Part shown: in pieces, positions 1 through 64,000 of the stretch
Layout: every line of letters starts with the position of its first letter
Position numbering within the stretch: position 1 is the first letter of the stretch
NCBI GenBank assembly: GCA_937948985.1
Contig: CALFAK010000066.1
Coordinates: forward strand, 1 to 64,000
DNA length: 64,000 nucleotides
DNA from: an uncultured Neomegalonema sp.
Lineage (GTDB): Bacteria; Pseudomonadota; Alphaproteobacteria; Rhodobacterales; Rhodobacteraceae
Reading direction: 5' to 3'
Program-made: the position numbers and the translations under genes
Notes under the pieces: model-generated
The model's database searches: none
Told to the model about the DNA's origin: nothing
The model's input: the letters and a program-made list of their open reading frames with translations, nothing else

Positions 1-367
1 TTCGCGGCTCAAAGATCTCCACATCATCGAAAAAACGGATACGCGGGTCCCCGCGCTTCCCGCGCCGCGCCTCAAAAGACTTACGCGCATCGAACAGCGC
101 GAACGCGGGCACAGTGGCCCCCGCCCCACGCGGCACAGCGATCCCGCAAACACCGCGCGGCACAGCACCGCCCGCCTCAATCTTCCAGACCGCCTTCGCC
201 ACCACGATCAACCGCCGCAGCGCCGCTTCCAGAGGCCGCAAAATCCGCCACCCCGCCACCCGCCGATGCCTAGGCATGGCTTCGCGGCCGCCCACAATCG
301 TGAGCAGCATAGCCAACAGCCGAAGCAGCGCATCGCGGTTGCGGTCTATGGCGAGTGTCCAGTCCAA
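1..367 (-). CDS. Hypothetical protein, 3' end cut by the window edge
   Basis: An open frame runs leftward off the window, giving about 122 residues with no stop. I place the start at TTG 365-367 because an AAGGAAG ribosome-binding sequence lies just upstream on the minus strand and an in-frame stop precedes it. The product begins MDWTLAIDRNRDALLRLLA, then has a hydrophobic stretch and a basic, proline- and arginine-rich middle, and ends in view with a short acidic/aromatic segment (RIRFFDDVEIFEP). Alphaproteobacterial hypothetical proteins with this kind of opening exist, but I know no function. The plus-strand frame over the same bases looks like a shadow, being rich in Ser/Arg/Pro without domain character. 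Confidence 0.5.
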   Translation of the reverse strand, partial: MDWTLAIDRNRDALLRLLAMLLTIVGGREAMPRHRRVAGWRILRPLEAALRRLIVVAKAVWKIEAGGAVPRGVCGIAVPRGAGATVPAFALFDARKSFEARRGKRGDPRIRFFDDVEIFEPR

Positions 368-551
368 ATTCTTCCTTACATCTCCAAATCAAAGCGCCGA
401 CAAATAGAACATAACACAAACATATAATCAAGAGCGCGCGATACATCCATCACAGACCACCGCCACAACAGTGCCAAACCAACACCGCCTTAGTTCAGAA
501 ACTTTTCCCCGCTAAAAACGGCGTACAAAAGTCCAAACCGCAGGTAGCCCC

Positions 552-1121
552 ATGACCCGTTTCGCCGTCCTCACCCTCGCCGCCTTTCTCGCACCCCCTG
601 CGCAAGCGCAATCCCTTGCCCCCGCCACGGGCGATGTCGCGTGCCACGGCTATCGTGCGGACAGCCACAGCTGCAGCGCAATCCTCGCCCTGCAAACGTC
701 CTCTGACGGGTCCGCAAACGGCTATCAGGAAATGCGCATCGCCGCCCCGGACCAATCCGTCTTCACCCTGACGATGTCCGCGAAAATCGCACTCGACGGC
801 AATCGCCTGTGCCTGAGCCAAAGCGGCGCAAATGCCAAAGTGACCCCGCCGACGCACCAATTCGCTGAAATGGGCAAAGCGATGGGCATCGCCGCGATTA
901 CCGAGCTTGCCGCCCGCGACGCCTGTATCGAAATGCGCCCCTGCGGCAACGCCACCGCCGCCGTGATGGTGATGGGCGGCGCGGTTCAGCCGGAGGCCAG
1001 CCTGCTCACCCGCCTCTTCCGCGCCGACAACCCCGCCACCCGAAAACTGCGCCTGCGCACGCTGCAAATCCACGAGATCGAAACAATGAACACCCTCGCC
1101 CCCGCCGAATGCGTCGGCTGA
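552..1121 (+). CDS. Secreted hypothetical protein
   Basis: A 189-residue protein with a clear Sec signal peptide (hydrophobic core at about residues 4-17, cleavage after AQA near 20). The mature part has six cysteines (CHGYRADSHSC, LCLSQ, ACIEMRPC and AECVG near the C-terminus), suggesting a disulfide-bonded periplasmic protein. No catalytic motif is visible and I do not recognise the family. It ends 50 bp before the convergently transcribed marC-type gene. A long minus-strand frame (495-1151) covers it, but that frame lacks a signal peptide and has shadow-like composition. The ribosome-binding site is weak, so the start rests mainly on the signal peptide. Confidence 0.65.
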   Translation: MTRFAVLTLAAFLAPPAQAQSLAPATGDVACHGYRADSHSCSAILALQTSSDGSANGYQEMRIAAPDQSVFTLTMSAKIALDGNRLCLSQSGANAKVTPPTHQFAEMGKAMGIAAITELAARDACIEMRPCGNATAAVMVMGGAVQPEASLLTRLFRADNPATRKLRLRTLQIHEIETMNTLAPAECVG

Positions 1122-1171
1122 ATCGCTGTCATATTGAGGCCTGATCCGCACGTGGTGTTAAGGCGGAGATC

Positions 1172-1798
1172 TTAACCACCCTGCGTCATCTTCCAGAACT
1201 CCAGCAATCCATCCAGCACGAACTGCACCGCCAGCGCACCCAGCAACGTGCCGAACAGACGGGTGAGGACGGTAATGCCTGTCGGCCCGAGTACGCGTTC
1301 GATGATGGTTGTGGTCAGGAAGGCGACAAAGACGATCACGAGCACCGCGACCATCGCCAGAAACACCATAACCTGCCCGCCCGTGTCGCCGGGATGCTCG
1401 GATACCAGCAGGATCATCGCCGCCATTGCGCCCGGTCCTGCGATCAACGGGGTGGCGAGAGGGAAGACGGACGGGTCCGCGAAATCTTCTTCTTCAGTCC
1501 GTTTCTCTCGCCGTTCCGTGCGCTTCTCGAACAGCATATCCACCGCCAAAAGGAACAGCATCAAACCGCCCGCGATACGAAAAGCGGGCAGAGAGATGCC
1601 GACGGCGGACAGCAGCGCGTCACCCACAAGACCGAAAACCGCCAGTATCAGCGCGGCCACGCCAACCGCGCGCAGGCTGATGATAAGGCGCTGACGATAG
1701 GGCATCCCCGGTGTCAGTGCCGCGAACATCGGCGTCAGGCCAATCGGATCGATCATCACAAACAGGGTCGCGAAAGCGGCTATGAAATCGGCGGACAC
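1172..1798 (-). CDS. MarC family integral membrane protein
   Basis: 208 residues, almost entirely hydrophobic, with about six predicted membrane helices arranged as two groups of three around a charged loop (FEKRTERREKRTEEED, residues 92-107). The N-terminal TLFVMIDPIGLTPMF and the central PLATPLIAGPGAM are the two signature stretches of the MarC/UPF0056 family. Members sit in the inner membrane; their substrate is unknown, and the old link to multiple antibiotic resistance was not upheld. The start is GTG at 1796-1798, preceded by AAGGAT on the minus strand. It lies downstream of the M20 hydrolase gene on the same strand with a 70 bp gap, so co-transcription is possible. Confidence 0.85.
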   Translation of the reverse strand: MSADFIAAFATLFVMIDPIGLTPMFAALTPGMPYRQRLIISLRAVGVAALILAVFGLVGDALLSAVGISLPAFRIAGGLMLFLLAVDMLFEKRTERREKRTEEEDFADPSVFPLATPLIAGPGAMAAMILLVSEHPGDTGGQVMVFLAMVAVLVIVFVAFLTTTIIERVLGPTGITVLTRLFGTLLGALAVQFVLDGLLEFWKMTQGG

Positions 1799-1868
1799 GG
1801 GGGCAATCCTTTCGGTCTGAGATGCCCCGCGCTATCGCTTGCCCGTCGTCAGATCAAGCGTCGTGATT

Positions 1869-3047
1869 TCATTCCAGCGGCAGCGCCTTCTCTGTAAGGC
1901 GGGTCCAGAAACTCGCACCCCATGCGGTCGCCTCATCGTTGAAGTCGTAGCGGGGATGGTGCAAACCCGCTGAATCGCCGTTACCGATCAGCATGAAGCA
2001 ACTTGGCTTGATCTGCGCAAAAAACGCAAAGTCCTCACCGCCCATTGTCGGGTCGACGCCATCGACAACCATGTCCGGCCCGGCCACCTCGCGGGCGACT
2101 TCGAGGCAGAAATCGGTTTGAGCGGCGTCGTTGATCGTAGCAGGGTACATGTTGTCCGGGCGCTTGAACTCTGCCTTGATCTCGTGCGCGGAGGCGATAT
2201 TGGTGACGATGCGCTCGATTTGCTCATAGGTGCGCTCGTGCAATTCGGCATCAAAGCTGCGCACAGTGCCGCCAAGAAAAGCGGTTTCAGGAATGACGTT
2301 GAACGGGTCGCCGGATTTGAAGGTGGTGACGGAAACGACGACCGATTCCAGCGGGTCAACGCGCCGCGCGACAATGCTTTGCAGGGACTGAACGATGGCC
2401 GCGCCGCAAACAATCGGGTCAATACAGGTGTCCGGCTTTGCCGCGTGACCGCCGAGGCCTGTCAGAGTGATCTGGAACTCATCGGATGCCGCCAGCAGCG
2501 GGCCGCGCCGTGTCAGAAATTGCCCCATCGGCTTGCCCGGCCAATTGTGCATCCCATAAACCGAGCGACAGGGAAAGCGCTCAAAAAGGCCGTCTTCAAT
2601 CATCGCTTTGGCCCCCGCGCCGCCCTCCTCTGCGGGCTGGAAGCAGAAATAGACCGTGCCATCGAACGCGCGTGTCTCCGCCATATGCTGCGCGGCCCCC
2701 AGCAGCATGGTCGTGTGCCCGTCGTGCCCGCACGCGTGCATCTTGCCATCGGTCAGCGAGCGGTGAGGCACATCGTTCATCTCGTGGATCGGCAGCGCGT
2801 CCATATCCGCGCGAAGCATGATCGCATTCGCTTCGTCGCCCGGCCCGTTACGCCCGTGCAGCACGCCGATAACGCCGGTCTGACCGATTCCTGTTTCCAC
2901 CGCGTCAAAGCCCATCGCCCGCAAGCGTTCGGCGACCACTTTGGCGGTGCGGTGTTCCTCGTAGTTCAGTTCGGGATGCTGATGGAAATCATGCCGCCAT
3001 GCGCGCAGCTCCGGTGCGGCGTCGGCGATGGAATTGACGAGGGGCAT
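1869..3047 (-). CDS. M20 family metallo-amidohydrolase (hippurate hydrolase / N-acyl amino acid hydrolase type)
   Basis: A 392-residue cytosolic enzyme of the M20D amidohydrolase family, which cleaves N-acyl amino acids or similar amides using a dinuclear metal site. Visible metal-site motifs are D81-x-D83, HACGHDGHT at 104-112, the general-base pair E140-E141 (QPAEEGG), and the C-terminal GGEDFAFF stretch. HHPRYDFND near the C-terminus supplies a further conserved histidine. Length is normal for the family. Start ATG at 3045-3047 follows a GGAG site. The exact substrate (hippurate, N-acetylated amino acid, IAA conjugate) cannot be told from sequence by eye. Confidence 0.88.
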   Translation of the reverse strand: MPLVNSIADAAPELRAWRHDFHQHPELNYEEHRTAKVVAERLRAMGFDAVETGIGQTGVIGVLHGRNGPGDEANAIMLRADMDALPIHEMNDVPHRSLTDGKMHACGHDGHTTMLLGAAQHMAETRAFDGTVYFCFQPAEEGGAGAKAMIEDGLFERFPCRSVYGMHNWPGKPMGQFLTRRGPLLAASDEFQITLTGLGGHAAKPDTCIDPIVCGAAIVQSLQSIVARRVDPLESVVVSVTTFKSGDPFNVIPETAFLGGTVRSFDAELHERTYEQIERIVTNIASAHEIKAEFKRPDNMYPATINDAAQTDFCLEVAREVAGPDMVVDGVDPTMGGEDFAFFAQIKPSCFMLIGNGDSAGLHHPRYDFNDEATAWGASFWTRLTEKALPLE

Positions 3048-3095
3048 GGGTTGATCTCCGGTTATTCCTGCCCCGTCAGACGGCGGCGATTCCGC

Positions 3096-3863
3096 TTAGA
3101 AGTCAAGCGCCAAACCGTCCCGCAGGATCGCTTGCGCGGCGGGGCTGTAGCTGATCTCATCCCGCTCATGCCGCTCACCGTCATGCAGGATCAACGGCGC
3201 GCACAAACTCAGCGGTGCGCGCGAGCCTTTGCGCGCGCGGACAATGATGCGGCTGGCGGCGTGCCCCGCGCGTGAGGCGAGAGGTTTAATCCGGATGTCG
3301 CCCGTGCGCGGTTGTAACGGGGACAGCAATTCCGGCAGACGCTCAACGCGGTGGATGATGGTCAGCCACCCGCCTTCGCGCAGCCGCCGCAAGCCACAAT
3401 CGATCCAATCCGCCAGCGATGTGTCTGTGCGAAACGCGCCGTCTTTGCCGTCATCCTCCGTCGCGGTCGAGGCGTTGGCGTCGAAATAGGGCGGGTTGGC
3501 GATAACGTGATCGAAGGTCAGGGCGCGCAGGTCTTTGGGCGGGCGTTCAACACCACCCTCATAAACAGTCAGCGCAAAACCCAGTTTGCCCGCATTCGCC
3601 CGCGCCAATGCCGCATAGCCGGGTTGAAATTCCAACCCGCACAAGCGCAAACCGGCGACCCGTTGTGCGAGACAAAAGGACGCGACCCCTGCCCCGCAAC
3701 CAAGCTCCAACACGCTTTGCCCCGCCCGTGCCGCACATGCCGCCGCCAGTAAAACGGTGTCAGAGCCGGACCTGTAACCGACGCGCGGTTGACTGATCCG
3801 CAGCTTACCACCGAGAAAGTCATGCGCATCAAGCTCTTGATCGCTAAACTCTTTTTCGCGCAT
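3096..3863 (-). CDS. TrmN6-like tRNA (adenine-N6) methyltransferase family protein
   Basis: A 255-residue class I SAM-dependent methyltransferase. The SAM-binding motif LELGCGAGVASFC is at residues 52-64 and the amino-methylating N-P-P-Y motif at 123-126, which indicates methylation of an exocyclic amino group of a nucleobase. The N-terminal DDFLGG-like opening and LRISQPRVGYRSGSDTVLLAA stretch match the TrmN6 (tRNA1Val A37) group. The start codon shares one base with the stop of the upstream DUF2007 gene (TGATG), indicating translational coupling. The substrate assignment is family-level inference. Confidence 0.8.
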   Translation of the reverse strand: MREKEFSDQELDAHDFLGGKLRISQPRVGYRSGSDTVLLAAACAARAGQSVLELGCGAGVASFCLAQRVAGLRLCGLEFQPGYAALARANAGKLGFALTVYEGGVERPPKDLRALTFDHVIANPPYFDANASTATEDDGKDGAFRTDTSLADWIDCGLRRLREGGWLTIIHRVERLPELLSPLQPRTGDIRIKPLASRAGHAASRIIVRARKGSRAPLSLCAPLILHDGERHERDEISYSPAAQAILRDGLALDF

Positions 3864-4084
3864 CAGGCATCTTCGCTGATGTCGATATCGACGAGGCGCA
3901 TAATTTCCCGCGCCTCTCTCAAATCTTCCTCATGGACCATCAGTCTACGGGGGAATGCGCCGATTCCGCCCTCCATCACGCTCATGTGGACGTCGAAAAC
4001 GAAGGCCTCTATACCTTCAGCCTTGAGATATGCCGTGGCAGCGTTGATTGTGATCGGATCGGTCGTTTTCAACAATACTTGCAT
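3863..4084 (-). CDS. DUF2007 domain protein
   Basis: A 73-residue protein matching the small DUF2007 (putative signal-transducing) family: an N-terminal MQVLLKTTDPITINAATAYLKAEGI strand-helix unit followed by a beta strand and a C-terminal helix (EEDLREAREIMRLVD). It is the first gene of a two-gene unit with the downstream methyltransferase, sharing one base with it. Its molecular role is not established. It is divergent from the polyprenyl synthase gene, with 90 bp between the two start codons, which must hold both promoters. Confidence 0.8.
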   Translation of the reverse strand: MQVLLKTTDPITINAATAYLKAEGIEAFVFDVHMSVMEGGIGAFPRRLMVHEEDLREAREIMRLVDIDISEDA

Positions 4085-4174
4085 GGTGTGTTACCTGATA
4101 TGCGAAGGTCGTGTGCAGCATCTATGCTGCGGGCGGTCTTGTCAAAGCGCGCTAACCGAGGACGAACCGAATTG

Positions 4175-5200
4175 ATGACAGGTGCAGTGCAGTCAAAGGC
4201 CCGTGTCAGCGAAGTGGCGCGTGTTCCTGTCGAGCGGATCACTGATGCGTTATCGGCGGAAATGGCGCAGGTCGATGCGATTCTGACCACGCAATTGAAC
4301 AGCTCGACCGATCTGATTCCGCAAGTCGCCTCGCATTTGATTCGCGCCGGGGGCAAGCGGGTGCGGCCTTTGCTGACGCTGGCGAGCGCGCAATTATGCG
4401 GGTATCAGGGCGACCATCACATCCGGTTGGCGGCGGCGGTGGAGTTTATCCATAGCGCCACACTGCTGCATGATGATGTGGTTGATGGCAGTGCGACACG
4501 GCGGGGGCGGCCTGCCGCGAACCGCTTGTATGGCAACAAGCCGAGCATTCTTGTGGGCGATTTCCTGTTCAGCCGCGCGTTTCAATTGATGGTCGAAACG
4601 GGATCGGTTGAGGTGCTGCGCATCCTCTCGACGGCATCGGCGGTAATTGCCGAGGGCGAGGTCATGCAGCTGTCCACCGCGAACAATCTCGCCACGACCG
4701 ATGAGGATCATCTGGCGGTGATCCGAGCCAAAACCGCCGCGCTGTTCGCTGCGGCGACCGAGGTTGGCGGGGCCATTGCCAATGCGCCCCCCGAACAGGT
4801 CGAGGCTTTGCGCGTCTATGGCGATTGTCTGGGCATCGCGTTCCAGCTGGCCGATGACGCGCTTGATTACGCGGGCAGTGAAGGGGCGACGGGCAAGGAT
4901 TCAGGCGATGACTTCCGCGAGGGCAAAGTGACCGCGCCGATCCTGAACGCTTATGCATCGGCGGAGACCGATGATGAACGGACATTCTGGAAGCGGGTGA
5001 TTGAGAAAACCGACCAAAAAGACGGTGATTTTGAGCACGCGCTGGGCCTGATAAAACGGCATCGGGCGGTTGAGCGGACATTGGCCGACGCGCGCCGCTA
5101 TGGCGATCAGGCACGCACCGCGATTGATGTCTTCCCGCAAAGCGCCCTGCGCGATGACCTTCGCGAACTGATCAGCTATGTGGTTGATCGTGACAGATAA
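4175..5200 (+). CDS. ispB: Polyprenyl diphosphate synthase (octaprenyl/decaprenyl, ubiquinone side chain)
   Basis: A trans-prenyltransferase that elongates farnesyl diphosphate with isopentenyl diphosphate to make the quinone side chain. The first aspartate-rich motif is LLHDDVVD (D100, D101, D104) and the second is LADDALDY (D226, D227, D230); GGKRVRP at 59-65 binds the IPP diphosphate. I start at ATG 4175 (341 residues) although the frame is open further upstream, because family members begin about 15-20 residues before this core and a GAGGA site precedes it. Product chain length cannot be read directly; decaprenyl is likely in this group since UQ-10 is the usual quinone. Confidence 0.9.
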   Translation: MTGAVQSKARVSEVARVPVERITDALSAEMAQVDAILTTQLNSSTDLIPQVASHLIRAGGKRVRPLLTLASAQLCGYQGDHHIRLAAAVEFIHSATLLHDDVVDGSATRRGRPAANRLYGNKPSILVGDFLFSRAFQLMVETGSVEVLRILSTASAVIAEGEVMQLSTANNLATTDEDHLAVIRAKTAALFAAATEVGGAIANAPPEQVEALRVYGDCLGIAFQLADDALDYAGSEGATGKDSGDDFREGKVTAPILNAYASAETDDERTFWKRVIEKTDQKDGDFEHALGLIKRHRAVERTLADARRYGDQARTAIDVFPQSALRDDLRELISYVVDRDR

Positions 5201-5294
5201 CCACGTCTTCACTAAAATTTGAAACATACATAACGAAAACGGGAATAATCGTTTGTCTGTGTGGGCATACGATATCTTATTGTGGCCTAGAATA

Positions 5295-5316
5295 TGATCA
5301 TAGAAGTCGTGATCAT
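5295..5316. promoter_or_regulatory. Two TGATCAT repeats upstream of the TPR gene
   Basis: TGATCAT occurs at 5295-5301 and again at 5310-5316, each containing the palindrome TGATCA, with starts 15 bp apart. The second ends 14 bp before the start codon of the downstream gene. This could be an operator, but the match is short and the region is AT-rich, so chance is possible. Confidence 0.25.
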
Positions 5317-5330
5317 AATTGGAGACGAAT

Positions 5331-6686
5331 ATGGCCCGGACCGATGCCTTTGGCTACGACCTCACTGTAACATCTCATGACGCGGTTTCGGCCTGGGATA
5401 AAACCGTTCAAGCATTCTTGGCGCACGCCGCATCGACACCAACGCATTTGGGGGCCGCTTTAGAAGCGGAGCCGGATTTTGCGCTGGCGCATGTGGCGAA
5501 GGGCTTCTTTATGCTGCTGCTTGGCCGCAGCGAGCTGATTGAAACGGGGCAGGATGCTTTTGAAACCGCTACGCGGATCGTTTCGCAGTCATCAACGGGG
5601 CGCGAACGGGCATATGTGGATGCGCTCGGACAATACCTGACGGGCGATCTGCGCGGTGCCGCGGATGCGATGGATCGGGTGCTGGTGCGATACCCGCGTG
5701 ACGCGCTGGCGCTGAAATTGGTTCAGGCGATGCGCTTCGTCATGGGTGACGGGGCCGGAATGCGCCGCTCCATTGAAGCTGTGCTGAGCAACTATGATGC
5801 TGACCATTCCGCCACGCCTTATGTGAACGGCTGCTATGCGTTCGCGCTGGAAGAGACAGGCGATTACCGTGCCGCCGAAGCACGGGGCCGTGATGCTGTG
5901 CTGCGTGCGCGGGACGATGCCTGGGGCGTTCATGCGGTGGCGCATGTTTTCGATATGACGAACCGTTCGCAAGAGGGCGTGACGTGGCTGGTGAATCAGC
6001 CGGAGACATGGGCGCATTGCAACAATTTCCGCTATCACGTCTGGTGGCATCTCGCGCTGTTTCATCTGGATCGCGGCGAACATGCCGAAGTCCTCCGCCT
6101 CTATGATGCTGAAATTCGTGCGGACCATACCGATGATTACCGCGATATTTCGAACGGGGCATCGCTGCTGACGCGGCTTGAGCTTGAGGGCGTGGATATC
6201 GGCAACCGCTGGGAAGAATTGGCGGCGATTTGTGAGAACCGGACCGAGGACGGTTGTGTGGTCTTCGCGGATCTGCACTACGTGTTGGCATTGGCGAGCG
6301 GCGATAAAGAGCAAAGCGCGCAACGCATGTTGAAAACCTTGCAACGCAATGCGCAAGCCCCGACCACAACGATGGGCCAAGTGTCCGCCGAAGCCGGGGT
6401 TCCTGCCGCCGAGGGACTGATCCAATTCGCCAATGGTGATTATGCGAATGCGTTGTCATCACTGAAAGCCGCCCGCCCCGCAATCCAGACGGTTGGGGGC
6501 AGCCATGCCCAGCGCGATGTGTTTGAGCGCCTGACGATTGATGCGGCCCTGCGCGCGGGGATGATGGGCGAGGCACGCAGCCTGATCCATGACCGCACAC
6601 GCCGGCGCGGTGCTGTGGACGGCTACGCCGAACGCCGCCTTGCGCGGATCGGAACGTTGGAAGCCAATGTGGCGGCGGCTCTTTGA
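5331..6686 (+). CDS. Large tetratricopeptide-repeat protein (TTC38-like)
   Basis: 451 residues beginning MARTDAFGYDLTVTSHDA. The frame also allows a TTG four codons earlier, but ATG 5331 sits 5 nt after a GGAGA site and is preferred. The protein is all-helical with repeated A/E/G/Y spaced as in TPR units, e.g. KGFFMLLLGRSELIETGQDAF and CYAFALEETGDYRAAEARG. No signal peptide or membrane segment is seen, so it should be cytosolic. It resembles the TTC38 / TPR_38 family found from bacteria to animals, whose role is unknown. The HAVAHVFDMTNR stretch (about 197-208) is a good marker for that family. It appears monocistronic. Confidence 0.75.
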   Translation: MARTDAFGYDLTVTSHDAVSAWDKTVQAFLAHAASTPTHLGAALEAEPDFALAHVAKGFFMLLLGRSELIETGQDAFETATRIVSQSSTGRERAYVDALGQYLTGDLRGAADAMDRVLVRYPRDALALKLVQAMRFVMGDGAGMRRSIEAVLSNYDADHSATPYVNGCYAFALEETGDYRAAEARGRDAVLRARDDAWGVHAVAHVFDMTNRSQEGVTWLVNQPETWAHCNNFRYHVWWHLALFHLDRGEHAEVLRLYDAEIRADHTDDYRDISNGASLLTRLELEGVDIGNRWEELAAICENRTEDGCVVFADLHYVLALASGDKEQSAQRMLKTLQRNAQAPTTTMGQVSAEAGVPAAEGLIQFANGDYANALSSLKAARPAIQTVGGSHAQRDVFERLTIDAALRAGMMGEARSLIHDRTRRRGAVDGYAERRLARIGTLEANVAAAL

Positions 6687-6732
6687 TTTCAGGGTGTTGT
6701 CCACTAACGGGTGCGTTTAGTTTCGTATTGAG

Positions 6733-6814
6733 AGTCATTGCCGGATTGGTTCCGGCAATCCAGAACAGCGTTTCCGTCGGAACTGGCCCCTCGGAACAAG
6801 TCCGGGGGTGACTG
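6733..6814. repeat. Palindromic intergenic element, probably dispersed
   Basis: Between the TPR gene and opgC lies a 9-bp perfect inverted repeat, ATTGCCGGA (6737-6745) and TCCGGCAAT (6751-6759), followed about 40 bp later by a second imperfect palindrome around TCGGAACAAGTCCGGGGG. The wording (CATTGCCGG...CCGGCAATCC, then GTCCGGGGGTGAC) resembles repetitive palindromic elements common in alphaproteobacterial intergenic regions. There is no U-run, so it is not a simple terminator. Copy number elsewhere cannot be judged here. Confidence 0.5.
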
Positions 6815-6863
6815 TGAAAACGGTAATTTTCAAGCCAATCGCGCGCAATACAGGCCACACCAT

Positions 6864-8117
6864 ATGAGCGCTCCTATCGATAATTCCGCCGCAGCGCGGG
6901 AAGCACGGCGCGATCCCCGCTTGGATTTTTTTCGCGGTGTCGGGATGTTCATCATCCTGATCGCCCACACGCCGTGGAATACGTGGAATAACTGGATTCC
7001 GGCGCGGTTCGGGTATTCGGACGCGACCGAGATATTTGTTTTTTGCTCCGGCGCGGCGTCGGCTATCGCGTTCTACAAATCCTTCGAGCAGAAAGGGTGG
7101 TGGATTGGCACGGCGCGGGTCGCCTATCGGATTTGGCAGCTTTACTGGTGCCATATCGCGATATTTTTCACGATCCTCACCGCTTTGATGGTTGTCAACA
7201 ATGTTCTGGTCGATGCCAACCGGAACTATGTCGGGCTTTTGAACCTCGAACGGTTTGTGGCCGATCCGCGCGCGTTTATGCCATCGCTCTTCGCACTGAC
7301 TTACGTGCCGAATTATTTTGACATTCTGGTGATGTATATCGTCGTGCTGGCGCTGATGCCGATTATTGTGGGCTTATACCAGTGGCGCGGTCCGGTTGCG
7401 GCGATGGGCTTTTCTGTGCTGCTGTGGGCGCTGGTAAGCCAGCCTTGGTTGGCGTTTCTCGATGTGCCGATTTTCACCGCGCTCAACCTGCCGGCGGAGC
7501 CTGTCGGGCGTGACCGGACGTGGTTTTTCAATCCGTTTTGCTGGCAGCTGATTTTCTTCACGGGGTTCGCGTTTTCACTGGGCTGGATACCCAAACCACC
7601 TGTGACGTGGTGGTTGATCCTGATTGCGTTGGCGATTGTGCTGGTGTCGATCCCGCTCGACCCGGACGGCGTTCCGGCAAACCGTTTCTTCAAGGCACGT
7701 CCTGAGCTTGCGCCGATCTATGATCAGATACGGGCGTTCAGGTCCGAAGTGGGACCGCTGCAATCAAAGACATTTTTCGGGCTGTTCCGATACATCCACT
7801 TCCTCGCAGTCGCTTATTTGGTTTGGTCGCTGGCAGGGGATAAGGGGCACAGGTTGCCGCGTACCGGCTTGGGCGGGGGCATTGTCACCATCGTCCGGCG
7901 GGTGGGGCAACAATCACTGGCGGTTTTCATCGCCAGCTTGCTGATCGCGCGGCTGTTGGGTGTTGTGCTGGGCGAGATGGACCCGGACGGACGTGGTAAG
8001 GCTGAGCAGGCGGCACTTTGGGTGGTAATCTGCGTCAATCTGGTCGGGTTCGCATCGATTATCGCCGTGGCCTATATCGCGAAATACTTCCGGAACCCGC
8101 CGTGGCAGCGGGCTTGA
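6864..8117 (+). CDS. opgC: OpgC domain membrane protein (periplasmic glucan succinyltransferase family)
   Basis: About 417 residues with roughly ten membrane helices. The opening RDPRLDFFRGVGMFIILIAHTP at about 16-37 is the hallmark of the OpgC family (PF10129 type), which succinylates osmoregulated periplasmic glucans in the inner membrane. The frame is open upstream to 6738, but that stretch is the palindromic element described separately, and ATG 6864 gives a family-like N-terminus; its ribosome-binding site is poor. No opgG/opgH gene is in the window, so the glucan backbone genes must be elsewhere or the protein may modify another polymer. Many Rhodobacterales carry such stand-alone opgC genes. 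Confidence 0.85.
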   Translation: MSAPIDNSAAAREARRDPRLDFFRGVGMFIILIAHTPWNTWNNWIPARFGYSDATEIFVFCSGAASAIAFYKSFEQKGWWIGTARVAYRIWQLYWCHIAIFFTILTALMVVNNVLVDANRNYVGLLNLERFVADPRAFMPSLFALTYVPNYFDILVMYIVVLALMPIIVGLYQWRGPVAAMGFSVLLWALVSQPWLAFLDVPIFTALNLPAEPVGRDRTWFFNPFCWQLIFFTGFAFSLGWIPKPPVTWWLILIALAIVLVSIPLDPDGVPANRFFKARPELAPIYDQIRAFRSEVGPLQSKTFFGLFRYIHFLAVAYLVWSLAGDKGHRLPRTGLGGGIVTIVRRVGQQSLAVFIASLLIARLLGVVLGEMDPDGRGKAEQAALWVVICVNLVGFASIIAVAYIAKYFRNPPWQRA

Positions 8118-8143
8118 AGATTCTCCTGTAACGTGCCGTTGCG

Positions 8144-8163
8144 TTACTGTAGGGTGACAGTAA
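8144..8163. promoter_or_regulatory. Perfect inverted repeat upstream of the SoxYZ-like gene
   Basis: TTACTGT (8144-8150) and ACAGTAA (8157-8163) form a perfect 7-bp inverted repeat with 6 nt between. It ends 28 bp before the start codon of the SoxYZ-like gene, a usual place for an operator or a leader hairpin. The binding protein is unknown. Confidence 0.4.
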
Positions 8164-8191
8164 TACAGCCTCAAGCAATAGGGAAAGAGCA

Positions 8192-9043
8192 ATGCGCTTG
8201 TCGATTATTGCCGCTGCGGCGGCCCTTTCTTTTGCCTCATCAACCGCATTTGCGGCGGGGTCGATCGGCCCTTCCGCCGGCTCGCAGACTGAGACATGGG
8301 GCGAGCTGCGCGAAGAAATTTACGGGGATCGTGAGATCGTCAAAGCTCCAGAGGGACTGCTCAATCTGGAAGTTCCCTACCGTGCCACAAACGATACCCG
8401 TGTCCCCGTTTCGGCTTCGGCGACGTTTAAGGATGGGCGGACGATTAAATCGATGACGCTGATCATCGATGAGAACCCGATGCCCGTATCCGCCGATTTT
8501 GCCATGAACAGCCCGCAGACGGCGTTCACCACCAGCGTTGCGATGCGCCTGAACGGCCCGTCTAATGTACGGGCGGTTGTTGAGACGGATGATGGCGATC
8601 TTTACATGACATCGGCGTTTGTGAAGACCGCCGGACAAGGCGCATGTGCGGCCCCGCCCACAACGGGTGTTGAGGAAGCGTTGGCATCGCTCGGGCAGAT
8701 GGACCTGAAAGGGTTCGGGATGCCCAAAAGCGCGTTGGAACGCTTGAAGCAAGCGGATGAGGCGGAAAGCAATCAGGTTCAGCTTGAGCTCAAACACCCG
8801 CAACATTCGGGTATGCAGATGGATCAAATCTCGCTGCTGTACATCCCCGCCCGCTATGTCGAGACGCTGGAGGCATGGCATGATGATGAAAAGCTGTTCA
8901 CGATGACAGGCAGCATCTCACTCAGCGAGGACCCGTCGGTGTCGTTTGATTTGCCGGACAGCGGTGTGCAGCGGGTTCGTGTTCGCATGACCGATACGGA
9001 TGAGGCGATGTTTGAGAAGATTTTCGAGTTGGGCGGAGCTTAG
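8192..9043 (+). CDS. Quinoprotein dehydrogenase-associated SoxYZ-like carrier protein
   Basis: 283 residues with a signal peptide (cleavage near residue 22). An N-terminal SoxY-like domain (about 35-155) is fused to a C-terminal SoxZ-like domain (about 190-280). In true SoxY a conserved C-terminal GGCGG arm carries sulfur intermediates; here the equivalent is an internal GQGACAAP with a single cysteine, C152, at the domain junction. Such SoxYZ fusions are known next to PQQ-dependent alcohol dehydrogenases, where their role is unresolved. It is transcribed towards the xoxJ-side genes and ends 73 bp from the CXXCW gene. GGGAAAG precedes the ATG. No other sox gene is present. Confidence 0.85.
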   Translation: MRLSIIAAAAALSFASSTAFAAGSIGPSAGSQTETWGELREEIYGDREIVKAPEGLLNLEVPYRATNDTRVPVSASATFKDGRTIKSMTLIIDENPMPVSADFAMNSPQTAFTTSVAMRLNGPSNVRAVVETDDGDLYMTSAFVKTAGQGACAAPPTTGVEEALASLGQMDLKGFGMPKSALERLKQADEAESNQVQLELKHPQHSGMQMDQISLLYIPARYVETLEAWHDDEKLFTMTGSISLSEDPSVSFDLPDSGVQRVRVRMTDTDEAMFEKIFELGGA

Positions 9044-9116
9044 ACTCACCCGCGATCGGGTTGAGCCATAGAGCGTCATGCGGAGCCTTTTTGAACAGCG
9101 TGCATCACTGAGATAG

Positions 9117-9650
9117 TCACTCCGCGCGCTCAACCCGTTCCATCGGGTATTCCTCAAACGCCCAGCCATCGGTCCCGTAAGGATACCAGAAGACATTGGT
9201 GTAGCCGTATTCTTCGCGCGCACGCTTGGCCGCGTTCCATGACATCCAGCAATCATCGAGACAGAAGAACAGCACGGGCGCGTCTTTATCGCCGTCCACA
9301 GCATTATCAAGATGCGTGCGGAAATAGTCGTCCGTGACATCGGCGATGCGGCCATAGCCGACATTGGGCAGCCAGATGGCGCCGGGGATGCTCATACGCG
9401 GTTTTTCGCGGTAGATTGTACCCTTGGGCAGCTTTGGTTTGGGCGGGCGGGGCAGCACATCTATAAAAACGACCGCGCCCGTTTTCCAAACCGCATAGGC
9501 CGCATCATCATCGACGACCGTGACGCCCTCCAGCGTCTCCGGCACGGGGCTGCGATAGTCTTCCTCGCGGTAATTTTCGGGTTCCTGCGACGCGTGCGCG
9601 GGGAGGAGGATGCCCGCCAGAGCGAAGGTCAGGACGTGCATCACTTTCAT
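9117..9650 (-). CDS. PQQ-dependent catabolism-associated CXXCW motif protein (rhodanese-like)
   Basis: 177 residues: signal peptide (cleavage after AHA near 20), then a rhodanese-like fold with FIDVLPR at about 62-68 and IPGAIWLPN at 88-96. The signature FFCLDDCWMSWNAAKRA has cysteines C130 and C134 followed by W135 at the place of the rhodanese active-site loop. This family occurs with PQQ-dependent dehydrogenase clusters; a redox or sulfur-transfer role is suspected but unproven. The start codon directly abuts the stop of xoxJ (TAA then ATG), so the two are surely co-translated. Confidence 0.88.
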   Translation of the reverse strand: MKVMHVLTFALAGILLPAHASQEPENYREEDYRSPVPETLEGVTVVDDDAAYAVWKTGAVVFIDVLPRPPKPKLPKGTIYREKPRMSIPGAIWLPNVGYGRIADVTDDYFRTHLDNAVDGDKDAPVLFFCLDDCWMSWNAAKRAREEYGYTNVFWYPYGTDGWAFEEYPMERVERAE

Positions 9651-10511
9651 TTATTGTGCTTTCTTCGGTTCAAGCGGTTCACCGTATTCGCTGACAAGAG
9701 GAACACCGAACTCGGTTAGAATCGCGTCAATCTCATCGCGATTGCGGCGCAGCAAAGAGTTAAGTTTGCGCTTCCAAACCAGCTCGCCCTGACGCACGCC
9801 CATTGTAATGCGGAAAAACATGCGGGGTGGAATTTTCTCGGCGGTCAGCGGGATAACCTTTAACGGCGGGTCGGCCTTTTTCGCGTAATAGCCGCCGATT
9901 GGTCCCCACATCAGAGCGGCGTCGGTTTCGCCGGAGATCACATCAGCGATCATTTCCTCGGACGGGGATTCGATGCGGCGGTCAACCATCAGGTTATAGC
10001 CCTTGGCCCCGGCGATCAGGCCGCGCTTTGTGGCGTGTGTCGCGGGCGGGCCGCCGGCAATCACGCCCAGTTTTTTGCCCTTCAAGCGCGGGTCGGCCAT
10101 TGTGGTCAGGTCGGCCAGTTCGCTGTCGGCTTTGACGACCATCACATAATTCGAGACGTAGTAATGGTTTGTGTTCAGCACCAGCTCGTGCCCCTGGGCA
10201 TAGCCGATCACAACATCGCAGCGGTTCTCACGCAGAGTACGGCGGATAAAGCCTGTCGCCATCGGGAACCAAGTGTATTGCAAAGGCTTGCCCAGCTTTT
10301 CAGCCATCAGCTCGGCGATCTTGTTCTCGAACCCCTCGCCCGCCCTGTTGGAGAAGGGCATATTCGCGGGGTCGGCGCAAACGCGGAATGCGCTTTTGGA
10401 CACGAGGTCAGAAGTTTGCGCACTCGCGGCACTGAAGGCGAAAAACGGCGCTGATACCAGCGCCGCCATCGTCATTTTCACACGTTTTGTGCGGGCTTTA
10501 AACATGTTCAT
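9651..10511 (-). CDS. xoxJ: XoxJ, periplasmic binding protein of the lanthanide methanol dehydrogenase system
   Basis: 286 residues with a signal peptide (MKMTMAALVSAPFFAFSAASAQ region, cleavage near 30-35) and a two-lobed periplasmic solute-binding fold: FRVCADPANMPFSN near the mature N-terminus, RRTLRENRCDVVIGYAQG, and ALMWGPIGGYYAKK. This is the quinoprotein dehydrogenase-associated binding-protein family, called MxaJ or XoxJ. XoxJ is thought to help activate XoxF rather than serve an ABC importer, and no ABC genes are here. I choose ATG 10511 because it overlaps the stop of the cytochrome gene by 4 nt (ATGA); a TTG three codons earlier is less likely. Confidence 0.9.
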   Translation of the reverse strand: MNMFKARTKRVKMTMAALVSAPFFAFSAASAQTSDLVSKSAFRVCADPANMPFSNRAGEGFENKIAELMAEKLGKPLQYTWFPMATGFIRRTLRENRCDVVIGYAQGHELVLNTNHYYVSNYVMVVKADSELADLTTMADPRLKGKKLGVIAGGPPATHATKRGLIAGAKGYNLMVDRRIESPSEEMIADVISGETDAALMWGPIGGYYAKKADPPLKVIPLTAEKIPPRMFFRITMGVRQGELVWKRKLNSLLRRNRDEIDAILTEFGVPLVSEYGEPLEPKKAQ

Positions 10512-11224
10512 CCCATGCAAGCGTTTTCATTCTCACGATAGACATCCGATTTTTTCTCTTTTTTCGGAGGCCGTCCACGGCCAACAGCGTCTGTTCCGCG
10601 CGCTTTCAAATATACATAGATATCATCAAGGTAGCACATCACGTTGTTGTTCGTCCCGAACGCGGGCATCACACTATTTTCAGACGCACCGATCTTTTTT
10701 CGACCATTCGTGATCACGTCGACAAAATCGTAATAGTCCATATCAAGCGCGGAATTTTTGAGTGCCGGCGCATAGGTCGATCCTTCACCATCCGGACCGT
10801 GGCAAACATGGCATTCGGAGTGATAGCGACGGAAGCCGGAGAAGGTGTACCAGTCAATCGTGCCGTCTTCGCCGACATTGTAGGTTGGGATGTCATCCTC
10901 GGTGAAATATTTACCATCCTCTTCATAGCTGACCGCGATGTTATCGGGTGCCTCTCCGCTTGCGTCGGTTTCAGCGGCTTCGGCGGTTTCAGGCTCAGGC
11001 TCCGCCTGCTCTGCGGCGGCAGCGGCTTCTGTCGCTTCGATTTCGGCTTTTGCCGCCTCCATCATAGATGCCGCTTTTTCGGCCAGCGCAACCGCTTCAG
11101 CTTTCATTTCCTGCGCTTGCATCATCAGCTTTTCAGCTTCGGCAAGTTTGTCGTTGGCCATTACCGCGAAGGGGGCGGTTGCAAGCATGAGGGCAGCCGT
11201 TGCACTCCATAAGATTTTCTTCAT
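10508..11224 (-). CDS. xoxG: c-type cytochrome, methanol metabolism-related (XoxG type) with helical N-terminal extension
   Basis: 238 residues; presumed electron acceptor of XoxF in the periplasm. After a signal peptide (to about 23) comes an Ala/Glu/Lys-rich segment of about 70 residues (24-95), helical and probably coiled-coil at first, then acidic and Pro-containing. The cytochrome domain follows, with heme motif C138-H-V-C141-H142 and likely axial ligand M186 (SVMPAFG). Extra cysteines C197 and C236 make it a four-cysteine cytochrome, as in the methanol-metabolism family. A basic stretch (RPPKKEKKSD) lies near the C-terminus. The long N-terminal extension is the odd part. It sits between xoxF and xoxJ, preceded by a terminator-like hairpin and overlapping xoxJ by 4 nt. 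Confidence 0.88.
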   Translation of the reverse strand: MKKILWSATAALMLATAPFAVMANDKLAEAEKLMMQAQEMKAEAVALAEKAASMMEAAKAEIEATEAAAAAEQAEPEPETAEAAETDASGEAPDNIAVSYEEDGKYFTEDDIPTYNVGEDGTIDWYTFSGFRRYHSECHVCHGPDGEGSTYAPALKNSALDMDYYDFVDVITNGRKKIGASENSVMPAFGTNNNVMCYLDDIYVYLKARGTDAVGRGRPPKKEKKSDVYRENENACMG

Positions 11225-11270
11225 CGGTCGGTCTCTCCCTGATCCCGTTCATTGTGACGGGTTGTCTTGT

Positions 11271-11309
11271 CGAAAAAGCCCGGCGAAGGATCGCTCCAAC
11301 GCCGGGCTT
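11271..11309 (-). terminator. Terminator-like hairpin between xoxF and xoxG
   Basis: Read on the minus strand, AAGCCCGGCG pairs perfectly with CGCCGGGCTT (10 bp, 14-nt loop) and is followed by a run of T. It begins 28 nt after the xoxF stop and lies 47 nt before the xoxG start. It has all features of a Rho-independent terminator and would make xoxF mRNA exceed xoxGJ mRNA by allowing only partial readthrough. Confidence 0.8.
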
Positions 11310-11336
11310 CTTAGGGTTCGGTCACATGCCGGAAAA

Positions 11337-13136
11337 TCAGTTAGGCAGTGCGAATACGGTCAGCTGACCACCAAGCGCGGTGTAGTTGCTGAGCGCGGCA
11401 TAGCCGCCCACAGCGCCAAGGCCGTCATTCGGGTTAACCAGTCCGGCCGCGAGGCCGATGCCTGCCCAACCACCAACACCGGACAGAATCGCAACGTATT
11501 GCTTGCCCGAATGGCTGTAGGTCATGACGTTGCCGATGATGCCCGACGGGGTCTTGAACTTGTAAAGTTCCTGACCCGTCTTGGCGTCAACCGCTTTGAG
11601 GAAGCCTTCCAGCGTGCCGTAGAACACGACATCACCGGCCGTCGCGAGCGCACCGGACCAAACCGAGAATTTCTCAGGCAGGGACCAGACGATCTCACCT
11701 TTGATGTTGTCCCAAGCGATGAAGTTACCCATGCCGCCGTGGCTGTTCGGAGCGGGGTACATTGCGAGGGTCGCACCAACATATGGCTGACCTGCGGTGT
11801 AGGAGACGCGGAACGGTTCATAGTCCATGCAAACATGGTTTGTCGGGACGTAGAACAGTTGTGTGCGCGGGCTGTATGCCGCAGGCTGTTGGTCTTTTGA
11901 ACCCAGCGCGGCAGGGCAGATGCCTACGGAGTTTACGTCTTCACCGTTTTGTTCAGTGGAGTATTCCGCGACCACAGCCGGACGACCGTAGGTTTCGCTT
12001 TCAGGGTCCATATCGACGCCGGATGTCCAGTTCACAACCGGATCATACTTTTCAGCGACGAGAAGCTCGCCCGTCTCACGATCAAGCGTATAGCCGAGGC
12101 CGTTACGGTCGAAGTGCGTGAGGAGTTTACGCATTTTGCCATCAATTTCCTGATCCGTGAGGATCATTTCGTTGATGCCATCATAATCCCACTCGTCATG
12201 CGGGGTCATCTGGTAAACCCACTTGGCAACACCGGTATCGGCATCACGGGCGAAGATGGTCATCGACCATTTGTTATCACCGGGACGCTGAGCGGGGTTC
12301 CATGTGGAGGGGTTGCCCGAACCGTAATAGACGAGGTTCAGATCGGGATCATATGAATACCAGCCCCAGGTCGCCCCGCCGCCGATTTTCCACTGATCGC
12401 CTTCCCATGTATTGAGCGAGCTGTCTTTGCCCACAGGCTTGCCGAGTTCGGTGGTGTTCTCATCGAACAGCAGCATGTCGTCCGGGCCTTGAGAATAGCC
12501 GCGCCATACTTTTTCACCGGTTTCGATGTTGTATGCGGTGACATGGCCTTGGATGCCGAACTCGCCGCCGGAGATACCGACGATGACTTTGTCATTCACA
12601 GGCAGAACCGTGGCCGTGTTGGTCTCACCAATGGACGGGTCGCCATTCACGACGGACCATTCGACTTCGCCGCTGTTTGCATTCAGCGCAACGACGGTGG
12701 TGTCAGCCTGGTGCAGGAAGACTTTGCCGTTCGCGAAGGCGAGACCACGGTTAACCGTGTCACAGCACATGACCGGGATCACGTCCGGGTCTTGCTTTGG
12801 CTCGTATTTCCATTTGATCGCACCATCATTGGCGAGATCAAGCGCATAAACGATGTTCGGGAACGGTGTATGCACATACATCGTATCACCGACCACCAGA
12901 GGCGCGCCCTCGTGACCACGAAGAACCCCCGTCGAGAACGTCCAAGCGACTTGGAGGTTTTTGACGTTATGGCGGTTAATCTGGTTCAGTTTTGAAAAAC
13001 GGGTGTTCGCGTAATCGCCAGTTTGAAGAACCATACCATTCGGATTCTTCGACATGGACAAAACGCTGTCGTTCGCCATCGCGGACCCTGCGAACACCGC
13101 AAGGGCGGCAACGCCGGAAACAAGCAGCTTTTTCAT
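11337..13136 (-). CDS. xoxF: XoxF, lanthanide-dependent PQQ methanol dehydrogenase
   Basis: 599 residues with a signal peptide (cleavage after SAMA near 21) and the eight-bladed quinoprotein propeller. It oxidises methanol in the periplasm using PQQ. The lanthanide signature is explicit: HDEWDYDG carries catalytic D317 and the extra metal-binding D319, where calcium enzymes (MxaF) have Ala. Other cofactor-site residues are the vicinal disulfide C124-C125, E192 (GGEFG) and N275 ([10 protein letters not shown]). The length is typical, and no small subunit gene (mxaI) is near, as expected for XoxF. ATG follows an AGGGAG site. The upstream 240 bp to the flhA terminator presumably hold its promoter. 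The clade (probably XoxF5) is inferred. Confidence 0.97.
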
Positions 13137-13373
13137 GTAATTACTCCCTAAGTTGCAACAATCGCCACAGCTGCGTTGTTCTCACGCATTATCATGGCGG
13201 GTAGTCTGGTCGATATGACTTTGGGTCAGCCGACTCTTATATTTTTATTAAGCACTCAGACTTGCCGATGTAGAAGACATCGTCAAGACAGCAATTTCAC
13301 TGCCATGCCGCATTGTGGAAGAAACGCTGAATGATTGGTGCGTTAGTTGGTGCGTTAGAGCGCTGAGCGAACC
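13137..13373. promoter_or_regulatory. xoxF upstream region with tandem and inverted repeats
   Basis: About 240 bp without a gene between xoxF and the flhA terminator. It contains a perfect 12-bp tandem duplication TTGGTGCGTTAG (13335-13346 and 13347-13358), a short palindrome GATGT-N5-ACATC (13267-13281), and a minus-strand TATAAG (13236-13241) that could be a -10 element, though no good -35 lies at the right distance. The region should bind the regulators of xoxF; which ones cannot be read from sequence. Confidence 0.5.
13335..13358. repeat. 12-bp perfect tandem repeat upstream of xoxF
   Basis: TTGGTGCGTTAG occurs twice with no gap, 199 bp upstream of the xoxF start. Two direct repeats about one helical turn apart are the usual layout for OmpR- or LuxR-class response-regulator sites. 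Function is inferred only from position and form. Confidence 0.6.
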
Positions 13374-13410
13374 AAAAAACCACGCTCACATTACTGAGAT
13401 GCGTGGTTTT
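13374..13410 (-). terminator. Terminator of flhA
   Basis: On the minus strand AAAACCACGC (13401-13410 reversed) pairs with GCGTGGTTTT (13376-13385 reversed), loop 15 nt, ending in a run of six T. It lies 30 bp after the flhA stop and separates flhA from xoxF transcription. Confidence 0.8.
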
Positions 13411-13439
13411 GAGATTTTTAGTATCAGTTATTTTTCTTA

Positions 13440-14552
13440 TCAGTACTGAACAACAGCACGGATTGATTTACCTTCGTGCATCAGGTCGAAGCCTTTATTT
13501 ATATCCTCAAGGCCCATTGTATGCGTAATCATCGGGTCGATTTCGATCTTTCCATCCATGTACCAATCGACGATTTTCGGCACATCCGTCCTGCCCCGCG
13601 CTCCACCGAAGGCTGTGCCTTTCCAGATGCGGCCCGTCACCAATTGGAACGGACGGGTCGAGATTTCGGCACCCGCCGGCGCGACGCCGATAATGACACT
13701 TTCGCCCCAGCCTTTGTGCGCGCATTCCAGTGCGGCGCGCATGACGCTGACATTGCCGGTCGCATCAAAGGAGTAATCCGCGCCTCCGCCCGTCAGTTCA
13801 ACGAGATGCGCGACGAGGTCGTCGCCGACTTCTTTCGGGTTGACGAAATGGGTCATGCCGAAGCGCTCGGCCATTTCTTTCTTCGAGTCGTTGATGTCAA
13901 CGCCGACGATTTTATTCGCACCCGCGAGGCGGCAGCCTTGAATTACGTTGAGGCCGATACCGCCGAGACCGAAGACCACACAGTTGGAGCCGATCTCGAC
14001 CTTGGCGGTGTTGATAACCGCCCCAATACCTGTTGTGACACCGCAACCGATGTAGCAAATCTTGTCAAACGGCGCGTCCTCGCGGACTTTCGCCAGCGCG
14101 ATCTCAGGCAGAACCGTGTAATTCGCAAAGGTCGAGCAGCCCATGTAGTGCAGAATCGGCTCGCCATCGAGGGTGGTGAAACGCGACGTTCCATCCGGCA
14201 TCAGGCCCGCGCCCTGAGTCGTGCGGATTTTCTGGCAGAGGTTGGTTTTGGGGTTGAGGCAGTAATCGCACTCGCGGCATTCCGGCGTGTAGAGCGGTAT
14301 GACGTGGTCACCTTTTTTAAGGCTGGTCACGCCGGGGCCGATATCAACCACAACGCCCGCGCCCTCGTGGCCGAGAATCGCAGGAAACGCGCCCTCAGGA
14401 TCATCGCCGGAGCGGGTGAACTCGTCTGTGTGACAAAGACCCGTGGCCTTGATCTCGACGAGCACTTCACCCGCCTTTGGGCCTTCAAGATTGACCTCGG
14501 TGACCTCAAGCGGTTTACCCGCCTCGAAGGCGACAGCTGCGCGTACTCTCAT
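13440..14552 (-). CDS. flhA: S-(hydroxymethyl)glutathione dehydrogenase / class III alcohol dehydrogenase
   Basis: 370 residues; oxidises the spontaneous adduct of formaldehyde and glutathione to S-formylglutathione with NAD+. Zinc-dependent medium-chain family: catalytic zinc ligands C40 (GLCHTDE), H62 (GHEGAG) and the later CGVTTG cysteine; structural zinc cysteines C92, C95, C98 and C106; and the Rossmann motif [11 protein letters not shown]. The frame is open 14 codons upstream, but ATG 14552 follows GGGAGGGG and gives the standard MRVRAAVAF start. Placed upstream of xoxF on the same strand, it handles the formaldehyde made by methanol oxidation. The gene is also called adhC, adhI or frmA in other species. 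Confidence 0.95.
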
Positions 14553-14699
14553 GGGTTTCCCCTCCCTGTAAGAATTTATCGTTGCCGCAAGCATGGCAAA
14601 TCACCGCGCGGATTGCGAGGGTGATTTTCAATGTACACGAAACTTCACGCCTCCAGCTCCTTCGATTCACGCGGTTGTTCGCTGTGGGATAGCGCGGTG

Positions 14700-15425
14700 T
14701 CACAATGGCAATTTTGCCCGGTTCAGAGCCGCCAGTCGGGCGATGTCGCCGCCCGGATCGAGGGCTTCGGCCTGTTGCCAGTCGGCGCGGGCACCGTTGC
14801 GGTCACCAGTGATGGCACGGGCCGCACCGCGCTCAAAGTAGGCAACGGCGGATTGCGGATCGGCGGCGATGGCGGCTTCGGAATCGGTGAGCGCGCCTGC
14901 GGTGTCCCCTGTCTGGCGGCGGGCGGCGGCGCGCAGCGAGAGCGCTTCGGCATCGTTGGGCAACAGCCAGAGCAAGCGGTTAAGGTCAGTGATGGCGGTG
15001 GCGAAATCTTTGTTGGCGGCGGCGGCCCGTGCGCGACCGTCAAGCGCCTCAATCGAGCTTGGCTCGGCGGCAAGGGCGCGGTCATAGAGGGCGCGGGCGG
15101 CGGTCGGGTTGCTGGCGGCGAGTTGGAAGTCCCCCGCTTGGGTCAGCAAATCGGCTTTTGCGGGCAGGTCAGGGGTTTCAACAGCGAGGGACTCAGTGAC
15201 TTGTGCGGCCTCGGCGAAGGAACCCAAGGCTGCGAGGGCGATTGAGCGGCAGTGACGCGCGGCCTGCCCGCCGCCACCCGTATCGCGCCAGTTCTGTGCG
15301 CTGGTCAGCCCTTGCACAGGATTGGCCTGCGCCTGAGCGATGCAGGTGTCGTAATCCATCGTCTGGGCGAGGGCCGTATGGCTGAGGACCATGATTAAGG
15401 GGGCGATTAGCAGGGTGTAGCGCAT
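14700..15425 (-). CDS. Secreted TPR repeat protein
   Basis: 241 residues from ATG 15425. A signal peptide (MRYTLLIAPLIMVLSHTALAQ) is followed by an N-terminal Cys-containing segment (DTCIAQAQANP, GQAARHCRSIAL) and then at least four TPR-like helical pairs, e.g. AARALYDRALAAEPSSIEAL and GALTDSEAAIAADPQSAVAYFERG. It should be a periplasmic scaffold protein. The frame continues upstream to 15497, but the signal peptide argues for 15425. It is divergent from the SDR gene at 15496. Function unknown; similar proteins are common in Rhodobacterales. Confidence 0.75.
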   Translation of the reverse strand: MRYTLLIAPLIMVLSHTALAQTMDYDTCIAQAQANPVQGLTSAQNWRDTGGGGQAARHCRSIALAALGSFAEAAQVTESLAVETPDLPAKADLLTQAGDFQLAASNPTAARALYDRALAAEPSSIEALDGRARAAAANKDFATAITDLNRLLWLLPNDAEALSLRAAARRQTGDTAGALTDSEAAIAADPQSAVAYFERGAARAITGDRNGARADWQQAEALDPGGDIARLAALNRAKLPL

Positions 15426-15495
15426 GGGGTTCTTTCGCAACATTCTTTGGATGCAGTCTCTTGCAGCATGGTTAATCAGGAGATAAGGCGAATCC

Positions 15496-16383
15496 ATGAT
15501 TGATTTGCAGATTTCACACGATACCGCGCCGACGCTGTTTTGCTTTGGCTACGGGTTTTCGGCACGCGCGACGGCGGCATTGGCGCGGACTCAAGGGTGG
15601 CATATTGCGGCGACGGCGCGGGATGCGGAGAAGGTTGCCGCGCTGAGGGCCGAAGGTGTGGCCGCGTATCAATGGCCGGTCAACGATCTGGCCAATGTGC
15701 TGCCGATGGGTGCGCATGTTCTGATCTCCGCGCCCCCCGGCGAGGCAGGTGATCCGGTGCTGGCACGTTATGGAAAGTCGCTGGTGGCGCTGCGCGAGCG
15801 GGTGGCGTGGGTCGGATATCTTTCCACGACGGCGGTATATGGCGACCGTAATGGCGGTGAGGTGGACGAAACCTCTGAACTGCGCCCTGCCAGTGAACGC
15901 GGCAAGCGGCGGGTGATGGCAGAACGGGAGTGGCTGGCGCTTTCGGAACAGGGCTTGCCCGTGCATGTCTTCCGGCTTGCGGGGATTTACGGCCCCGGAC
16001 GCGGCCCGTTCGAGAAAGTGCGTAAAGGTACGGCGCAGCGGATTATCAAAGAGGGTCAAGTCTTCGGGCGTATCCATGCGGAAGACATCGCCAACACAGT
16101 GATGCAATCGATCAGGCACCCCAATCCCGGTGCGGCCTATAATGTCACCGATGACCTAACCTGCCCGCCCGAAGAGGTGATCGGCCATGCGGCGGAATTG
16201 CTCGGCCAGCCACTGCCACCTGCTGTGAAGTTTGAGGAGGCGGAAATGTCAGCGATGGCACGGACGTTTTACGGCGAGAACAAGCGTGTACTGAACGGGC
16301 GTATCAAGCGGGAATTGGCGGTTGAGCTGATCTATCCGACCTACCGTGAGGGGTTGGCGGCGATACTTGCAGCGCAGGAATAG
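15496..16383 (+). CDS. SDR family NAD(P)-binding protein (YeeZ-like, atypical epimerase)
   Basis: 295 residues with an N-terminal Rossmann fold (CFGYGFSARATAALA, residues 16-30), an active-site-like YLSTTAVYGD at about 111-120, and GIYGPGRGPFEKVRKG after it. In classical SDRs a Tyr-x3-Lys pair does catalysis; here the region has ERGKRRVMAEREW instead, as in the atypical YeeZ/YbjT-like group, whose reactions are unknown. GGAGATAAGG precedes the ATG. It appears monocistronic. Confidence 0.75.
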   Translation: MIDLQISHDTAPTLFCFGYGFSARATAALARTQGWHIAATARDAEKVAALRAEGVAAYQWPVNDLANVLPMGAHVLISAPPGEAGDPVLARYGKSLVALRERVAWVGYLSTTAVYGDRNGGEVDETSELRPASERGKRRVMAEREWLALSEQGLPVHVFRLAGIYGPGRGPFEKVRKGTAQRIIKEGQVFGRIHAEDIANTVMQSIRHPNPGAAYNVTDDLTCPPEEVIGHAAELLGQPLPPAVKFEEAEMSAMARTFYGENKRVLNGRIKRELAVELIYPTYREGLAAILAAQE

Positions 16384-16487
16384 CGCAATCCAAGAGGGTA
16401 AATCACCACAACACTTATTCAGAATGTGCGTAGGAATTGAGAGAACTTCGTTTTAAACCCCTTAATGCACTGATATAATTTCATATT

Positions 16488-16503
16488 TTTGAGTGTTGCG
16501 AAA
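16488..16503. repeat. Left copy of a 16-bp direct repeat flanking the histidine kinase gene
   Basis: TTTGAGTGTTGCGAAA here is identical to 17901-17916. The two copies are 1,413 bp apart and enclose only the histidine kinase gene. The core TGTTGCGAAA also occurs inverted at 15433-15442, just upstream of the secreted TPR gene. Confidence 0.7.
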
Positions 16504-16558
16504 AGTGGTTTTGTTGAGCCTTTAAGGTGCGTTGACACACGCCTGATAGATTTAGCGG

Positions 16559-17905
16559 ATGTTGAAGCATTCGGTCCATGAAACATCACAGGATATCTGC
16601 CGCTATTTTTGGCGTCGGCAAATGCTGTATGCGGGTGCGTGTTTGCTGACGGGTTTTTACTACGATGTGAAAATCGCGGTGCTGAGCAACCTGATGTTTC
16701 TTATCACAGAATTATTCCAGTTTCTGGTGGCCCGGCGTGCGTTGCGCAACCCTGATGCGGATGAGCCGGAAGTGCGGCGGTTGAACCGCTGGCTTTTTAT
16801 CACCGGGATCGTGAATGTGCTGTCGATCCTGGTCGCCGCCAATCTTGTGGCACTGGTCAATCCCTCAGAATATCAAACATTGCCGCTGATCTTTTTGCTG
16901 GCCGCCGCGCTGTATGTGGCCAATCGCAATCATCATCTGATCGAGACGATGATCGCGCGGTTGCTGATCTTGGGTCTGGCGATGGTGATGGTCGCCGCGC
17001 AGGATATTGTTCTGCTTAGGCCGTCTTTGGACTCGCCGATCTGGATGCAGTTTATCGCGGTCTGTTTCACGCTGTACCTGATCGCGGATTGTGCGATGCG
17101 GTCGCGGGATTCCTATGTTTGCCGTTATGAGCAGATGAGCGAGTTGCGTGCGGCGCGCGATGCGGCACGCCAGGCGCATACCGACAAGAATGCCACCATC
17201 GCCGCGCTGACCCATGATTTGCGCACGCCGCTGAATGCAATGCTGGGCACCGCGCAACTGCTGGACATGACCGATTTAAGCTTGAAGCAATCGGAATATG
17301 CGAACACGATCATTTCGGCGGGTTGGTATTTGAATACATTGCTGTCGGATATCCTTGATGCCGAAAAGCTGGCGGCGGGTAAGATGAGCATCCATCCCAT
17401 CGAAAGCGATCCCTGCGCATTATTGCAAGAGGTACTGACCCTGCACAGAGGCGCGGCGCGTGCGAAGGGGATTGAACTTATCCTCGATGTTGACCCGCAG
17501 ATGCCCGACCTCGTGATGTTTGATCCGGTCAGGGTGATGCAAGCGGTGAATAATCTGGCCTCGAACGCGATCAAGTTTACCGCCGAGGGGCAAGTATTGA
17601 TACGCGCGCGATGTGCCGCTGCCCCTGATGGCGTGTCGCTGGAGATCAGCGTGCAAGACACAGGCATCGGGATCACGCCGGAGGATGCGGCACAGTTGTT
17701 CAAACCGTTTGCGCAGGCCGGGGCGGGGAGCGATTTCAGTAATAACGGGTCGGGCCTCGGCCTGTGGATTTCGCGCAGCCTGATGGAAGCGATGGACGGT
17801 GACGTCAGCCTTGAAAGCGTGCCGGGGGAAGGATCGACCTTCACATTGCACTTTGTCGCGGGCGCGGTAGAGGCACAGGCGCCAGAACTGGCTATTGCGG
17901 TTTGA
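16559..17905 (+). CDS. Membrane-bound sensor histidine kinase without adjacent response regulator
   Basis: 448 residues. Five probable membrane helices occupy about residues 24-180, with almost no periplasmic domain, so the signal is likely sensed in or near the membrane. The dimerisation/phosphoacceptor domain carries H219 in ALTHDLRTPLNAMLG. The ATPase domain shows the N box (VNNLASNAIKFT), G1 (DTGIGITPED), F and G2 (GSGLGLWIS) boxes. No receiver domain is fused and no response regulator gene is adjacent, so its partner is elsewhere. It lies 3.5 kb from xoxF; a link to methanol regulation is only a guess. The gene is bracketed by a 16-bp direct repeat. The start codon has no clear ribosome-binding site. 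Confidence 0.88.
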   Translation: MLKHSVHETSQDICRYFWRRQMLYAGACLLTGFYYDVKIAVLSNLMFLITELFQFLVARRALRNPDADEPEVRRLNRWLFITGIVNVLSILVAANLVALVNPSEYQTLPLIFLLAAALYVANRNHHLIETMIARLLILGLAMVMVAAQDIVLLRPSLDSPIWMQFIAVCFTLYLIADCAMRSRDSYVCRYEQMSELRAARDAARQAHTDKNATIAALTHDLRTPLNAMLGTAQLLDMTDLSLKQSEYANTIISAGWYLNTLLSDILDAEKLAAGKMSIHPIESDPCALLQEVLTLHRGAARAKGIELILDVDPQMPDLVMFDPVRVMQAVNNLASNAIKFTAEGQVLIRARCAAAPDGVSLEISVQDTGIGITPEDAAQLFKPFAQAGAGSDFSNNGSGLGLWISRSLMEAMDGDVSLESVPGEGSTFTLHFVAGAVEAQAPELAIAV

Positions 17906-17916
17906 GTGTTGCGAAA
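17901..17916. repeat. Right copy of the 16-bp direct repeat flanking the histidine kinase gene
   Basis: TTTGAGTGTTGCGAAA, identical to 16488-16503. The stop codon TGA of the kinase gene lies inside this copy (17903-17905). Confidence 0.7.
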
Positions 17917-17994
17917 GCGTATCGAAGGCGACTCTCCTTGAAATGATTCTACGCCCCCGTTAGAGCGGTACAGCATTCAAATCGGGGGATTGTG

Positions 17995-18849
17995 ATGAGC
18001 CGTATTGTCTACGTGAACGGGGCGTTTTTGCCTGAGGAAGACGCGAAAATTTCGATCTTTGATCGCGGGTTTTTGTTTGCCGATGGCGTTTATGAAGTGT
18101 CGTCAGTGATTGGCGGGAAGCTGATCGATAATGATGCTCATACGCGGCGGTTGGCGCGCTCGCTTGACGCGTTAAAGATGACCTCGCCCGTTCCGCTGGA
18201 GGAAATTCCGGCCATTCAGGCACGGCTTATCGCGGAAAACGCCGTAGATGAGGGGATGGTTTATCTGCAAGTCAGTCGCGGCGTGGCGGAGCGGGATTTT
18301 ACCTTCCCTGAAACCGAGCAGCCCAGCCTTGTGATGTTCACGCAAAGCCGCCCGATTGTGAAAAGCAAGAAGGCCGATAGCGGGATCAGTGTTGTCTCGC
18401 AGGACGATATCCGCTGGGGGCGGCGCGATATTAAAACCGTGCAGTTGCTCGCGCAATCGCTGGCTAAACAGGCGGCAGCCGAGCAGGGGGCCGATGACGC
18501 GTGGATGGTCGAGGACGGGTTTGTGACCGAAGGCTCGTCCAACAACGCGTTCATTATCACCACCGACGGTACGATCATCACGCGGCAGCTGAGCACGGAT
18601 ATTCTGCATGGCATCACCCGCCGAGCGGTGCTGGACATTGCCGCAGCCGAGGGACTGACGGTTGAGGAACGGCCCTTCACGATTGCAGAGGCGCAAGCGG
18701 CGGCGGAGGCGTTTTCGACCAGCGCGTCGTCGTTTGTGATGCCCGTGGTCAGCATTGACGGAAAGACCATCAGTCAAGGTGTACCGGGGCCAATCAGCCA
18801 AAAGCTGCGCCAACGTTATATTGAACTCGCAATTGAGGCGGCCACTTAA
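17995..18849 (+). CDS. dat: D-amino acid aminotransferase (class IV PLP aminotransferase)
   Basis: 284 residues; a class IV aminotransferase that interconverts D-amino acids and 2-oxo acids, giving D-Ala or D-Glu for the cell wall or feeding D-amino acid breakdown. The PLP lysine is K147 (RRDIKTVQLL), with E179 in VTEGSSNN as the cofactor-nitrogen partner and SIFDRGFLFADGVYE at the N-terminus. GGGGGA precedes; a GTG one codon earlier is also possible. Distinguishing dat from branched-chain aminotransferase or aminodeoxychorismate lyase is family-level, but FLFADGVYEV favours dat. It overlaps the next gene by one base. Confidence 0.85.
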   Translation: MSRIVYVNGAFLPEEDAKISIFDRGFLFADGVYEVSSVIGGKLIDNDAHTRRLARSLDALKMTSPVPLEEIPAIQARLIAENAVDEGMVYLQVSRGVAERDFTFPETEQPSLVMFTQSRPIVKSKKADSGISVVSQDDIRWGRRDIKTVQLLAQSLAKQAAAEQGADDAWMVEDGFVTEGSSNNAFIITTDGTIITRQLSTDILHGITRRAVLDIAAAEGLTVEERPFTIAEAQAAAEAFSTSASSFVMPVVSIDGKTISQGVPGPISQKLRQRYIELAIEAAT

Positions 18850-20078
18850 TGGATCCTGTCAAACGTCAGTACGAAGCCTATCCCTACCCTGAGCGCGATC
18901 CGGCGGAAGAAGCGGGGCGGTTGATTATCGGCTCGCCCAGCCATCCGTTCGAGATCGACCATTTCCTGTTCGCGGGGGCGCGTGACTGGTCGCAGCCGTT
19001 TCGGGTGCTGGTGGCCGGCGGGGGAACCGGCGACGGGCTGATCATGCTGGCGCAGGTACTGGCCGATTGTCAGGTGAACGCGGAGATCGTCTATCTCGAC
19101 ATGTCTACCGCAAGCCGGGCGATTGCCGAGGCGCGCGCGGCGGCGCGGGGTCTGACGAACATCCGGTTTGAGACGGCGGATTTGCTGAACGCGGCAGAGT
19201 ATGGCCTGTTTGACTATATCGATTGCTGCGGCGTGTTGCACCACCTGCCTGATCCCGATGCGGGGTTTGCGGCGCTGCGCGCGGCACTGGCCGAGGGTGG
19301 CGGCATGGGGGCGATGGTCTATGCGCCCTATGGCCGCGAGGGTGTGTATCAGATGCAGGACGCGCTGCGCACGCTGGTCGGGGAAGATGATCCTGAGACG
19401 CAGGTGGCGCGGGCAAAGGTGGTGTTTGAGGCACTGCCCCCGACCAACGGTTTGAAGCGTAATCCGTTCGTGCATGACCATCTTGAGGGCGGTGATGCGG
19501 GGTTCTATGATCTGCTGCTGCACAGCCGCGACCGTGCCTATGACGTGCCCGCGTTGTTCGATGCGGTGGATCGGGCGGATATGCGCTTGCTGTCGTTCAC
19601 CTCGCCGGGACGGTACGATCCGCGCATGATGCTGCGCGACCCTATACTGCGCGAACGTGTGGTTGCGTTGCCCTATCGTGAGCAAGCGGCGGTGGCCGAG
19701 CGGTTATCGGGCAATATGAAGGTGCATAATTTCTATGCGGTGGCCAAAGGGGCCGAGGCGGGGCGGATCGCGATGCCGGGACCGGAGGCCGTGCCGTGCA
19801 TCATCGGGGCATCCCCTGCGGCACTGGCGGAATCCATCCATAAATCGGGCGGCATTCGCGGTGAGTTTGACGGGCTGGCTTTCCAACGCGCGTTGCCGCC
19901 GGAGACAGCCGGCATTGTGATGAACATGGACGGCAAGCGCAGCGTTGACGATATTCGGGCGATGCTGGGCTGGCGGAACGACAAGTTCGAGCCGTTATTC
20001 GCAAACCTCTATCAGCCGCTGAACAATTTCGGACTGCTGCGGTTCAGTGGGCTGCAACGGCGGATGGGGATGTCTTAA
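18849..20078 (+). CDS. Class I SAM-dependent methyltransferase
   Basis: 409 residues. Opens with VKRQYEAYPYPERDPAEE, a motif seen in a group of bacterial methyltransferases, followed by the SAM-binding VLVAGGGTGDG at about 54-64 and DCCGVLHHLPDPDAGFAAL, the usual post-II motif. The C-terminal third (from about 310) is a separate domain with no recognised catalytic motif, ending in a winged-helix-like stretch (MDGKRSVDDIRAMLGW). The substrate is unknown. The ATG shares one base with the dat stop (TAATG), so the two genes form a translationally coupled pair. Confidence 0.8.
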   Translation: MDPVKRQYEAYPYPERDPAEEAGRLIIGSPSHPFEIDHFLFAGARDWSQPFRVLVAGGGTGDGLIMLAQVLADCQVNAEIVYLDMSTASRAIAEARAAARGLTNIRFETADLLNAAEYGLFDYIDCCGVLHHLPDPDAGFAALRAALAEGGGMGAMVYAPYGREGVYQMQDALRTLVGEDDPETQVARAKVVFEALPPTNGLKRNPFVHDHLEGGDAGFYDLLLHSRDRAYDVPALFDAVDRADMRLLSFTSPGRYDPRMMLRDPILRERVVALPYREQAAVAERLSGNMKVHNFYAVAKGAEAGRIAMPGPEAVPCIIGASPAALAESIHKSGGIRGEFDGLAFQRALPPETAGIVMNMDGKRSVDDIRAMLGWRNDKFEPLFANLYQPLNNFGLLRFSGLQRRMGMS

Positions 20079-20113
20079 GACATGTGTCGGGGTGATTGCA
20101 TAAACCACCCACC

Positions 20114-23100
20114 CTACTCCGCCGCCCTCTGATACGAAGGCACGACCCGCTCGTCATCCGCAAACTCAACCACTGTATCGTCGTGACGCCAAGGATGCGG
20201 ATCACGGATCGTGCGGCCACTCAGCTTCCAGCGCAGCATTTTGCGGAACGAGCCAATCGCCATCTGTATGTCATGGGAAATCGCCATCACGGACGGCGTC
20301 ACCAGCAAGACCAGCACAACCCCGAACCCCAGTCCGAACGCCAATGTCACCACGGTCGGCTTCAAGAACAACGCCTGACGGCTTGTCTCGTACAGCAGTG
20401 GCGCAAGACCGCCCACTGTCGTCAACGTGGTCAGCAAAACGGCGCGCAAACGGTCTACCGATCCCTCGATAATGCTCGGTATCATCGCCCGCTTTTCGGC
20501 ATATTCGTCGATGGTCGTAACCAAGACGATGGAGTCGTTGATGATAATCCCCGTCATCCCGATCAACCCCACGACCGAGAACATGCTCAAGGACATACCC
20601 CACCAATAATGCCCCCACATCGCCCCGATAAGGCCGAATGGTATCACCAGCATCACCACCAAAGGGCGCGTCCATGAGGAGAAAACCCAGCACAGCGTGA
20701 GGTAAATCCCCGCAAGACAGAGCATAAAGCCAACCAGCGCATCACTCAGGAAGTCGTTCTCGTCCTGCGACAGCCCCGCCAGCACGTAAGACACACCGTA
20801 TTCACTTGCAATCGCGGGCAGCAGCGTACCCTCCAGAACCTCATAGACCGCCGCCTGTGCGCCCGGAACCTCCGCAATCTCGCCTGTCACCGCCGCCGTG
20901 CGCAGCCCGTCCTGCCGCTTGATCGCGGCAAAGCCCTGCCGCGAACGGATTTCCACAATCTCACCCAGCGTCACAATCGCCCCGCCTGGCGCGCGGATAT
21001 AAGCACGGTCCAGATAATCCGCCCCGATCTCCGCATCCGGCGGTTTCACGGTGACGGTCACCTGCCGCGAGTTTCGCGCAAACTCCGTCGCGTCAATCCC
21101 GCTCAGGCGCCCACGCAATTCGCGGCCCAAAGTCTGCGTTGTGAAGCCAAGCGCTTCTCCGCGCGGGGTCAGGCTCAGGACCAATTCGACCTTGTCATAG
21201 GTCAGCGTATCATCAAGACCGGATACGTTCGGCAGGTCTTTCAGACCCGCTTTCAGGGCCTCGGACGCCGCCTTCAACGTTTCCGCATCCGCCCCGGCAA
21301 AGCGCACATCAATCGCATCACCGCCCGGTCCGCCCCGCGCACTGCGCAATGAGAACAGCTCAACCTCCGGCGCAACATTGATCTCCGCATCCCACTCACC
21401 AAGGAATTGGAACGAGGAATAGGGCCGCAAATCCGCATCGATCAGCGCCGCCTGAAAGCCCCCGATTAAGTCTTTGGGTTTGTTATCCCCCGCCGAAAAC
21501 CGCCACCCGACCGTATCGCCCAGCGTCGCTTGCGAAAAATCCAGCGGGGCGGTGCCATAGCGCTGTTCATAGCGTTCGTTGACCACATTCAACGCGCGAT
21601 CCATCTCATCCAGCATCGCGCGGGTATCCTCACGCTTTGCGCCGGATTGCATGATGACATTGGCCGAAATCGTACCTTGTTCAGGCCGCGAGAAAAACTC
21701 CCAGCGCACCGTGCCGTCCACCAACATCGACACCGCGATCAGCAAGGCCGTTATCGCCGCAGATACTGTCAGGTACCGCAACCGAACCACCCACGTGATA
21801 AACGGACGGAAAATCTTTTCCCGAAACCAACGGAACCCCATATTGAACCAGCGGCTCGGCAGATCGTACCAAGGTTCACTATTCTTCGCTGCCAAAGCAT
21901 GGCGCATGTGGGCTGGCAGGATCAGGAAGGACTCGATCAGCGAGGCGATAATCACCGCGCACACGACCAACGGAATCGCCCCGATCAGAGAGCCGAAACG
22001 CCCGCCAACCGCCATCAATCCGGCAAAAGCGATGATGGTTGTAATAGATGCGCTGACCACAGGCCCGGACATCCGCCGCGCGGCGGTGGCGGCGGCCCCT
22101 GAGGGTGAATACCCCTTTCGCCGCAGCGCATCGGCGTGCTCACCCACCACAATCGCATCATCGACGATAATGCCGAGGCTGATAATCATCCCGAACATCG
22201 AAATCATGTTCAGAGTCTGCCCGCTGGCATACATAATCCCCAGCGTCGCGGCGATGGAGATCGGAATACCCGCCGCCACCCAAAACGCCGTCCGCGCCGA
22301 CAGGAACAGGAACAACAGACCCAGCACCAAAACCAACCCGGTCAGGCCGTTACGCACCAACATCCCAAGCCGATCCTTGATCGGTTCCGCCCGCGAACGA
22401 CCCCAAACGATTTCAACATCTTTGGGCAGCGTGGCACTGGTGTCATCAACGACCTGCTCAACAATCTCCTGAATTGCAATGGCGTCCCCGCTGGCATCGC
22501 GCTCAACACTGATAATGATGCTCGGAATACCGCCCCGGAACACCTCAACGCCGTCCTCAAAACCCGCATCCGTGATGCTTGCCACATCCCGCAAAAACAG
22601 CTGCGAGCCGTCGGCCAGCGCCCGAATGGGTGTCGAGCCGATCTCACCAATTGTCCGCCGATCCTCACCCGCCCTGATCCGCAGATCACGGGCATCAACA
22701 TCGCCAGTCGGCACACCTGTGGCACGCCGTGTAATCGCATCGGCGACTTCGGTAAGGGTCAGATTATGGCGCAGCAGAGCCTCTTCATTCGGCTCAACAA
22801 AGATCCTGCCTTCGGGAATACCGCTCACAGAGGTTTGCGGAACACCTTTCGCGAACAGGCGGGCGATAACTTCGTCGGAATAATCGGTCAGGCGATCCAC
22901 CCCGACATTGCCCGTAATCGCAATATCCACCACGCGGTCACGAAAGACACCGCGCCGGACGGTCGGCTCTTCAATTTCTTCGGGCAGCGTGGTGATCGAA
23001 TCCACCGCTGTCTGTACATCATCGGTCGCACGGCCCATATCCCAGCCGTCCTCGAACGTCAGAACAACACTGGCAGATCCTTCACGCGAGCTGGAATTGA

Positions 23101-23374
23101 CCTCCTCAACACCCGGAATCGCAAGCAGCGGCGGCTCGATATTGGCGACAACGCCCTCATCCACGTCCTGCGCGCCGGCCCCTTGCCAGACCACATTGAC
23201 GCTGACGGTATCGCGCACAATGTCAGGAAAAAACTGCGCCCGCAGCTTGGTCGCCGCGAAGAACCCGGACAGCAGCATAAGCATAAGCAACAGGTTCGCG
23301 GCTGTACGGTGCCGCACGAAATACCCCAGAAAGCCCTTACCCGCGTCATCAGGATTGTCTTTTACGCCGATCAT
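20114..23374 (-). CDS. RND efflux pump inner-membrane protein (AcrB/MexF/HAE1-like)
   Basis: 1,086 residues, with the standard RND layout: one membrane helix at about 22-43, a large periplasmic loop, a block of helices, and the same pattern repeated. The proton-relay motif in the fourth helix is GIIVDDAIVVGEH, retaining the two essential aspartates. Closest in look to the HAE1-type pumps found with a short adaptor in alphaproteobacteria; the substrate is unknown. It is downstream of its adaptor gene on the same strand, with 139 bp between. No outer-membrane factor gene is adjacent, so a shared TolC is likely. Confidence 0.9.
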   Translation of the reverse strand: MIGVKDNPDDAGKGFLGYFVRHRTAANLLLMLMLLSGFFAATKLRAQFFPDIVRDTVSVNVVWQGAGAQDVDEGVVANIEPPLLAIPGVEEVNSSSREGSASVVLTFEDGWDMGRATDDVQTAVDSITTLPEEIEEPTVRRGVFRDRVVDIAITGNVGVDRLTDYSDEVIARLFAKGVPQTSVSGIPEGRIFVEPNEEALLRHNLTLTEVADAITRRATGVPTGDVDARDLRIRAGEDRRTIGEIGSTPIRALADGSQLFLRDVASITDAGFEDGVEVFRGGIPSIIISVERDASGDAIAIQEIVEQVVDDTSATLPKDVEIVWGRSRAEPIKDRLGMLVRNGLTGLVLVLGLLFLFLSARTAFWVAAGIPISIAATLGIMYASGQTLNMISMFGMIISLGIIVDDAIVVGEHADALRRKGYSPSGAAATAARRMSGPVVSASITTIIAFAGLMAVGGRFGSLIGAIPLVVCAVIIASLIESFLILPAHMRHALAAKNSEPWYDLPSRWFNMGFRWFREKIFRPFITWVVRLRYLTVSAAITALLIAVSMLVDGTVRWEFFSRPEQGTISANVIMQSGAKREDTRAMLDEMDRALNVVNERYEQRYGTAPLDFSQATLGDTVGWRFSAGDNKPKDLIGGFQAALIDADLRPYSSFQFLGEWDAEINVAPEVELFSLRSARGGPGGDAIDVRFAGADAETLKAASEALKAGLKDLPNVSGLDDTLTYDKVELVLSLTPRGEALGFTTQTLGRELRGRLSGIDATEFARNSRQVTVTVKPPDAEIGADYLDRAYIRAPGGAIVTLGEIVEIRSRQGFAAIKRQDGLRTAAVTGEIAEVPGAQAAVYEVLEGTLLPAIASEYGVSYVLAGLSQDENDFLSDALVGFMLCLAGIYLTLCWVFSSWTRPLVVMLVIPFGLIGAMWGHYWWGMSLSMFSVVGLIGMTGIIINDSIVLVTTIDEYAEKRAMIPSIIEGSVDRLRAVLLTTLTTVGGLAPLLYETSRQALFLKPTVVTLAFGLGFGVVLVLLVTPSVMAISHDIQMAIGSFRKMLRWKLSGRTIRDPHPWRHDDTVVEFADDERVVPSYQRAAE

Positions 23375-23413
23375 GAGGATGCCTCAAAACCAAAGCCCTG
23401 CCCCGAACGCGAT

Positions 23414-23430
23414 GCGGCATAAAATGCCGC
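23414..23430 (-). other. Intercistronic hairpin between RND adaptor and pump
   Basis: GCGGCAT-AAA-ATGCCGC is a perfect 7-bp inverted repeat in the 139-bp gap between the adaptor stop and the pump start. It lacks a U-run, so it may stabilise or process the mRNA rather than terminate. Confidence 0.4.
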
Positions 23431-23513
23431 TTCGCAGATGCGGGTCCTCGCGCGTGTATGCGTTGACAATAGAGGCCCCGCATGGGGGTGCGGCGAAGGA
23501 AACATTTGAGCGG

Positions 23514-24986
23514 TCATTCCGATTTCGCCTCCGGCTTGGATGGCCGCCCATCGCCCTGACCTGCGCCTTCGGGCCGTCCTTTACCCTCCGGCTTTCCACC
23601 ACCCTCTTTGCCTTTACCTTCGGGCGGCCCACCGGGCTTATCGCCGCCGGGGATAGCCCGCGCCGCGCGGCGTTTGCGACGCTCAGCCGCTTTCTTCTTC
23701 GCCTCTTCCTGCGCGACTTTCGCTTCCTCAAGATTCTGTACCTTGATACCGGGACCAAGCTGAGGACGCAGTTCAGCAACGATCCGCCGACCGAACGGCG
23801 CATCCCCGATGATCAGCGAATCCGGCATCCGCCGCACGATCTTCACCTTTGCGACAGACAAGCGACTATTATCGTCAATTATGAAAATCTGACCATCTTC
23901 CGTTGCGGCACGGGCCGGAATTTCCGCCACATTCTGCAATGGCGGCTCGGTAATCCGGACGCTTACAAAGTCACCGGGCCGCAACGGCGACCCTTCCTTG
24001 CCCGAAATCGTGGCATAGACCGTGCGCCCGCCCTCAGCCTGCGTTGTGGCGGCAATCCGGTCGAGCACGGCATCTGTTTCAATATTCCGCTCTCCCAATG
24101 AAAGCCCGACCTGCGCTTTCAACGACAGTAAACGCCCGTCATCATCCAGAACACGCGCAAATTGCTGATCACTCAGGCGAAACGCCACTTCCAACGAGTT
24201 GAGATCGATCAACCTCGCCAGCGTCTCATTACTCGAAACCAACCGCCCCAGCGCCGCCGAAGTTTCAGTCAAAACCCCGGCGTAAGGCGCAACGACAGCC
24301 GTCTCGGAAAGATCCCGCCGCGTGGTCGAAACACTGATCCCCGCCCGCTCAATCGCCAGCTGCGCCTGCTCGACCTGCTTTTCCGCATTCGCCAATGCCT
24401 GTTGACGCGTGATGACCGCTTGCTGCGCACTCACCAACGCAAGTTGAGCCGTCTCCACGGTTACCCGCGCGGCAACCCCGCGATTGGCGAGATCCACCTG
24501 CCGCTTCAGCGCCTCTTTGCGCAGGTTCGCCTGGCCCCGTGCCGCCGATAGCTCGGCCCGCGCCAAACTGACTGACTGCGCCGCTTGTGCTTCGCGTGAG
24601 CGCGCGTCGGCCAATCCTGCCATCGCATCCGCCTCCCGCGAGCGGGTATCGGCGGGGTCAATACGCAGCAATGTTTCACCCGACGCAATCTCAACCCCGT
24701 CACGGAAACCGCGCGCCATATCGACAATCCGCCCCGATTGTGCCGCACGCAACTCCAGCGTCCGCCCGGCCTGCACCGTGCCATAGGCTTTCATGATCGG
24801 TGTAGCGGAAGTCGGCTCAAGCAGCAGGTCGCGCACAGTATAAACCCGTTCAGGCGCGGGTTTTTTAGGACGCTCTTTCGCGGCTTCGGTACGCGCATCA
24901 GACATGCGGCTAACGCCATAGGCCAGCGTCCCGGCGCAAAGCGCAAGAATAACAAAACCCACCAATGCGCGAACGAAAAACCGCAT
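23514..24986 (-). CDS. RND efflux periplasmic adaptor (membrane fusion protein) with charged C-terminal tail
   Basis: 490 residues from ATG 24986. One N-terminal membrane anchor (RFFVRALVGFVILALCAGTLA), a barrel-sandwich (lipoyl) half at about 55-100, a long alpha-hairpin (about 105-215: DARSREAQAAQSVSLARAEL and partner), the second lipoyl half (APYAGVLTE), and a beta-barrel domain to about 400. The last 70 residues are unusual: a helix rich in Lys/Arg/Ala (EEAKKKAAERRKRRAARA), then a Gly/Pro/Lys-rich tail. The first M of the open frame at 25013 is a TTG and less likely. It precedes the pump gene, matching an adaptor-pump operon. Confidence 0.85.
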   Translation of the reverse strand: MRFFVRALVGFVILALCAGTLAYGVSRMSDARTEAAKERPKKPAPERVYTVRDLLLEPTSATPIMKAYGTVQAGRTLELRAAQSGRIVDMARGFRDGVEIASGETLLRIDPADTRSREADAMAGLADARSREAQAAQSVSLARAELSAARGQANLRKEALKRQVDLANRGVAARVTVETAQLALVSAQQAVITRQQALANAEKQVEQAQLAIERAGISVSTTRRDLSETAVVAPYAGVLTETSAALGRLVSSNETLARLIDLNSLEVAFRLSDQQFARVLDDDGRLLSLKAQVGLSLGERNIETDAVLDRIAATTQAEGGRTVYATISGKEGSPLRPGDFVSVRITEPPLQNVAEIPARAATEDGQIFIIDDNSRLSVAKVKIVRRMPDSLIIGDAPFGRRIVAELRPQLGPGIKVQNLEEAKVAQEEAKKKAAERRKRRAARAIPGGDKPGGPPEGKGKEGGGKPEGKGRPEGAGQGDGRPSKPEAKSE

Positions 24987-25177
24987 AACCCGCCTATATT
25001 TAACCCCCGACAAAGCTCATACGCTTCAACAACGCCATTCCGTCGGACACTAACGGATATAGAACGGTTCGCTTTGGCTTCTCTTAAATAATCAAGTAAC
25101 GCCAAAAGATGATTTCACGACGGTGTGATTTCCTGCAGGTTTCCAATCTTGCGTTGCGATGCCCGGCGCTCTAATTG

Positions 25178-25197
25178 TTGGTCAACCAGTTGGTTGA
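25178..25197. promoter_or_regulatory. Nested inverted repeats just upstream of gshA
   Basis: TCAACCA (25182-25188) and TGGTTGA (25191-25197) form a 7-bp inverted repeat separated by 2 nt, and TGGT-CA-ACCA overlaps it on the left. It directly abuts the AAGGGA ribosome-binding site of gshA. TGGT/ACCA half-sites are typical of GntR-family operators; alternatively the RNA hairpin could affect translation start. Confidence 0.4.
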
Positions 25198-25209
25198 AAG
25201 GGACGCCGC

Positions 25210-26574
25210 ATGTCAATTCCACAAGAGGGCGGTGGCCCGATCGAGTCCCGTGACTCGATGGTTGAATATCTCGAGTCCGGCTGCAAGCCCCGTGAAGACT
25301 GGCGCATCGGGACCGAGCACGAGAAGTTCGGCTACTGCAAAGCTAAACATGCCCCTCTGCCCTACGAAGGCGATTGTTCGGTACGGGCAATGCTGGAGGG
25401 CTTGCGCGATTCTTTTGGCTGGAACCCGTTACTCGAAGGCGACACGCTGATCGGACTGACCAAAGGCAAGGCAAATGTCAGCCTTGAGCCGGGCGGCCAG
25501 CTCGAACTTTCCGGCGCGCCGTTAGAAACGATCCACGAAACGTGTGAGGAAGTGAACCAACACCTGGCCGAAGTACGCGACGTGGCAAATAAAATCGGTG
25601 CGGGCTTTCTCGGCCTCGGCGCATCCCCCGTCTGGTCGATGGACGAAACGCCGATGATGCCCAAAGGCCGTTACAAAATCATGCGTGACTACATGCCCAA
25701 AGTCGGTACCAAAGGCCACGACATGATGTTCCGCACCTGCACGATTCAGGTGAATCTCGATTTCGGTTCCGAAGCGGACATGGTGCAAAAACTGCGCATC
25801 GCCTTTGCCCTGCAATCCATTGCGACGGCGTTGTTTTCGGCCTCACCCTTCCTCAACGGCAAACCGAACGGCTTTCTCAGCTACCGCTCCGAGGTATGGA
25901 AGGATGTCGACAATCAACGCGCGGGTATCCCGGCATTTATTTTTGAGGACGGCATGGGCTTCGAGCGCTGGGTCGATTACGCCCTCGATGTGCCTATGTA
26001 TTTCGTCTACCGTGAGGGCACGTATGTCGATGCCTCCGGCCAGTCATTCCGTGACTTCCTCGACGGCAAACTGCCCGCCCTACCCGGCGAAAAACCGACT
26101 CTGTCCGACTGGGCAGATCACCTGACAACGATATTCCCCGAAGCACGGCTCAAGAAATTCATCGAAATGCGCGGGGCTGATGGCGGGCCGTGGCGGCAAA
26201 TTTGCGGGTTGCCCGCGTTTTGGGTCGGCCTCATCTACGATGACGCGGCGATGACCGCGGCATGGGATGTCTGCAAAAACTGGACACAGGAAGGCCGCCT
26301 GAACTTACGCAACTCGGTTCCTAAACTTGGCCTGAAAGCGGAAGTCGCAGGACGCAGCGTGCATTCGATTGCGGGCGAGTTGCTGGAAATCGGCACTGAA
26401 GGTCTCCACGCCCGCGCCAAAGCCTCCGGCTTTGACCGCGACGAGGCGCACTTCCTCAATAATCTGCGCGATGTGGTACAGCGCAAAGAAACGCTCGCGG
26501 ATGAAATGCTGGCTAAATATCATGGCGCATGGGGCGGCGATATTGATCGCGTATTCGACGAGTACAGCTACTAA
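25210..26574 (+). CDS. gshA: Glutamate-cysteine ligase, plant/alphaproteobacterial type
   Basis: 454 residues; makes gamma-glutamylcysteine from Glu and Cys with ATP, the first step of glutathione synthesis. The sequence belongs to the GCS2-type group shared with plants: RIGTEHEKFGY at 36-46, EPGGQLELSGAPLETIH at about 97-113, MRTCTIQVNLDF near 177, and the C-terminal GRSVHSIAGELLEIG. Length is standard. AAGGGA precedes the ATG. In this organism glutathione is also the carrier for formaldehyde oxidation by FlhA. A hairpin-forming sequence follows at 26582-26606. Confidence 0.93.
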   Translation: MSIPQEGGGPIESRDSMVEYLESGCKPREDWRIGTEHEKFGYCKAKHAPLPYEGDCSVRAMLEGLRDSFGWNPLLEGDTLIGLTKGKANVSLEPGGQLELSGAPLETIHETCEEVNQHLAEVRDVANKIGAGFLGLGASPVWSMDETPMMPKGRYKIMRDYMPKVGTKGHDMMFRTCTIQVNLDFGSEADMVQKLRIAFALQSIATALFSASPFLNGKPNGFLSYRSEVWKDVDNQRAGIPAFIFEDGMGFERWVDYALDVPMYFVYREGTYVDASGQSFRDFLDGKLPALPGEKPTLSDWADHLTTIFPEARLKKFIEMRGADGGPWRQICGLPAFWVGLIYDDAAMTAAWDVCKNWTQEGRLNLRNSVPKLGLKAEVAGRSVHSIAGELLEIGTEGLHARAKASGFDRDEAHFLNNLRDVVQRKETLADEMLAKYHGAWGGDIDRVFDEYSY

Positions 26575-26581
26575 ATCCTTT

Positions 26582-26606
26582 ATGCCCCGCACCCGACGTG
26601 GGGCAT
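26582..26606. terminator. Hairpin after gshA, possibly bidirectional terminator
   Basis: ATGCCCCGC and GTGGGGCAT pair over 9 bp (one wobble) around a 7-nt loop, 8 bp after the gshA stop and 15 bp before the stop of the convergent gene. There is no U-run on either side, so termination would be weak or Rho-assisted. Confidence 0.4.
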
Positions 26607-26620
26607 CGCGCAGCACCCTA

Positions 26621-27085
26621 TTACTGCAACCGTCCGAATATTTTCGCGAAAATCCACGCCAGCACGGGCATCAGAAAGATGCCCAACAACGTCACACCAA
26701 GGCCGAAGAAAACAGCCAATCCGGCAGGGCCGGGCGGTGGCGGCGCATCGGGCGTGGTCGGTGCCGATGCGACCATTGCCTCATACCCCCCCGTCAGAAC
26801 CGCCAAACCGACGAACATCGGAAAGATAACAAGGGAGGCCGTGTTCGCACGCAGCGAGGCCAGCACAAAATCGCGCGTTCCCGTCTCACCCCGATCGGCC
26901 CGCCGCCATGCCATCCAAGAAAATGCGATAAACCACGCGGGCAACATTGCCAGCAACCCGATCGCCCCGACTTGCGAGAACCGCATCGCGTAATCACCCA
27001 GCAACGCAAATGCCCAAACCAATGCACCGAAAAGCGCAGGCGCACCGAAGAGTGCGATCAGGAAAGCGACTTTAGATACTCTCAT
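26621..27085 (-). CDS. Small hypothetical membrane protein
   Basis: 154 residues with about four membrane helices (roughly 5-28, 35-57, 77-98, 117-145), split by a charged loop (AWRRADRGETGTRD) and a proline-rich linker (TTPDAPPPPGPAG). No recognised domain. The ATG shares one base with the stop of the upstream membrane-protein gene (TGATG), so the two are coupled and may form a complex. Function unknown. Confidence 0.65.
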   Translation of the reverse strand: MRVSKVAFLIALFGAPALFGALVWAFALLGDYAMRFSQVGAIGLLAMLPAWFIAFSWMAWRRADRGETGTRDFVLASLRANTASLVIFPMFVGLAVLTGGYEAMVASAPTTPDAPPPPGPAGLAVFFGLGVTLLGIFLMPVLAWIFAKIFGRLQ

Positions 27086-27528
27086 CACCCTATCCGTCTG
27101 ATGCCCGCAATCTGCCTGACAACCAGCAGCGCAATCCCGAAATAGACCGTCATCACGATGATCGGCACGAAGCCCATAGGCTGGCCTGAAATCAACGGCG
27201 ATGCCAATCCCGCGAGCAAACCGACGATCATACCGGCCACAACGAATTTCGTTTTGCTCTTACACCGCAATGCCCAAAGAAGCAGGAACATCACCAAGCC
27301 AATCGTCAACAAAATCACATAACTGGCAATCAGCATATACGGCAAAACGTCCAGCGTTCGCGAATCTGAGCCGCTTAATTCACCCGAAAGCACGGTTTCG
27401 AGCACAAACATGCACAGCGCGGCAATTGCCGCGACAATCACAGGCGCCAGCAAAAATGCCAGCACCGTCCGCACGTAAGGACGTTGCACTGAAGGGTGCC
27501 AATAATCATGCGAGAGACGTTTCAACAT
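27085..27528 (-). CDS. Small hypothetical membrane protein
   Basis: 147 residues: a basic cytoplasmic N-terminus (MLKRLSHDYWHPSVQRPYVR) then four membrane helices (about 21-47, 62-88, 93-112, 116-138). No recognised family motif. It is the first gene of a coupled pair with the membrane protein downstream, between gshA and tldD. Function unknown. Confidence 0.65.
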   Translation of the reverse strand: MLKRLSHDYWHPSVQRPYVRTVLAFLLAPVIVAAIAALCMFVLETVLSGELSGSDSRTLDVLPYMLIASYVILLTIGLVMFLLLWALRCKSKTKFVVAGMIVGLLAGLASPLISGQPMGFVPIIVMTVYFGIALLVVRQIAGIRRIG

Positions 27529-27621
27529 GGCCCGACTATCGACTGAAAAGTGTTAACACGCCAAGCATTGCATCGAATCCGAACAACTTTAAACGGGGGC
27601 GTGTCGCGCTTACCGCAGTTT

Positions 27622-29031
27622 TCAATCTCCACGCCCGCCGACGACAATATCATCCATCAACATCGTCGGTTGTCCGACACCTACGGGCACCCACTGCCCC
27701 GCCTTACCGCACATGCCAATGCCATCATCCAAGGCGCTATCGCTGCCGATCATGCGGATTTTGTGCATTGCGCTCGGACCATCCCCGATCAGCGTCGCCC
27801 CCTTAATCGGGTGCAGGATTTTACCGTTCTTCACGCGATACGCTTCTGTGCAGGAAAACACGAATTTGCCGTTGGTGATATCCACCTGCCCGCCGCCGAA
27901 ATCGACCGCGTAAATGCCATCATCAACCGCCGCGACAATCTCTTCCGGCGTATGCGCGCCGCTGTGCATATAGGTGTTGGTCATACGCGGCATCGGCGCG
28001 TGCGCGTAGGATTGACGACGGCCATTGCCCGTGGGTTTGACTCCCATCAACCGCGCGTTTTGGCGATCTTGCATATAGCCGACCAGCCTGCCGTCATCAA
28101 TCAACACCGTGCAATTCGACGCCTCGCCCTCATCATCCACACTGATCGAGCCGCGACGATCCGGGATCGTTCCGTCATCAACAACAGTAACCCCTTTCGA
28201 CGCCACCATCTGCCCCATCAATCCGGCAAAGGCAGAGGATTTCTTGCGGTTAAAGTCTCCCTCAAGACCATGCCCGACCGCCTCATGCAGCATCACGCCA
28301 CACCATGCCGGACCAAGCGCCACCTGCATCGCGCCACCGGGGCCGTCCTGCGCCTCCAAATTCACCAGCGCCTTGCGATGCGCCTCATCCGCAAGGCGTT
28401 TCCAGTTGGCAGGATCGATCAGCGCGTCATAAGCGGCACGCCCGCCACCTCCCGCTGATCCGCTCTCGCGATGTCCGTTTTCTTCGACGATCACGGATAC
28501 ATTTATTCTGGCGAGGGGACGCGTATCACCGACCCGATGGCCATCGGCACGCAGTATTTCCACCTCTTGCAATTCTCCCGACAGCGAAGCGGTCGCTTGC
28601 ACAACGCGCGGGTCTTTTGCCCGCAAATACGCGTCAATCTCGCGCAATACAGCAACCTTAGCCGAAAACTCAATCCCATCCACGGGGCTGTCATCAACGT
28701 AGAGCTTACGATTGGTGCGTGCCGGAGCCTGCGCATAATCCGCCGCCGCGCCCCTAACCGACGCCGCCGCCTCCGCCGCGCGGTTCAACGCCGGAATGGA
28801 AAGCTCATCCGAATGCGCGTAGCCAATGGCCTCACCCGATACAACACGCAAACCGAACCCCTCGGCAGCGTCATATGAGGCTGTGCGCAAGCGGCCATCG
28901 TCAAATGTCAGCGTCTCGCCGCGTCGGCGCTCAAGAAACAACTCGCCATCATCCGCACCCGATACCGCATCGGCCAGAACACGCTGCGCGCTCGCAAGAT
29001 CAATGTCACCGCCAAAGGGATCAAATGCCAT
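27622..29031 (-). CDS. tldD: TldD metalloprotease
   Basis: 469 residues; the catalytic partner of TldE/PmbA, which together cleave unfolded peptides and mature some modified peptides in the cytosol. The zinc motif HEAVGHGLEGD has H249, E250 and H254 (HExxxH). The C-terminal domain holds the conserved SCTEAYRVKNGKI and PIKGATLIG stretches. Length is normal. AGGAGA precedes the ATG. The pmbA gene is not in the window. Confidence 0.93.
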   Translation of the reverse strand: MAFDPFGGDIDLASAQRVLADAVSGADDGELFLERRRGETLTFDDGRLRTASYDAAEGFGLRVVSGEAIGYAHSDELSIPALNRAAEAAASVRGAAADYAQAPARTNRKLYVDDSPVDGIEFSAKVAVLREIDAYLRAKDPRVVQATASLSGELQEVEILRADGHRVGDTRPLARINVSVIVEENGHRESGSAGGGGRAAYDALIDPANWKRLADEAHRKALVNLEAQDGPGGAMQVALGPAWCGVMLHEAVGHGLEGDFNRKKSSAFAGLMGQMVASKGVTVVDDGTIPDRRGSISVDDEGEASNCTVLIDDGRLVGYMQDRQNARLMGVKPTGNGRRQSYAHAPMPRMTNTYMHSGAHTPEEIVAAVDDGIYAVDFGGGQVDITNGKFVFSCTEAYRVKNGKILHPIKGATLIGDGPSAMHKIRMIGSDSALDDGIGMCGKAGQWVPVGVGQPTMLMDDIVVGGRGD

Positions 29032-29125
29032 GCCGTCTCTCCTAGTCGTTGTTACTAGACAGGTGGGTCAATTGACGGCGAAAGGCAAGCTGTCAGTTAC
29101 TCAGAAACAATAAGCACGAACAGTC

Positions 29126-29653
29126 CTAAGCCCGCCGCCGCCACACCGTCAAAATCGGCGTTTCCTGCCCACCACGCCGCGCACGCGCACGCTGCGTATG
29201 AAACCGATCCGCGCTAAAGCCGGGCAGAGCGGTCATCGCATCAAGCAGCGCATCCCCGCCTTGCACATCTAGTGGCAGCGAGACAGGCGGGCTTTCCGGC
29301 AAATAAACCATCAGACCGGGCGGCACGTCGCTGCGCGAGGATACCAGCAAATCGATCTGCGTTACATCGTCCAAATCAACCTGAACATTGCCCATCGGCC
29401 CGACATGCAGAACACGGCGCTCCTCCACAAACAGCGCCCCCTGCGCGCGCGGTCCGGTCATCATCGCCCGGCGCACCGCCACACGCAGCCAAACGCCCCC
29501 CGCCACAGCAATCGGCAATGCAAGCGCAAGGCTCAGCCAGCCCCACCGCATTCCCGGCATCCCGACAACCCAAAGGGCGGCCAAACTCGCCCCAAGCGCA
29601 ACAGCGGGTTCAACCCACCGCTTAAGCCCGGCCGCAACTTCAGGGCGGATCAT
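29126..29653 (-). CDS. Hypothetical membrane-anchored protein
   Basis: 175 residues: two membrane helices near the N-terminus (about 16-33 and 38-58), a basic turn (RVAVRRAMMTG), then a beta-rich soluble domain (LFVEERRVLHVGPMGNVQVDLDDVTQIDLL) and a basic C-terminal tail. The soluble part has the look of a small PH-like or membrane-facing beta domain, but I cannot name a family. The ATG overlaps the trmB stop by 4 nt (ATGA), implying translation coupled with trmB. Confidence 0.65.
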   Translation of the reverse strand: MIRPEVAAGLKRWVEPAVALGASLAALWVVGMPGMRWGWLSLALALPIAVAGGVWLRVAVRRAMMTGPRAQGALFVEERRVLHVGPMGNVQVDLDDVTQIDLLVSSRSDVPPGLMVYLPESPPVSLPLDVQGGDALLDAMTALPGFSADRFHTQRARARRGGQETPILTVWRRRA

Positions 29654-30330
29654 CGGGGCCGCCGTTCATACGTTAAATACGCCGGAGAACGGCCCTCACG
29701 AAACGCCTTGGCCTCATATCGCGTTCCCGGCCAATCATCCCAAGCGGTGTCACTGTCCGAAATCAACGCGAAATCAGCACGCTCAAGCAAATGCTCCTTG
29801 GTCCAGTCGATGTATTCAGGAATATCGGAAGCCACCCGCAGATGCGCCTCATCAGTCAATATCCGGGCGAACGAATCCAGGTTTTCCGGATTGATAAACC
29901 GCCGCTTATGGTGGCGCGCTTTCGGCCACGGATCAGGGTACAATAAAAACGCGCGCGATACCGACGCATCCGGCAAAGCGTCCATCAAGTCCCGCGCATC
30001 CCCATGATGCACCCGCGCATTCTCAATTTCACCCGTTTCCAATTTTGCCAGACACCCGGCGACGCCATCCACGTAATGCTCGCATCCGATCAATCCGACC
30101 GCCGGATTGGCACCGGCTTGAGCAACCAGATGTTCCCCGCCGCCAAAGCCGACTTCCAACCAAATCTGCTTCGCTTGAGGGAAATGGGCCTCAAGGTCCA
30201 GCGTTAGCGTAACATCTCCCCCCGCGAACGCCTCGTACTCTTTACGGCGAACATCAAATAATTCTCGCTCACGACCCCTTAATCGCGATCCTCGTCTGCC
30301 GTATAGATTTCTAATAAATTTATCTGTCAT
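29650..30330 (-). CDS. trmB: tRNA (guanine-N7-)-methyltransferase
   Basis: 226 residues; makes m7G46 in the tRNA variable loop using SAM. Visible motifs: WLEVGFGGGEHLVAQA for SAM binding, IGCEHYVDGVAGCL, and the family signature YPDPWPKARHHKRRFI. The N-terminal FIRNLYGRRGSRLRGRE is also family-typical. The ribosome-binding site is weak. It overlaps the downstream hypothetical gene by 4 nt. Confidence 0.93.
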   Translation of the reverse strand: MTDKFIRNLYGRRGSRLRGRERELFDVRRKEYEAFAGGDVTLTLDLEAHFPQAKQIWLEVGFGGGEHLVAQAGANPAVGLIGCEHYVDGVAGCLAKLETGEIENARVHHGDARDLMDALPDASVSRAFLLYPDPWPKARHHKRRFINPENLDSFARILTDEAHLRVASDIPEYIDWTKEHLLERADFALISDSDTAWDDWPGTRYEAKAFREGRSPAYLTYERRPR

Positions 30331-30465
30331 GGTACTAAAAATGTATAATTCTGCATTTTATTGATAACTCCAAACTATACATCGAACATAAAAAATGCCG
30401 AAAGATATTTCTGCTAGTTTTCTTCCCAACGCAACAGAAAAAAATTGTTGCAAGGGGAGTATTCG

Positions 30466-31026
30466 ATGAAAAAGCCGACATTTTTATCCTTTCTAACGTA
30501 CGCCAGAAAGTTTCGCAAAAAACGCGACGGCGTCGTGGCAATCGAGTTTGCCTTTGTCATCGCACCATTTCTGGCGATCACGCTGGGCACATTGGAGGTA
30601 GCCGTCGTTCACCTGATGCGCTCTTCCGTTTCCAACGCCGTAGAGGGCGCTTCTCGTCCGATCTATACCGGCTCCGCAGGCTGTGCAACGGTCGAAACGG
30701 TCAAAACCGAGATCTGCAATCGCATCGCCATGCAGAACGAGCAAAACTGTCAGGCAAATCTGAGAGTCATCCTCGAAGAACTCTCAGATTTCAGCGGACA
30801 GCGCCAAGACGTGGACGGTGACTTCGATCAGATCAATGATTTCGTCGATCCCGGCGAGTCAGAGTCGATCATGCTGCTGCGCACCTTTTACCGTTGGAAC
30901 ATCATGTTCCCGTTTTTGAGCGAAGCGCTTGGCGGGGAGAAGGGTGAAATCATCCTTGGTTCTAACACCGCGTTCAAGAACGAACCATTCGGATCGAATA
31001 CAGGCTGCACCGGAGGAGGGACATAA
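30466..31026 (+). CDS. TadE-like pilus assembly protein
   Basis: 186 residues from ATG 30466, which follows AAGGGGAG. A basic N-terminus (RKFRKKRDG) leads into VVAIEFAFVIAPFLAITLGTLEVAVV, the TadE signature: a glutamate inside a prepilin-like hydrophobic segment. The remaining 125 residues are periplasmic with several cysteines. TadE-type pseudopilins act with the Flp/Tad secretion system in adhesion. No tadA, flp, cpaB or rcpA gene is near. Overlaps the next gene by one base (TAATG). Confidence 0.8.
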   Translation: MKKPTFLSFLTYARKFRKKRDGVVAIEFAFVIAPFLAITLGTLEVAVVHLMRSSVSNAVEGASRPIYTGSAGCATVETVKTEICNRIAMQNEQNCQANLRVILEELSDFSGQRQDVDGDFDQINDFVDPGESESIMLLRTFYRWNIMFPFLSEALGGEKGEIILGSNTAFKNEPFGSNTGCTGGGT

Positions 31027-31649
31027 TGGTCATGCGCAACCAGTTCAAAAAATTCCGCAAAGACGAGCAAGGCCTCGCCGCTGTGGAATTCGCAATCATC
31101 GCCCCTCTATTGGCGTTGTTCCTGCTCGGCACAACAACCGCAACGCAAAGCATCTGGGCCAATGGTAAAGTGAACCAATCGGCCAGTGTCATCGGTGACT
31201 TGGTATCGCAGGAAACCACATTGACTGACCTTAATTTCGGACAGATCATGGACGCGGCTCCTGTGTTGTTGGAACCGTTCCCGCAATCAGATCTGCGCGT
31301 AACGGTTACCGCGTCCATTGCCTGTGACAAGTCGACAAACCCAAACAATCCTGACATCGAGTACTTTGTCATGTGGTCGCAAAGCTGGACTGATGGGAAC
31401 GTCGTCGCAGGTCCGCAAAACCCCGGACAGAAGCTCGACGGCGCTCCTGAAGAAATTAAGATCGCCGACGGGGACTACATCATCAAAACGGTGAGTGAAT
31501 ACACGCACACCCCGACCATCGGGCAGCAGGTTGATGCTTCGATTTCAATGGGTGAAACCGCGTTCCACCAACCGCGTGAAAGCGATCCTGTATCGTATCC
31601 GACGAAAGAGTCACCGCAATATCAGAATTGCGATGATATGCTTAACTAA
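31026..31649 (+). CDS. TadE/TadF-like pilus assembly protein
   Basis: 207 residues. Same design as its neighbour: basic start (KKFRKDEQG), then LAAVEFAIIAPLLALFLLGTT with the conserved Glu, then a periplasmic domain of about 160 residues. It is probably the TadF or second TadE pseudopilin partner. GGAGGGA overlaps the end of the previous gene, and the stop/start overlap TAATG couples the two. The gene pair is isolated from other tad genes. Confidence 0.78.
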   Translation: MVMRNQFKKFRKDEQGLAAVEFAIIAPLLALFLLGTTTATQSIWANGKVNQSASVIGDLVSQETTLTDLNFGQIMDAAPVLLEPFPQSDLRVTVTASIACDKSTNPNNPDIEYFVMWSQSWTDGNVVAGPQNPGQKLDGAPEEIKIADGDYIIKTVSEYTHTPTIGQQVDASISMGETAFHQPRESDPVSYPTKESPQYQNCDDMLN

Positions 31650-31676
31650 CTGCCCGGTGGCGTGCTAGCTAGAGAC

Positions 31677-32684
31677 ATGCGCGCCACCGATCTTCTCACA
31701 TTGACCGATAAGGGGTTGTATTGTCCCCAAGGCGGTTTCCACATCGACCCGCACAAACCTGCGGGTCGTGCTGTTATTACCCACGGCCATGCCGACCATT
31801 GCCGCCCCGGCAGTAAACGGATACTGGCGACACCGGACACGCTCGCCATTGCCACCGCCCGCTACGGCGAAAAAGCGTTCGAGGGACGGCAAGCCCTGCC
31901 CTATGGCGAGGCGCAGCGCATCGGTGATGTCGATGTAACCCTCTATCCGGCTGGCCATGTCTTGGGTTCGGCGCAAGTGCTGATCGAGCACAAAGGCGCG
32001 CGGGCCGTGGTTTCGGGCGATTACAAACGCCGCTCCGACCCCAGCTGTCAGGATTTTGAGCTGGTCCCCTGCCATTTGTTCATCACCGAGGCGACGTTCG
32101 GCCTGCCCGTCTTCACCCATCCGCCCGCCCAAAACGAGATCGCCAAGCTGACCGCCTCGCTGGCGCTGTTCCCGAATTACAGCCATGTCGTCGGCGTCTA
32201 CGCGCTGGGCAAAGCGCAAAGGCTGATTGCCGAGTTGCGCGCGGCGGGCCATGATGCGCCGATCTATATACACGGCGCGCTGCGCAAACTGTGTGATTTG
32301 TACGAGCGCCACGGCATCCCGTTGGGTGAACTGCCCGATGCGAAAGCGGTCGGTGACAAAGACCGTTTTCGCGGCAGCATCGTTCTCGCCCCGCCCTCCG
32401 CCATCGCCGACCGCTGGGCGCGGCGTCTGCCCGATGTCCGCGTCGGCATGGCCAGCGGCTGGATGAGCGTACGCCAGCGGGTCAAACAACGCGGCGTCGA
32501 ATTGCCCCTCATCATCTCCGATCACGCCGACTGGGGCGAGCTTTGCACCACCATCCGCGAGACGGGGGCCGAAGATATCTGGGTCACACATGGCCGCGAA
32601 GACGCGCTCTGCCACTGGTGCGAGACTCAGGGCATTCGCGCAAAACCGCTATCGGTGGCCGGATTGGGCGAGGAGGACGATTGA
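31677..32684 (+). CDS. Ligase-associated DNA exonuclease (metallo-beta-lactamase fold)
   Basis: 335 residues from ATG 31677. Metal-binding motif HGHADH at 36-41, then a beta-CASP-like arrangement with LYPAGHVLGSAQ, SGDYKRR and ISDHADW, as in the mRNA 3'-end processing/Artemis-like nucleases. The opening DLLTLTDKGLYCPQGGFHIDP matches the ligase-associated exonuclease family, normally encoded beside an ATP-dependent DNA ligase and an Lhr-type helicase for DNA repair. Neither partner is adjacent here; the next gene is a racemase-like protein whose start overlaps this stop. Confidence 0.87.
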   Translation: MRATDLLTLTDKGLYCPQGGFHIDPHKPAGRAVITHGHADHCRPGSKRILATPDTLAIATARYGEKAFEGRQALPYGEAQRIGDVDVTLYPAGHVLGSAQVLIEHKGARAVVSGDYKRRSDPSCQDFELVPCHLFITEATFGLPVFTHPPAQNEIAKLTASLALFPNYSHVVGVYALGKAQRLIAELRAAGHDAPIYIHGALRKLCDLYERHGIPLGELPDAKAVGDKDRFRGSIVLAPPSAIADRWARRLPDVRVGMASGWMSVRQRVKQRGVELPLIISDHADWGELCTTIRETGAEDIWVTHGREDALCHWCETQGIRAKPLSVAGLGEEDD

Positions 32685-33373
32685 GCGGTTTCATCGGCAT
32701 TCTCATGCTCGATACCGCGTTTCCGCGCATCATTGGCGATGTCGGAAATCCCGCCTCCTTTCCGATGCCCGTGCGCATCCGTGTGGTTGACGGCGCTGAC
32801 GTCACCGAAATCGTCAGCGGAACAGCGCCGTCCCCAGCCTTGCTCCACCGCTTCGCCGACGCCGCCCGCGCGTTGGAGGCCGAGGGGGCTGTGGGCATCC
32901 TCACAAGCTGCGGGTTTTTGGGGCATGTGCAGCGGGAATTGGCCGAAGCCGTCTCAATCCCGCTCATAACATCAGCGCTTTGCCTCGGCCCGATGATCCG
33001 CGCAATGACCGGAGGCCGGAAGATCGGCCTCATCACCGCCAATGCCGCAGCATTATCTCGCACAATCCTCTCAGCGACGGGCCTGCAACAGCCGCAAGTC
33101 GCAATCGCCGGACTGGAAGACGCACCCGCCTGGCAACGCCTTATCCTCGCACCCAAGGCACAGCAGGCGACACATCTTGATCCCGAAGAAATCGGAGCGC
33201 TGGTCGAATCCCGCGCCCGCGGCCTTCAACGTGCAAACCCTGATATCGGCGCGATCCTTATGGAATGCACAAACCTGCCGCCCTATGCCGACCGCGTTCG
33301 TGCCACTACGGGCCTGCCCGTCTTCCACATCCTCCACGCCGCTGATCTTTTATGGGCAGCAAAAAACACATAG
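32681..33373 (+). CDS. Aspartate/glutamate racemase family protein
   Basis: 230 residues starting at TTG 32681, chosen because GAGGAGGA lies 4 nt upstream and the TTG overlaps the stop of the exonuclease gene (TTGA). The family uses two cysteines as acid/base pair: C77 in TSCGFLGH and C196 in MECTNLPPY, both present, so the protein is probably active. The family includes Asp/Glu and hydantoin racemases; the substrate cannot be decided here. Position right after a DNA repair gene is likely coincidental. Confidence 0.8.
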   Translation: MSGFIGILMLDTAFPRIIGDVGNPASFPMPVRIRVVDGADVTEIVSGTAPSPALLHRFADAARALEAEGAVGILTSCGFLGHVQRELAEAVSIPLITSALCLGPMIRAMTGGRKIGLITANAAALSRTILSATGLQQPQVAIAGLEDAPAWQRLILAPKAQQATHLDPEEIGALVESRARGLQRANPDIGAILMECTNLPPYADRVRATTGLPVFHILHAADLLWAAKNT

Positions 33374-33444
33374 GGCCACTGGTACTTTTCATTATCCGGC
33401 ATATCCCCTATATCGAATTCATTGCTTTATTCAGGAGAAATAAA

Positions 33445-33648
33445 ATGTCAGTCGCACGCGTAACCGAGATCACCGCCACCTCGAAAAAAGGCTTCGACGA
33501 TGCCGTCAGAAAAGGGATTGAGCGCGCATCCAAGACACTGAAAAACGTCGAGGGCGCTTGGGTTCAAGATCAAAAAGTCATTCTTGAGAACGGCAAGATC
33601 AAGAAGTACATGGTCAGCCTGAAAATCACGTTCGTGCTGAACGACTAA
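33445..33648 (+). CDS. Dodecin family flavin-binding protein
   Basis: 67 residues, typical dodecin length. Pattern: VTEITATSKKGFDDAVRKGIERASKTLKNVEGAWVQ, with the conserved Trp (W39 region) that stacks on flavin and the Gln that follows. Dodecins form hollow dodecamers that store or buffer FMN/riboflavin. AGGAGA precedes the ATG by 6 nt. A strong terminator follows, so it is a stand-alone unit. Confidence 0.92.
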   Translation: MSVARVTEITATSKKGFDDAVRKGIERASKTLKNVEGAWVQDQKVILENGKIKKYMVSLKITFVLND

Positions 33649-33660
33649 GCATTACACTGT

Positions 33661-33690
33661 GATACCGCGACTTGTCGCGGTATCCATTTT
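33661..33690 (+). terminator. Terminator of the dodecin gene
   Basis: GATACCGCGA-CTTG-TCGCGGTATC is a perfect 10-bp stem with a 4-nt loop, followed by CATTTTT, 12 bp after the stop. A second hairpin (CCGCGAT-CAA-ATCGCGG, 33715-33731) lies just before the convergent SCO gene and may end its transcripts. Confidence 0.9.
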
Positions 33691-33745
33691 TCAGCGCGTT
33701 TTGAAAGACGTACACCGCGATCAAATCGCGGGGTGACTTGAGGGG

Positions 33746-34300
33746 TCACTCTTTCAAATATTTGACCGCGATTTCGGCCATCCGTTCGGCCCCCAGAATC
33801 GGTGGCATCAGGCTGACGGTCTCGCCTTGCGCATCCAGCAGATAGACAAAGCTGCCATGCGCGTAGATCGGCCCTTCAATATCTTCAGCGATTTGCTCAC
33901 TTTCAACGCGATAGGCCTTTCGCGCCGCCGCCAACGAATCCTCTGACCCGGTCAATGCGATCATCTGAGGATGCATATCCGGTGCCGCCTCACGCAGCGC
34001 ATCGGGAGTATCCCGTGCAGGGTCGACCGTGATCAACACGGGTCGCACTTCAAGCCCTTGTTCCGCAAGCAAGTCCACCGTATCCGCCATACGTGGCACA
34101 ACAACCGAGCATATCGCCTGACACTGTGCATAACCAAAGAACAACAGTGACGGCGTGCCCTTCAAGCTCTCATCCGTCTGCGTTTTGCCATGCTGGTCGA
34201 TCAGCTCAAACGGCCCGCCCACCTTGAAAGGTAAGGGCGAACCCGCCATCGCTGCGCTGGCCATCGCCGTAATGCCCAAAGCAAGAATAATCCGGCGCAT
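33746..34300 (-). CDS. SCO1/SenC family protein (copper-binding thioredoxin fold)
   Basis: 184 residues with signal peptide (cleavage after AMA near 19). Thioredoxin-like fold with copper/redox cysteines C60 and C64 (CQAIC) and the distant histidine H147 (YAHGSF), the three ligands of Sco proteins. The usual proline after the second cysteine is replaced by Ser. Sco proteins deliver Cu to the CuA site of cytochrome oxidase, or reduce thiols. Its start shares one base with the stop of the upstream cysteine-rich protein gene (TGATG), making it the last gene of a three-gene operon. Confidence 0.88.
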   Translation of the reverse strand: MRRIILALGITAMASAAMAGSPLPFKVGGPFELIDQHGKTQTDESLKGTPSLLFFGYAQCQAICSVVVPRMADTVDLLAEQGLEVRPVLITVDPARDTPDALREAAPDMHPQMIALTGSEDSLAAARKAYRVESEQIAEDIEGPIYAHGSFVYLLDAQGETVSLMPPILGAERMAEIAVKYLKE

Positions 34301-34875
34301 CAATAATTGTCCTTGATGAACACGATATCCTCATCCGGTCCCAGACCAAGATAGCCACCCTCATCAATTTCCTCTTTGACGCGCGGATCACGACGGAACC
34401 ACGGGCCTTTACCCTTGGCATCGGGGTTTTTCTTGGCCCAATCTTTGGTCCATTTATTGGCTTTTTTCCACTCGCCGCCTTCCGCGCGAATCCACTGCAC
34501 CTGATACAGCTGCGCAGCCCCTTTCAGCGTTTCCTCATCGCCCACAAGCCAGCCGCGCACATCAATGGTTTTGCCGCAATGGGGTGCCAGATCGGCTACC
34601 GCGCCGTTGAAGGTGCTTTGCAGGTTCTTTTGCGGATAGACCAGCTTGCCGTTATCGGTGCGTAACAAGCCCAACTGACGCTTGCCATCGCCACAATTAG
34701 CGGGGCAATTTCCGGCAACTTCACAAAGAATATCAACGACTTTAGCACTAAAGCACGCCTTTTGCTGGCCAGAGAGATTCCAGCTCTTCGCTTCGCACTC
34801 CTCTGCGGCAGAAGCCGATGCCGATAAAAAGAAAGGCGCGGCGACAAGGGCCGCAATTATTGCAAGACTTCTCAT
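34300..34875 (-). CDS. Cysteine-rich secreted hypothetical protein
   Basis: 191 residues with a signal peptide (to about 24). The mature part has seven cysteines in the order CEAK, KACF, ILCEVAGNCPANCGDG, HCGKT, followed by a basic/Trp-rich C-terminal third (WKKANKWTKDWAKKNPDAKGKGPWFRRD). The cysteine pattern suggests a disulfide-bonded or metal-binding periplasmic protein. I do not recognise the family. It is coupled to the SCO gene by a one-base overlap and sits 2 nt after the stop of another secreted protein gene. Confidence 0.7.
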   Translation of the reverse strand: MRSLAIIAALVAAPFFLSASASAAEECEAKSWNLSGQQKACFSAKVVDILCEVAGNCPANCGDGKRQLGLLRTDNGKLVYPQKNLQSTFNGAVADLAPHCGKTIDVRGWLVGDEETLKGAAQLYQVQWIRAEGGEWKKANKWTKDWAKKNPDAKGKGPWFRRDPRVKEEIDEGGYLGLGPDEDIVFIKDNY

Positions 34876-34877
34876 GA

Positions 34878-35351
34878 CTATTCTACCGTTACCGCTTTGA
34901 TTTTCTTTTTCGGAATAGCGAAACCGGGGATCACGCCGTAATCTTCGTGCGTAAGGTTCGCAACACCGTCATTTGAGATCACTTCAGATACCACAAGGTA
35001 TTTCAAGCCATCACGCTCATACATCATGCCCTCGGCATTGATGGTGTCGTTTGTCAACTCCACAAAAGTATCGCCACCGGCGGAATTGTCATCGTCGGGC
35101 AGCTTGAGGACCATATAAACTTCACCGTCCTCGCCAAGTAGACCAACAGGAATACCCCCTGCAGCACACCAAAGTGCGCAAGTGTGATGCGCCGACCCGG
35201 TTACAGCCTCAGGCCCGCCCATGACGCCGGAGAAATAACACCATGTGTCAATCAACTCGCCTTTGATCTCGATTCTTTTGCCTTCAGACGCCAAGGCGAT
35301 ACCCGGCAACAAAGCCAGCCCCAACGCCAAAACCCTTGTTAATCCCGACAT
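34878..35351 (-). CDS. Secreted hypothetical protein with conserved cysteines
   Basis: 157 residues from ATG 35351, which follows GGAGGAAG; an earlier GTG (35372) would lengthen the signal region and is less likely. After the signal peptide (cleavage near ALA, 21) comes KGELIDTWCYFSGVMGG, then HHTCALWCAAGGIPVGLLGEDGEVYMVL. The Cys, His-His-x-Cys and Cys residues could bind a metal or heme-like cofactor. Similar short exported proteins with a C(x)nCAxxC-GxPxGLL pattern occur widely without a known function. It heads the operon with the cysteine-rich protein and SCO. Confidence 0.7.
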   Translation of the reverse strand: MSGLTRVLALGLALLPGIALASEGKRIEIKGELIDTWCYFSGVMGGPEAVTGSAHHTCALWCAAGGIPVGLLGEDGEVYMVLKLPDDDNSAGGDTFVELTNDTINAEGMMYERDGLKYLVVSEVISNDGVANLTHEDYGVIPGFAIPKKKIKAVTVE

Positions 35352-35457
35352 GTGCTTCCTCCATCTGTTCACTCTCAGGATGCACAGGCGCGGCAGGATG
35401 TCACATCACGTTTTCACGAAGCTTGAGAAATCGCCGTACGCGGCATAGGGATCGCGC

Positions 35458-36639
35458 ATGAAACAGCCTGAAAAATTCGACGCGATCATCCTCGGCGCCG
35501 GGGCTGCGGGCATGATGTGCGCCGCCATCGCGGGCACGCGGGGCAAGCGTGTGCTTCTGCTCGATCATGCGGATAAGCCGGGCAAGAAAATCCTCATCTC
35601 CGGCGGCGGGCGCTGCAACTTCACTAACATGCACTGCGCGCCGGAGAATTTCCTCTCGCAAAACCCGCATTTCTGCAAATCGGCACTAGCCCGCTACACC
35701 CAATACGACTTCCTCGACCTGATCGAAAAGCACCGCATCCCGTGGCATGAGAAAACACTGGGCCAACTGTTCTGCGACACCTCCGCACGCGAAGTTGTGG
35801 CGCTGCTGCTGGCCGAATGCGAGGCGGGCGGCGTGGACTTGCGCCTGTCGCATCAGATCGGCGAGATCACCCACGGCGACGGCTATTCCGTCAGCACAGA
35901 CAAAGACAGCTTCAGCGCCCCCGCCCTCGTGCTGGCCACGGGCAGCCTGTCGATCCCCAAGATGGGCGCGACCGGACTGGCCCATAAAATCGCCAAGCGC
36001 TTCGGCCTCCCCCTCACCGAGATCCGTCCAGGCCTTGTCCCCTTCACCTTCTCGGACGACGCCCTGAAAATGATGCAGCCCCTCAGCGGCTTGTCTCTCG
36101 ACTGCACCGTCGCATGTGAGGGCACGTCGTTCCGCGAGGCGATGCTGCTCACCCATCGCGGGCTATCAGGGCCCGCCATCCTGCAAATCTCCAGCTATTG
36201 GCGCGAGGGGCGGGAAATCACGCTCAACATCACCCCCGACACAAACGCAGCCGACGCCCTGATCCGCTTCAAACGCGAGCGCGGCAAGTCAGAGCCGAAA
36301 ACCGCCCTCACCACCCTCCTCCCCACCCGCCTCGCCAGCGCCTTCGCGGACACGCTGGGCGCCAAGCGCCTTGCCGACATGCCCGACAAAACCCTCACAG
36401 CACTGGGCGCACAGCTCAACGGCTGGCAACTGACGCCTTCTGGGACCGAAGGCTACGCAAAGGCCGAGGTAACGCTGGGCGGCATCGACACAGATGCGCT
36501 CAGCGCAAAGACAATGGAGGCCAAAGCCATGCCCGGCCTCTACGCCATCGGCGAGGCGGTGGATGTGACCGGATGGCTGGGCGGGTATAATTTTCAATGG
36601 GCATGGTCCAGCGGCTGGGCAGCCGGGCAGGCGATTTGA
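35458..36639 (+). CDS. HI0933/BaiN-type FAD-dependent oxidoreductase
   Basis: 393 residues. The FAD-binding Rossmann motif ILGAGAAGMMCA is at 11-22, followed by GGGRCNFTN at about 50-58 and the C-terminal FAD signature GYNFQWAWSSGWAAGQAI. This family (YhiN/HI0933/BaiN) includes flavoproteins of mostly unknown substrate; some act on rRNA-modification or steroid reduction. ATAGGGA precedes the ATG. It is followed after 11 bp by the YaiI-type gene. Confidence 0.88.
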   Translation: MKQPEKFDAIILGAGAAGMMCAAIAGTRGKRVLLLDHADKPGKKILISGGGRCNFTNMHCAPENFLSQNPHFCKSALARYTQYDFLDLIEKHRIPWHEKTLGQLFCDTSAREVVALLLAECEAGGVDLRLSHQIGEITHGDGYSVSTDKDSFSAPALVLATGSLSIPKMGATGLAHKIAKRFGLPLTEIRPGLVPFTFSDDALKMMQPLSGLSLDCTVACEGTSFREAMLLTHRGLSGPAILQISSYWREGREITLNITPDTNAADALIRFKRERGKSEPKTALTTLLPTRLASAFADTLGAKRLADMPDKTLTALGAQLNGWQLTPSGTEGYAKAEVTLGGIDTDALSAKTMEAKAMPGLYAIGEAVDVTGWLGGYNFQWAWSSGWAAGQAI

Positions 36640-36650
36640 AGGAGCGACCC

Positions 36651-37103
36651 ATGACAAAACTCTATATCGACGCAGATGCCTGCCCCGTCAAAGAAGAAGC
36701 CCTGCGCGTTGCCGACAGGCACGGCGTGGAGGTTTTCATCGTCAGCAATGGCGGCATCCGCCCCAACCCGCACCCGTTGGTCCAGACAGTCGTCGTACCG
36801 GACGGCCCGGACATCGCCGACACCTGGATCGCCGAGCGCATCGGTGCGGGCGACATCTGCGTAACCTCAGACATCCCGCTGGCAGACCGCTGCATCACGG
36901 CGGGTGGGGCGGTTATCAAGCCCAATGGCGAGGAACTCAGCCACGCCAACATCGGCAACATTCTCGCCATGCGCGACCTGATGACCGACATGCGCGCCGC
37001 CAATCCGCTGGGCGCAGGCGGCGGCAACAAGCCGTTCTCGAAGGCGGACCGGTCAAATTTTTTGAATAAGCTGGAGGTTATGGTGCGCAAGGCGAAGGGG
37101 TGA
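36651..37103 (+). CDS. YaiI/YqxD family protein (UPF0178, DUF188)
   Basis: 150 residues from ATG 36651, 6 nt after AAGGAG. Matches the family throughout: LYIDADACPVKEEALRVADRHG, VTSDIPLADRCITAGGAVIKPNGE, and GGGNKPFSKADRSNFLNKLE. A PIN-like nuclease fold has been proposed for this family; no function is proven. Probably co-transcribed with the flavoprotein gene upstream. Confidence 0.92.
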   Translation: MTKLYIDADACPVKEEALRVADRHGVEVFIVSNGGIRPNPHPLVQTVVVPDGPDIADTWIAERIGAGDICVTSDIPLADRCITAGGAVIKPNGEELSHANIGNILAMRDLMTDMRAANPLGAGGGNKPFSKADRSNFLNKLEVMVRKAKG

Positions 37104-37126
37104 AAACCTTACTTAGCGTGGCTTTT

Positions 37127-37223
37127 CTCGGTCACGCGACCGACCGAGGCTGGGAGTAGACTGCGCTTCGCGCAGAACGCGCCCTCTCGTGGGGCGGTCG
37201 GTCGCGTGTCGGTGCTGCGCACC
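37127..37223. repeat. Densely palindromic intergenic block
   Basis: Between two convergent genes. A 13-bp perfect inverted repeat, ACGCGACCGACCG (37134-37146) and CGGTCGGTCGCGT (37195-37207), encloses a hairpin CTGCGC-TTC-GCGCAG (37161-37175). The left arm can alternatively fold as CTCGGTC/GACCGAG (37127-37133/37142-37148), and GGTGC-TGC-GCACC (37211-37223) follows on the right. No U-runs suit a standard terminator. It may be a dispersed repeat element or a structured 3' end. Confidence 0.6.
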
Positions 37224-37239
37224 TCCGGAAAAGAAAATC

Positions 37240-38421
37240 TCAAGCCTTCGCATACGGGTCCATCAACCGCTGATGCTCGTCCAGTGCAAACCGGTCCGTC
37301 ATCCCCGCGATATAATCCGCCACCACCCGCGCCTGCACGGCACGCTCCGCGCCCTTGGCGTGGCGCGACCAATCATCAGGCAATAGGCCCGGATCATCCA
37401 GCAGCACAGGAAACATATCCTCAATCACCCGCTGCGCCTTGCCCATCATCCGGTTAACCCGGTAGTGGCGATACATCCGCGCGAACAGGAAAGCCCTGAT
37501 CGCCTTCACCCCCTCATTCAGCCCGTCCGAGAACGCACATAGCGGCGCATCATGCGCCCGCACCGCTTCCGCTGTTTCAGGGGCCAGCGCCGCAATCCGC
37601 AGCTCCGTCTCGGCCAACATATCCGCCACCATCACCGAGAACAGCCGCCGCAGCGCTTCATGTATCCGGCGCGGCTCTTCCACCCCGCCATGTTGCGCAT
37701 CAACATCACGGATAATCGGCCCGATCAGCGGCAGTTCGGCCACCTCATCCAGTGTAAAGAAACCGGCACGCAAGCCGTCATCAAGATCGTGATTGTTATA
37801 AGCAATATCATCCGCCAGCGCCGCAATCTGCGCCTCCAGACTCGCATGAGTGCCAAGCTCCAAGTCGCTCAACAGATGCGCCTCGCGGATCGCAAAGGGC
37901 AGCGCATCAAGCGTCACCCCGCCCGCCAGCAGCGGCCCGTTATGCTTGACCAGCCCCTCCAACGTCTCCCAAGTCAGGTTCAGCCCGTCAAACCGCGCAT
38001 AGCGTTGCTCCAGCTTCGTGACAACGCGCAAGGCTTGGGCGTTGTGATCGAACCCCTGAAAATCCCGCATCAGCGTGTTCAGCGCAATCTCCCCCGCATG
38101 GCCGAACGGCGTGTGCCCCAGATCATGCGCCAGCGCCACCGCCTCTGCCAAATCCTCATTCAGCCGCAACGTCCGCGCCGCCGAGCGCGCAATCTGCGCC
38201 ACTTCCAACGAATGTGTCAGGCGGGTGCGGTAATAATCACCTTCATGCGCCACAAACACCTGCGTCTTGTGCATCAGGCGACGGAATGCGCTGGAATGCA
38301 GAATGCGGTCCCGGTCCCGCTGATGCGGCGAGCGGTGTGCGCTCTCGTTTTCATCCACGACCCGTCCACGGGTTTTCAACGGATTGACCGCATATGGTTT
38401 CAGATGGGCGGCTTCGATCAT
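37240..38421 (-). CDS. dgt: Deoxyguanosinetriphosphate triphosphohydrolase-like protein
   Basis: 393 residues from ATG 38421; earlier in-frame starts to 38520 run into the divergent erpA promoter. An HD-domain metal enzyme that removes triphosphate from dNTPs. Metal site: H70 (RTRLTHSLEVAQIAR) and H99-D100 in LAHDLGHTPFGHAGE, plus the later DDIAYNNHDLDDG aspartate. The N-terminal RGRVVDENESAHRSPHQRDRDRILHSSAFRRL is the hallmark of the dGTPase type 2 group common in alphaproteobacteria. 67 bp separate it from the divergent erpA gene. Confidence 0.92.
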   Translation of the reverse strand: MIEAAHLKPYAVNPLKTRGRVVDENESAHRSPHQRDRDRILHSSAFRRLMHKTQVFVAHEGDYYRTRLTHSLEVAQIARSAARTLRLNEDLAEAVALAHDLGHTPFGHAGEIALNTLMRDFQGFDHNAQALRVVTKLEQRYARFDGLNLTWETLEGLVKHNGPLLAGGVTLDALPFAIREAHLLSDLELGTHASLEAQIAALADDIAYNNHDLDDGLRAGFFTLDEVAELPLIGPIIRDVDAQHGGVEEPRRIHEALRRLFSVMVADMLAETELRIAALAPETAEAVRAHDAPLCAFSDGLNEGVKAIRAFLFARMYRHYRVNRMMGKAQRVIEDMFPVLLDDPGLLPDDWSRHAKGAERAVQARVVADYIAGMTDRFALDEHQRLMDPYAKA

Positions 38422-38488
38422 GGTATCCCTTGCGCTTGGGGTCAGCGTGACTACTTTGAGTGTAATGCAGTTTCGGAGGAAGCGCGAT

Positions 38489-38836
38489 ATGGACGGATCA
38501 ACAATCTCAGCGGGCGGCATCGGCGTGACCGAGGCGGCATTTGCGCAATTATCCGAGATTCTGGATGGCGCACAGACAGAGAAATTTCTCCGCGTGGCCG
38601 TACTGGGCGGCGGGTGCTCCGGTTTTCAGTATAAATTCGACCTCGACGATGCCACGGCGGACGATGATGTCATAATCGAAAAAGCGGGCATACGTGTTGC
38701 GGTGGACTCAATCTCGCAACCGTTTCTTGAGGGCGCGGTGATCGACTATAAGAACGAGCTGATCGGCGCACATTTCGCTATTGAAAACCCCAACGCCACC
38801 AGCTCTTGCGGCTGCGGAACCAGCTTTTCGATGTGA
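38489..38836 (+). CDS. erpA: ErpA/IscA-type iron-sulfur cluster insertion protein
   Basis: 115 residues from ATG 38489, which follows GGAGGA by 8 nt. A-type carrier that hands Fe-S clusters to target enzymes. The three invariant cysteines are C43 (GGGCSGFQY), C107 and C109 (SSCGCGTSF). The central LEGAVIDYKNELIGAHFAIENPN is family-typical. It is divergent from dgt; in many alphaproteobacteria these two genes are neighbours. Confidence 0.92.
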   Translation: MDGSTISAGGIGVTEAAFAQLSEILDGAQTEKFLRVAVLGGGCSGFQYKFDLDDATADDDVIIEKAGIRVAVDSISQPFLEGAVIDYKNELIGAHFAIENPNATSSCGCGTSFSM

Positions 38837-38840
38837 CCAT

Positions 38841-38872
38841 AAAAAAATCCGCCCCGGTTTCCCGGAGCGGAT
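38841..38872 (-). terminator. Intrinsic terminator after aqpZ, possibly shared with erpA
   Basis: On the minus strand, an 11-bp stem with one mismatch (ATCCGCTCCGG and CCGGGGCGGAT, 4-nt loop) is followed by seven T. It lies 90 bp after the aqpZ stop and 5 bp after the convergent erpA stop, so the hairpin may serve both transcripts, though only the minus strand has the U-run. Confidence 0.85.
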
Positions 38873-38962
38873 CATTAAACACTTACACAGATACTCGTAA
38901 CTTACTCACTCATAAACCATTTTAACCACTAACATCGTGATCTGGGTCACTGCCTACGGGCT

Positions 38963-39655
38963 TTAGCCCGCACTAACAGTCTCATCACCCAAAAGACCCA
39001 TTTTGAACAGCACGCCAGCAGCCGCAGCACCAAGAGCGGGTGCAACGATGAACAACCACAGTTGAGCAAGAGCTTGACCGCTGCCCGAGAAGATTGCCGG
39101 GCCGATCGAACGTGCAGGATTAACCGAAACGCCGGTAATCATGATGCCGAACAGGTGGATCACAACGAGCGCAAGACCAATCGCAAGACCGGCATGTGCG
39201 CCGCCAGCGCCAGCATTATTCGACGTGGAACCAAGGATCACGACGAGGAACAGGAAGGTCGCTACAAGCTCAAAAACAAACGCGGATACAAGGCCATACT
39301 CGCCAAGATACCCTTCGCCCCAACCATTCGTGCCACCGACTTTACCGAAGATAATCAGCAGCAGAAGCGCACCGGCACAAGCACCTGCGATCTGGGCAAT
39401 CCAGTAGCGGATCATCTGAGCGGTCGTCATCCGGCCCGCGAGCATTGCACCAAGGCTAACCGCAGGGTTGATGTGACAGCCCGAAATCGGACCGATACCA
39501 TAAGCCATGCCAATCAGCGCAAGTCCGAATGCAAAGCTGATTCCGACAACACCTGCGATATTATCAGCGCCGGCTCCGATGGCCATCGCCGTGCCACAGC
39601 CAAACAAGACCAGCGTTAGTGTACCGATAAATTCGGCAATCATCTCTCTCGACAT
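38963..39655 (-). CDS. aqpZ: Aquaporin Z (MIP family water channel)
   Basis: 230 residues with six membrane helices and the two half-helix pore motifs, GCHINPAVSLGA (about 61-72) and VSVNPARSIGPA (about 185-196). The arginine after the second NPA and the H/F-type selectivity pattern fit a water-selective channel rather than a glycerol facilitator. The 198-bp upstream gap to rarA probably contains its promoter, but no clear -35/-10 pair stands out. It ends with a good terminator. Confidence 0.93.
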   Translation of the reverse strand: MSREMIAEFIGTLTLVLFGCGTAMAIGAGADNIAGVVGISFAFGLALIGMAYGIGPISGCHINPAVSLGAMLAGRMTTAQMIRYWIAQIAGACAGALLLLIIFGKVGGTNGWGEGYLGEYGLVSAFVFELVATFLFLVVILGSTSNNAGAGGAHAGLAIGLALVVIHLFGIMITGVSVNPARSIGPAIFSGSGQALAQLWLFIVAPALGAAAAGVLFKMGLLGDETVSAG

Positions 39656-39853
39656 TTCAATCCCTCAAAAATTGTTACCACGTACGGTGAAGTAGCAATT
39701 CTAGTACCAAGGAAGAAAATACTGCCTGTTCTCTAAAGATTCACAGTTAAGCGTTGATTAAGGACTTTTACCTGTACATTAAACTACTTAAGATTGAGTT
39801 CTTTCGCAAATTGAGACACTGTTTGAGCGGTCAAGTTGTTAAAAACGCATATA

Positions 39854-41155
39854 TCAGATCAACCGCTTGGCACGCAGTTTTTGCCAATAATCGAGTCGCT
39901 TCTTAAGTTCACGCTCAAAACCGCGCTCGACCGGATCATAAAACCGCGTCCGGCCCATGCTTTCGGGAAAATAGTCGTCACCGGAAAACGCATCCGGTTG
40001 ATCGTGGTCATAGGCATAACCGTCGCCATAGCCCAATTCCTTCATCATCTTCGTCGGCGCGTTCAGGATGTGCATCGGCGGGTCGAGCGATCCCGTCTCC
40101 TTCGCCGCCCGCATCGCCGCTTTATAGGCCGCGTATGCCGCGTTCGATTTCGGCGCGGTGGCGACATAGACCACCGCTTGCGCAATCGCCAGTTCCCCTT
40201 CGGGCGAGCCGAGGAAATCGTAAGTATCTTTCGCCGCCAGTGCCTGTTTCAACGCTTCGGGGTCCGCGAGGCCAATATCCTCAACCGCCATCCGCACGAC
40301 CCGCCGAACGATATAAAGCGGATCCTCGCCCCCCTGTAGCATCCGCGCCAGCCAGTAAAGCGCCGCATCAGGGTCAGACCCCCGCACCGATTTATGCAGC
40401 GCCGAGATCAGATTATAGTGCCCCTCGCGCCCCTTGTCGTAGATCGGCGCACGCCGGGCGAGGGTTTTCGCCAGCGCCTCCGGCGTCAGCGGCTCGACTC
40501 CATGCGAGGCAAACAACTCCTCTGCCAGATTGAGCAAAAACCGCCCGTCCCCGTCGGCCATCGCGATCAGCGCATCCCGCGCCTCTGGTGTCAGCGGCAA
40601 AGCACGCTCGGCTTCTTCCGCCCGCACCAATAATGCCTCCAACGCCGCCGCATCAAGGCGTTGAAGCACCAAAACCTGCGAGCGGCTCAACACAGCCGAG
40701 TTCAATTCAAAAGACGGGTTCTCGGTCGTTGCCCCGATCAGGATGATCGAGCCATCCTCCATATGCGGTAGAAAGCTGTCCTGCTGTGCGCGGTTGAAGC
40801 GATGGATTTCATCCACGAACAACAGCGTCCCCTGCCCAACCGCCCGGCGCCCCTTAGCGGCCTCGAACACTTTGCGCAGGTCGGCAACGCCCGTGAAGAT
40901 CGCACTGATTTGCTCAAAATGCAGATCACTCGCATCGGCCAGCAACCGCGCGATAGTTGTCTTGCCCACCCCCGGTGGCCCCCACAGGATCGCCGAGCTT
41001 AACCGCCGCTCCGCGACCATCCGGCCCAGCGGTGCATCCGGGGCAAGCAAATGATCCTGCCCGATTACCTCATCCAGTGCGCGGGGGCGCAACCTGTCCG
41101 CCAAAGGCCGAGGCGCACCATCGGCTAATCCGGCGGCGCCGAACAAATCACTCAT
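39854..41155 (-). CDS. rarA: Replication-associated recombination protein A
   Basis: 433 residues; AAA+ ATPase of the MgsA/WRNIP1 family that acts at stalled replication forks. Walker A GPPGVGKTT at 59-67, Walker B LLFVDEIHR with D115-E116, sensor 1 in IGATTENPSF, and the C-terminal family segment KSVRGSDPDAALYWLARML. Length normal. The ATG overlaps the stop of the upstream protease gene by 4 nt (ATGA), giving a coupled degQ-rarA unit. Confidence 0.93.
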   Translation of the reverse strand: MSDLFGAAGLADGAPRPLADRLRPRALDEVIGQDHLLAPDAPLGRMVAERRLSSAILWGPPGVGKTTIARLLADASDLHFEQISAIFTGVADLRKVFEAAKGRRAVGQGTLLFVDEIHRFNRAQQDSFLPHMEDGSIILIGATTENPSFELNSAVLSRSQVLVLQRLDAAALEALLVRAEEAERALPLTPEARDALIAMADGDGRFLLNLAEELFASHGVEPLTPEALAKTLARRAPIYDKGREGHYNLISALHKSVRGSDPDAALYWLARMLQGGEDPLYIVRRVVRMAVEDIGLADPEALKQALAAKDTYDFLGSPEGELAIAQAVVYVATAPKSNAAYAAYKAAMRAAKETGSLDPPMHILNAPTKMMKELGYGDGYAYDHDQPDAFSGDDYFPESMGRTRFYDPVERGFERELKKRLDYWQKLRAKRLI

Positions 41156-42582
41156 CCGCGCGTGTTGAGCCGCAACAGCCGCCCGCCCCGCTCAATCGCA
41201 ATGCGCCATTCGCCCGCCGCCGTGGACAACGCAAATTCGACATCACTGACCAATGAGATTGTCGTATCGTTAATCTCACGGATCAAATCACCGGGACGGA
41301 TACCGTAACGCGCCGCGATGCCCCGCTGAACCTCCGTCACGATGACGCCATCCAGCATTGGATCAAGCCCTGTTTCCTGCGCAAGTGCCGGATTGATGTT
41401 GGCAATAACGGCGCCGCTGAACGGATTACGCCCGGCAATCTCAGACAAATCACGCGGCGGATCTTCCGGTGCCGTCATCAACAGCACATTCGCCTGCCTT
41501 TGCGCGCCCTCCCGCAAATAACTGATCGGCAGCGCCTCACCCAAACGGCCCGTGCCAAGACGATAATTGAGCGATGCAATGTCCGAGACGGGCAACCCCT
41601 CAACATCAAGGACGATATCACCCGCCTGCAAACCCGCATCAACAAACGCGCTACGCGGGTGGATACTCGACAGGATCACGCCATTGGGCAGCGGCAGGCC
41701 AAGCGATTCCGCAATTTCTTGCGTCACAGGCTGACCATCAACACCCGGCCATGCCCGCGCAACCGTGGCACTGCCTGTCGCCGCACTCTCGACCGCTTGT
41801 CTGGCGAGATCCGCAGGGATCGCAAAGCCGATGCCGTTAGAACCGCCCGAACGGCTGAGAATCATCGTGTTAATCCCCACCAGACGACCGCTCATATCCA
41901 CGAGCGCGCCGCCCGAATTGCCAGGATTGATCGCTGCATCCGTCTGAAGAAACACCTGTCCGTCATCCCCCGTGCGTGTTTGCGCGGAGATAATACCACT
42001 CGTCACGGTCTGCCCCACCCCGAACGGATTTCCGATGGCCAGAACCAAATCGCCAACCTCCATCGTGTCCGAGTCGCGAAACTCCAGGGTCGGCAGGCCG
42101 CTGGCCTCGACTTTCAGTACCGCAAGATCGGTCCGGTCATCCACCAACAACACACGCGCCTGAAACTCCCTGCGATCATTAAGCGCCACGGTAATTTCAT
42201 CCGCACCCTCAATCACATGCGCATTGGTCAGCACCACACCGCTCTCATGCACAATCACCCCTGATCCCAGTGAAGTCTCAGGCTTTGAAGGACGGTTAAG
42301 CCGCTGACCGAACAACATCTCGAAAACCGGATCGTTAAACCGCCGCGTCATGTGCGTTTTCGTGAAAATATTCGCCACAGCGGGCGCGGCGGAGTGCACC
42401 ACCGGAGCAAAAGAGAGCGAAATCTGTTGTTGAGACTGCGGCACGGAACTTTGCGGCAGCATGTAAAGCGGAACGGACTGTTCCGCGCCCGGCAACGATT
42501 GTTGTGCAATACCGGATCCGGCAACAAAAGCGCCCAAACCAACCAATGTCGCCAATGCCGCGCCAGTCACCAATTTCCGCAT
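41152..42582 (-). CDS. Deg-type periplasmic serine protease (trypsin domain plus two PDZ domains)
   Basis: 476 residues with an N-terminal signal sequence (to about 25). Catalytic triad: H122 (LTNAHVIEG), D152 (RTDLAVLKV), S223 (NPGNSGGALV). Two PDZ domains follow (about 275-360 and 385-465), so it belongs to the DegP/DegQ group of periplasmic quality-control proteases. AGGAGG precedes the ATG. Its promoter should lie in the 100 bp before it, downstream of the ribosomal operon terminator. Coupled to rarA. Confidence 0.92.
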   Translation of the reverse strand: MRKLVTGAALATLVGLGAFVAGSGIAQQSLPGAEQSVPLYMLPQSSVPQSQQQISLSFAPVVHSAAPAVANIFTKTHMTRRFNDPVFEMLFGQRLNRPSKPETSLGSGVIVHESGVVLTNAHVIEGADEITVALNDRREFQARVLLVDDRTDLAVLKVEASGLPTLEFRDSDTMEVGDLVLAIGNPFGVGQTVTSGIISAQTRTGDDGQVFLQTDAAINPGNSGGALVDMSGRLVGINTMILSRSGGSNGIGFAIPADLARQAVESAATGSATVARAWPGVDGQPVTQEIAESLGLPLPNGVILSSIHPRSAFVDAGLQAGDIVLDVEGLPVSDIASLNYRLGTGRLGEALPISYLREGAQRQANVLLMTAPEDPPRDLSEIAGRNPFSGAVIANINPALAQETGLDPMLDGVIVTEVQRGIAARYGIRPGDLIREINDTTISLVSDVEFALSTAAGEWRIAIERGGRLLRLNTRG

Positions 42583-42685
42583 CCGTGCCTCCTGAAGTCA
42601 TGTGTCGATATTCACATAATGCGTGGAACGACCTTTTGAAGATAATCCGTCGATCACAGGCTTTCAAATGTCACCGACTACAAAC

Positions 42686-42715
42686 AAAAAAGCGCCACCC
42701 GAGGGCAGCGCTTTT
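42686..42715 (-). terminator. Terminator of the ribosomal protein supercluster (after rplQ)
   Basis: Minus-strand stem AAAAGCGC/GCGCTTTT with an inner CCC/GGG pairing, ending in TTTTTT, 23 bp after the rplQ stop. It closes the long minus-strand ribosomal transcription unit. Confidence 0.9.
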
Positions 42716-42737
42716 GTAAATCGTAAGTGAGAGGAGA

Positions 42738-43166
42738 TTACTCCATCTCGGCCATTGCTTCCATTTCCAGCGCAGCACGCTCGCGGTCGGCGGCACCTTT
42801 TGCGTCAACGTCGCGATCCATCAGCTCGATAATCGCCATAGGGGCCGCATCGCCATAGCGGAAGCCAGCCTTCATTACACGGGTATAACCACCGTTACGC
42901 TCGGCCATACGCGGCGCAATCACGTCAAACAGGCGCGAAACCGCAGCATCCGTTTTCAGTTTTGCACGGGCCAAACGGCGCGCGTGAATATCACCGCGCT
43001 TGCCCAGCGTGATCAGACGCTCAATATACGGGCGCAGCTCTTTTGCTTTCGGGAGCGTGGTTTTGATTTGCTCATGTTCGATCAACGACGCCGCCATGTT
43101 GGCAAACATTGCTTGGCGGTGTGTGTGTGTGCGGTTCAGTTTCCGCCGTCCGTTACCGTGTCTCAT
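42738..43166 (-). CDS. rplQ: 50S ribosomal protein L17
   Basis: 142 residues, starting [28 protein letters not shown], the invariant L17 opening. Last gene of the alpha operon, 119 bp after rpoA. The C-terminal [15 protein letters not shown] tail is acidic and a little longer than the Escherichia coli protein, as usual in alphaproteobacteria. AAAAAAAGGAAAA provides the ribosome-binding site. Confidence 0.97.
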
Positions 43167-43285
43167 CGTATTTTCCTTTTTTTGCTTTGTCAGACCGCCG
43201 GATGATCTTTTTTATTATAAGCGGTCGCTTGGGGACCGGGCCGTTGCCAGATGACGGCAGCCCGCTCCGTTTTCTCAATCAGTCC

Positions 43286-44302
43286 TTAGAACTGGTCTTC
43301 AAACTTCTTCGACAACTCATCGATGTTCTCAGGAGGCCATTCGGTCACGTCCATCCCGAGATGCAAGCCCATGCCGTTCAGCACTTCTTTGATCTCGTTC
43401 AACGACTTGCGCCCGAAGTTCGGTGTGCGCAGCATTTCCGCCTCGGTCTTCTGAATCAGATCACCGATATAAACAATGTTATCATTCTTCAGGCAGTTGG
43501 CCGAACGCACAGACAGCTCAAGCTCATCAACCTTCTTCAGCAGAAGCGGATTGAACTCCAGCTCCGGCTCATCGGCTTTCTGAACATGCTCTTCCGGCTC
43601 TTCAAAGTTTACAAAGGTCCGCAGCTGATCCTGCAGGATACGCGCGGCATAGGCCAGTGCATCATCAGGGGACAGCGAGCCATCCGTTTCAATAGTCATG
43701 GTCAACTTGTCATAATCAAGCACTTGACCCTCACGGGTCGGCTCAACCTTATAGCTGACGCGGCGCACGGGGCTGTAGAGCGCATCAACCGGGATCAACC
43801 CGATCGGTGCATCCTCAGCGCGGTTGGTATCGGCGGGAACATAGCCCTTGCCCACTTCAACCGTCAGCTCCATGTGGATTTCCGCGCCGTCATCAAGGTG
43901 ACAGAGCACGTGGTCAGGGTTCATGATCTCGATATCGGCGGTCTGCGTGATCGCAGATGCTTTTACCGGACCCGGCCCTTTCGCGTGCAGCGACAGGCGC
44001 TTCGGCCCCTCAACATGCATAGCGATAGACAACGCTTTTACGTTCAACACGATATCGGTCACATCCTCGCGGACGCCCGCAACCGATGAAAATTCATGCA
44101 AAACACCGTCAATCTGAACGCCGGTAACCGCAGCACCCTGAATCGACGACAGCAACACGCGACGCAGCGCATTGCCGATGGTCAGGCCAAAACCGCGTTC
44201 AAGCGGCTCGGCAACAACCGTTGCTTTACGTTTCGGGTCTACACCCGGTTGGATATCAAGCGCTTGCGGCTTGATAAGATCGGCCCAGTTCTTCTGGATC
44301 AT
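43286..44302 (-). CDS. rpoA: RNA polymerase alpha subunit
   Basis: 338 residues from ATG 44302 (GGAGG upstream); 14 extra in-frame codons further upstream are not used by the family. N-terminal assembly domain to about 235 with [26 protein letters not shown], then the C-terminal DNA/activator-binding domain ([39 protein letters not shown]). 141 bp separate it from rpsK, an unusually long internal gap for this operon. Confidence 0.97.
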
Positions 44303-44443
44303 GTGGAGCCTCCATTCTCGCGTAACAGGTGAACCGCCTGTCACATCTCCCGAGGGATTCCGTATCCGTGGTTCAAACGAAGAACCCGCCCCTGCAAAAA
44401 AGCGGAGACGGGAATATTCAGACGCCTGGTGAGGCGAGAGAAT

Positions 44444-44833
44444 TTATACGCGGCGACGCTTTGGCGGGCGACAGCCGTTGTGTGGGATCGGCGTAACATC
44501 GCGGATCGCTGTGATTGTAAAACCAACAGCCTGAAGCGCACGCAGAGCCGATTCGCGACCCGAACCCGGCCCTTGCACCATCACTTCAAGAGTGCGCATT
44601 CCATGCTCTTGCGCTTTCTTGCCCGCATCTTCAGCGGCCATCTGCGCCGCATATGGGGTGGACTTACGCGAGCCTTTGAAACCCATCGTGCCGGACGAAG
44701 ACCACGCAATAGCGTTGCCCTGAACATCGGTGATCGAGATCAGCGTGTTGTTGAAGCTGGAATTAACATGCGCAACACCGGATGCGATATTCTTCCGCTC
44801 TTTGCGTTTTGTACGAGCCTTTTCGCGTGCCAT
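44444..44833 (-). CDS. rpsK: 30S ribosomal protein S11
   Basis: 129 residues; platform protein of the small subunit. [22 protein letters not shown] and the C-terminal [18 protein letters not shown] are diagnostic. Lies 12 bp after rpsM. Confidence 0.97.
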
Positions 44834-44845
44834 CTGTCGGCCCCC

Positions 44846-45214
44846 TTATTTCTTTTTGCCGGCAATGGCTTTGGCCGGGCCTTTGCGCGTGCGCGCATTG
44901 GTATGAGTACGCTGACCACGAACCGGAAGACCACGACGGTGACGCAGGCCGCGATAGCAACCAAGGTCCATCAACCGCTTGACGTTCATCGACACCTGAC
45001 GACGCAGATCGCCTTCAACGGTCAAATCAGAGTCAATCGTCTCACGAATTTGCAGGACTTCAGCGTCCGTCAATTCATTCACCCGACGGGTGTGATCGAT
45101 ACCGACCTTCTCGCAAATCATATTTGCGACGCTAGGGCCGATGCCGTGGATGTAAGTAAGCGCAATGATAACGCGCTTGTTTGTCGGGATGTTCACGCCA
45201 GCTATACGCGCCAC
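44846..45214 (-). CDS. rpsM: 30S ribosomal protein S13
   Basis: 122 residues; head protein contacting tRNA and S19. Starts at GTG 45214 (GTG GCG CGT), preceded by CGGAGA. Diagnostic [22 protein letters not shown]-like opening and a basic C-terminus ([21 protein letters not shown]). Separated from adk by 105 bp; no rpmJ (L36) gene is found in this gap, which is the alphaproteobacterial arrangement. Confidence 0.96.
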
Positions 45215-45319
45215 AATATTATCTCCGTCGGATCAGGAGCGGCGGGCATAACCCAATCCGCTGTCATCTTCAAGTCATTCTCACCAGCGAAATCGCGGTG
45301 CATTCAGTTCAGGCCAAAA

Positions 45320-45967
45320 TCAGGATAAAACCTTGGCAATTTGTGCAGTTACGTCATCGATATCGGCGGTCCCGTCAACGGTCTGAAGGGTATCCTTCGC
45401 ATGATAGTAACCGATCAGCGGCGACGTATCCTTGTAGTAGTTCAACAACCGCGTCCGCATTGATTCTTCGTTGTCGTCAGCACGTTGTTTGAAACCGCCT
45501 GTCGAGCCGCATTTATCGCAAACGTCTTCCTTAGCCGGCTTCTTAAAGCTGCGGTGGTATCCTTCACCACATTTGCCGCAAGTAAACCGCCCGACAACAC
45601 GCTCAACCAGCACGCTATCATCACACCGCATCTCAACCACGGCATCGAGTTTAAGCCCCTTAGTCCCAAGCAACGCACCGAGCGCATCCGCCTGGGCCAA
45701 AGTACGCGGGAAACCATCAAAAATCACACCGCCTTTGACATCGTCTTCTTCGAGGCGGTCTGAGATGATGCCGATAACAACTTCATCTGTGACCAGATCG
45801 CCCCGCTCCATAATCGCCTTGGCCTGCTGACCCACTTCCGTCCCGGCGGCAACCGCTGCACGCAGCATGTCTCCGGTTGAGAGTTGAACCATACCGTCAC
45901 GCTCTTCAAGAACACGCGCTTGCGTGCCTTTACCTGCGCCCGGCGGGCCAAGAAGAATTATGTTCAT
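45320..45967 (-). CDS. adk: Adenylate kinase
   Basis: 215 residues; interconverts AMP + ATP and 2 ADP. P-loop GPPGAGKGT at 7-15, DGFPRT at 84-89. The LID has four cysteines (C130, C133, C150, C153), so it is the zinc-binding type, not the H-bonded LID of enteric bacteria. Overlaps secY by 4 nt (ATGA). Confidence 0.96.
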
Positions 45968-47295
45968 TTCCGACGCCCCCGCAATTTCGACCGCTGAATC
46001 AGTCCTTCATACTGGTGCGCAAGAAGATGACTTTGGATCTGCGACACCGTGTCCATCGTCACGCTAACAATAATCAGCAGCGATGTACCACCGAAATAGA
46101 ACGGTACCGCCATCCGCGAGGTCAAAATCTCCGGCAAAAGACACACAAGCGCCAGATATGCCGCACCAACAACCGTCAAACGGGTCAGCACGTAATCAAG
46201 GTACTCTGCCGTACGCTTACCTGGACGGATACCGGGCACAAAACCGCCGTTGCGTTTCAGGTTATCCGAGACTTCTTCGGGGTTGAAAACAACCGCCGTG
46301 TAGAAGAACGCGAAGAACACGATACCGGCCACATAAAGCAGCAGATAAAGCGGCTGCCCGCGACCCAGCGAAGCCGTAATCGTCGTTAACCAATCAGGGC
46401 CACCCTGACCGTAGAAACCGACCAAAGTCATCGGCAAAATCAACAGCGACGATGCAAAGATCGGCGGGATAACACCGGCAGTATTCACCTTAAGCGGCAG
46501 GTGCGAGCTTTCGCCGCCGACCTGACGCGACTGACTCACCTGACGTTTGGGATACTGGATCAGGATACGCCGTTGCGCCCGCTCCATAAACACCACGAAC
46601 GCTATAACCAGAATGGCCATAATGATGATGCCGATAATTGCAGCAGGCGACAGCACGCCGCGCTTGCCCATGTCGAGCGTCTGGGCAATCGCACCGGGCA
46701 ACTCTGCAACAATGCCACAGAAGATGATGAGCGAAATACCGTTGCCAACACCACGCGCCGTGATCTGCTCACCGAGCCACATCAGGAACACAGTGCCGCC
46801 AACCAACGTGATCGCAGCTGTCACCTTGAAGAACAAGCCCGGATCTGTCGCAATTCCTTGCGCATCCATGCCCGAAGCCAGCCCCCAAGACTGCACAATC
46901 GCGAGCGCGACTGTGCCGTAACGGGTGTATTGGTTGATCTTCTTACGACCCTGCTCGCCCTCCTTCTTGAGCTTCTCAAGCGAAGGAACCATTGAGGTCA
47001 TAAGCTGCATGATAATCGATGCCGAAATATACGGCATAATACCAAGCGCAAAGATCGACATGCGGCCAATCGCGCCGCCTGTAAATGTGTTGATCACATC
47101 ACCAAAGCCGCCCGTGAACCGCTCAACGGCAGCACGAAGCTGTTCCGGGTCAACACCGGGCAACGGGATGTAAGTACCAAGCCGATAAACGATCAGCAAA
47201 GACAACGTGAACAGCAAACGGTTCTGAAGGTCTTTGGCTTTACCAAAGGCCTTCCAGCTCATATTCGCTGCGAGTTGTTCAGCCTGCGAGGCCAT
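45964..47295 (-). CDS. secY: Protein translocase subunit SecY
   Basis: 443 residues with ten membrane helices; channel subunit of the Sec translocon. [16 protein letters not shown] after helix 1, the cytosolic loop [20 protein letters not shown], and [28 protein letters not shown] are family signatures. Located at its conserved place after rplO. Confidence 0.97.
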
Positions 47296-47332
47296 GTGGC
47301 ATCCTCCATTCGGAGAGAGGCGAAGCTATGCT

Positions 47333-47827
47333 TTACGCCTCATCGCCCGCACTAGGGGCGACAACTTTCGGGTCAAGCGTCAGCGAACCACCAGCTTTAG
47401 AAACCACATCATGTGCCGACGCCGAAGCAGTCGAAGCTGTGATTTTGAGCGCGGCTTTCAGTTCACCGTTTCCAAGGATACGCAGCCCGTGCTTGCGGGG
47501 CCGACGCACAACGCGCGCGGCCACAAGGGCCTCCTCAGTAACAGGGTTCGCAGCATCGATTGCACCACGATCCACGGCAGCTTGCAACTGGCCCGTGTTC
47601 ACAACCGCGTATTCCTTACGGTTAAGGCTGTTAAAGCCACGCTTTGGAAGACGACGGTGGATGGGCATTTGCCCACCTTCAAAACCTTTGATCGCGACAC
47701 CGGAGCGCGAGGTCTGACCTTTGATACCACGGCCACCCATCTTACCCAAACCGGAGCCGGGACCACGTCCACGACGTTTCTTCGATTTGGTCGCACCTGA
47801 ATTGTCGCTCAGATCGTGCAGTCTCAT
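47333..47827 (-). CDS. rplO: 50S ribosomal protein L15
   Basis: 164 residues, slightly longer than usual because of a C-terminal extension ([11 protein letters not shown]). [41 protein letters not shown] is diagnostic in its first part. 69 bp after rpmD; that gap can form a CGGGCGC/GCGCCCG hairpin. Confidence 0.96.
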
Positions 47828-47896
47828 GACGCTCTCCTTTGCCGGAAATCACGGGCGCGCGTCATGAGCGCCCGGAACACAGCTTCAAATAAAGGC

Positions 47897-48085
47897 TTAG
47901 CCTTTTTCTTCCACGATCTCAACGAGATGCGGGATTTTGCGAATCATGCCACGCACGGAAGGTGTGTCTTCCAACTCACGGGTGCGGTGCATCTTGTTCA
48001 GACCCAAGCCGACAAGCGTTGCGCGCTGATCGGCAGGACGGCGGATCGGGCTTCCAATCTGCTTTACGACGACAGTTTTAGCCAT
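47897..48085 (-). CDS. rpmD: 50S ribosomal protein L30
   Basis: 62 residues, short bacterial L30 form: [28 protein letters not shown]. The ATG lies inside the last codons of rpsE (8-nt overlap), so translation is coupled. Confidence 0.95.
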
Positions 48086-48641
48086 TGTCGACTTCCTCTT
48101 CTAGCGCTTGCTCAGCCTTTGGCGTTGCTTCGGTGCGGCGCGATACGATCTGCGCGACTTTAAGGCCACGGCGCGATGCAACACGGCGGGGGCTGTCCTC
48201 GGACTTGAGACCCTCGATCGTGGCACGAACCATGTTGTAAGGGTTCTGCGATCCGGTCGACTTCGCAACGATGTCGCGAATGCCGAGTGTTTCAAACACA
48301 GCACGCATCGGACCACCGGCAATGATACCGGTACCCTCTGGAGCGGTACGCATAACAACTTTGCCGGCACCCCAGCGACCATGCGTGTCATGATGAAGAG
48401 TACGTCCCTCACGCAGCGGCACACGGATCATGTTGGTCTTAGCTTGCTCGGTCGCCTTGCGAATTGCCTCAGGCACCTCGCGGGCTTTACCCTTACCAAA
48501 GCCAACGCGGCCCTTCTGATCGCCGACAACAACAAGAGCGGCAAAACCGAAACGACGACCGCCCTTGACCACTTTTGCCACACGGTTGATGTGGACAAGG
48601 CGATCAACGAATTCCGACTGTTCTTCTTCTCTACGAGCCAT
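48078..48641 (-). CDS. rpsE: 30S ribosomal protein S5
   Basis: 187 residues; fidelity protein at the mRNA entrance. [32 protein letters not shown] and [16 protein letters not shown] are diagnostic. Overlaps rpmD by 8 nt. Confidence 0.97.
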
Positions 48642-48653
48642 TTGCGCGCTCCC

Positions 48654-49010
48654 TTAAAACTTCAGACCGGCTTCACGCGCCGAGTCTGCGAGGGCTTTCA
48701 CGCGCCCGTGGAAGATATAACCGCCGCGATCGAAATAGACTTCTTCAACGCCGGCTTCTTTAGCACGCTCAGCGACGAGCTTGCCGACCTGCGCAGCCGT
48801 GTCCAAGTTGTTCTTGCCCTTGATACCAAGGGACTTGTCCAACGTGGAAGCTGCCGCCAGCGTCACGCCACGCGTGTCGTCGATAACCTGCGCGTAGATA
48901 TTCTTGCCTGAACGGAAGACACTGAGGCGCACACGGCCCCGCATTACCCGCTTCAGTTTGCTCCGCACCCGAAGGCGGCGACGAGCAAGAGGTGTCAGTG
49001 ATTTTGCCAT
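48654..49010 (-). CDS. rplR: 50S ribosomal protein L18
   Basis: 118 residues; 5S rRNA-binding protein. Start is ATG 49010; the codon before it is a GTG, which is possible but less favoured since AAGGACC is at good distance from the ATG. C-terminal [25 protein letters not shown] is diagnostic. Confidence 0.96.
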
Positions 49011-49021
49011 CACATCGGTCC

Positions 49022-49555
49022 TTACTTCTTCTTGCCTTCCTTGCGGAAGATATATTCATCGGAATAGCGGATACCCTTGCCTTTGTAAGGCTCTGGCTTG
49101 CGCCATTCACGGATATTCGCTGCGACCTGACCAACGAGCTGCTGGTCGATACCTGCGACTTCGATTTCAGTCGGCTTTGGCGTTTTGACTTCAATGCCGG
49201 CCGGAACCGCAAACTCGATGTCATGCGAGTAACCAAGCGACAGCTTCAGAGTTTGACCCTGTGCCTGCGCACGGTAACCAACGCCTGTGATTTCCAGCTT
49301 TTTCGTGAAACCTTCGCTCACACCGATGACACAGTTTTCAACCTGCGTGCGGGACATACCCCACATCTGACGGGCGCGCTTGCTGTCATCGGCCGGATTA
49401 ACCGTAACCGCACCATCTTCAAGTGCGACCACAACCTCGTCAGGCGCCACAAAAGTGCGAACACCTTTCGGGCCTTTGGCTTCGACTGTATTTCCGTTCA
49501 CCTTGATCTCAACGCCGCTCGGCATCGGGACAGGCTTCTTTCCAATACGGGACAT
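49022..49555 (-). CDS. rplF: 50S ribosomal protein L6
   Basis: 177 residues; [21 protein letters not shown] opening and C-terminal [23 protein letters not shown] are diagnostic. Located 29 bp after rpsH. Confidence 0.97.
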
Positions 49556-49584
49556 TGGATTTCCCTTATCTTATGCAGCGTCAA

Positions 49585-49983
49585 TCAGAAGACGGTGCAG
49601 AGAACCTCGCCACCAACATTCGCGTCGCGCGCTGTTGAATCGGACATAACACCTTTCGGGGTCGAAAGGATCGAAACACCGAGACCGTTACGGACACGGG
49701 GCATATCGTTCACGTTGCTGTAAACACGGCGACCGGGCTTCGATACGCGCGCCAGCTCCCGAATGACCGGACGGCCCTCGAAGTACTTGAGCGAGATCGT
49801 GTACTCAGGCTTGCCTTTGGCATCTTCGCCGGCTTCATAGCCACGAATATAACCTTCAGCTTTCAGTACATCCAAAACCCAACCACGGAGTTTGGAAGCG
49901 GGTGTAACCGTTGTCGACTTACCGCGCATCTGGGCATTCCGGATGCGGGTCAGCATATCACCGAGAGGATCAGAAAAAGACAT
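49585..49983 (-). CDS. rpsH: 30S ribosomal protein S8
   Basis: 132 residues; central-domain 16S rRNA binder and, in enterics, translational repressor of the spc operon. [18 protein letters not shown] opening and the C-terminal [16 protein letters not shown] are diagnostic. Confidence 0.97.
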
Positions 49984-49992
49984 AAGACCCCC

Positions 49993-50298
49993 TTACCAGC
50001 TTGATTTGGTCATACCGGGGACGAGTCCCTGGTTGGCCAATTCACGAAGCGCGATACGCGACATCTTAAGTTTACGATAGTAACCGCGCGGACGACCACT
50101 GACATTACAGCGGTTGCGCAGGCGGTTCGGTGCGGAATTGCGAGGCAGTTCAGCCAATTTCAGACGCGCCGCAAAGCGCTCTTCCATTGACTTGCTCTCG
50201 TCGATTGCGATCTCTTTCAGTTCAGCACGTTTCGCCGCATATTTTGCAACAAGGCGTTCGCGCTTCTTCTGGGTCTGGATCGTACCGTCTTTTGCCAT
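49993..50298 (-). CDS. rpsN: 30S ribosomal protein S14
   Basis: 101 residues, the long zinc-free (C-minus) form: only one cysteine, in [15 protein letters not shown]. Only 9 bp separate it from rpsH. Confidence 0.96.
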
Positions 50299-50318
50299 AT
50301 TACTTGCTCCTGTCCGCG

Positions 50319-50885
50319 CTACGCTTGATCTGAGAACGGCATGTTGAAGTGCGTAAGCAATGCTTTCGCTTCAGCATCCGTTGCAGCGTTCGTGCAGATC
50401 ACGATATCCATCCCCCGCACGTGATCGACTTTATCGTAGTCAATCTCCGGGAAGATGATCTGTTCTTTCAGGCCCAGTGCGTAGTTGCCGCGACCATCAA
50501 AGCTGTTGCCTTTCACACCACGAAAGTCACGAATGCGCGGCATTGCAACGGTGATGAGACGGTCAAGAAATTCATACATGCGCGCACTGCGCAGTGTGAC
50601 TTTCACGCCCAACGGCATACCTTCGCGAACTTTAAACCCGGCAATCGAGTTTTTCGCGCGGGTGATGACCGGCTTTTGACCAGCAATCAATTCCAGCTCT
50701 TCAGCGGCTTTCTTAACACGCTTACTGTCCTGAACCGCATCACCGACACCGATGTTGAGAACAATCTTCTCAAGGCGGGGAATCTGCATTGCGTTCTTAT
50801 ATGCGAACTCTTCCTGAAGCTTCGTGCGGATTTCCGCATCATAAAGCGTCTTCAGGCGAGGGATGTAAGCCGAACCATCAGCCAT
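50319..50885 (-). CDS. rplE: 50S ribosomal protein L5
   Basis: 188 residues; 5S rRNA protein. [21 protein letters not shown] and [20 protein letters not shown] are diagnostic. The start codon overlaps the end of rplX by 8 nt. Confidence 0.97.
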
Positions 50886-51195
50886 CGATCACTTCTCCCG
50901 ACTTCTTGGCGAAACGGACTTTCTTGCCGTCATCACCGATGCGGAAACCAACGCGTGTCGGACCACCCTCTTTCGGGTCAACCAATGCGAGGTTTGATAT
51001 ATCAATCGGCAGAGCCTTGGGAATACGGCCACCTTGCGCGGATTGACTTTGCTTGGTGTGGCGGATCGCCATGTTCACGCCAGCAACGACCGCACGGCCT
51101 TCACTTGGGTTTACAGACTCGATCTCGCCTTCTGAACCTTTATCACGGCCAGCAAGGACGACGACCTTATCGCCTTTTTTCAGCTTCGCAGCCAT
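50878..51195 (-). CDS. rplX: 50S ribosomal protein L24
   Basis: 105 residues with the KOW motif [23 protein letters not shown] at the N-terminus. The start shares one base with the rplN stop (TGATG); the end overlaps rplE. Confidence 0.96.
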
Positions 51196-51563
51196 CAGAG
51201 CACCTCCGGCGCCAGCGAGATGATTTTCATATAGTTCTTGCCGCGCAACTCACGAGGAACAGGCCCGAAGATACGGGTGCCGAGTGGCTCGTTATTGTTG
51301 TTGAGAATGACAGCCGCATTCGAGTCAAAACGAATAACCGTGCCATCTTCACGACGGATCGCCTTGGCGGTGCGAACGACGACGGCCTTGCGGACCTCAC
51401 CCTTCTTAACACGACCACGCGGAATTGCCTCTTTCACCGAAACAACGATGATATCGCCCACATGGGCGTAGCGACGCTTTGCGCCACCGAGGACTTTGAT
51501 GCACTGAACGCGCCGCGCTCCAGAATTGTCGGCAACGTCCAGATTTGATTGCATCTGGATCAT
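51195..51563 (-). CDS. rplN: 50S ribosomal protein L14
   Basis: 122 residues from ATG 51563 (GGGAGG upstream). [19 protein letters not shown] is diagnostic. The frame extends ten codons further but without support. 77 bp after rpsQ. Confidence 0.97.
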
Positions 51564-51640
51564 AAAATAGGCCTCCCGACCTAATGGCATCACCGCATTA
51601 ACGGATCGCCATCGGTTTCGACGCGCCGGATGTTAATTCC

Positions 51641-51871
51641 CTAGTCGGAAATCAACTCCCAACGTTTCAATTTCGACAAAGGCGCACATTCCTGAATGCG
51701 CACCAGATCACCCACGGATGCGGAATTGTTCACATCGTGAGCGTGGTATTTCTTCGACTTACGAAGGGTCTTCTTGAGCACCGGATGACGGAAACGGCGT
51801 TCCACGTCAACAACAATCGTCTGCTCGTTCTTGTCGCTGACAACACGACCCTGAAGAATCCGTTTAGGCAT
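51641..51871 (-). CDS. rpsQ: 30S ribosomal protein S17
   Basis: 76 residues, OB-fold protein; [21 protein letters not shown] and [22 protein letters not shown] are diagnostic. Position after rpmC is conserved. Confidence 0.96.
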
Positions 51872-51893
51872 TGCTTATCCCCGGTCCCGAAAC

Positions 51894-52100
51894 TTACGCA
51901 GCATCCGCTGCAGAGCGGGCTTTCTCATTCAAAATCGTCAGAACACACGCGATATTACGGCGAACCGCACGCACACGTGACGTGTTATCGAGTTGATTCG
52001 ATGCAGCCTGAAAGCGCAGATTGAACTGCTCTTTCTTCAGCGTCAAAAGCTCCTCACGAAGCTGCTCAACGGTTTGTTCTCGCATTTCTGCCGCCGTCAT
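51894..52100 (-). CDS. rpmC: 50S ribosomal protein L29
   Basis: 68 residues from ATG 52100 (GGAGGCTCC upstream). Two-helix protein at the exit tunnel; [20 protein letters not shown] is diagnostic. Seven upstream in-frame codons are probably not translated. Confidence 0.95.
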
Positions 52101-52152
52101 AGCGGAGCCTCCAAATAACAAAGCGGTGCACTCCCGAAGGAGCGCCCGAAAC

Positions 52153-52566
52153 TCACCAATCCTGCCGCGTTACGATCCGACACTTCACAGGCAATTTCAT
52201 CGCTGCGAGTCGAAGCGCTTCTTTTGCAACAGGCTCACCCACGCCGTCAATCTCAAACATGATGCGACCGGGTTTAACTTTTGCCGCCCAGAACTCGACA
52301 GAACCTTTACCTTTACCCATGCGGACTTCAGTAGGCTTTTTCGAGACGGGAACATCAGGGAAGATGCGGATCCAAATCCGGCCCTGACGTTTCATTTGGC
52401 GCGTAATAGCACGACGCGCAGATTCAATCTGACGAGACGTGATCCGCTCAGGTTCCAGGGCTTTGAGACCGTAGGAACCGAAGTTCAGATCCACACCGCC
52501 CTTGGCCATACCTTTAATACGGCCTTTATGGGCTTTGCGAAATTTCGTGCGTTTTGGCTGAAGCAT
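52153..52566 (-). CDS. rplP: 50S ribosomal protein L16
   Basis: 137 residues; [45 protein letters not shown] and the C-terminal [16 protein letters not shown] are diagnostic. Part of the A-site side of the large subunit. Confidence 0.97.
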
Positions 52567-52582
52567 TCTTCATTCCCCCCGA

Positions 52583-53308
52583 TCAACCGCGATCACGGTC
52601 GCGACGCGGGCGACCACCGCCACCGGGGCGTCCACCTTCTTGCAATTCTTGAGCGCGACGGTCGCGGGCGGTCGGATCATGCTCAAGGATTTCACCCTTG
52701 AAGATCCAGACTTTAACACCGCAGATACCGTAAGCCGTGGAGGCTTCGGCAGTCGCGTAATCGATGTCAGCACGCAGCGTGTGCAACGGCACACGGCCTT
52801 CACGATACCACTCCGTCCGCGCAATCTCGGCACCACCAAGGCGACCACCTACATTCACACGGATACCAAGCGCACCCATGCGCATAGACGTTTGAACCGA
52901 ACGCTTGAGAGCGCGACGGAAAGAAACACGGCGCTCAAGCTGTTGCGCGATATTCTCGGCAACGAGTTGCGCATCAAGCTCTGGCTTGCGTACTTCAACG
53001 ATATTGAGGTGCAATTCACTGTCGGTAAAGCGCGTCAGTTTTTGGCGCAGCTTTTCGATGTCAGCGCCTTTTTTACCGATGATAACACCCGGACGACCCG
53101 AATAGATCGTCACACGACATTTACGGTGCGGGCGTTCAATAACAACGCGGCTGATGCCCGCTTGCTTGCACTCTTCTTTGATGAACTCGCGAATTTGCAT
53201 ATCTTCGTTCAGAAGATCACCATACTCACGCTTGTTCGCGTACCAACGCGATTCCCAAGTACGGTTAATGCCGAGGCGCATACCGATTGGGTTTACTTTC
53301 TGACCCAT
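52583..53308 (-). CDS. rpsC: 30S ribosomal protein S3
   Basis: 241 residues; mRNA-entrance protein with a KH domain ([19 protein letters not shown]). Ends in an Arg/Gly/Asp-rich tail ([13 protein letters not shown]) as in other Rhodobacterales. Shares one base with rplV (TAATG). Confidence 0.97.
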
Positions 53309-53685
53309 TATGCGGCCTCCTCTTCACGAACCTTGATCGTAAGCTGGGCGAACGGCTTCAAAATTTTACCGAACCGGCCACGAGCGCGCGGGCGACCGCG
53401 TTTCAGCGTGATATTCTTGCCGACCCAAGCCTCAGCGACAACAAGCGCGTCAACGTCGAGATTGTGGTTGTTCTCCGCATTCGCAATCGCGGATTGGAGC
53501 GCTTTTTTAACGTCCACAGCAATGCGTTTCTTCGAGAACGTCAGGTCAGCAAGTGCAGCGGCAACAGGCTTGCCACGGATTTGCTCGGCCACGAGGTTCA
53601 ATTTCTGAGGGCTGACGCGCAACATGCGGGCGACGGCCATCGCTTCGTTGTCTTCGCAACGGCGGGGATTTTTCGCTTTTGCCAT
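53308..53685 (-). CDS. rplV: 50S ribosomal protein L22
   Basis: 125 residues; tunnel-constriction protein. [21 protein letters not shown] and the hairpin region [19 protein letters not shown] are diagnostic. Three bases separate it from rpsS. Confidence 0.97.
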
Positions 53686-53688
53686 GAC

Positions 53689-53967
53689 CTATTTCCGCTT
53701 CGCTTTTTTATCAGCCGCGTGGCCGTAATATGTGCGCGTTGGTGAATATTCGCCGAGCTTTTGCCCGATCATGTCTTCACTGATGAGCACAGGAATATGC
53801 TTGCGACCATTGTGGACACCGAATGTGAGACCAACAAATTGTGGCAGGATCGTCGAACGACGGGACCACGTTTTGATAACCTCTTTACGACCGGACTCAC
53901 GCGCGGCTTCGGCTTTCTTAAGAAGGTAACCGTCAACAAACGGGCCTTTCCATACTGAACGGGGCAT
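53689..53967 (-). CDS. rpsS: 30S ribosomal protein S19
   Basis: 92 residues; [20 protein letters not shown] opening, and [22 protein letters not shown] is diagnostic. Head protein partnering S13. Confidence 0.97.
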
Positions 53968-53979
53968 CTCGGCAGCTCC

Positions 53980-54816
53980 TTACTTCTTCTTGCGCGCGTG
54001 GCGGCTGCGGATGATATATTTATCGGTTTCTTTGTTGTTGCGTGTCCGTGGACCCTTGGTCGGCTTACCCCAAGGCGTAACCGGGTTACGACCACCAGAG
54101 GTACGACCCTCACCACCGCCGTGCGGGTGATCGATCGGGTTCATTGCAACACCGCGAACTGCCGGGCGCTTGCCTTTCCAGCGTGTGCGTCCGGCTTTAC
54201 CGAAGTTTTGGTTTGAGTGGTCGGGGTTTGAAACCGCACCAATCGTCGCCATGCATTCCTGACGAACACGGCGAAGCTCGCCCGAGCCAAGACGTACCTG
54301 AGCGTAACCACCATCACGGCCAACAAACTGGACATACGAACCAGCCGAACGTGCGATCTGACCGCCCTTACCGGGCTTCATCTCAAGGTTATGAACGATT
54401 GTACCAACCGGCATACCCGACAGGGGCATCGCATTGCCCGGCTTGATATCAGCCTTGGCAGACGCAATTACCGTGTCGCCAACAGACAAACGCTGTGGTG
54501 CGAGGATGTACGCGATCTCACCGTCTTCATATTTGATGAGCGCGATGAAAGCGGTGCGGTTTGGATCATATTCGATCCGCTCAACCGTTGCAGGCATATC
54601 CCACTTGGTCCGCTTAAAATCGACTTTCCGGTATAGCCGCTTCGTTCCGCCACCGATCCGACGCGCAGTAATGCGGCCGGTGTTGTTACGTCCACCCTTC
54701 CGTGTCAAACCCTCAGTGAGGGTCTTTTCCGGACGGCCAGAGTACAAATCAGAGCGGTCGATCAGCACCAGCCCGCGCTGGCCCGGCGTTGTCGGGTTAT
54801 ACTTCTTTAACGCCAT
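53980..54816 (-). CDS. rplB: 50S ribosomal protein L2
   Basis: 278 residues. [15 protein letters not shown] opening, and [18 protein letters not shown] with the conserved His near the peptidyl-transferase region. 45 bp after rplW. Confidence 0.98.
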
Positions 54817-54861
54817 GCTTCCTGTCTCCCGTTGAACCCGTAAAGGCCCGTTGGACCTCGT

Positions 54862-55158
54862 TTAGAGGCCCGTCATTACGTCAATCATGTGCCCGTCTTC
54901 AAGGCGCACAACCGCTTTTTTAAAATCGCTCCGGCGACCCTGGCGGCCACGGAATACTTTCCGCTTGCCTTTCTGGATCAGCGTATTCACGCTCTTTACC
55001 TTCACGTTGAACAAAGCCTCAATCGCGTCACGGATCGCAGGTTTTGTCGCATCAATCGCCACTTCAAAGACAACCGCGTTGGCTTCAGAAGCCATCGTGG
55101 ATTTCTCCGTTACGATAGGACGGCGAACGATGTCGTAGTGTTCCGGCTTCGTGGTCAT
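54862..55158 (-). CDS. rplW: 50S ribosomal protein L23
   Basis: 98 residues; tunnel-exit docking protein for trigger factor and [21 protein letters not shown] and [21 protein letters not shown] are diagnostic. The ATG overlaps the rplD stop by 4 nt. Confidence 0.96.
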
Positions 55159-55787
55159 GCTGCTGCTCCCGAAAGACGTGCGGTGAGGGCTTCGAGACCG
55201 GCGCGGGTAACAACCAACGTATCGCGACGCAGAATGTCATAAACATTCGCACCAGCCGACGGCAGCACATCAACATTTTCGATGTTTTGCGCAGCACGGG
55301 CAAAACCCGCATCAACTTCAGCACCTTCAATGAACAGCGCTTTGCGAAGGCCCAGTTTTGACAAATGCGCATTCAACGATTTTGTCTTGCCATCTTCCAA
55401 AGCCGCCGTGTCGATCACGATGAGTTTGTCAGACGCCAATTTAGACGACAAAGCCATCTTCAAGCCGAGTGCTCGAACCTTCTTGGGCAGTTCATGCGCG
55501 TGACTACGCGAAACCGGACCCTTGTACGTGCCACCACCACGGAAAATCGGTGCCCCGCGAGAACCGTGACGTGCGCCGCCCGTGCCCTTTTGGCGATAAA
55601 TCTTCTTGGTCGAGTAGGACATTTCAGACCGACCCTTTGTGCTGTGCGTACCTGCCTGACGCTTGGCAAGCTGCCAGCGCACAACACGGTGAAGGATGTC
55701 AGCCCGCGCTTCTACGCCAAAGATCGACTCATCGAGTTCGACTTCACCCGCAGAGGCGGCATCCAATGTGAGGACATCGCGCTTCAT
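55155..55787 (-). CDS. rplD: 50S ribosomal protein L4
   Basis: 210 residues from ATG 55787, one base after the rplC stop. The frame is open for another 89 codons inside rplC, but that stretch is an Arg/Leu-rich shadow of the L3 tail. [25 protein letters not shown] marks the tunnel loop. In enterics L4 represses the S10 operon. Confidence 0.96.
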
Positions 55788-55788
55788 A

Positions 55789-56625
55789 TCATTCACCGCC
55801 TTCTTTAGGCTTACTATCTTCAGCTGCTTCTTCAGCCGCCGCAGCATCAACAGCAGCTTGCTCAGCCGCCGCAGCCGCTTCACGTGCCGCTTCTTCTTCA
55901 GCCGCCGCCGCCGCCGCTGCTTCTTCAGCCGCCTTAGCCGCCGCAGCCGCTGCGGAACGAAGACCGGCAGGGAACAACAAGCTGTCAGCCTGATCTTGCT
56001 TGATCGCGTCACGGATAATGACCCAGCCGCCCTTAGCGCCCGGAACCGCACCACGAACCATCAGCAAACCGCGCTCAACGTCTGTCTTGACGATACGCAG
56101 GTTCTGCGTCGTGACACGTGCCGCACCCATGTGACCCGCCATCTTCTTGCCTTTGAAGACACGGCCCGGATCCTGACACTGGCCTGTAGAGCCGTGGCTG
56201 CGGTGCGAAATCGACACACCGTGCGATGCGCGAAGACCACCAAAGTTGTGACGCTTCATCGCACCGGCAAAACCTTTACCGATCGAAGTGCCGACCACAT
56301 CGACAAACTGACCTTCAAAAAAGTGGCTGGCGATAATCTCTTCGCCAACGTCAACGAGATTATCTTCGCTTACACGAAACTCGACGACCTTTTTCTTAGG
56401 CTCAACCTTTGCCACCGTGAAGTGGCCACGCATTGGTTTGGTTACGTTTTTGGCTTTCGCCGCACCCGCACCTAACTGCACTGCTGTATATCCATCACGC
56501 TCATTCGTGCGCTGTGCAACAACCTGAACATTATCCATGCTGAGAACAGTGACAGGAACCTGCCGACCGTCTTCCATGAACAACCGGGTCATTCCCAGTT
56601 TCCGAGCGATTACGCCTGTGCGCAT
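55789..56625 (-). CDS. rplC: 50S ribosomal protein L3 with Ala/Glu-rich C-terminal extension
   Basis: 278 residues against about 210 in Escherichia coli. The core (1-212) is standard: [16 protein letters not shown], and [27 protein letters not shown], where the Gln is the PrmB methylation site. After [11 protein letters not shown] comes an extension of about 55 residues made almost only of Ala and Glu, ending [10 protein letters not shown]; it should form a single long acidic helix exposed at the subunit surface. Such tails occur in Rhodobacterales; the role is unknown. Confidence 0.96.
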
Positions 56626-56639
56626 ACCGCCGCCTCCCC

Positions 56640-56948
56640 TTAGAGCTTGATCTCAACATCGACGCCGGCCGCAAGGTCGAGCTTCATCAAAGCATCAACC
56701 GTTTGCGGAGTCGGGTCCACGATGTCGAGGAGACGCTTATGCGTCCGAATCTCAAACTGCTCACGGCTTTTCTTGTCGATGTGAGGCGACCGAAGAACCG
56801 TAAAACGCTCAATCCGCGTCGGCAAAGGGATTGGACCCCTAACCTGGGCACCTGTGCGTTTGGCTGTGTTGACGATTTCGGCCGCCGAGCTGTCAAGCGT
56901 CCGGTGGTCGAAGGCCTTTAGCCTAATGCGTATATTTTGTCCCTGCAT
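56640..56948 (-). CDS. rpsJ: 30S ribosomal protein S10
   Basis: 102 residues; head protein that also works with NusB in antitermination. [21 protein letters not shown] and [35 protein letters not shown] are diagnostic. A terminator-like hairpin ends only 24 nt before its start codon. Confidence 0.97.
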
Positions 56949-56972
56949 GGGAGCGCGCCTCTTGCCAATTTG

Positions 56973-57008
56973 GAAAAGAAAAGAGCCGGGAGAAACTCCC
57001 CCGACTCT
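56973..57008 (-). terminator. Terminator-like hairpin between tuf and rpsJ
   Basis: On the minus strand, an AGAGTCGGGGG stem arm pairs with CTCCCGGCTCT, followed by TTTTCTTTT. It starts 16 bp after the tuf stop and ends 24 nt before the rpsJ ATG, so it divides str from S10 transcription, or attenuates it. Confidence 0.75.
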
Positions 57009-57024
57009 CGTTAAGTCTTTATCG

Positions 57025-58200
57025 TTATTCGATGATCTTGGCTACGACGCCAGCACCAACGGTACGACCACCTTCACGGATAGCGAAGCGAAGCTTTTCT
57101 TCCATCGCGATCGGGTTGATCAGCGTAACGAGCATTTTCACGTTATCGCCCGGCATCACCATTTCCGTACCTTCAGGAAGATCAACCGTGCCAGTTACGT
57201 CCGTCGTGCGGAAGTAGAACTGAGGACGATAGTTCGTAAAGAATGGTGTGTGACGACCACCTTCATCCTTGTTAAGGATGTAGGCTTCAGCTTCAAACTT
57301 CGTGTGCGGCTTCACCGAACCCGGCTTACACAGAACCTGACCACGCTCAATGCCTTCACGGTCGACACCACGGAGCAAAGCACCGATGTTATCGCCAGCC
57401 TGGCCTTGGTCGAGCAGTTTCTTGAACATCTCAACGCCGGTACAAGTGGTTTTCGAGGTATCTTTGATACCAACGATTTCCAGCTCTTCACCAACTTTAA
57501 CAATACCGCGCTCAACGCGACCTGTTGCAACCGTACCACGACCGGAGATCGAGAATACACCCTCAACAGGCATCCGGAACGGCTGATCAACAGGGCGCTC
57601 AGGTGTTGGGATATACTCATCCACAGCAGCCATCAGCTCGATGATTTTATCTTTACCAATGTTGTCATCACGGCCTTCGAGAGCCGCGAGTGCCGACCCT
57701 GCAACGATAGGGATATCATCGCCCGGGAATTCATACGAGGAAAGAAGCTCGCGGATTTCCATTTCAACCAGCTCGAGCAGCTCTTCATCGTCAACCTGGT
57801 CGACTTTGTTGAGGAACACGACCAGCGCAGGAACACCAACCTGACGTGCAAGCAGGATGTGCTCACGTGTCTGAGGCATAGGACCATCAGCAGCGTTAAC
57901 CACAAGGATAGCACCGTCCATTTGCGCGGCACCCGTGATCATGTTTTTCACGTAGTCGGCGTGACCGGGGCAATCAACGTGAGCGTAGTGACGGTTCGGG
58001 GTCTCATACTCAACGTGAGCGGTCGAAATCGTGATACCACGCGCCTTTTCTTCAGGCGCACCGTCGATTTCGTCATACGCTTTGAACTCACCGAACTGCT
58101 TGGTGATCGCAGCTGTCAGCGTTGTTTTGCCGTGGTCAACGTGACCGATCGTGCCAACGTTGACGTGCGGTTTATTCCGCTCAAACTTTTCCTTACCCAT
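57025..58200 (-). CDS. tuf: Elongation factor Tu
   Basis: 391 residues; GTPase carrying aminoacyl-tRNA to the ribosome. P-loop GHVDHGKT at 19-26, switch [14 protein letters not shown], and the usual three domains. Normal length with no odd substitutions in the G motifs. Only this one copy is in the window; alphaproteobacteria often have a second copy elsewhere. Confidence 0.98.
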
Positions 58201-58250
58201 TTCTGGTCTCCAACCTTCTTAGATGGTCAATTCCGCGAGAACGGAAACGA

Positions 58251-60371
58251 TTAGCCCTGGTACTTCGCTTGAATTTCTTCTGCGAGGTTCTGAGGAACTG
58301 GTTCATAGTGGTCAAACTGCATCGTAAACTGAGCACGGCCCTGAGACATCGAGCGCAGCGTATTGATGTAGCCAAACATGTTCGCAAGTGGCACGAAAGC
58401 GTCGATAACAATCGCGTTGCCGCGTGTATCTTGACCCTGTACCTGACCACGCCGTGAGGTGAGGTCACCGATAATGCCGCCCGTGTACTCTTCCGGCGTC
58501 ACGACTTCAACCTTCATTACAGGCTCAAGCAATTTAGGTGACGCTTTGCGAATACCTTCGCGCATTCCGGCGCGTGCAGCGATCTCAAAGGCGAGAACCG
58601 AGGAGTCAACGTCGTGGTATGCACCGTCAATCAACTGCACTTTGAAGTCGATCACAGGGAAGCCGGCGAGCGGGCCTGAATCCATAACCGATTCGATGCC
58701 TTTTTCGACGCCCGGAATGTATTCTTTCGGAACGTTACCGCCGACAATCTTACTCTCAAAGCTGTAGCCTTCGCCCGCTTCAGTCGGCTCAATGATGAGC
58801 TTGATACGTGCGAACTGACCCGTACCACCCGATTGTTTCTTGTGGGTGTAGTCAATTTCGTGCTTCGCCGTGATGGTCTCACGATAGGCAACTTGTGGAG
58901 CGCCGATATTCGCTTCAACCTTAAACTCACGCTTGAGACGATCGACAAGGATATCGAGGTGAAGTTCGCCCATGCCCTTCATGATCGTCTGGCCGGACTC
59001 CAGATCAGTCTCAACGCGGAAGGAAGGATCCTCAGCAGCCAGACGGCCAAGACCGTGAGACATTTTCTCTTGGTCAGCTTTGGTTTTCGGCTCAACCGCA
59101 ATCTCGATAACAGGATCAGGGAAGGTCATCGTTTCAAGAACGACTTGCTTGTGTTGATCGCACAGCGTGTCACCAGTCGTCGTGTCTTTCAGACCCGCAA
59201 GAGCGATAATATCACCGGCATATGCCTCGGTAATCTCATCTTGCTTGTTCGAGTGCATCATAACCATGCGGCCAACACGCTCTTTCTTACCCTTGGTCGA
59301 GTTGAACAGGCTATCGCCTTTGTTCAATACGCCGGAGTAAATGCGCGTGAAGGTCAACGTACCCATGTAAGGGTCGTTCATGATCTTAAATGCCAGACCT
59401 GAGAAAGGCTCAGCGTCGTCGGCATGACGTGCAATATCGCGTGTTTCCGTCTCATCGCCCGGTTTGAAGCCCATGTAGGCAGGAACATCAAGCGGACCCG
59501 GCAAGAAGTCGATAACCGCGTTGAGCATGGGCTGCACGCCCTTGTTCTTAAACGCGGAACCACAAATCACGGGAACGAAAGACAACGAAAGCGTGCCTTT
59601 GCGAAGCAATTCACGAAGTTTTTCCTCAGAAGGCTCTTCACCCTCAAGGAACTTCTCCATCGCCTCGTCATCCATCTCGACGGCGTTTTCGATCATCTTT
59701 GCACGCCACTCGTCGGCGGTATCTTTCAACTCGTCCCGAATCGGACGCAGCTCCCAAGACGCACCAAGATCTTCACCCTGCCACACCCATTCCTGCATCG
59801 AGATCAGGTCAACCATGCCCTCAAGTTCGGTTTCAGCACCGATGGGAATTTGGATCGGCACAGGCGTTGCGCCTGTACGGTCTTTGATCATGTGAACGCA
59901 GTTGAAGAAGTCAGCGCCGGTTTTGTCCATCTTGTTGACGAACACAATACGCGGAACTTTATAGCGATCAGCCTGACGCCATACCGTTTCAGTCTGAGGC
60001 TCAACACCCGCGTTGGCGTCCAAAACACAAACCGCGCCATCGAGAACGGCGAGCGAGCGCTCAACCTCAATGGTGAAGTCAACGTGTCCGGGTGTGTCGA
60101 TTATATTGAAACGAAACTTATCCGACTGAGCGGTCTGACCGTCCTCAGTGCGCTCCCAAAACGTCGTGGTGGCAGCAGAGGTGATCGTGATTCCACGCTC
60201 TTGCTCTTGCTCCATCCAGTCCATCGTGGCCGCGCCATCGTGAACTTCGCCAATCTTGTGCGACTTGCCGGTATAAAACAAAACGCGCTCTGTCGTCGTT
60301 GTTTTACCGGCATCAATGTGCGCCATAATTCCGAAGTTACGGTAGCGGTCTAGCGGATATTCGCGAGCCAT
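58251..60371 (-). CDS. fusA: Elongation factor G
   Basis: 706 residues; translocase GTPase. P-loop AHIDAGKTT at 17-25, [18 protein letters not shown], and the C-terminal domains IV-V ([41 protein letters not shown]). Length normal, gap of 50 bp to tuf. Confidence 0.98.
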
Positions 60372-60411
60372 TTCAGATCACCTTGACCTTAGCGTGAATT
60401 ACAAACTGCTG

Positions 60412-60882
60412 TTACCAGCGGAAGTGGGAGAATGCCTTGTTGGCATCAGCCATTTTATGCGTGTCTTCGCGCTTTTTAACCGCGTTCCCACGGTTGTTAA
60501 TCGCATCGACAAGCTCACCGGAAAGACGATCAACCATCGTATTCTCAGAACGCGCGCGGGCCGCATTGATCAACCAGCGAATCGCGAGAGCCTCACGACG
60601 TTCAGGACGCACATCAACAGGAACCTGATACGTCGCACCACCAACACGGCGGGAACGAACTTCTACAGCAGGCTTAATGTTGTCGAGCGCTTCGCGGAAC
60701 ACCTCGATAGGATCGCGACGTGTCTTCTCTTCAACAATATCCAATGCACCGTAGACAATCGTCTCAGCTGACGACTTCTTGCCGTCGTACATCAGGTTGT
60801 TCATGAACTTTGTCAGAACGGTATCACCGAATTTAGGATCCGGCAGAATTTCGCGCTTTTCGGCGCGGTGGCGACGGGACAT
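60412..60882 (-). CDS. rpsG: 30S ribosomal protein S7
   Basis: 156 residues; nucleates assembly of the 30S head. [20 protein letters not shown] and [20 protein letters not shown] are diagnostic. 12 bp after rpsL. Confidence 0.97.
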
Positions 60883-60894
60883 CGTCTGCCCTCC

Positions 60895-61266
60895 CTATTT
60901 CGGACGCTTAGCGCCGTATTTTGAACGACGCTGCTTACGATCTTTAACACCTTGGGTATCCAGCACACCACGCAGAACGTGATAGCGGACACCGGGCAAA
61001 TCTTTTACGCGACCACCACGGATCAGAACCACTGAGTGCTCCTGAAGGTTATGTCCCTCGCCGGGGATGTAACTGATAACCTCATACCCGTTTGTCAGAC
61101 GTACCTTCGCAACGCGACGCAAAGCCGAGTTCGGCTTCTTCGGCGTCGTTGTGTAAACGCGGGTACAAACGCCGCGCTTCTGCGGGCATTCCTCAAGGTG
61201 GACCGATTTACTGCGCTGCACCTTCGGCTTGCGCGGCTTGCGGATCAACTGTTGTATCGTCGGCAT
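60895..61266 (-). CDS. rpsL: 30S ribosomal protein S12
   Basis: 123 residues; decoding-centre protein. [24 protein letters not shown] carries the lysine at the streptomycin position, so wild-type sensitivity is expected, and KDLPGVRYH the loop often methylthiolated. First gene of the str operon; a promoter candidate lies at 61449-61477 and gives a leader of about 175 nt. The gene upstream is etfA, not rpoC. Confidence 0.97.
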
Positions 61267-61448
61267 TCAGTGAGCCCTTTTCCCGGTGTCGGGTTCGTCG
61301 AATTTCTTGTCGTCAGAACGCACGAGACCCCGGATCAGCAGAAATGCCTTTCCGAAGGTGAAACAGAGGATCAAAGCAGAACTCAGATCGTGTTCTCATA
61401 CGTACAGAATTTTTTCGCACTGCAGCATAGTCGGTGTGCAGTTCGCGG

Positions 61449-61477
61449 AACCTACTGATCGTGAGATGCCCCGTCAA
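61449..61477 (-). promoter_or_regulatory. Probable promoter of the str-S10-spc-alpha cluster
   Basis: On the minus strand TTGACG (61472-61477) and TAGGTT (61449-61454) are separated by exactly 17 bp, a good housekeeping-sigma pattern for alphaproteobacteria. Transcription would start near 61442, giving a 5' leader of about 175 nt before rpsL. The rest of the 348-bp gap holds this leader and the etfA terminator. Confidence 0.65.
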
Positions 61478-61560
61478 CCCTCGTTTTCATGAGTCTTCAG
61501 GGTTTTTTTATTATCGTTCACCAACAACCACAGGAATTCGTAAGATTCTGTTTTAAAATA

Positions 61561-61587
61561 AAAAAAACCGCACCCGAAGGCGCGATT
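61561..61587 (-). terminator. Terminator of the etfBA operon
   Basis: Minus strand: AATCGCGCC-TTCG-GGTGCGGTT, a 9-bp stem (two wobbles) closed by the very stable UUCG tetraloop, followed by at least seven T. It starts 27 bp after the etfA stop. Confidence 0.92.
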
Positions 61588-61614
61588 TTCTCACATCAGA
61601 ACAGGCTGTTAACC

Positions 61615-62541
61615 TTAAAGCGCCGATTCGAGTTTAGGCAGCGCGTCAAACAGATCCGCGACAAGGCCGTAATCAGCGACTTGGAAGATCGGTGCTTCCT
61701 CATCCTTGTTGATCGCGACGATGACTTTCGAATCTTTCATACCCGCAAGGTGCTGAATCGCGCCGGAGATGCCGACGGCAATATACAACTCAGGTGCAAC
61801 AACCTTACCGGTCTGCCCGACTTGGTAGTCGTTCGGCGCATACCCCGAATCAACCGCCGCACGACTCGCACCGACCGCAGCACCAAGCTTATCAGCCACC
61901 TTGTCAACCAACTCGAAGTTCTCAGCCGACCCCATGCCACGACCGCCGGAGATGACGATTTTAGCGGATGTGAGTTCAGGACGATTACTCTCAACAACTT
62001 TGTCTTCAACCCATTCAGAGAGGCCGGGATTGGCGACAGCGCCGATTTCCTCGACCGCAGCCGAGCCATCCATCGCCGCCACGTCAAAGCTGGCGCCGCG
62101 CACGGTGATAATTTTCTTCGCATCGGTCGATTGCACGGTCGCCATCGCGTTACCCGCATAGATCGGACGCTCAAACGTATCCGCACTGTGAACCCCGGAG
62201 ATATCCGAGATCACCATGCAATCGAGCAGGGCCGCGACGCGTGGCATCACGTTCTTACCCGATGTCGTGGCGGAGGCGACGATATGGTCATAATCACCCG
62301 CAAGGCTGACGATCAGGTCAGCCAACGGCTCGGCCAGATCATGCCCGTAAGCGGGGTCTTTCGCGCACAGCACTTTGGTCACGCCGGACAGCTTTGCCGC
62401 TTCAGCAGCGACGGCGCCACAATCGGAACCCGCACAAAGGACGTGAATATCACCACCCATTTGCGCCGCAGCGGTCACAGTCTTTGCCGTCGCATCATTG
62501 AGCGTGGCGTTGTCGTGTTCAGCCAGAAGAAGTACAGCCAT
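61615..62541 (-). CDS. etfA: Electron transfer flavoprotein alpha subunit
   Basis: 308 residues; FAD-binding subunit that passes electrons from acyl-CoA and other dehydrogenases to ETF:quinone oxidoreductase. The C-terminal FAD signature SGGRGMGSAENFELVDKVADKLGAAVGASRAAVDSG and YIAVGISGAIQHLAGM are complete. One base separates its ATG from the etfB stop. Confidence 0.96.
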   Translation of the reverse strand: MAVLLLAEHDNATLNDATAKTVTAAAQMGGDIHVLCAGSDCGAVAAEAAKLSGVTKVLCAKDPAYGHDLAEPLADLIVSLAGDYDHIVASATTSGKNVMPRVAALLDCMVISDISGVHSADTFERPIYAGNAMATVQSTDAKKIITVRGASFDVAAMDGSAAVEEIGAVANPGLSEWVEDKVVESNRPELTSAKIVISGGRGMGSAENFELVDKVADKLGAAVGASRAAVDSGYAPNDYQVGQTGKVVAPELYIAVGISGAIQHLAGMKDSKVIVAINKDEEAPIFQVADYGLVADLFDALPKLESAL

Positions 62542-62542
62542 A

Positions 62543-63304
62543 TCAGAGCACCCCTGCTTCGGTTTTCAATTTCTCGACCAATTCCTCTACGGAACCAACC
62601 ATCACGCCGGCTTTACGGGCGGGCGGCTCTTCGACTTTGACGATGGTCAAGCGTTTCTCGACGCTTGCACCGTAATCACCAGGCTCTTTGACTTCTAGCG
62701 GCTTTTTCTTCGCCTTCATGATGTTCGGCAACGACGCATAGCGTGGCTCGTTCAGGCGCAGATCAACGGTCAGAACGCAGGGCGTCGGGATTTTGATAAC
62801 CTGAAGGCCGCCATCAACTTCGCGGGTTACGGTTGCGGACCCATCGGTCAGCTCCAGACCCGAAGCGAATGTGCCTTGCGACCAGCCCATAAGCGCGGAG
62901 AGCATCTGCCCCGTGGCGTTCATGTCGTTATCAATGGCTTGCTTGCCCATAATGACAAGACCGGGCTGCTCCTCATCAACAATGCCTTTAAGAATTTTGG
63001 CAACCGTCAGCGGCTCTACATCATCTTCGACATTGTCCACAGCCTTGACGAGGATCGCGCGATCCGCGCCCATCGCAAGGGCGTTGCGCAGCGTTTCCTG
63101 CGATTTCTCAACACCGATGGAGACGACAACGATCTCTGTCACCTGACCCGCTTCCTTGAGACGGATCGCTTGCTCAACAGCGATCTCATCAAAAGGGTTC
63201 ATCGACATTTTGACATTAGCCAGATCGACACCGGACTGGTCCGCCTTAACACGCACCTTCACGTTGTAATCGATCACCCGCTTGACGGGGACAAGTACCT
63301 TCAT
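62543..63304 (-). CDS. etfB: Electron transfer flavoprotein beta subunit
   Basis: 253 residues from ATG 63304; the preceding GTG is a weaker alternative. [19 protein letters not shown] opening and [31 protein letters not shown] are diagnostic of ETF-beta, which binds AMP. Forms the soluble heterodimer with EtfA. AAGGTG precedes. Confidence 0.96.
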
Positions 63305-63342
63305 CACGACACCTTCTTAAAGAACCTTCCACACGCAAATTG

Positions 63343-63361
63343 GCGCATCTGATAGATGCGC
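63343..63361. promoter_or_regulatory. Inverted repeat in the etfB leader
   Basis: GCGCATCT-GAT-AGATGCGC is a perfect 8-bp inverted repeat, 38 bp upstream of the etfB start. It could be a leader hairpin or an operator. A second palindrome, TGACTG-N5-CAGTCA, lies at 63483-63499 further upstream. No clear promoter pair was found in this 248-bp gap. Confidence 0.4.
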
Positions 63362-63552
63362 GTTAGCGCGGTTCGGACATTGCTTAGCGCAAGAATACGA
63401 CTCAGTGCGAGAGTGAATCGTCGCATCACCACAAAAAAATGAAAATATGAGGCTTTTTTTCACGCAAAGGGCAAACTCTGTATGACTGCTTTACAGTCAA
63501 CTGACGTGTGAGGTCGAAGTCGGTTGGTCAACGCTTTTTGGTGTTGCAAAAA

Positions 63553-64000
63553 CTATCTGTTGGCACCCGGCACCCACAACACATCAGATTTGCCATCATC
63601 ATTGGCGATGCGGGAGGCGACGAAGAACCAATCAGACAGGCGGTTGATGTAGCGCACGGCGTCCTCGTTGACGCTTTCATGCGTGGCCAGCTCGACGATA
63701 CCCCGCTCGGCACGGCGGGAGACTGTGCGGCAGAGGTGCAGTGACGCCGACAAAGCGGACCCGCCCGGCAACACAAAAGAGCGTAAGGGTTCAAGCTTTT
63801 CGTTCATCGCGTCGATCTCAGCTTCAAGGCGTTCGGTTTGTGATGGCGACATGCGCAGCGGCGGGTATTCGGACTCCGCGTCTTTCTCCATGTTCGGACG
63901 GCAAAGATCAGCGCCAAGATCGAACAAATCGTTCTGGATGCGCGACAGAGCCGCGTCCATTTCGCCGTCCGCATTTTGACGGGCAAGACCAACGGTGGCG
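63553..64000 (-). CDS. PduO-type cob(I)alamin adenosyltransferase, 5' end beyond the window
   Basis: The frame is open from the stop at 63553 to the right edge (149 residues in view; the N-terminal ATP-binding segment is missing). Visible family motifs: QNDLFDLGADLC, FVLPGGSALSASLHLCRTVSRRAER and the C-terminal YINRLSDWFFVASRIAN. The enzyme adenosylates cob(I)alamin to coenzyme B12, needed for example by methylmalonyl-CoA mutase. Placement next to etfBA is common in Rhodobacterales. Confidence 0.93.
   Translation of the reverse strand, partial: ATVGLARQNADGEMDAALSRIQNDLFDLGADLCRPNMEKDAESEYPPLRMSPSQTERLEAEIDAMNEKLEPLRSFVLPGGSALSASLHLCRTVSRRAERGIVELATHESVNEDAVRYINRLSDWFFVASRIANDDGKSDVLWVPGANR

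Follow-up and report, generated by a model that had tools for sequence, protein, structure and literature searches.

The exported proteins encoded by genes A and B and the SCO1/SenC-type protein encoded directly behind them belong to a genuine and conserved SCO-linked operon, the function of which we infer with some confidence. The genes lie in the window, the 64,000-nucleotide stretch of an uncultured Neomegalonema sp. (Rhodobacteraceae; contig CALFAK010000066.1) that was analysed. The order A-B-SCO was found in 102 of 112 distinct loci, and the linkage is an evolutionarily kept unit, beyond chance. We tentatively favour the view that the trio forms an independent system for handling a metal in the periplasm, copper being the likeliest, in which the SCO protein serves A and B and the client is something other than cytochrome oxidase. 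SCO proteins are known mainly for the assembly of cytochrome oxidase, with few other clients, and the trio offers a compact pair of likely new SCO clients, genetically tied to a conserved SCO protein.

Organization of the locus

The tight coupling noted in the sequence-only reading, a 2-nt gap between A and B followed by a one-base overlap between B and the SCO gene (TGATG), was recovered in the ORF analysis of the window (Table 1). By eye, all three N-termini resemble export signals (A ...ALA-S, B ...ASA-A, SCO ...AMA-G). A crude hydrophobicity test at the genome_contigs loci was passed by 80/80 A, 78/79 B and 51/77 SCO proteins, the last figure needing caution because the SCO start codons are uncertain. 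Literature searches yielded no description of A or B.

Table 1. Features of the A-B-SCO locus, in window coordinates
Feature	Position	Strand	Description
gene A	34878..35351	-	exported 157-aa protein, predicted OB-fold-like; ATG at 35351; based on ORF, conservation and predicted fold
gene B	34300..34875	-	exported 191-aa protein; ATG at 34875, stop TGA 34300-34302; predicted OB-fold-like domain and helical C-terminal part
SCO1/SenC-type gene	33746..34300	-	184 aa; ATG at 34300; C60-x3-C64 and H148; PF02630 match
AAAACGTGATGTGACA	35399..35414	-	upstream of gene A; common to close relatives

Conservation of the A-B-SCO linkage

A survey of gene neighbourhoods showed that the homologues do co-occur with SCO genes, as the proposed coupling implied. 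The 112 distinct loci remained after 7 repeats of one A sequence had been taken from 119 loci; besides the 102 with A-B-SCO (L035, L078 and L080 being counted on tblastn order), nine have A-B and one has A only. Three of the ten loci without the full trio (L061, L087, L104) run off contig ends, and the other seven contain A-B without a recognised SCO gene: six from families far from that of the window, and L027.

Within the family sample (149 genomes, 148 genera) B is present in 19 genomes, and a broad A-domain profile finds A adjoining B in the same 19; the trio is therefore a patchy trait. In the 18 family genomes other than that of the window A adjoins B in 18/18 and an SCO gene follows B in 17/18. 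The exception, L027, has no recognised SCO gene after B; weak SCO-like matches (best E 5e-7, relaxed search) were seen on its reverse complement at about 8321-8830, between B and an esterase gene, so that a decayed or misread SCO gene is possible there.

When genome_contigs was scanned with A, the best 80 of 265 relatives included 77 A-B-SCO loci, a selection in which close relatives are over-represented, and the other three stop at a contig end. At the genome_contigs loci the A-B gaps range from -10 to 20 nt, and B and the SCO gene overlap at 42/77 junctions as called with uncertain start codons. The 16 far loci, from families other than f1, comprise 10 with A-B-SCO and six with A-B, all six from f80 and f81; L249, from a further family, was counted with the non-far loci. 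At class level the A profile matches 22/385 genomes, 7 of the 22 weakly, through a domain shared with membrane proteins. At phylum level it matches 9/398 genomes and the broad profile 11/398, all of them in the class of the window. A plasmid search with A gave nothing new, and a scan of viral_contigs with A7 gave no match.

Families, conserved residues and predicted folds of A and B

Neither A nor B reaches the cut-off of any Pfam or NCBIfam family, and no membership of a known, unrelated family was found for either, in agreement with their initial description as proteins of unassigned function. The nearest match of A was YggL, at E 0.18 and far under its cut-off, and up to E 1 neither protein matched COX2 (PF00116).

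The Cys and His patterns that had been picked out from the sequence are indeed near-invariant across 112 A and 111 B proteins; "cysteine-rich" is too strong a term, since A has 3 Cys residues, all near-invariant, and B has 6, four of them near-invariant. In window numbering, the 112 distinct A proteins retain C38 (110), M44 (111), H55 (112), H56 (111), C58 (112), C62 (112) and H135 (110), with C58 and C62 forming a CxxxC pair. In B, residues C51, C57 and C61 are kept in 111/111 proteins and C100 in 110/111, the pair here being C57xxxC61.

The predicted models are of moderate confidence (pLDDT 78 for A and 85 for B). For both proteins the Foldseek and VIA-align lists are headed by OB-folds, with no Foldseek match at E 0.001 or better and nothing above Z 8. 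The best structural matches in VIA-align (A: Z 6.6, 3.4 A, 81 residues; B: Z 6.0, 2.2 A, 65 residues) back the general fold only, and we lean towards the predicted assignment of A and B as OB-fold-like. For A the VIA-align list shows OB-folds, although such a list may miss a cupredoxin fold. The A model places C38, H55, H56, C58 and C62 on a pair of helices that sits between strands 1 and 2.

A and B are probably paralogues, judging from profile-profile alignment. The hhalign comparisons of A with B gave 70.6% (E 3.9e-5) and 89.9% (E 1.7e-6), and that of a broader A profile with B gave 94.3% (E 1e-7), the last two with the signal peptides in the alignment; C38, C58 and C62 of A are placed opposite C51, C57 and C61 of B. 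In hmmsearch with B profiles, A scored E 0.98 to 2.3, no better than shuffled decoys, and relatives of A were likewise not singled out. No convincing relative turned up among PDB sequences with the A, B or broad A-domain profiles; a match of the B profile to a designed beta-trefoil (E 0.0018), aligned over the Trp-rich C-terminal part, was taken as chance.

The SCO protein

The third gene had been read as an SCO gene, and PF02630 confirms this at 137.8 bits against a cut-off of 22.8 (E 2.9e-40). SCO proteins are described as CysXXXCys-Xn-His copper binders that can act as thiol-disulfide oxidoreductases and have the CuA site as best-known target (available text of PMC6696091; PMC9145763). The trio SCO retains all three copper ligands, the CxxxC in 102/102 and the His in 100/102 loci (C60, C64 and H148 in the window), and is a predicted copper binder. 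A C-terminal PP-x-L is conserved as well. The best solved-structure match of the trio SCO profile is the Blr1131 protein (4wbj, E 4e-36), in which the residue preceding the His is Asp, whereas it is Ala in the window SCO. Family, CxxxC and His are shared with the SCO1/SenC/PrrC chaperones, but the trio SCO stands in a clade of its own and is coupled to A and B rather than to oxidase genes.

This clade was seen in a tree of 55 SCO proteins: 29 trio SCOs (from the window, the family genomes and selected genome_contigs loci), 20 other SCOs and six trio SCOs from other families. L210, L211, L215 and L219 are absent from it, no SCO having been called there (4/20 new stretches) though the PF02630 survey of the family sample lists one in them. 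A branch of length 1.23 with 100/100 support splits the 29 trio SCOs from the 20 other and the six far-family SCOs, and the trio SCOs of the Rhodobacterales are thus a clade of their own. They are not on the same side as the other Rhodobacterales SCOs, which we take to be PrrC-like from their kinase neighbour. The six far-family trio SCOs group together (95/92) on the side of the other SCOs, and A-B is therefore coupled to SCOs of two kinds. Three trio SCOs from bins labelled Kiloniellales (L090, L107, L118) fall inside the Rhodobacterales clade, either because the gene was transferred or because the contigs were binned wrongly.

The A domain in other settings

The weak A matches fall in a membrane protein of ~260 aa, on its C-terminal domain, which is presumably periplasmic. 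This membrane protein adjoins a protein in which a Rieske domain is fused to a heme domain of ferric-reductase-like (MsrQ-like) type. Thirteen loci of this Rieske type were opened (six of eight weak class-level matches, two of five Rhizobium plasmids and five broad-profile matches); the Rieske protein was found in 13/13 and a thiamine-pyrophosphate enzyme in 7/13. In these modules (L241-L245, L155-L160, L221, L223) the TPP enzyme is either Rieske-fused or separate, and a protein of about 536 aa, L243-like, occurs in 4/13. CopD lies beside the Rieske-type protein on one of the two Rhizobium plasmids opened.

A stand-alone, secreted, His-tailed A-like protein is encoded on plasmid pPSMK1 of Phycisphaera mikurensis (L224, 16911-17396). 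It is 31% identical to A (E 1e-9; profile E 2e-9, against 0.28 or worse for decoys), and its gene adjoins genes for a DUF2231 and a Rieske protein. The surrounding copper-resistance cluster contains a multicopper oxidase, copper resistance protein B, RND efflux parts, a P-type ATPase, a four-helix bundle copper-binding protein and a metal-sensitive regulator. Searching plasmids and phages with this A-like protein added no new case. The copper link outside the SCO protein consists of this one cluster and the one CopD neighbour. Across the three contexts the C-H-C-C set is invariant in 12/12 aligned A-domain proteins, with the motif C-x(n)-G-x2-H-x2-C-[AG]-x2-C-x2-[GT]-G-[IV]-P. The A domain thereby connects operons of alphaproteobacteria with Rieske/heme-b modules and with one copper-resistance cluster or more.

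Surrounding genes and alternative functions

The genes outside the trio are common within lineages and different between lineages. Recurrent housekeeping neighbours, presumably acs, maeB, NAD kinase and opgGH, were set aside as system members, being shared synteny within lineages. Genes that we take to be opgH- and opgG-like occur near 22 and 21 of 103 trio loci, and genes that we likewise take to be OpgC-like near 8/103; none of these is near the trio of the window. All counts over the 103 loci still contain repeats of one locus. In L248 (5632-9999) a presumably TPP-enzyme-like gene, a presumably OpgC-like gene, A, B and the SCO gene form one apparent operon.

The main rival to the copper reading is a metal-free relay of thiol-disulfide or sulfane-sulfur groups, in which the SCO protein would be a thioredoxin-like reductase with A and B as its substrates or carriers, a nearby rhodanese being included; we regard it as possible but unlikely. 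A rhodanese gene was found in the surrounding stretch of 28/103 trio loci and in 0/22 control loci, the latter being shorter stretches around other SCOs (0.18 Mb in total against 1.23 Mb for the trio loci). PrrC, an SCO protein, reportedly has thiol-disulfide oxidoreductase activity, going by the title of the report. Nevertheless, no rhodanese was matched in 15 kb at the trio of the window, and since the gene mostly tracks the opgH/opgG-like block its place near the trio may be an inherited position. A metal, rather than a relay of thiols, is also favoured by the His and Met residues conserved in A and by the ligand His of the SCO protein.

It is improbable, in our view, that A and B help the SCO protein to build the CuA or CuB site of some oxidase. 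Such auxiliary assembly would be in line with the established function of the SCO family, and the available text of PMC9145763 describes two SCO proteins with overlapping oxidase-assembly roles in Paracoccus denitrificans. The distribution speaks against it, as B occurs in only 19/149 genomes of the family sample and SCO (PF02630) in 143/149. The early observation that no cytochrome oxidase genes are near also holds for COX2, the subunit that was searched: the sole COX2 match of the window genome (completeness 94.67%) sits on another contig, C80. Moreover, the trio SCO clade is separate and on a long branch, and the genome has another SCO. Its SCO matches lie on contigs C34, C66 and, weakly, C36, the weak third one reading as a TlpA-like thioredoxin. 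Other SCOs stand beside a kinase gene, RegB-like by our assumption, in 12/17 stretches with another SCO called, the C34 copy included.

Least probable of these rivals is a role of A and B in another pathway, such as glucan or envelope modification, as envelope proteins with structural zinc or disulfide bonds that the SCO protein only folds: opgH/opgG-like genes near about a fifth of the 103 loci, the 8/103 with an OpgC-like gene and the apparent operon of L248 would fit, but such neighbours are missing in most loci and at the trio of the window, the SCO protein retains its three copper ligands and an A domain lies within the Phycisphaera copper cluster.

Across the 149 genomes, uncorrected for ancestry, the trio is associated with SBP56 (14/19 against 38/130 genomes without the trio, p 0.0004) and with the longer, Rieske-type A-domain protein (9/19 against 5/130, p 2e-6), and shows no association with the CuA enzyme NosZ above cut-off (5/19 against 37/130, p 1). 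The label "Rieske type" stands here for an A-domain match in a long frame, the Rieske neighbour itself having been viewed in 1/14 genomes (G055, L244), and the count leaves out a weak fragment of G075 (E 7e-4) with an internal stop.

A copper-handling model and known systems

In the copper reading that we tentatively favour, A and B would be small exported periplasmic metal proteins, each with a site built on its CxxxC pair: in A this would be Cys3-His, supplemented by one Met and two further His, and in B a set of four Cys. The SCO protein would maintain the CxxxC pair of A, of B or of both in the reduced state and deliver copper to it or remove it, as SCO proteins do at the CuA CxxxC. A and B, perhaps paired, would then pass copper (or electrons) to a client other than cytochrome oxidase. 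Copper as the metal, the action of the SCO protein on A and B, their pairing and the client are what we infer. CuA, the best-known SCO target, carries a CxxxC, as do A and B, and in the simplest reading the two proteins are served by their own SCO or work together with it.

Several results argue for this copper set: the A-B-SCO order in 102/112 loci with its tight spacing; the tie of A-B to two separate SCO groups in different alphaproteobacterial families, for which six far-family SCOs stood in the tree; the near-invariant Cys and His residues of the SCO protein, A and B; the C-H-C-C set shared by A domains, one bearer of which sits in the Phycisphaera copper-resistance cluster; and the SCO genes that also adjoin non-oxidase copper enzymes (mtoX, iox). 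It is weakened by the Phycisphaera cluster being a single case, by the lack of a copper-regulator palindrome and of an association with NosZ, by the 6/16 far loci and L027 with A-B and no recognised SCO, and by the moderate pLDDT values, the lack of Foldseek matches at E 0.001 and a kinship of A and B that is seen by profile-profile comparison alone. From the letters of the DNA it had been proposed that the set may be a metal-delivery or periplasmic thiol system; the kept trio, the distinct SCO clade, the conserved Cys and His residues and the absence of family matches at cut-off bear this out in part, the handling of copper or thiols being predicted.

The CuA site of COX2 and N2OR consists of a CxxxC pair together with His and Met. 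CxxxC, His and Met are thus found in both CuA and A, and CuA is a known SCO target; the CuA domain, however, is a cupredoxin, whereas A and B are predicted to be OB-fold-like barrels and have no Pfam COX2 match. CusF and SilF, chaperones of Cu/Ag, are small periplasmic OB-fold proteins, as is predicted for A and B, and SilF is among the structural matches to B (Z 4.5, 2.7 A, 66 residues). No sequence kinship with them was found, and the candidate Cys-based ligands of A are in the helices between strands 1 and 2, whereas the ligands of CusF are His, Met and Trp, placed elsewhere.

The available text of PMC5739008 describes an mtoX-SCO1/SenC-mauG operon for methanethiol oxidase, in which the SCO gene lies beside a non-oxidase periplasmic copper protein. 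As in the trio, an SCO gene is found beside a periplasmic protein outside cytochrome oxidase, the copper role of A and B being predicted. The trio differs in having no SBP56 gene, and A and B match no SBP56 model; the one SBP56 match of the window genome is on contig C178, not beside any of its SCO matches, and no MauG was recognised by eye beside the trio SCO. The iox cluster for iodide oxidase combines three SCO-like proteins with a non-oxidase copper enzyme, as far as described in the available text of PMC9415286. It shares with the trio an SCO context outside cytochrome oxidase; no multicopper oxidase was seen by eye in the ORF list beside the trio of the window.

It is improbable that A and B pair as an OB-fold heterodimer whose CxxxC/His/Met site mimics CuA and is assembled by its own SCO, and so represent a kind of copper redox protein new to the periplasm. 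If so, the A domain of the membrane protein beside the Rieske/heme-b reductase would draw electrons from the cytoplasm.

Upstream element and flanking features

A simple search for exact dyads detected no copper-regulator palindrome upstream. Among 98 further loci, 11 (10 different places) carry the element GTGATGTGACA in the 150 nt preceding A, where it starts 56-76 nt ahead of the gene. Together with the looser form [AC]GTGAT it occurs in 33/98 loci, a count that still includes repeats, and the looser form was present in 63/1000 random control stretches.

Rfam gave nothing at gathering scores within the window. Beyond the SCO gene lies a small gene (33447-33648) which we assume to encode a dodecin-like protein, then a terminator-like hairpin at 33661-33684. 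Further along, at 30445-31649, two tandem ORFs are presumably TadE/TadG-like pilus-assembly genes, judged from the look of their sequences.
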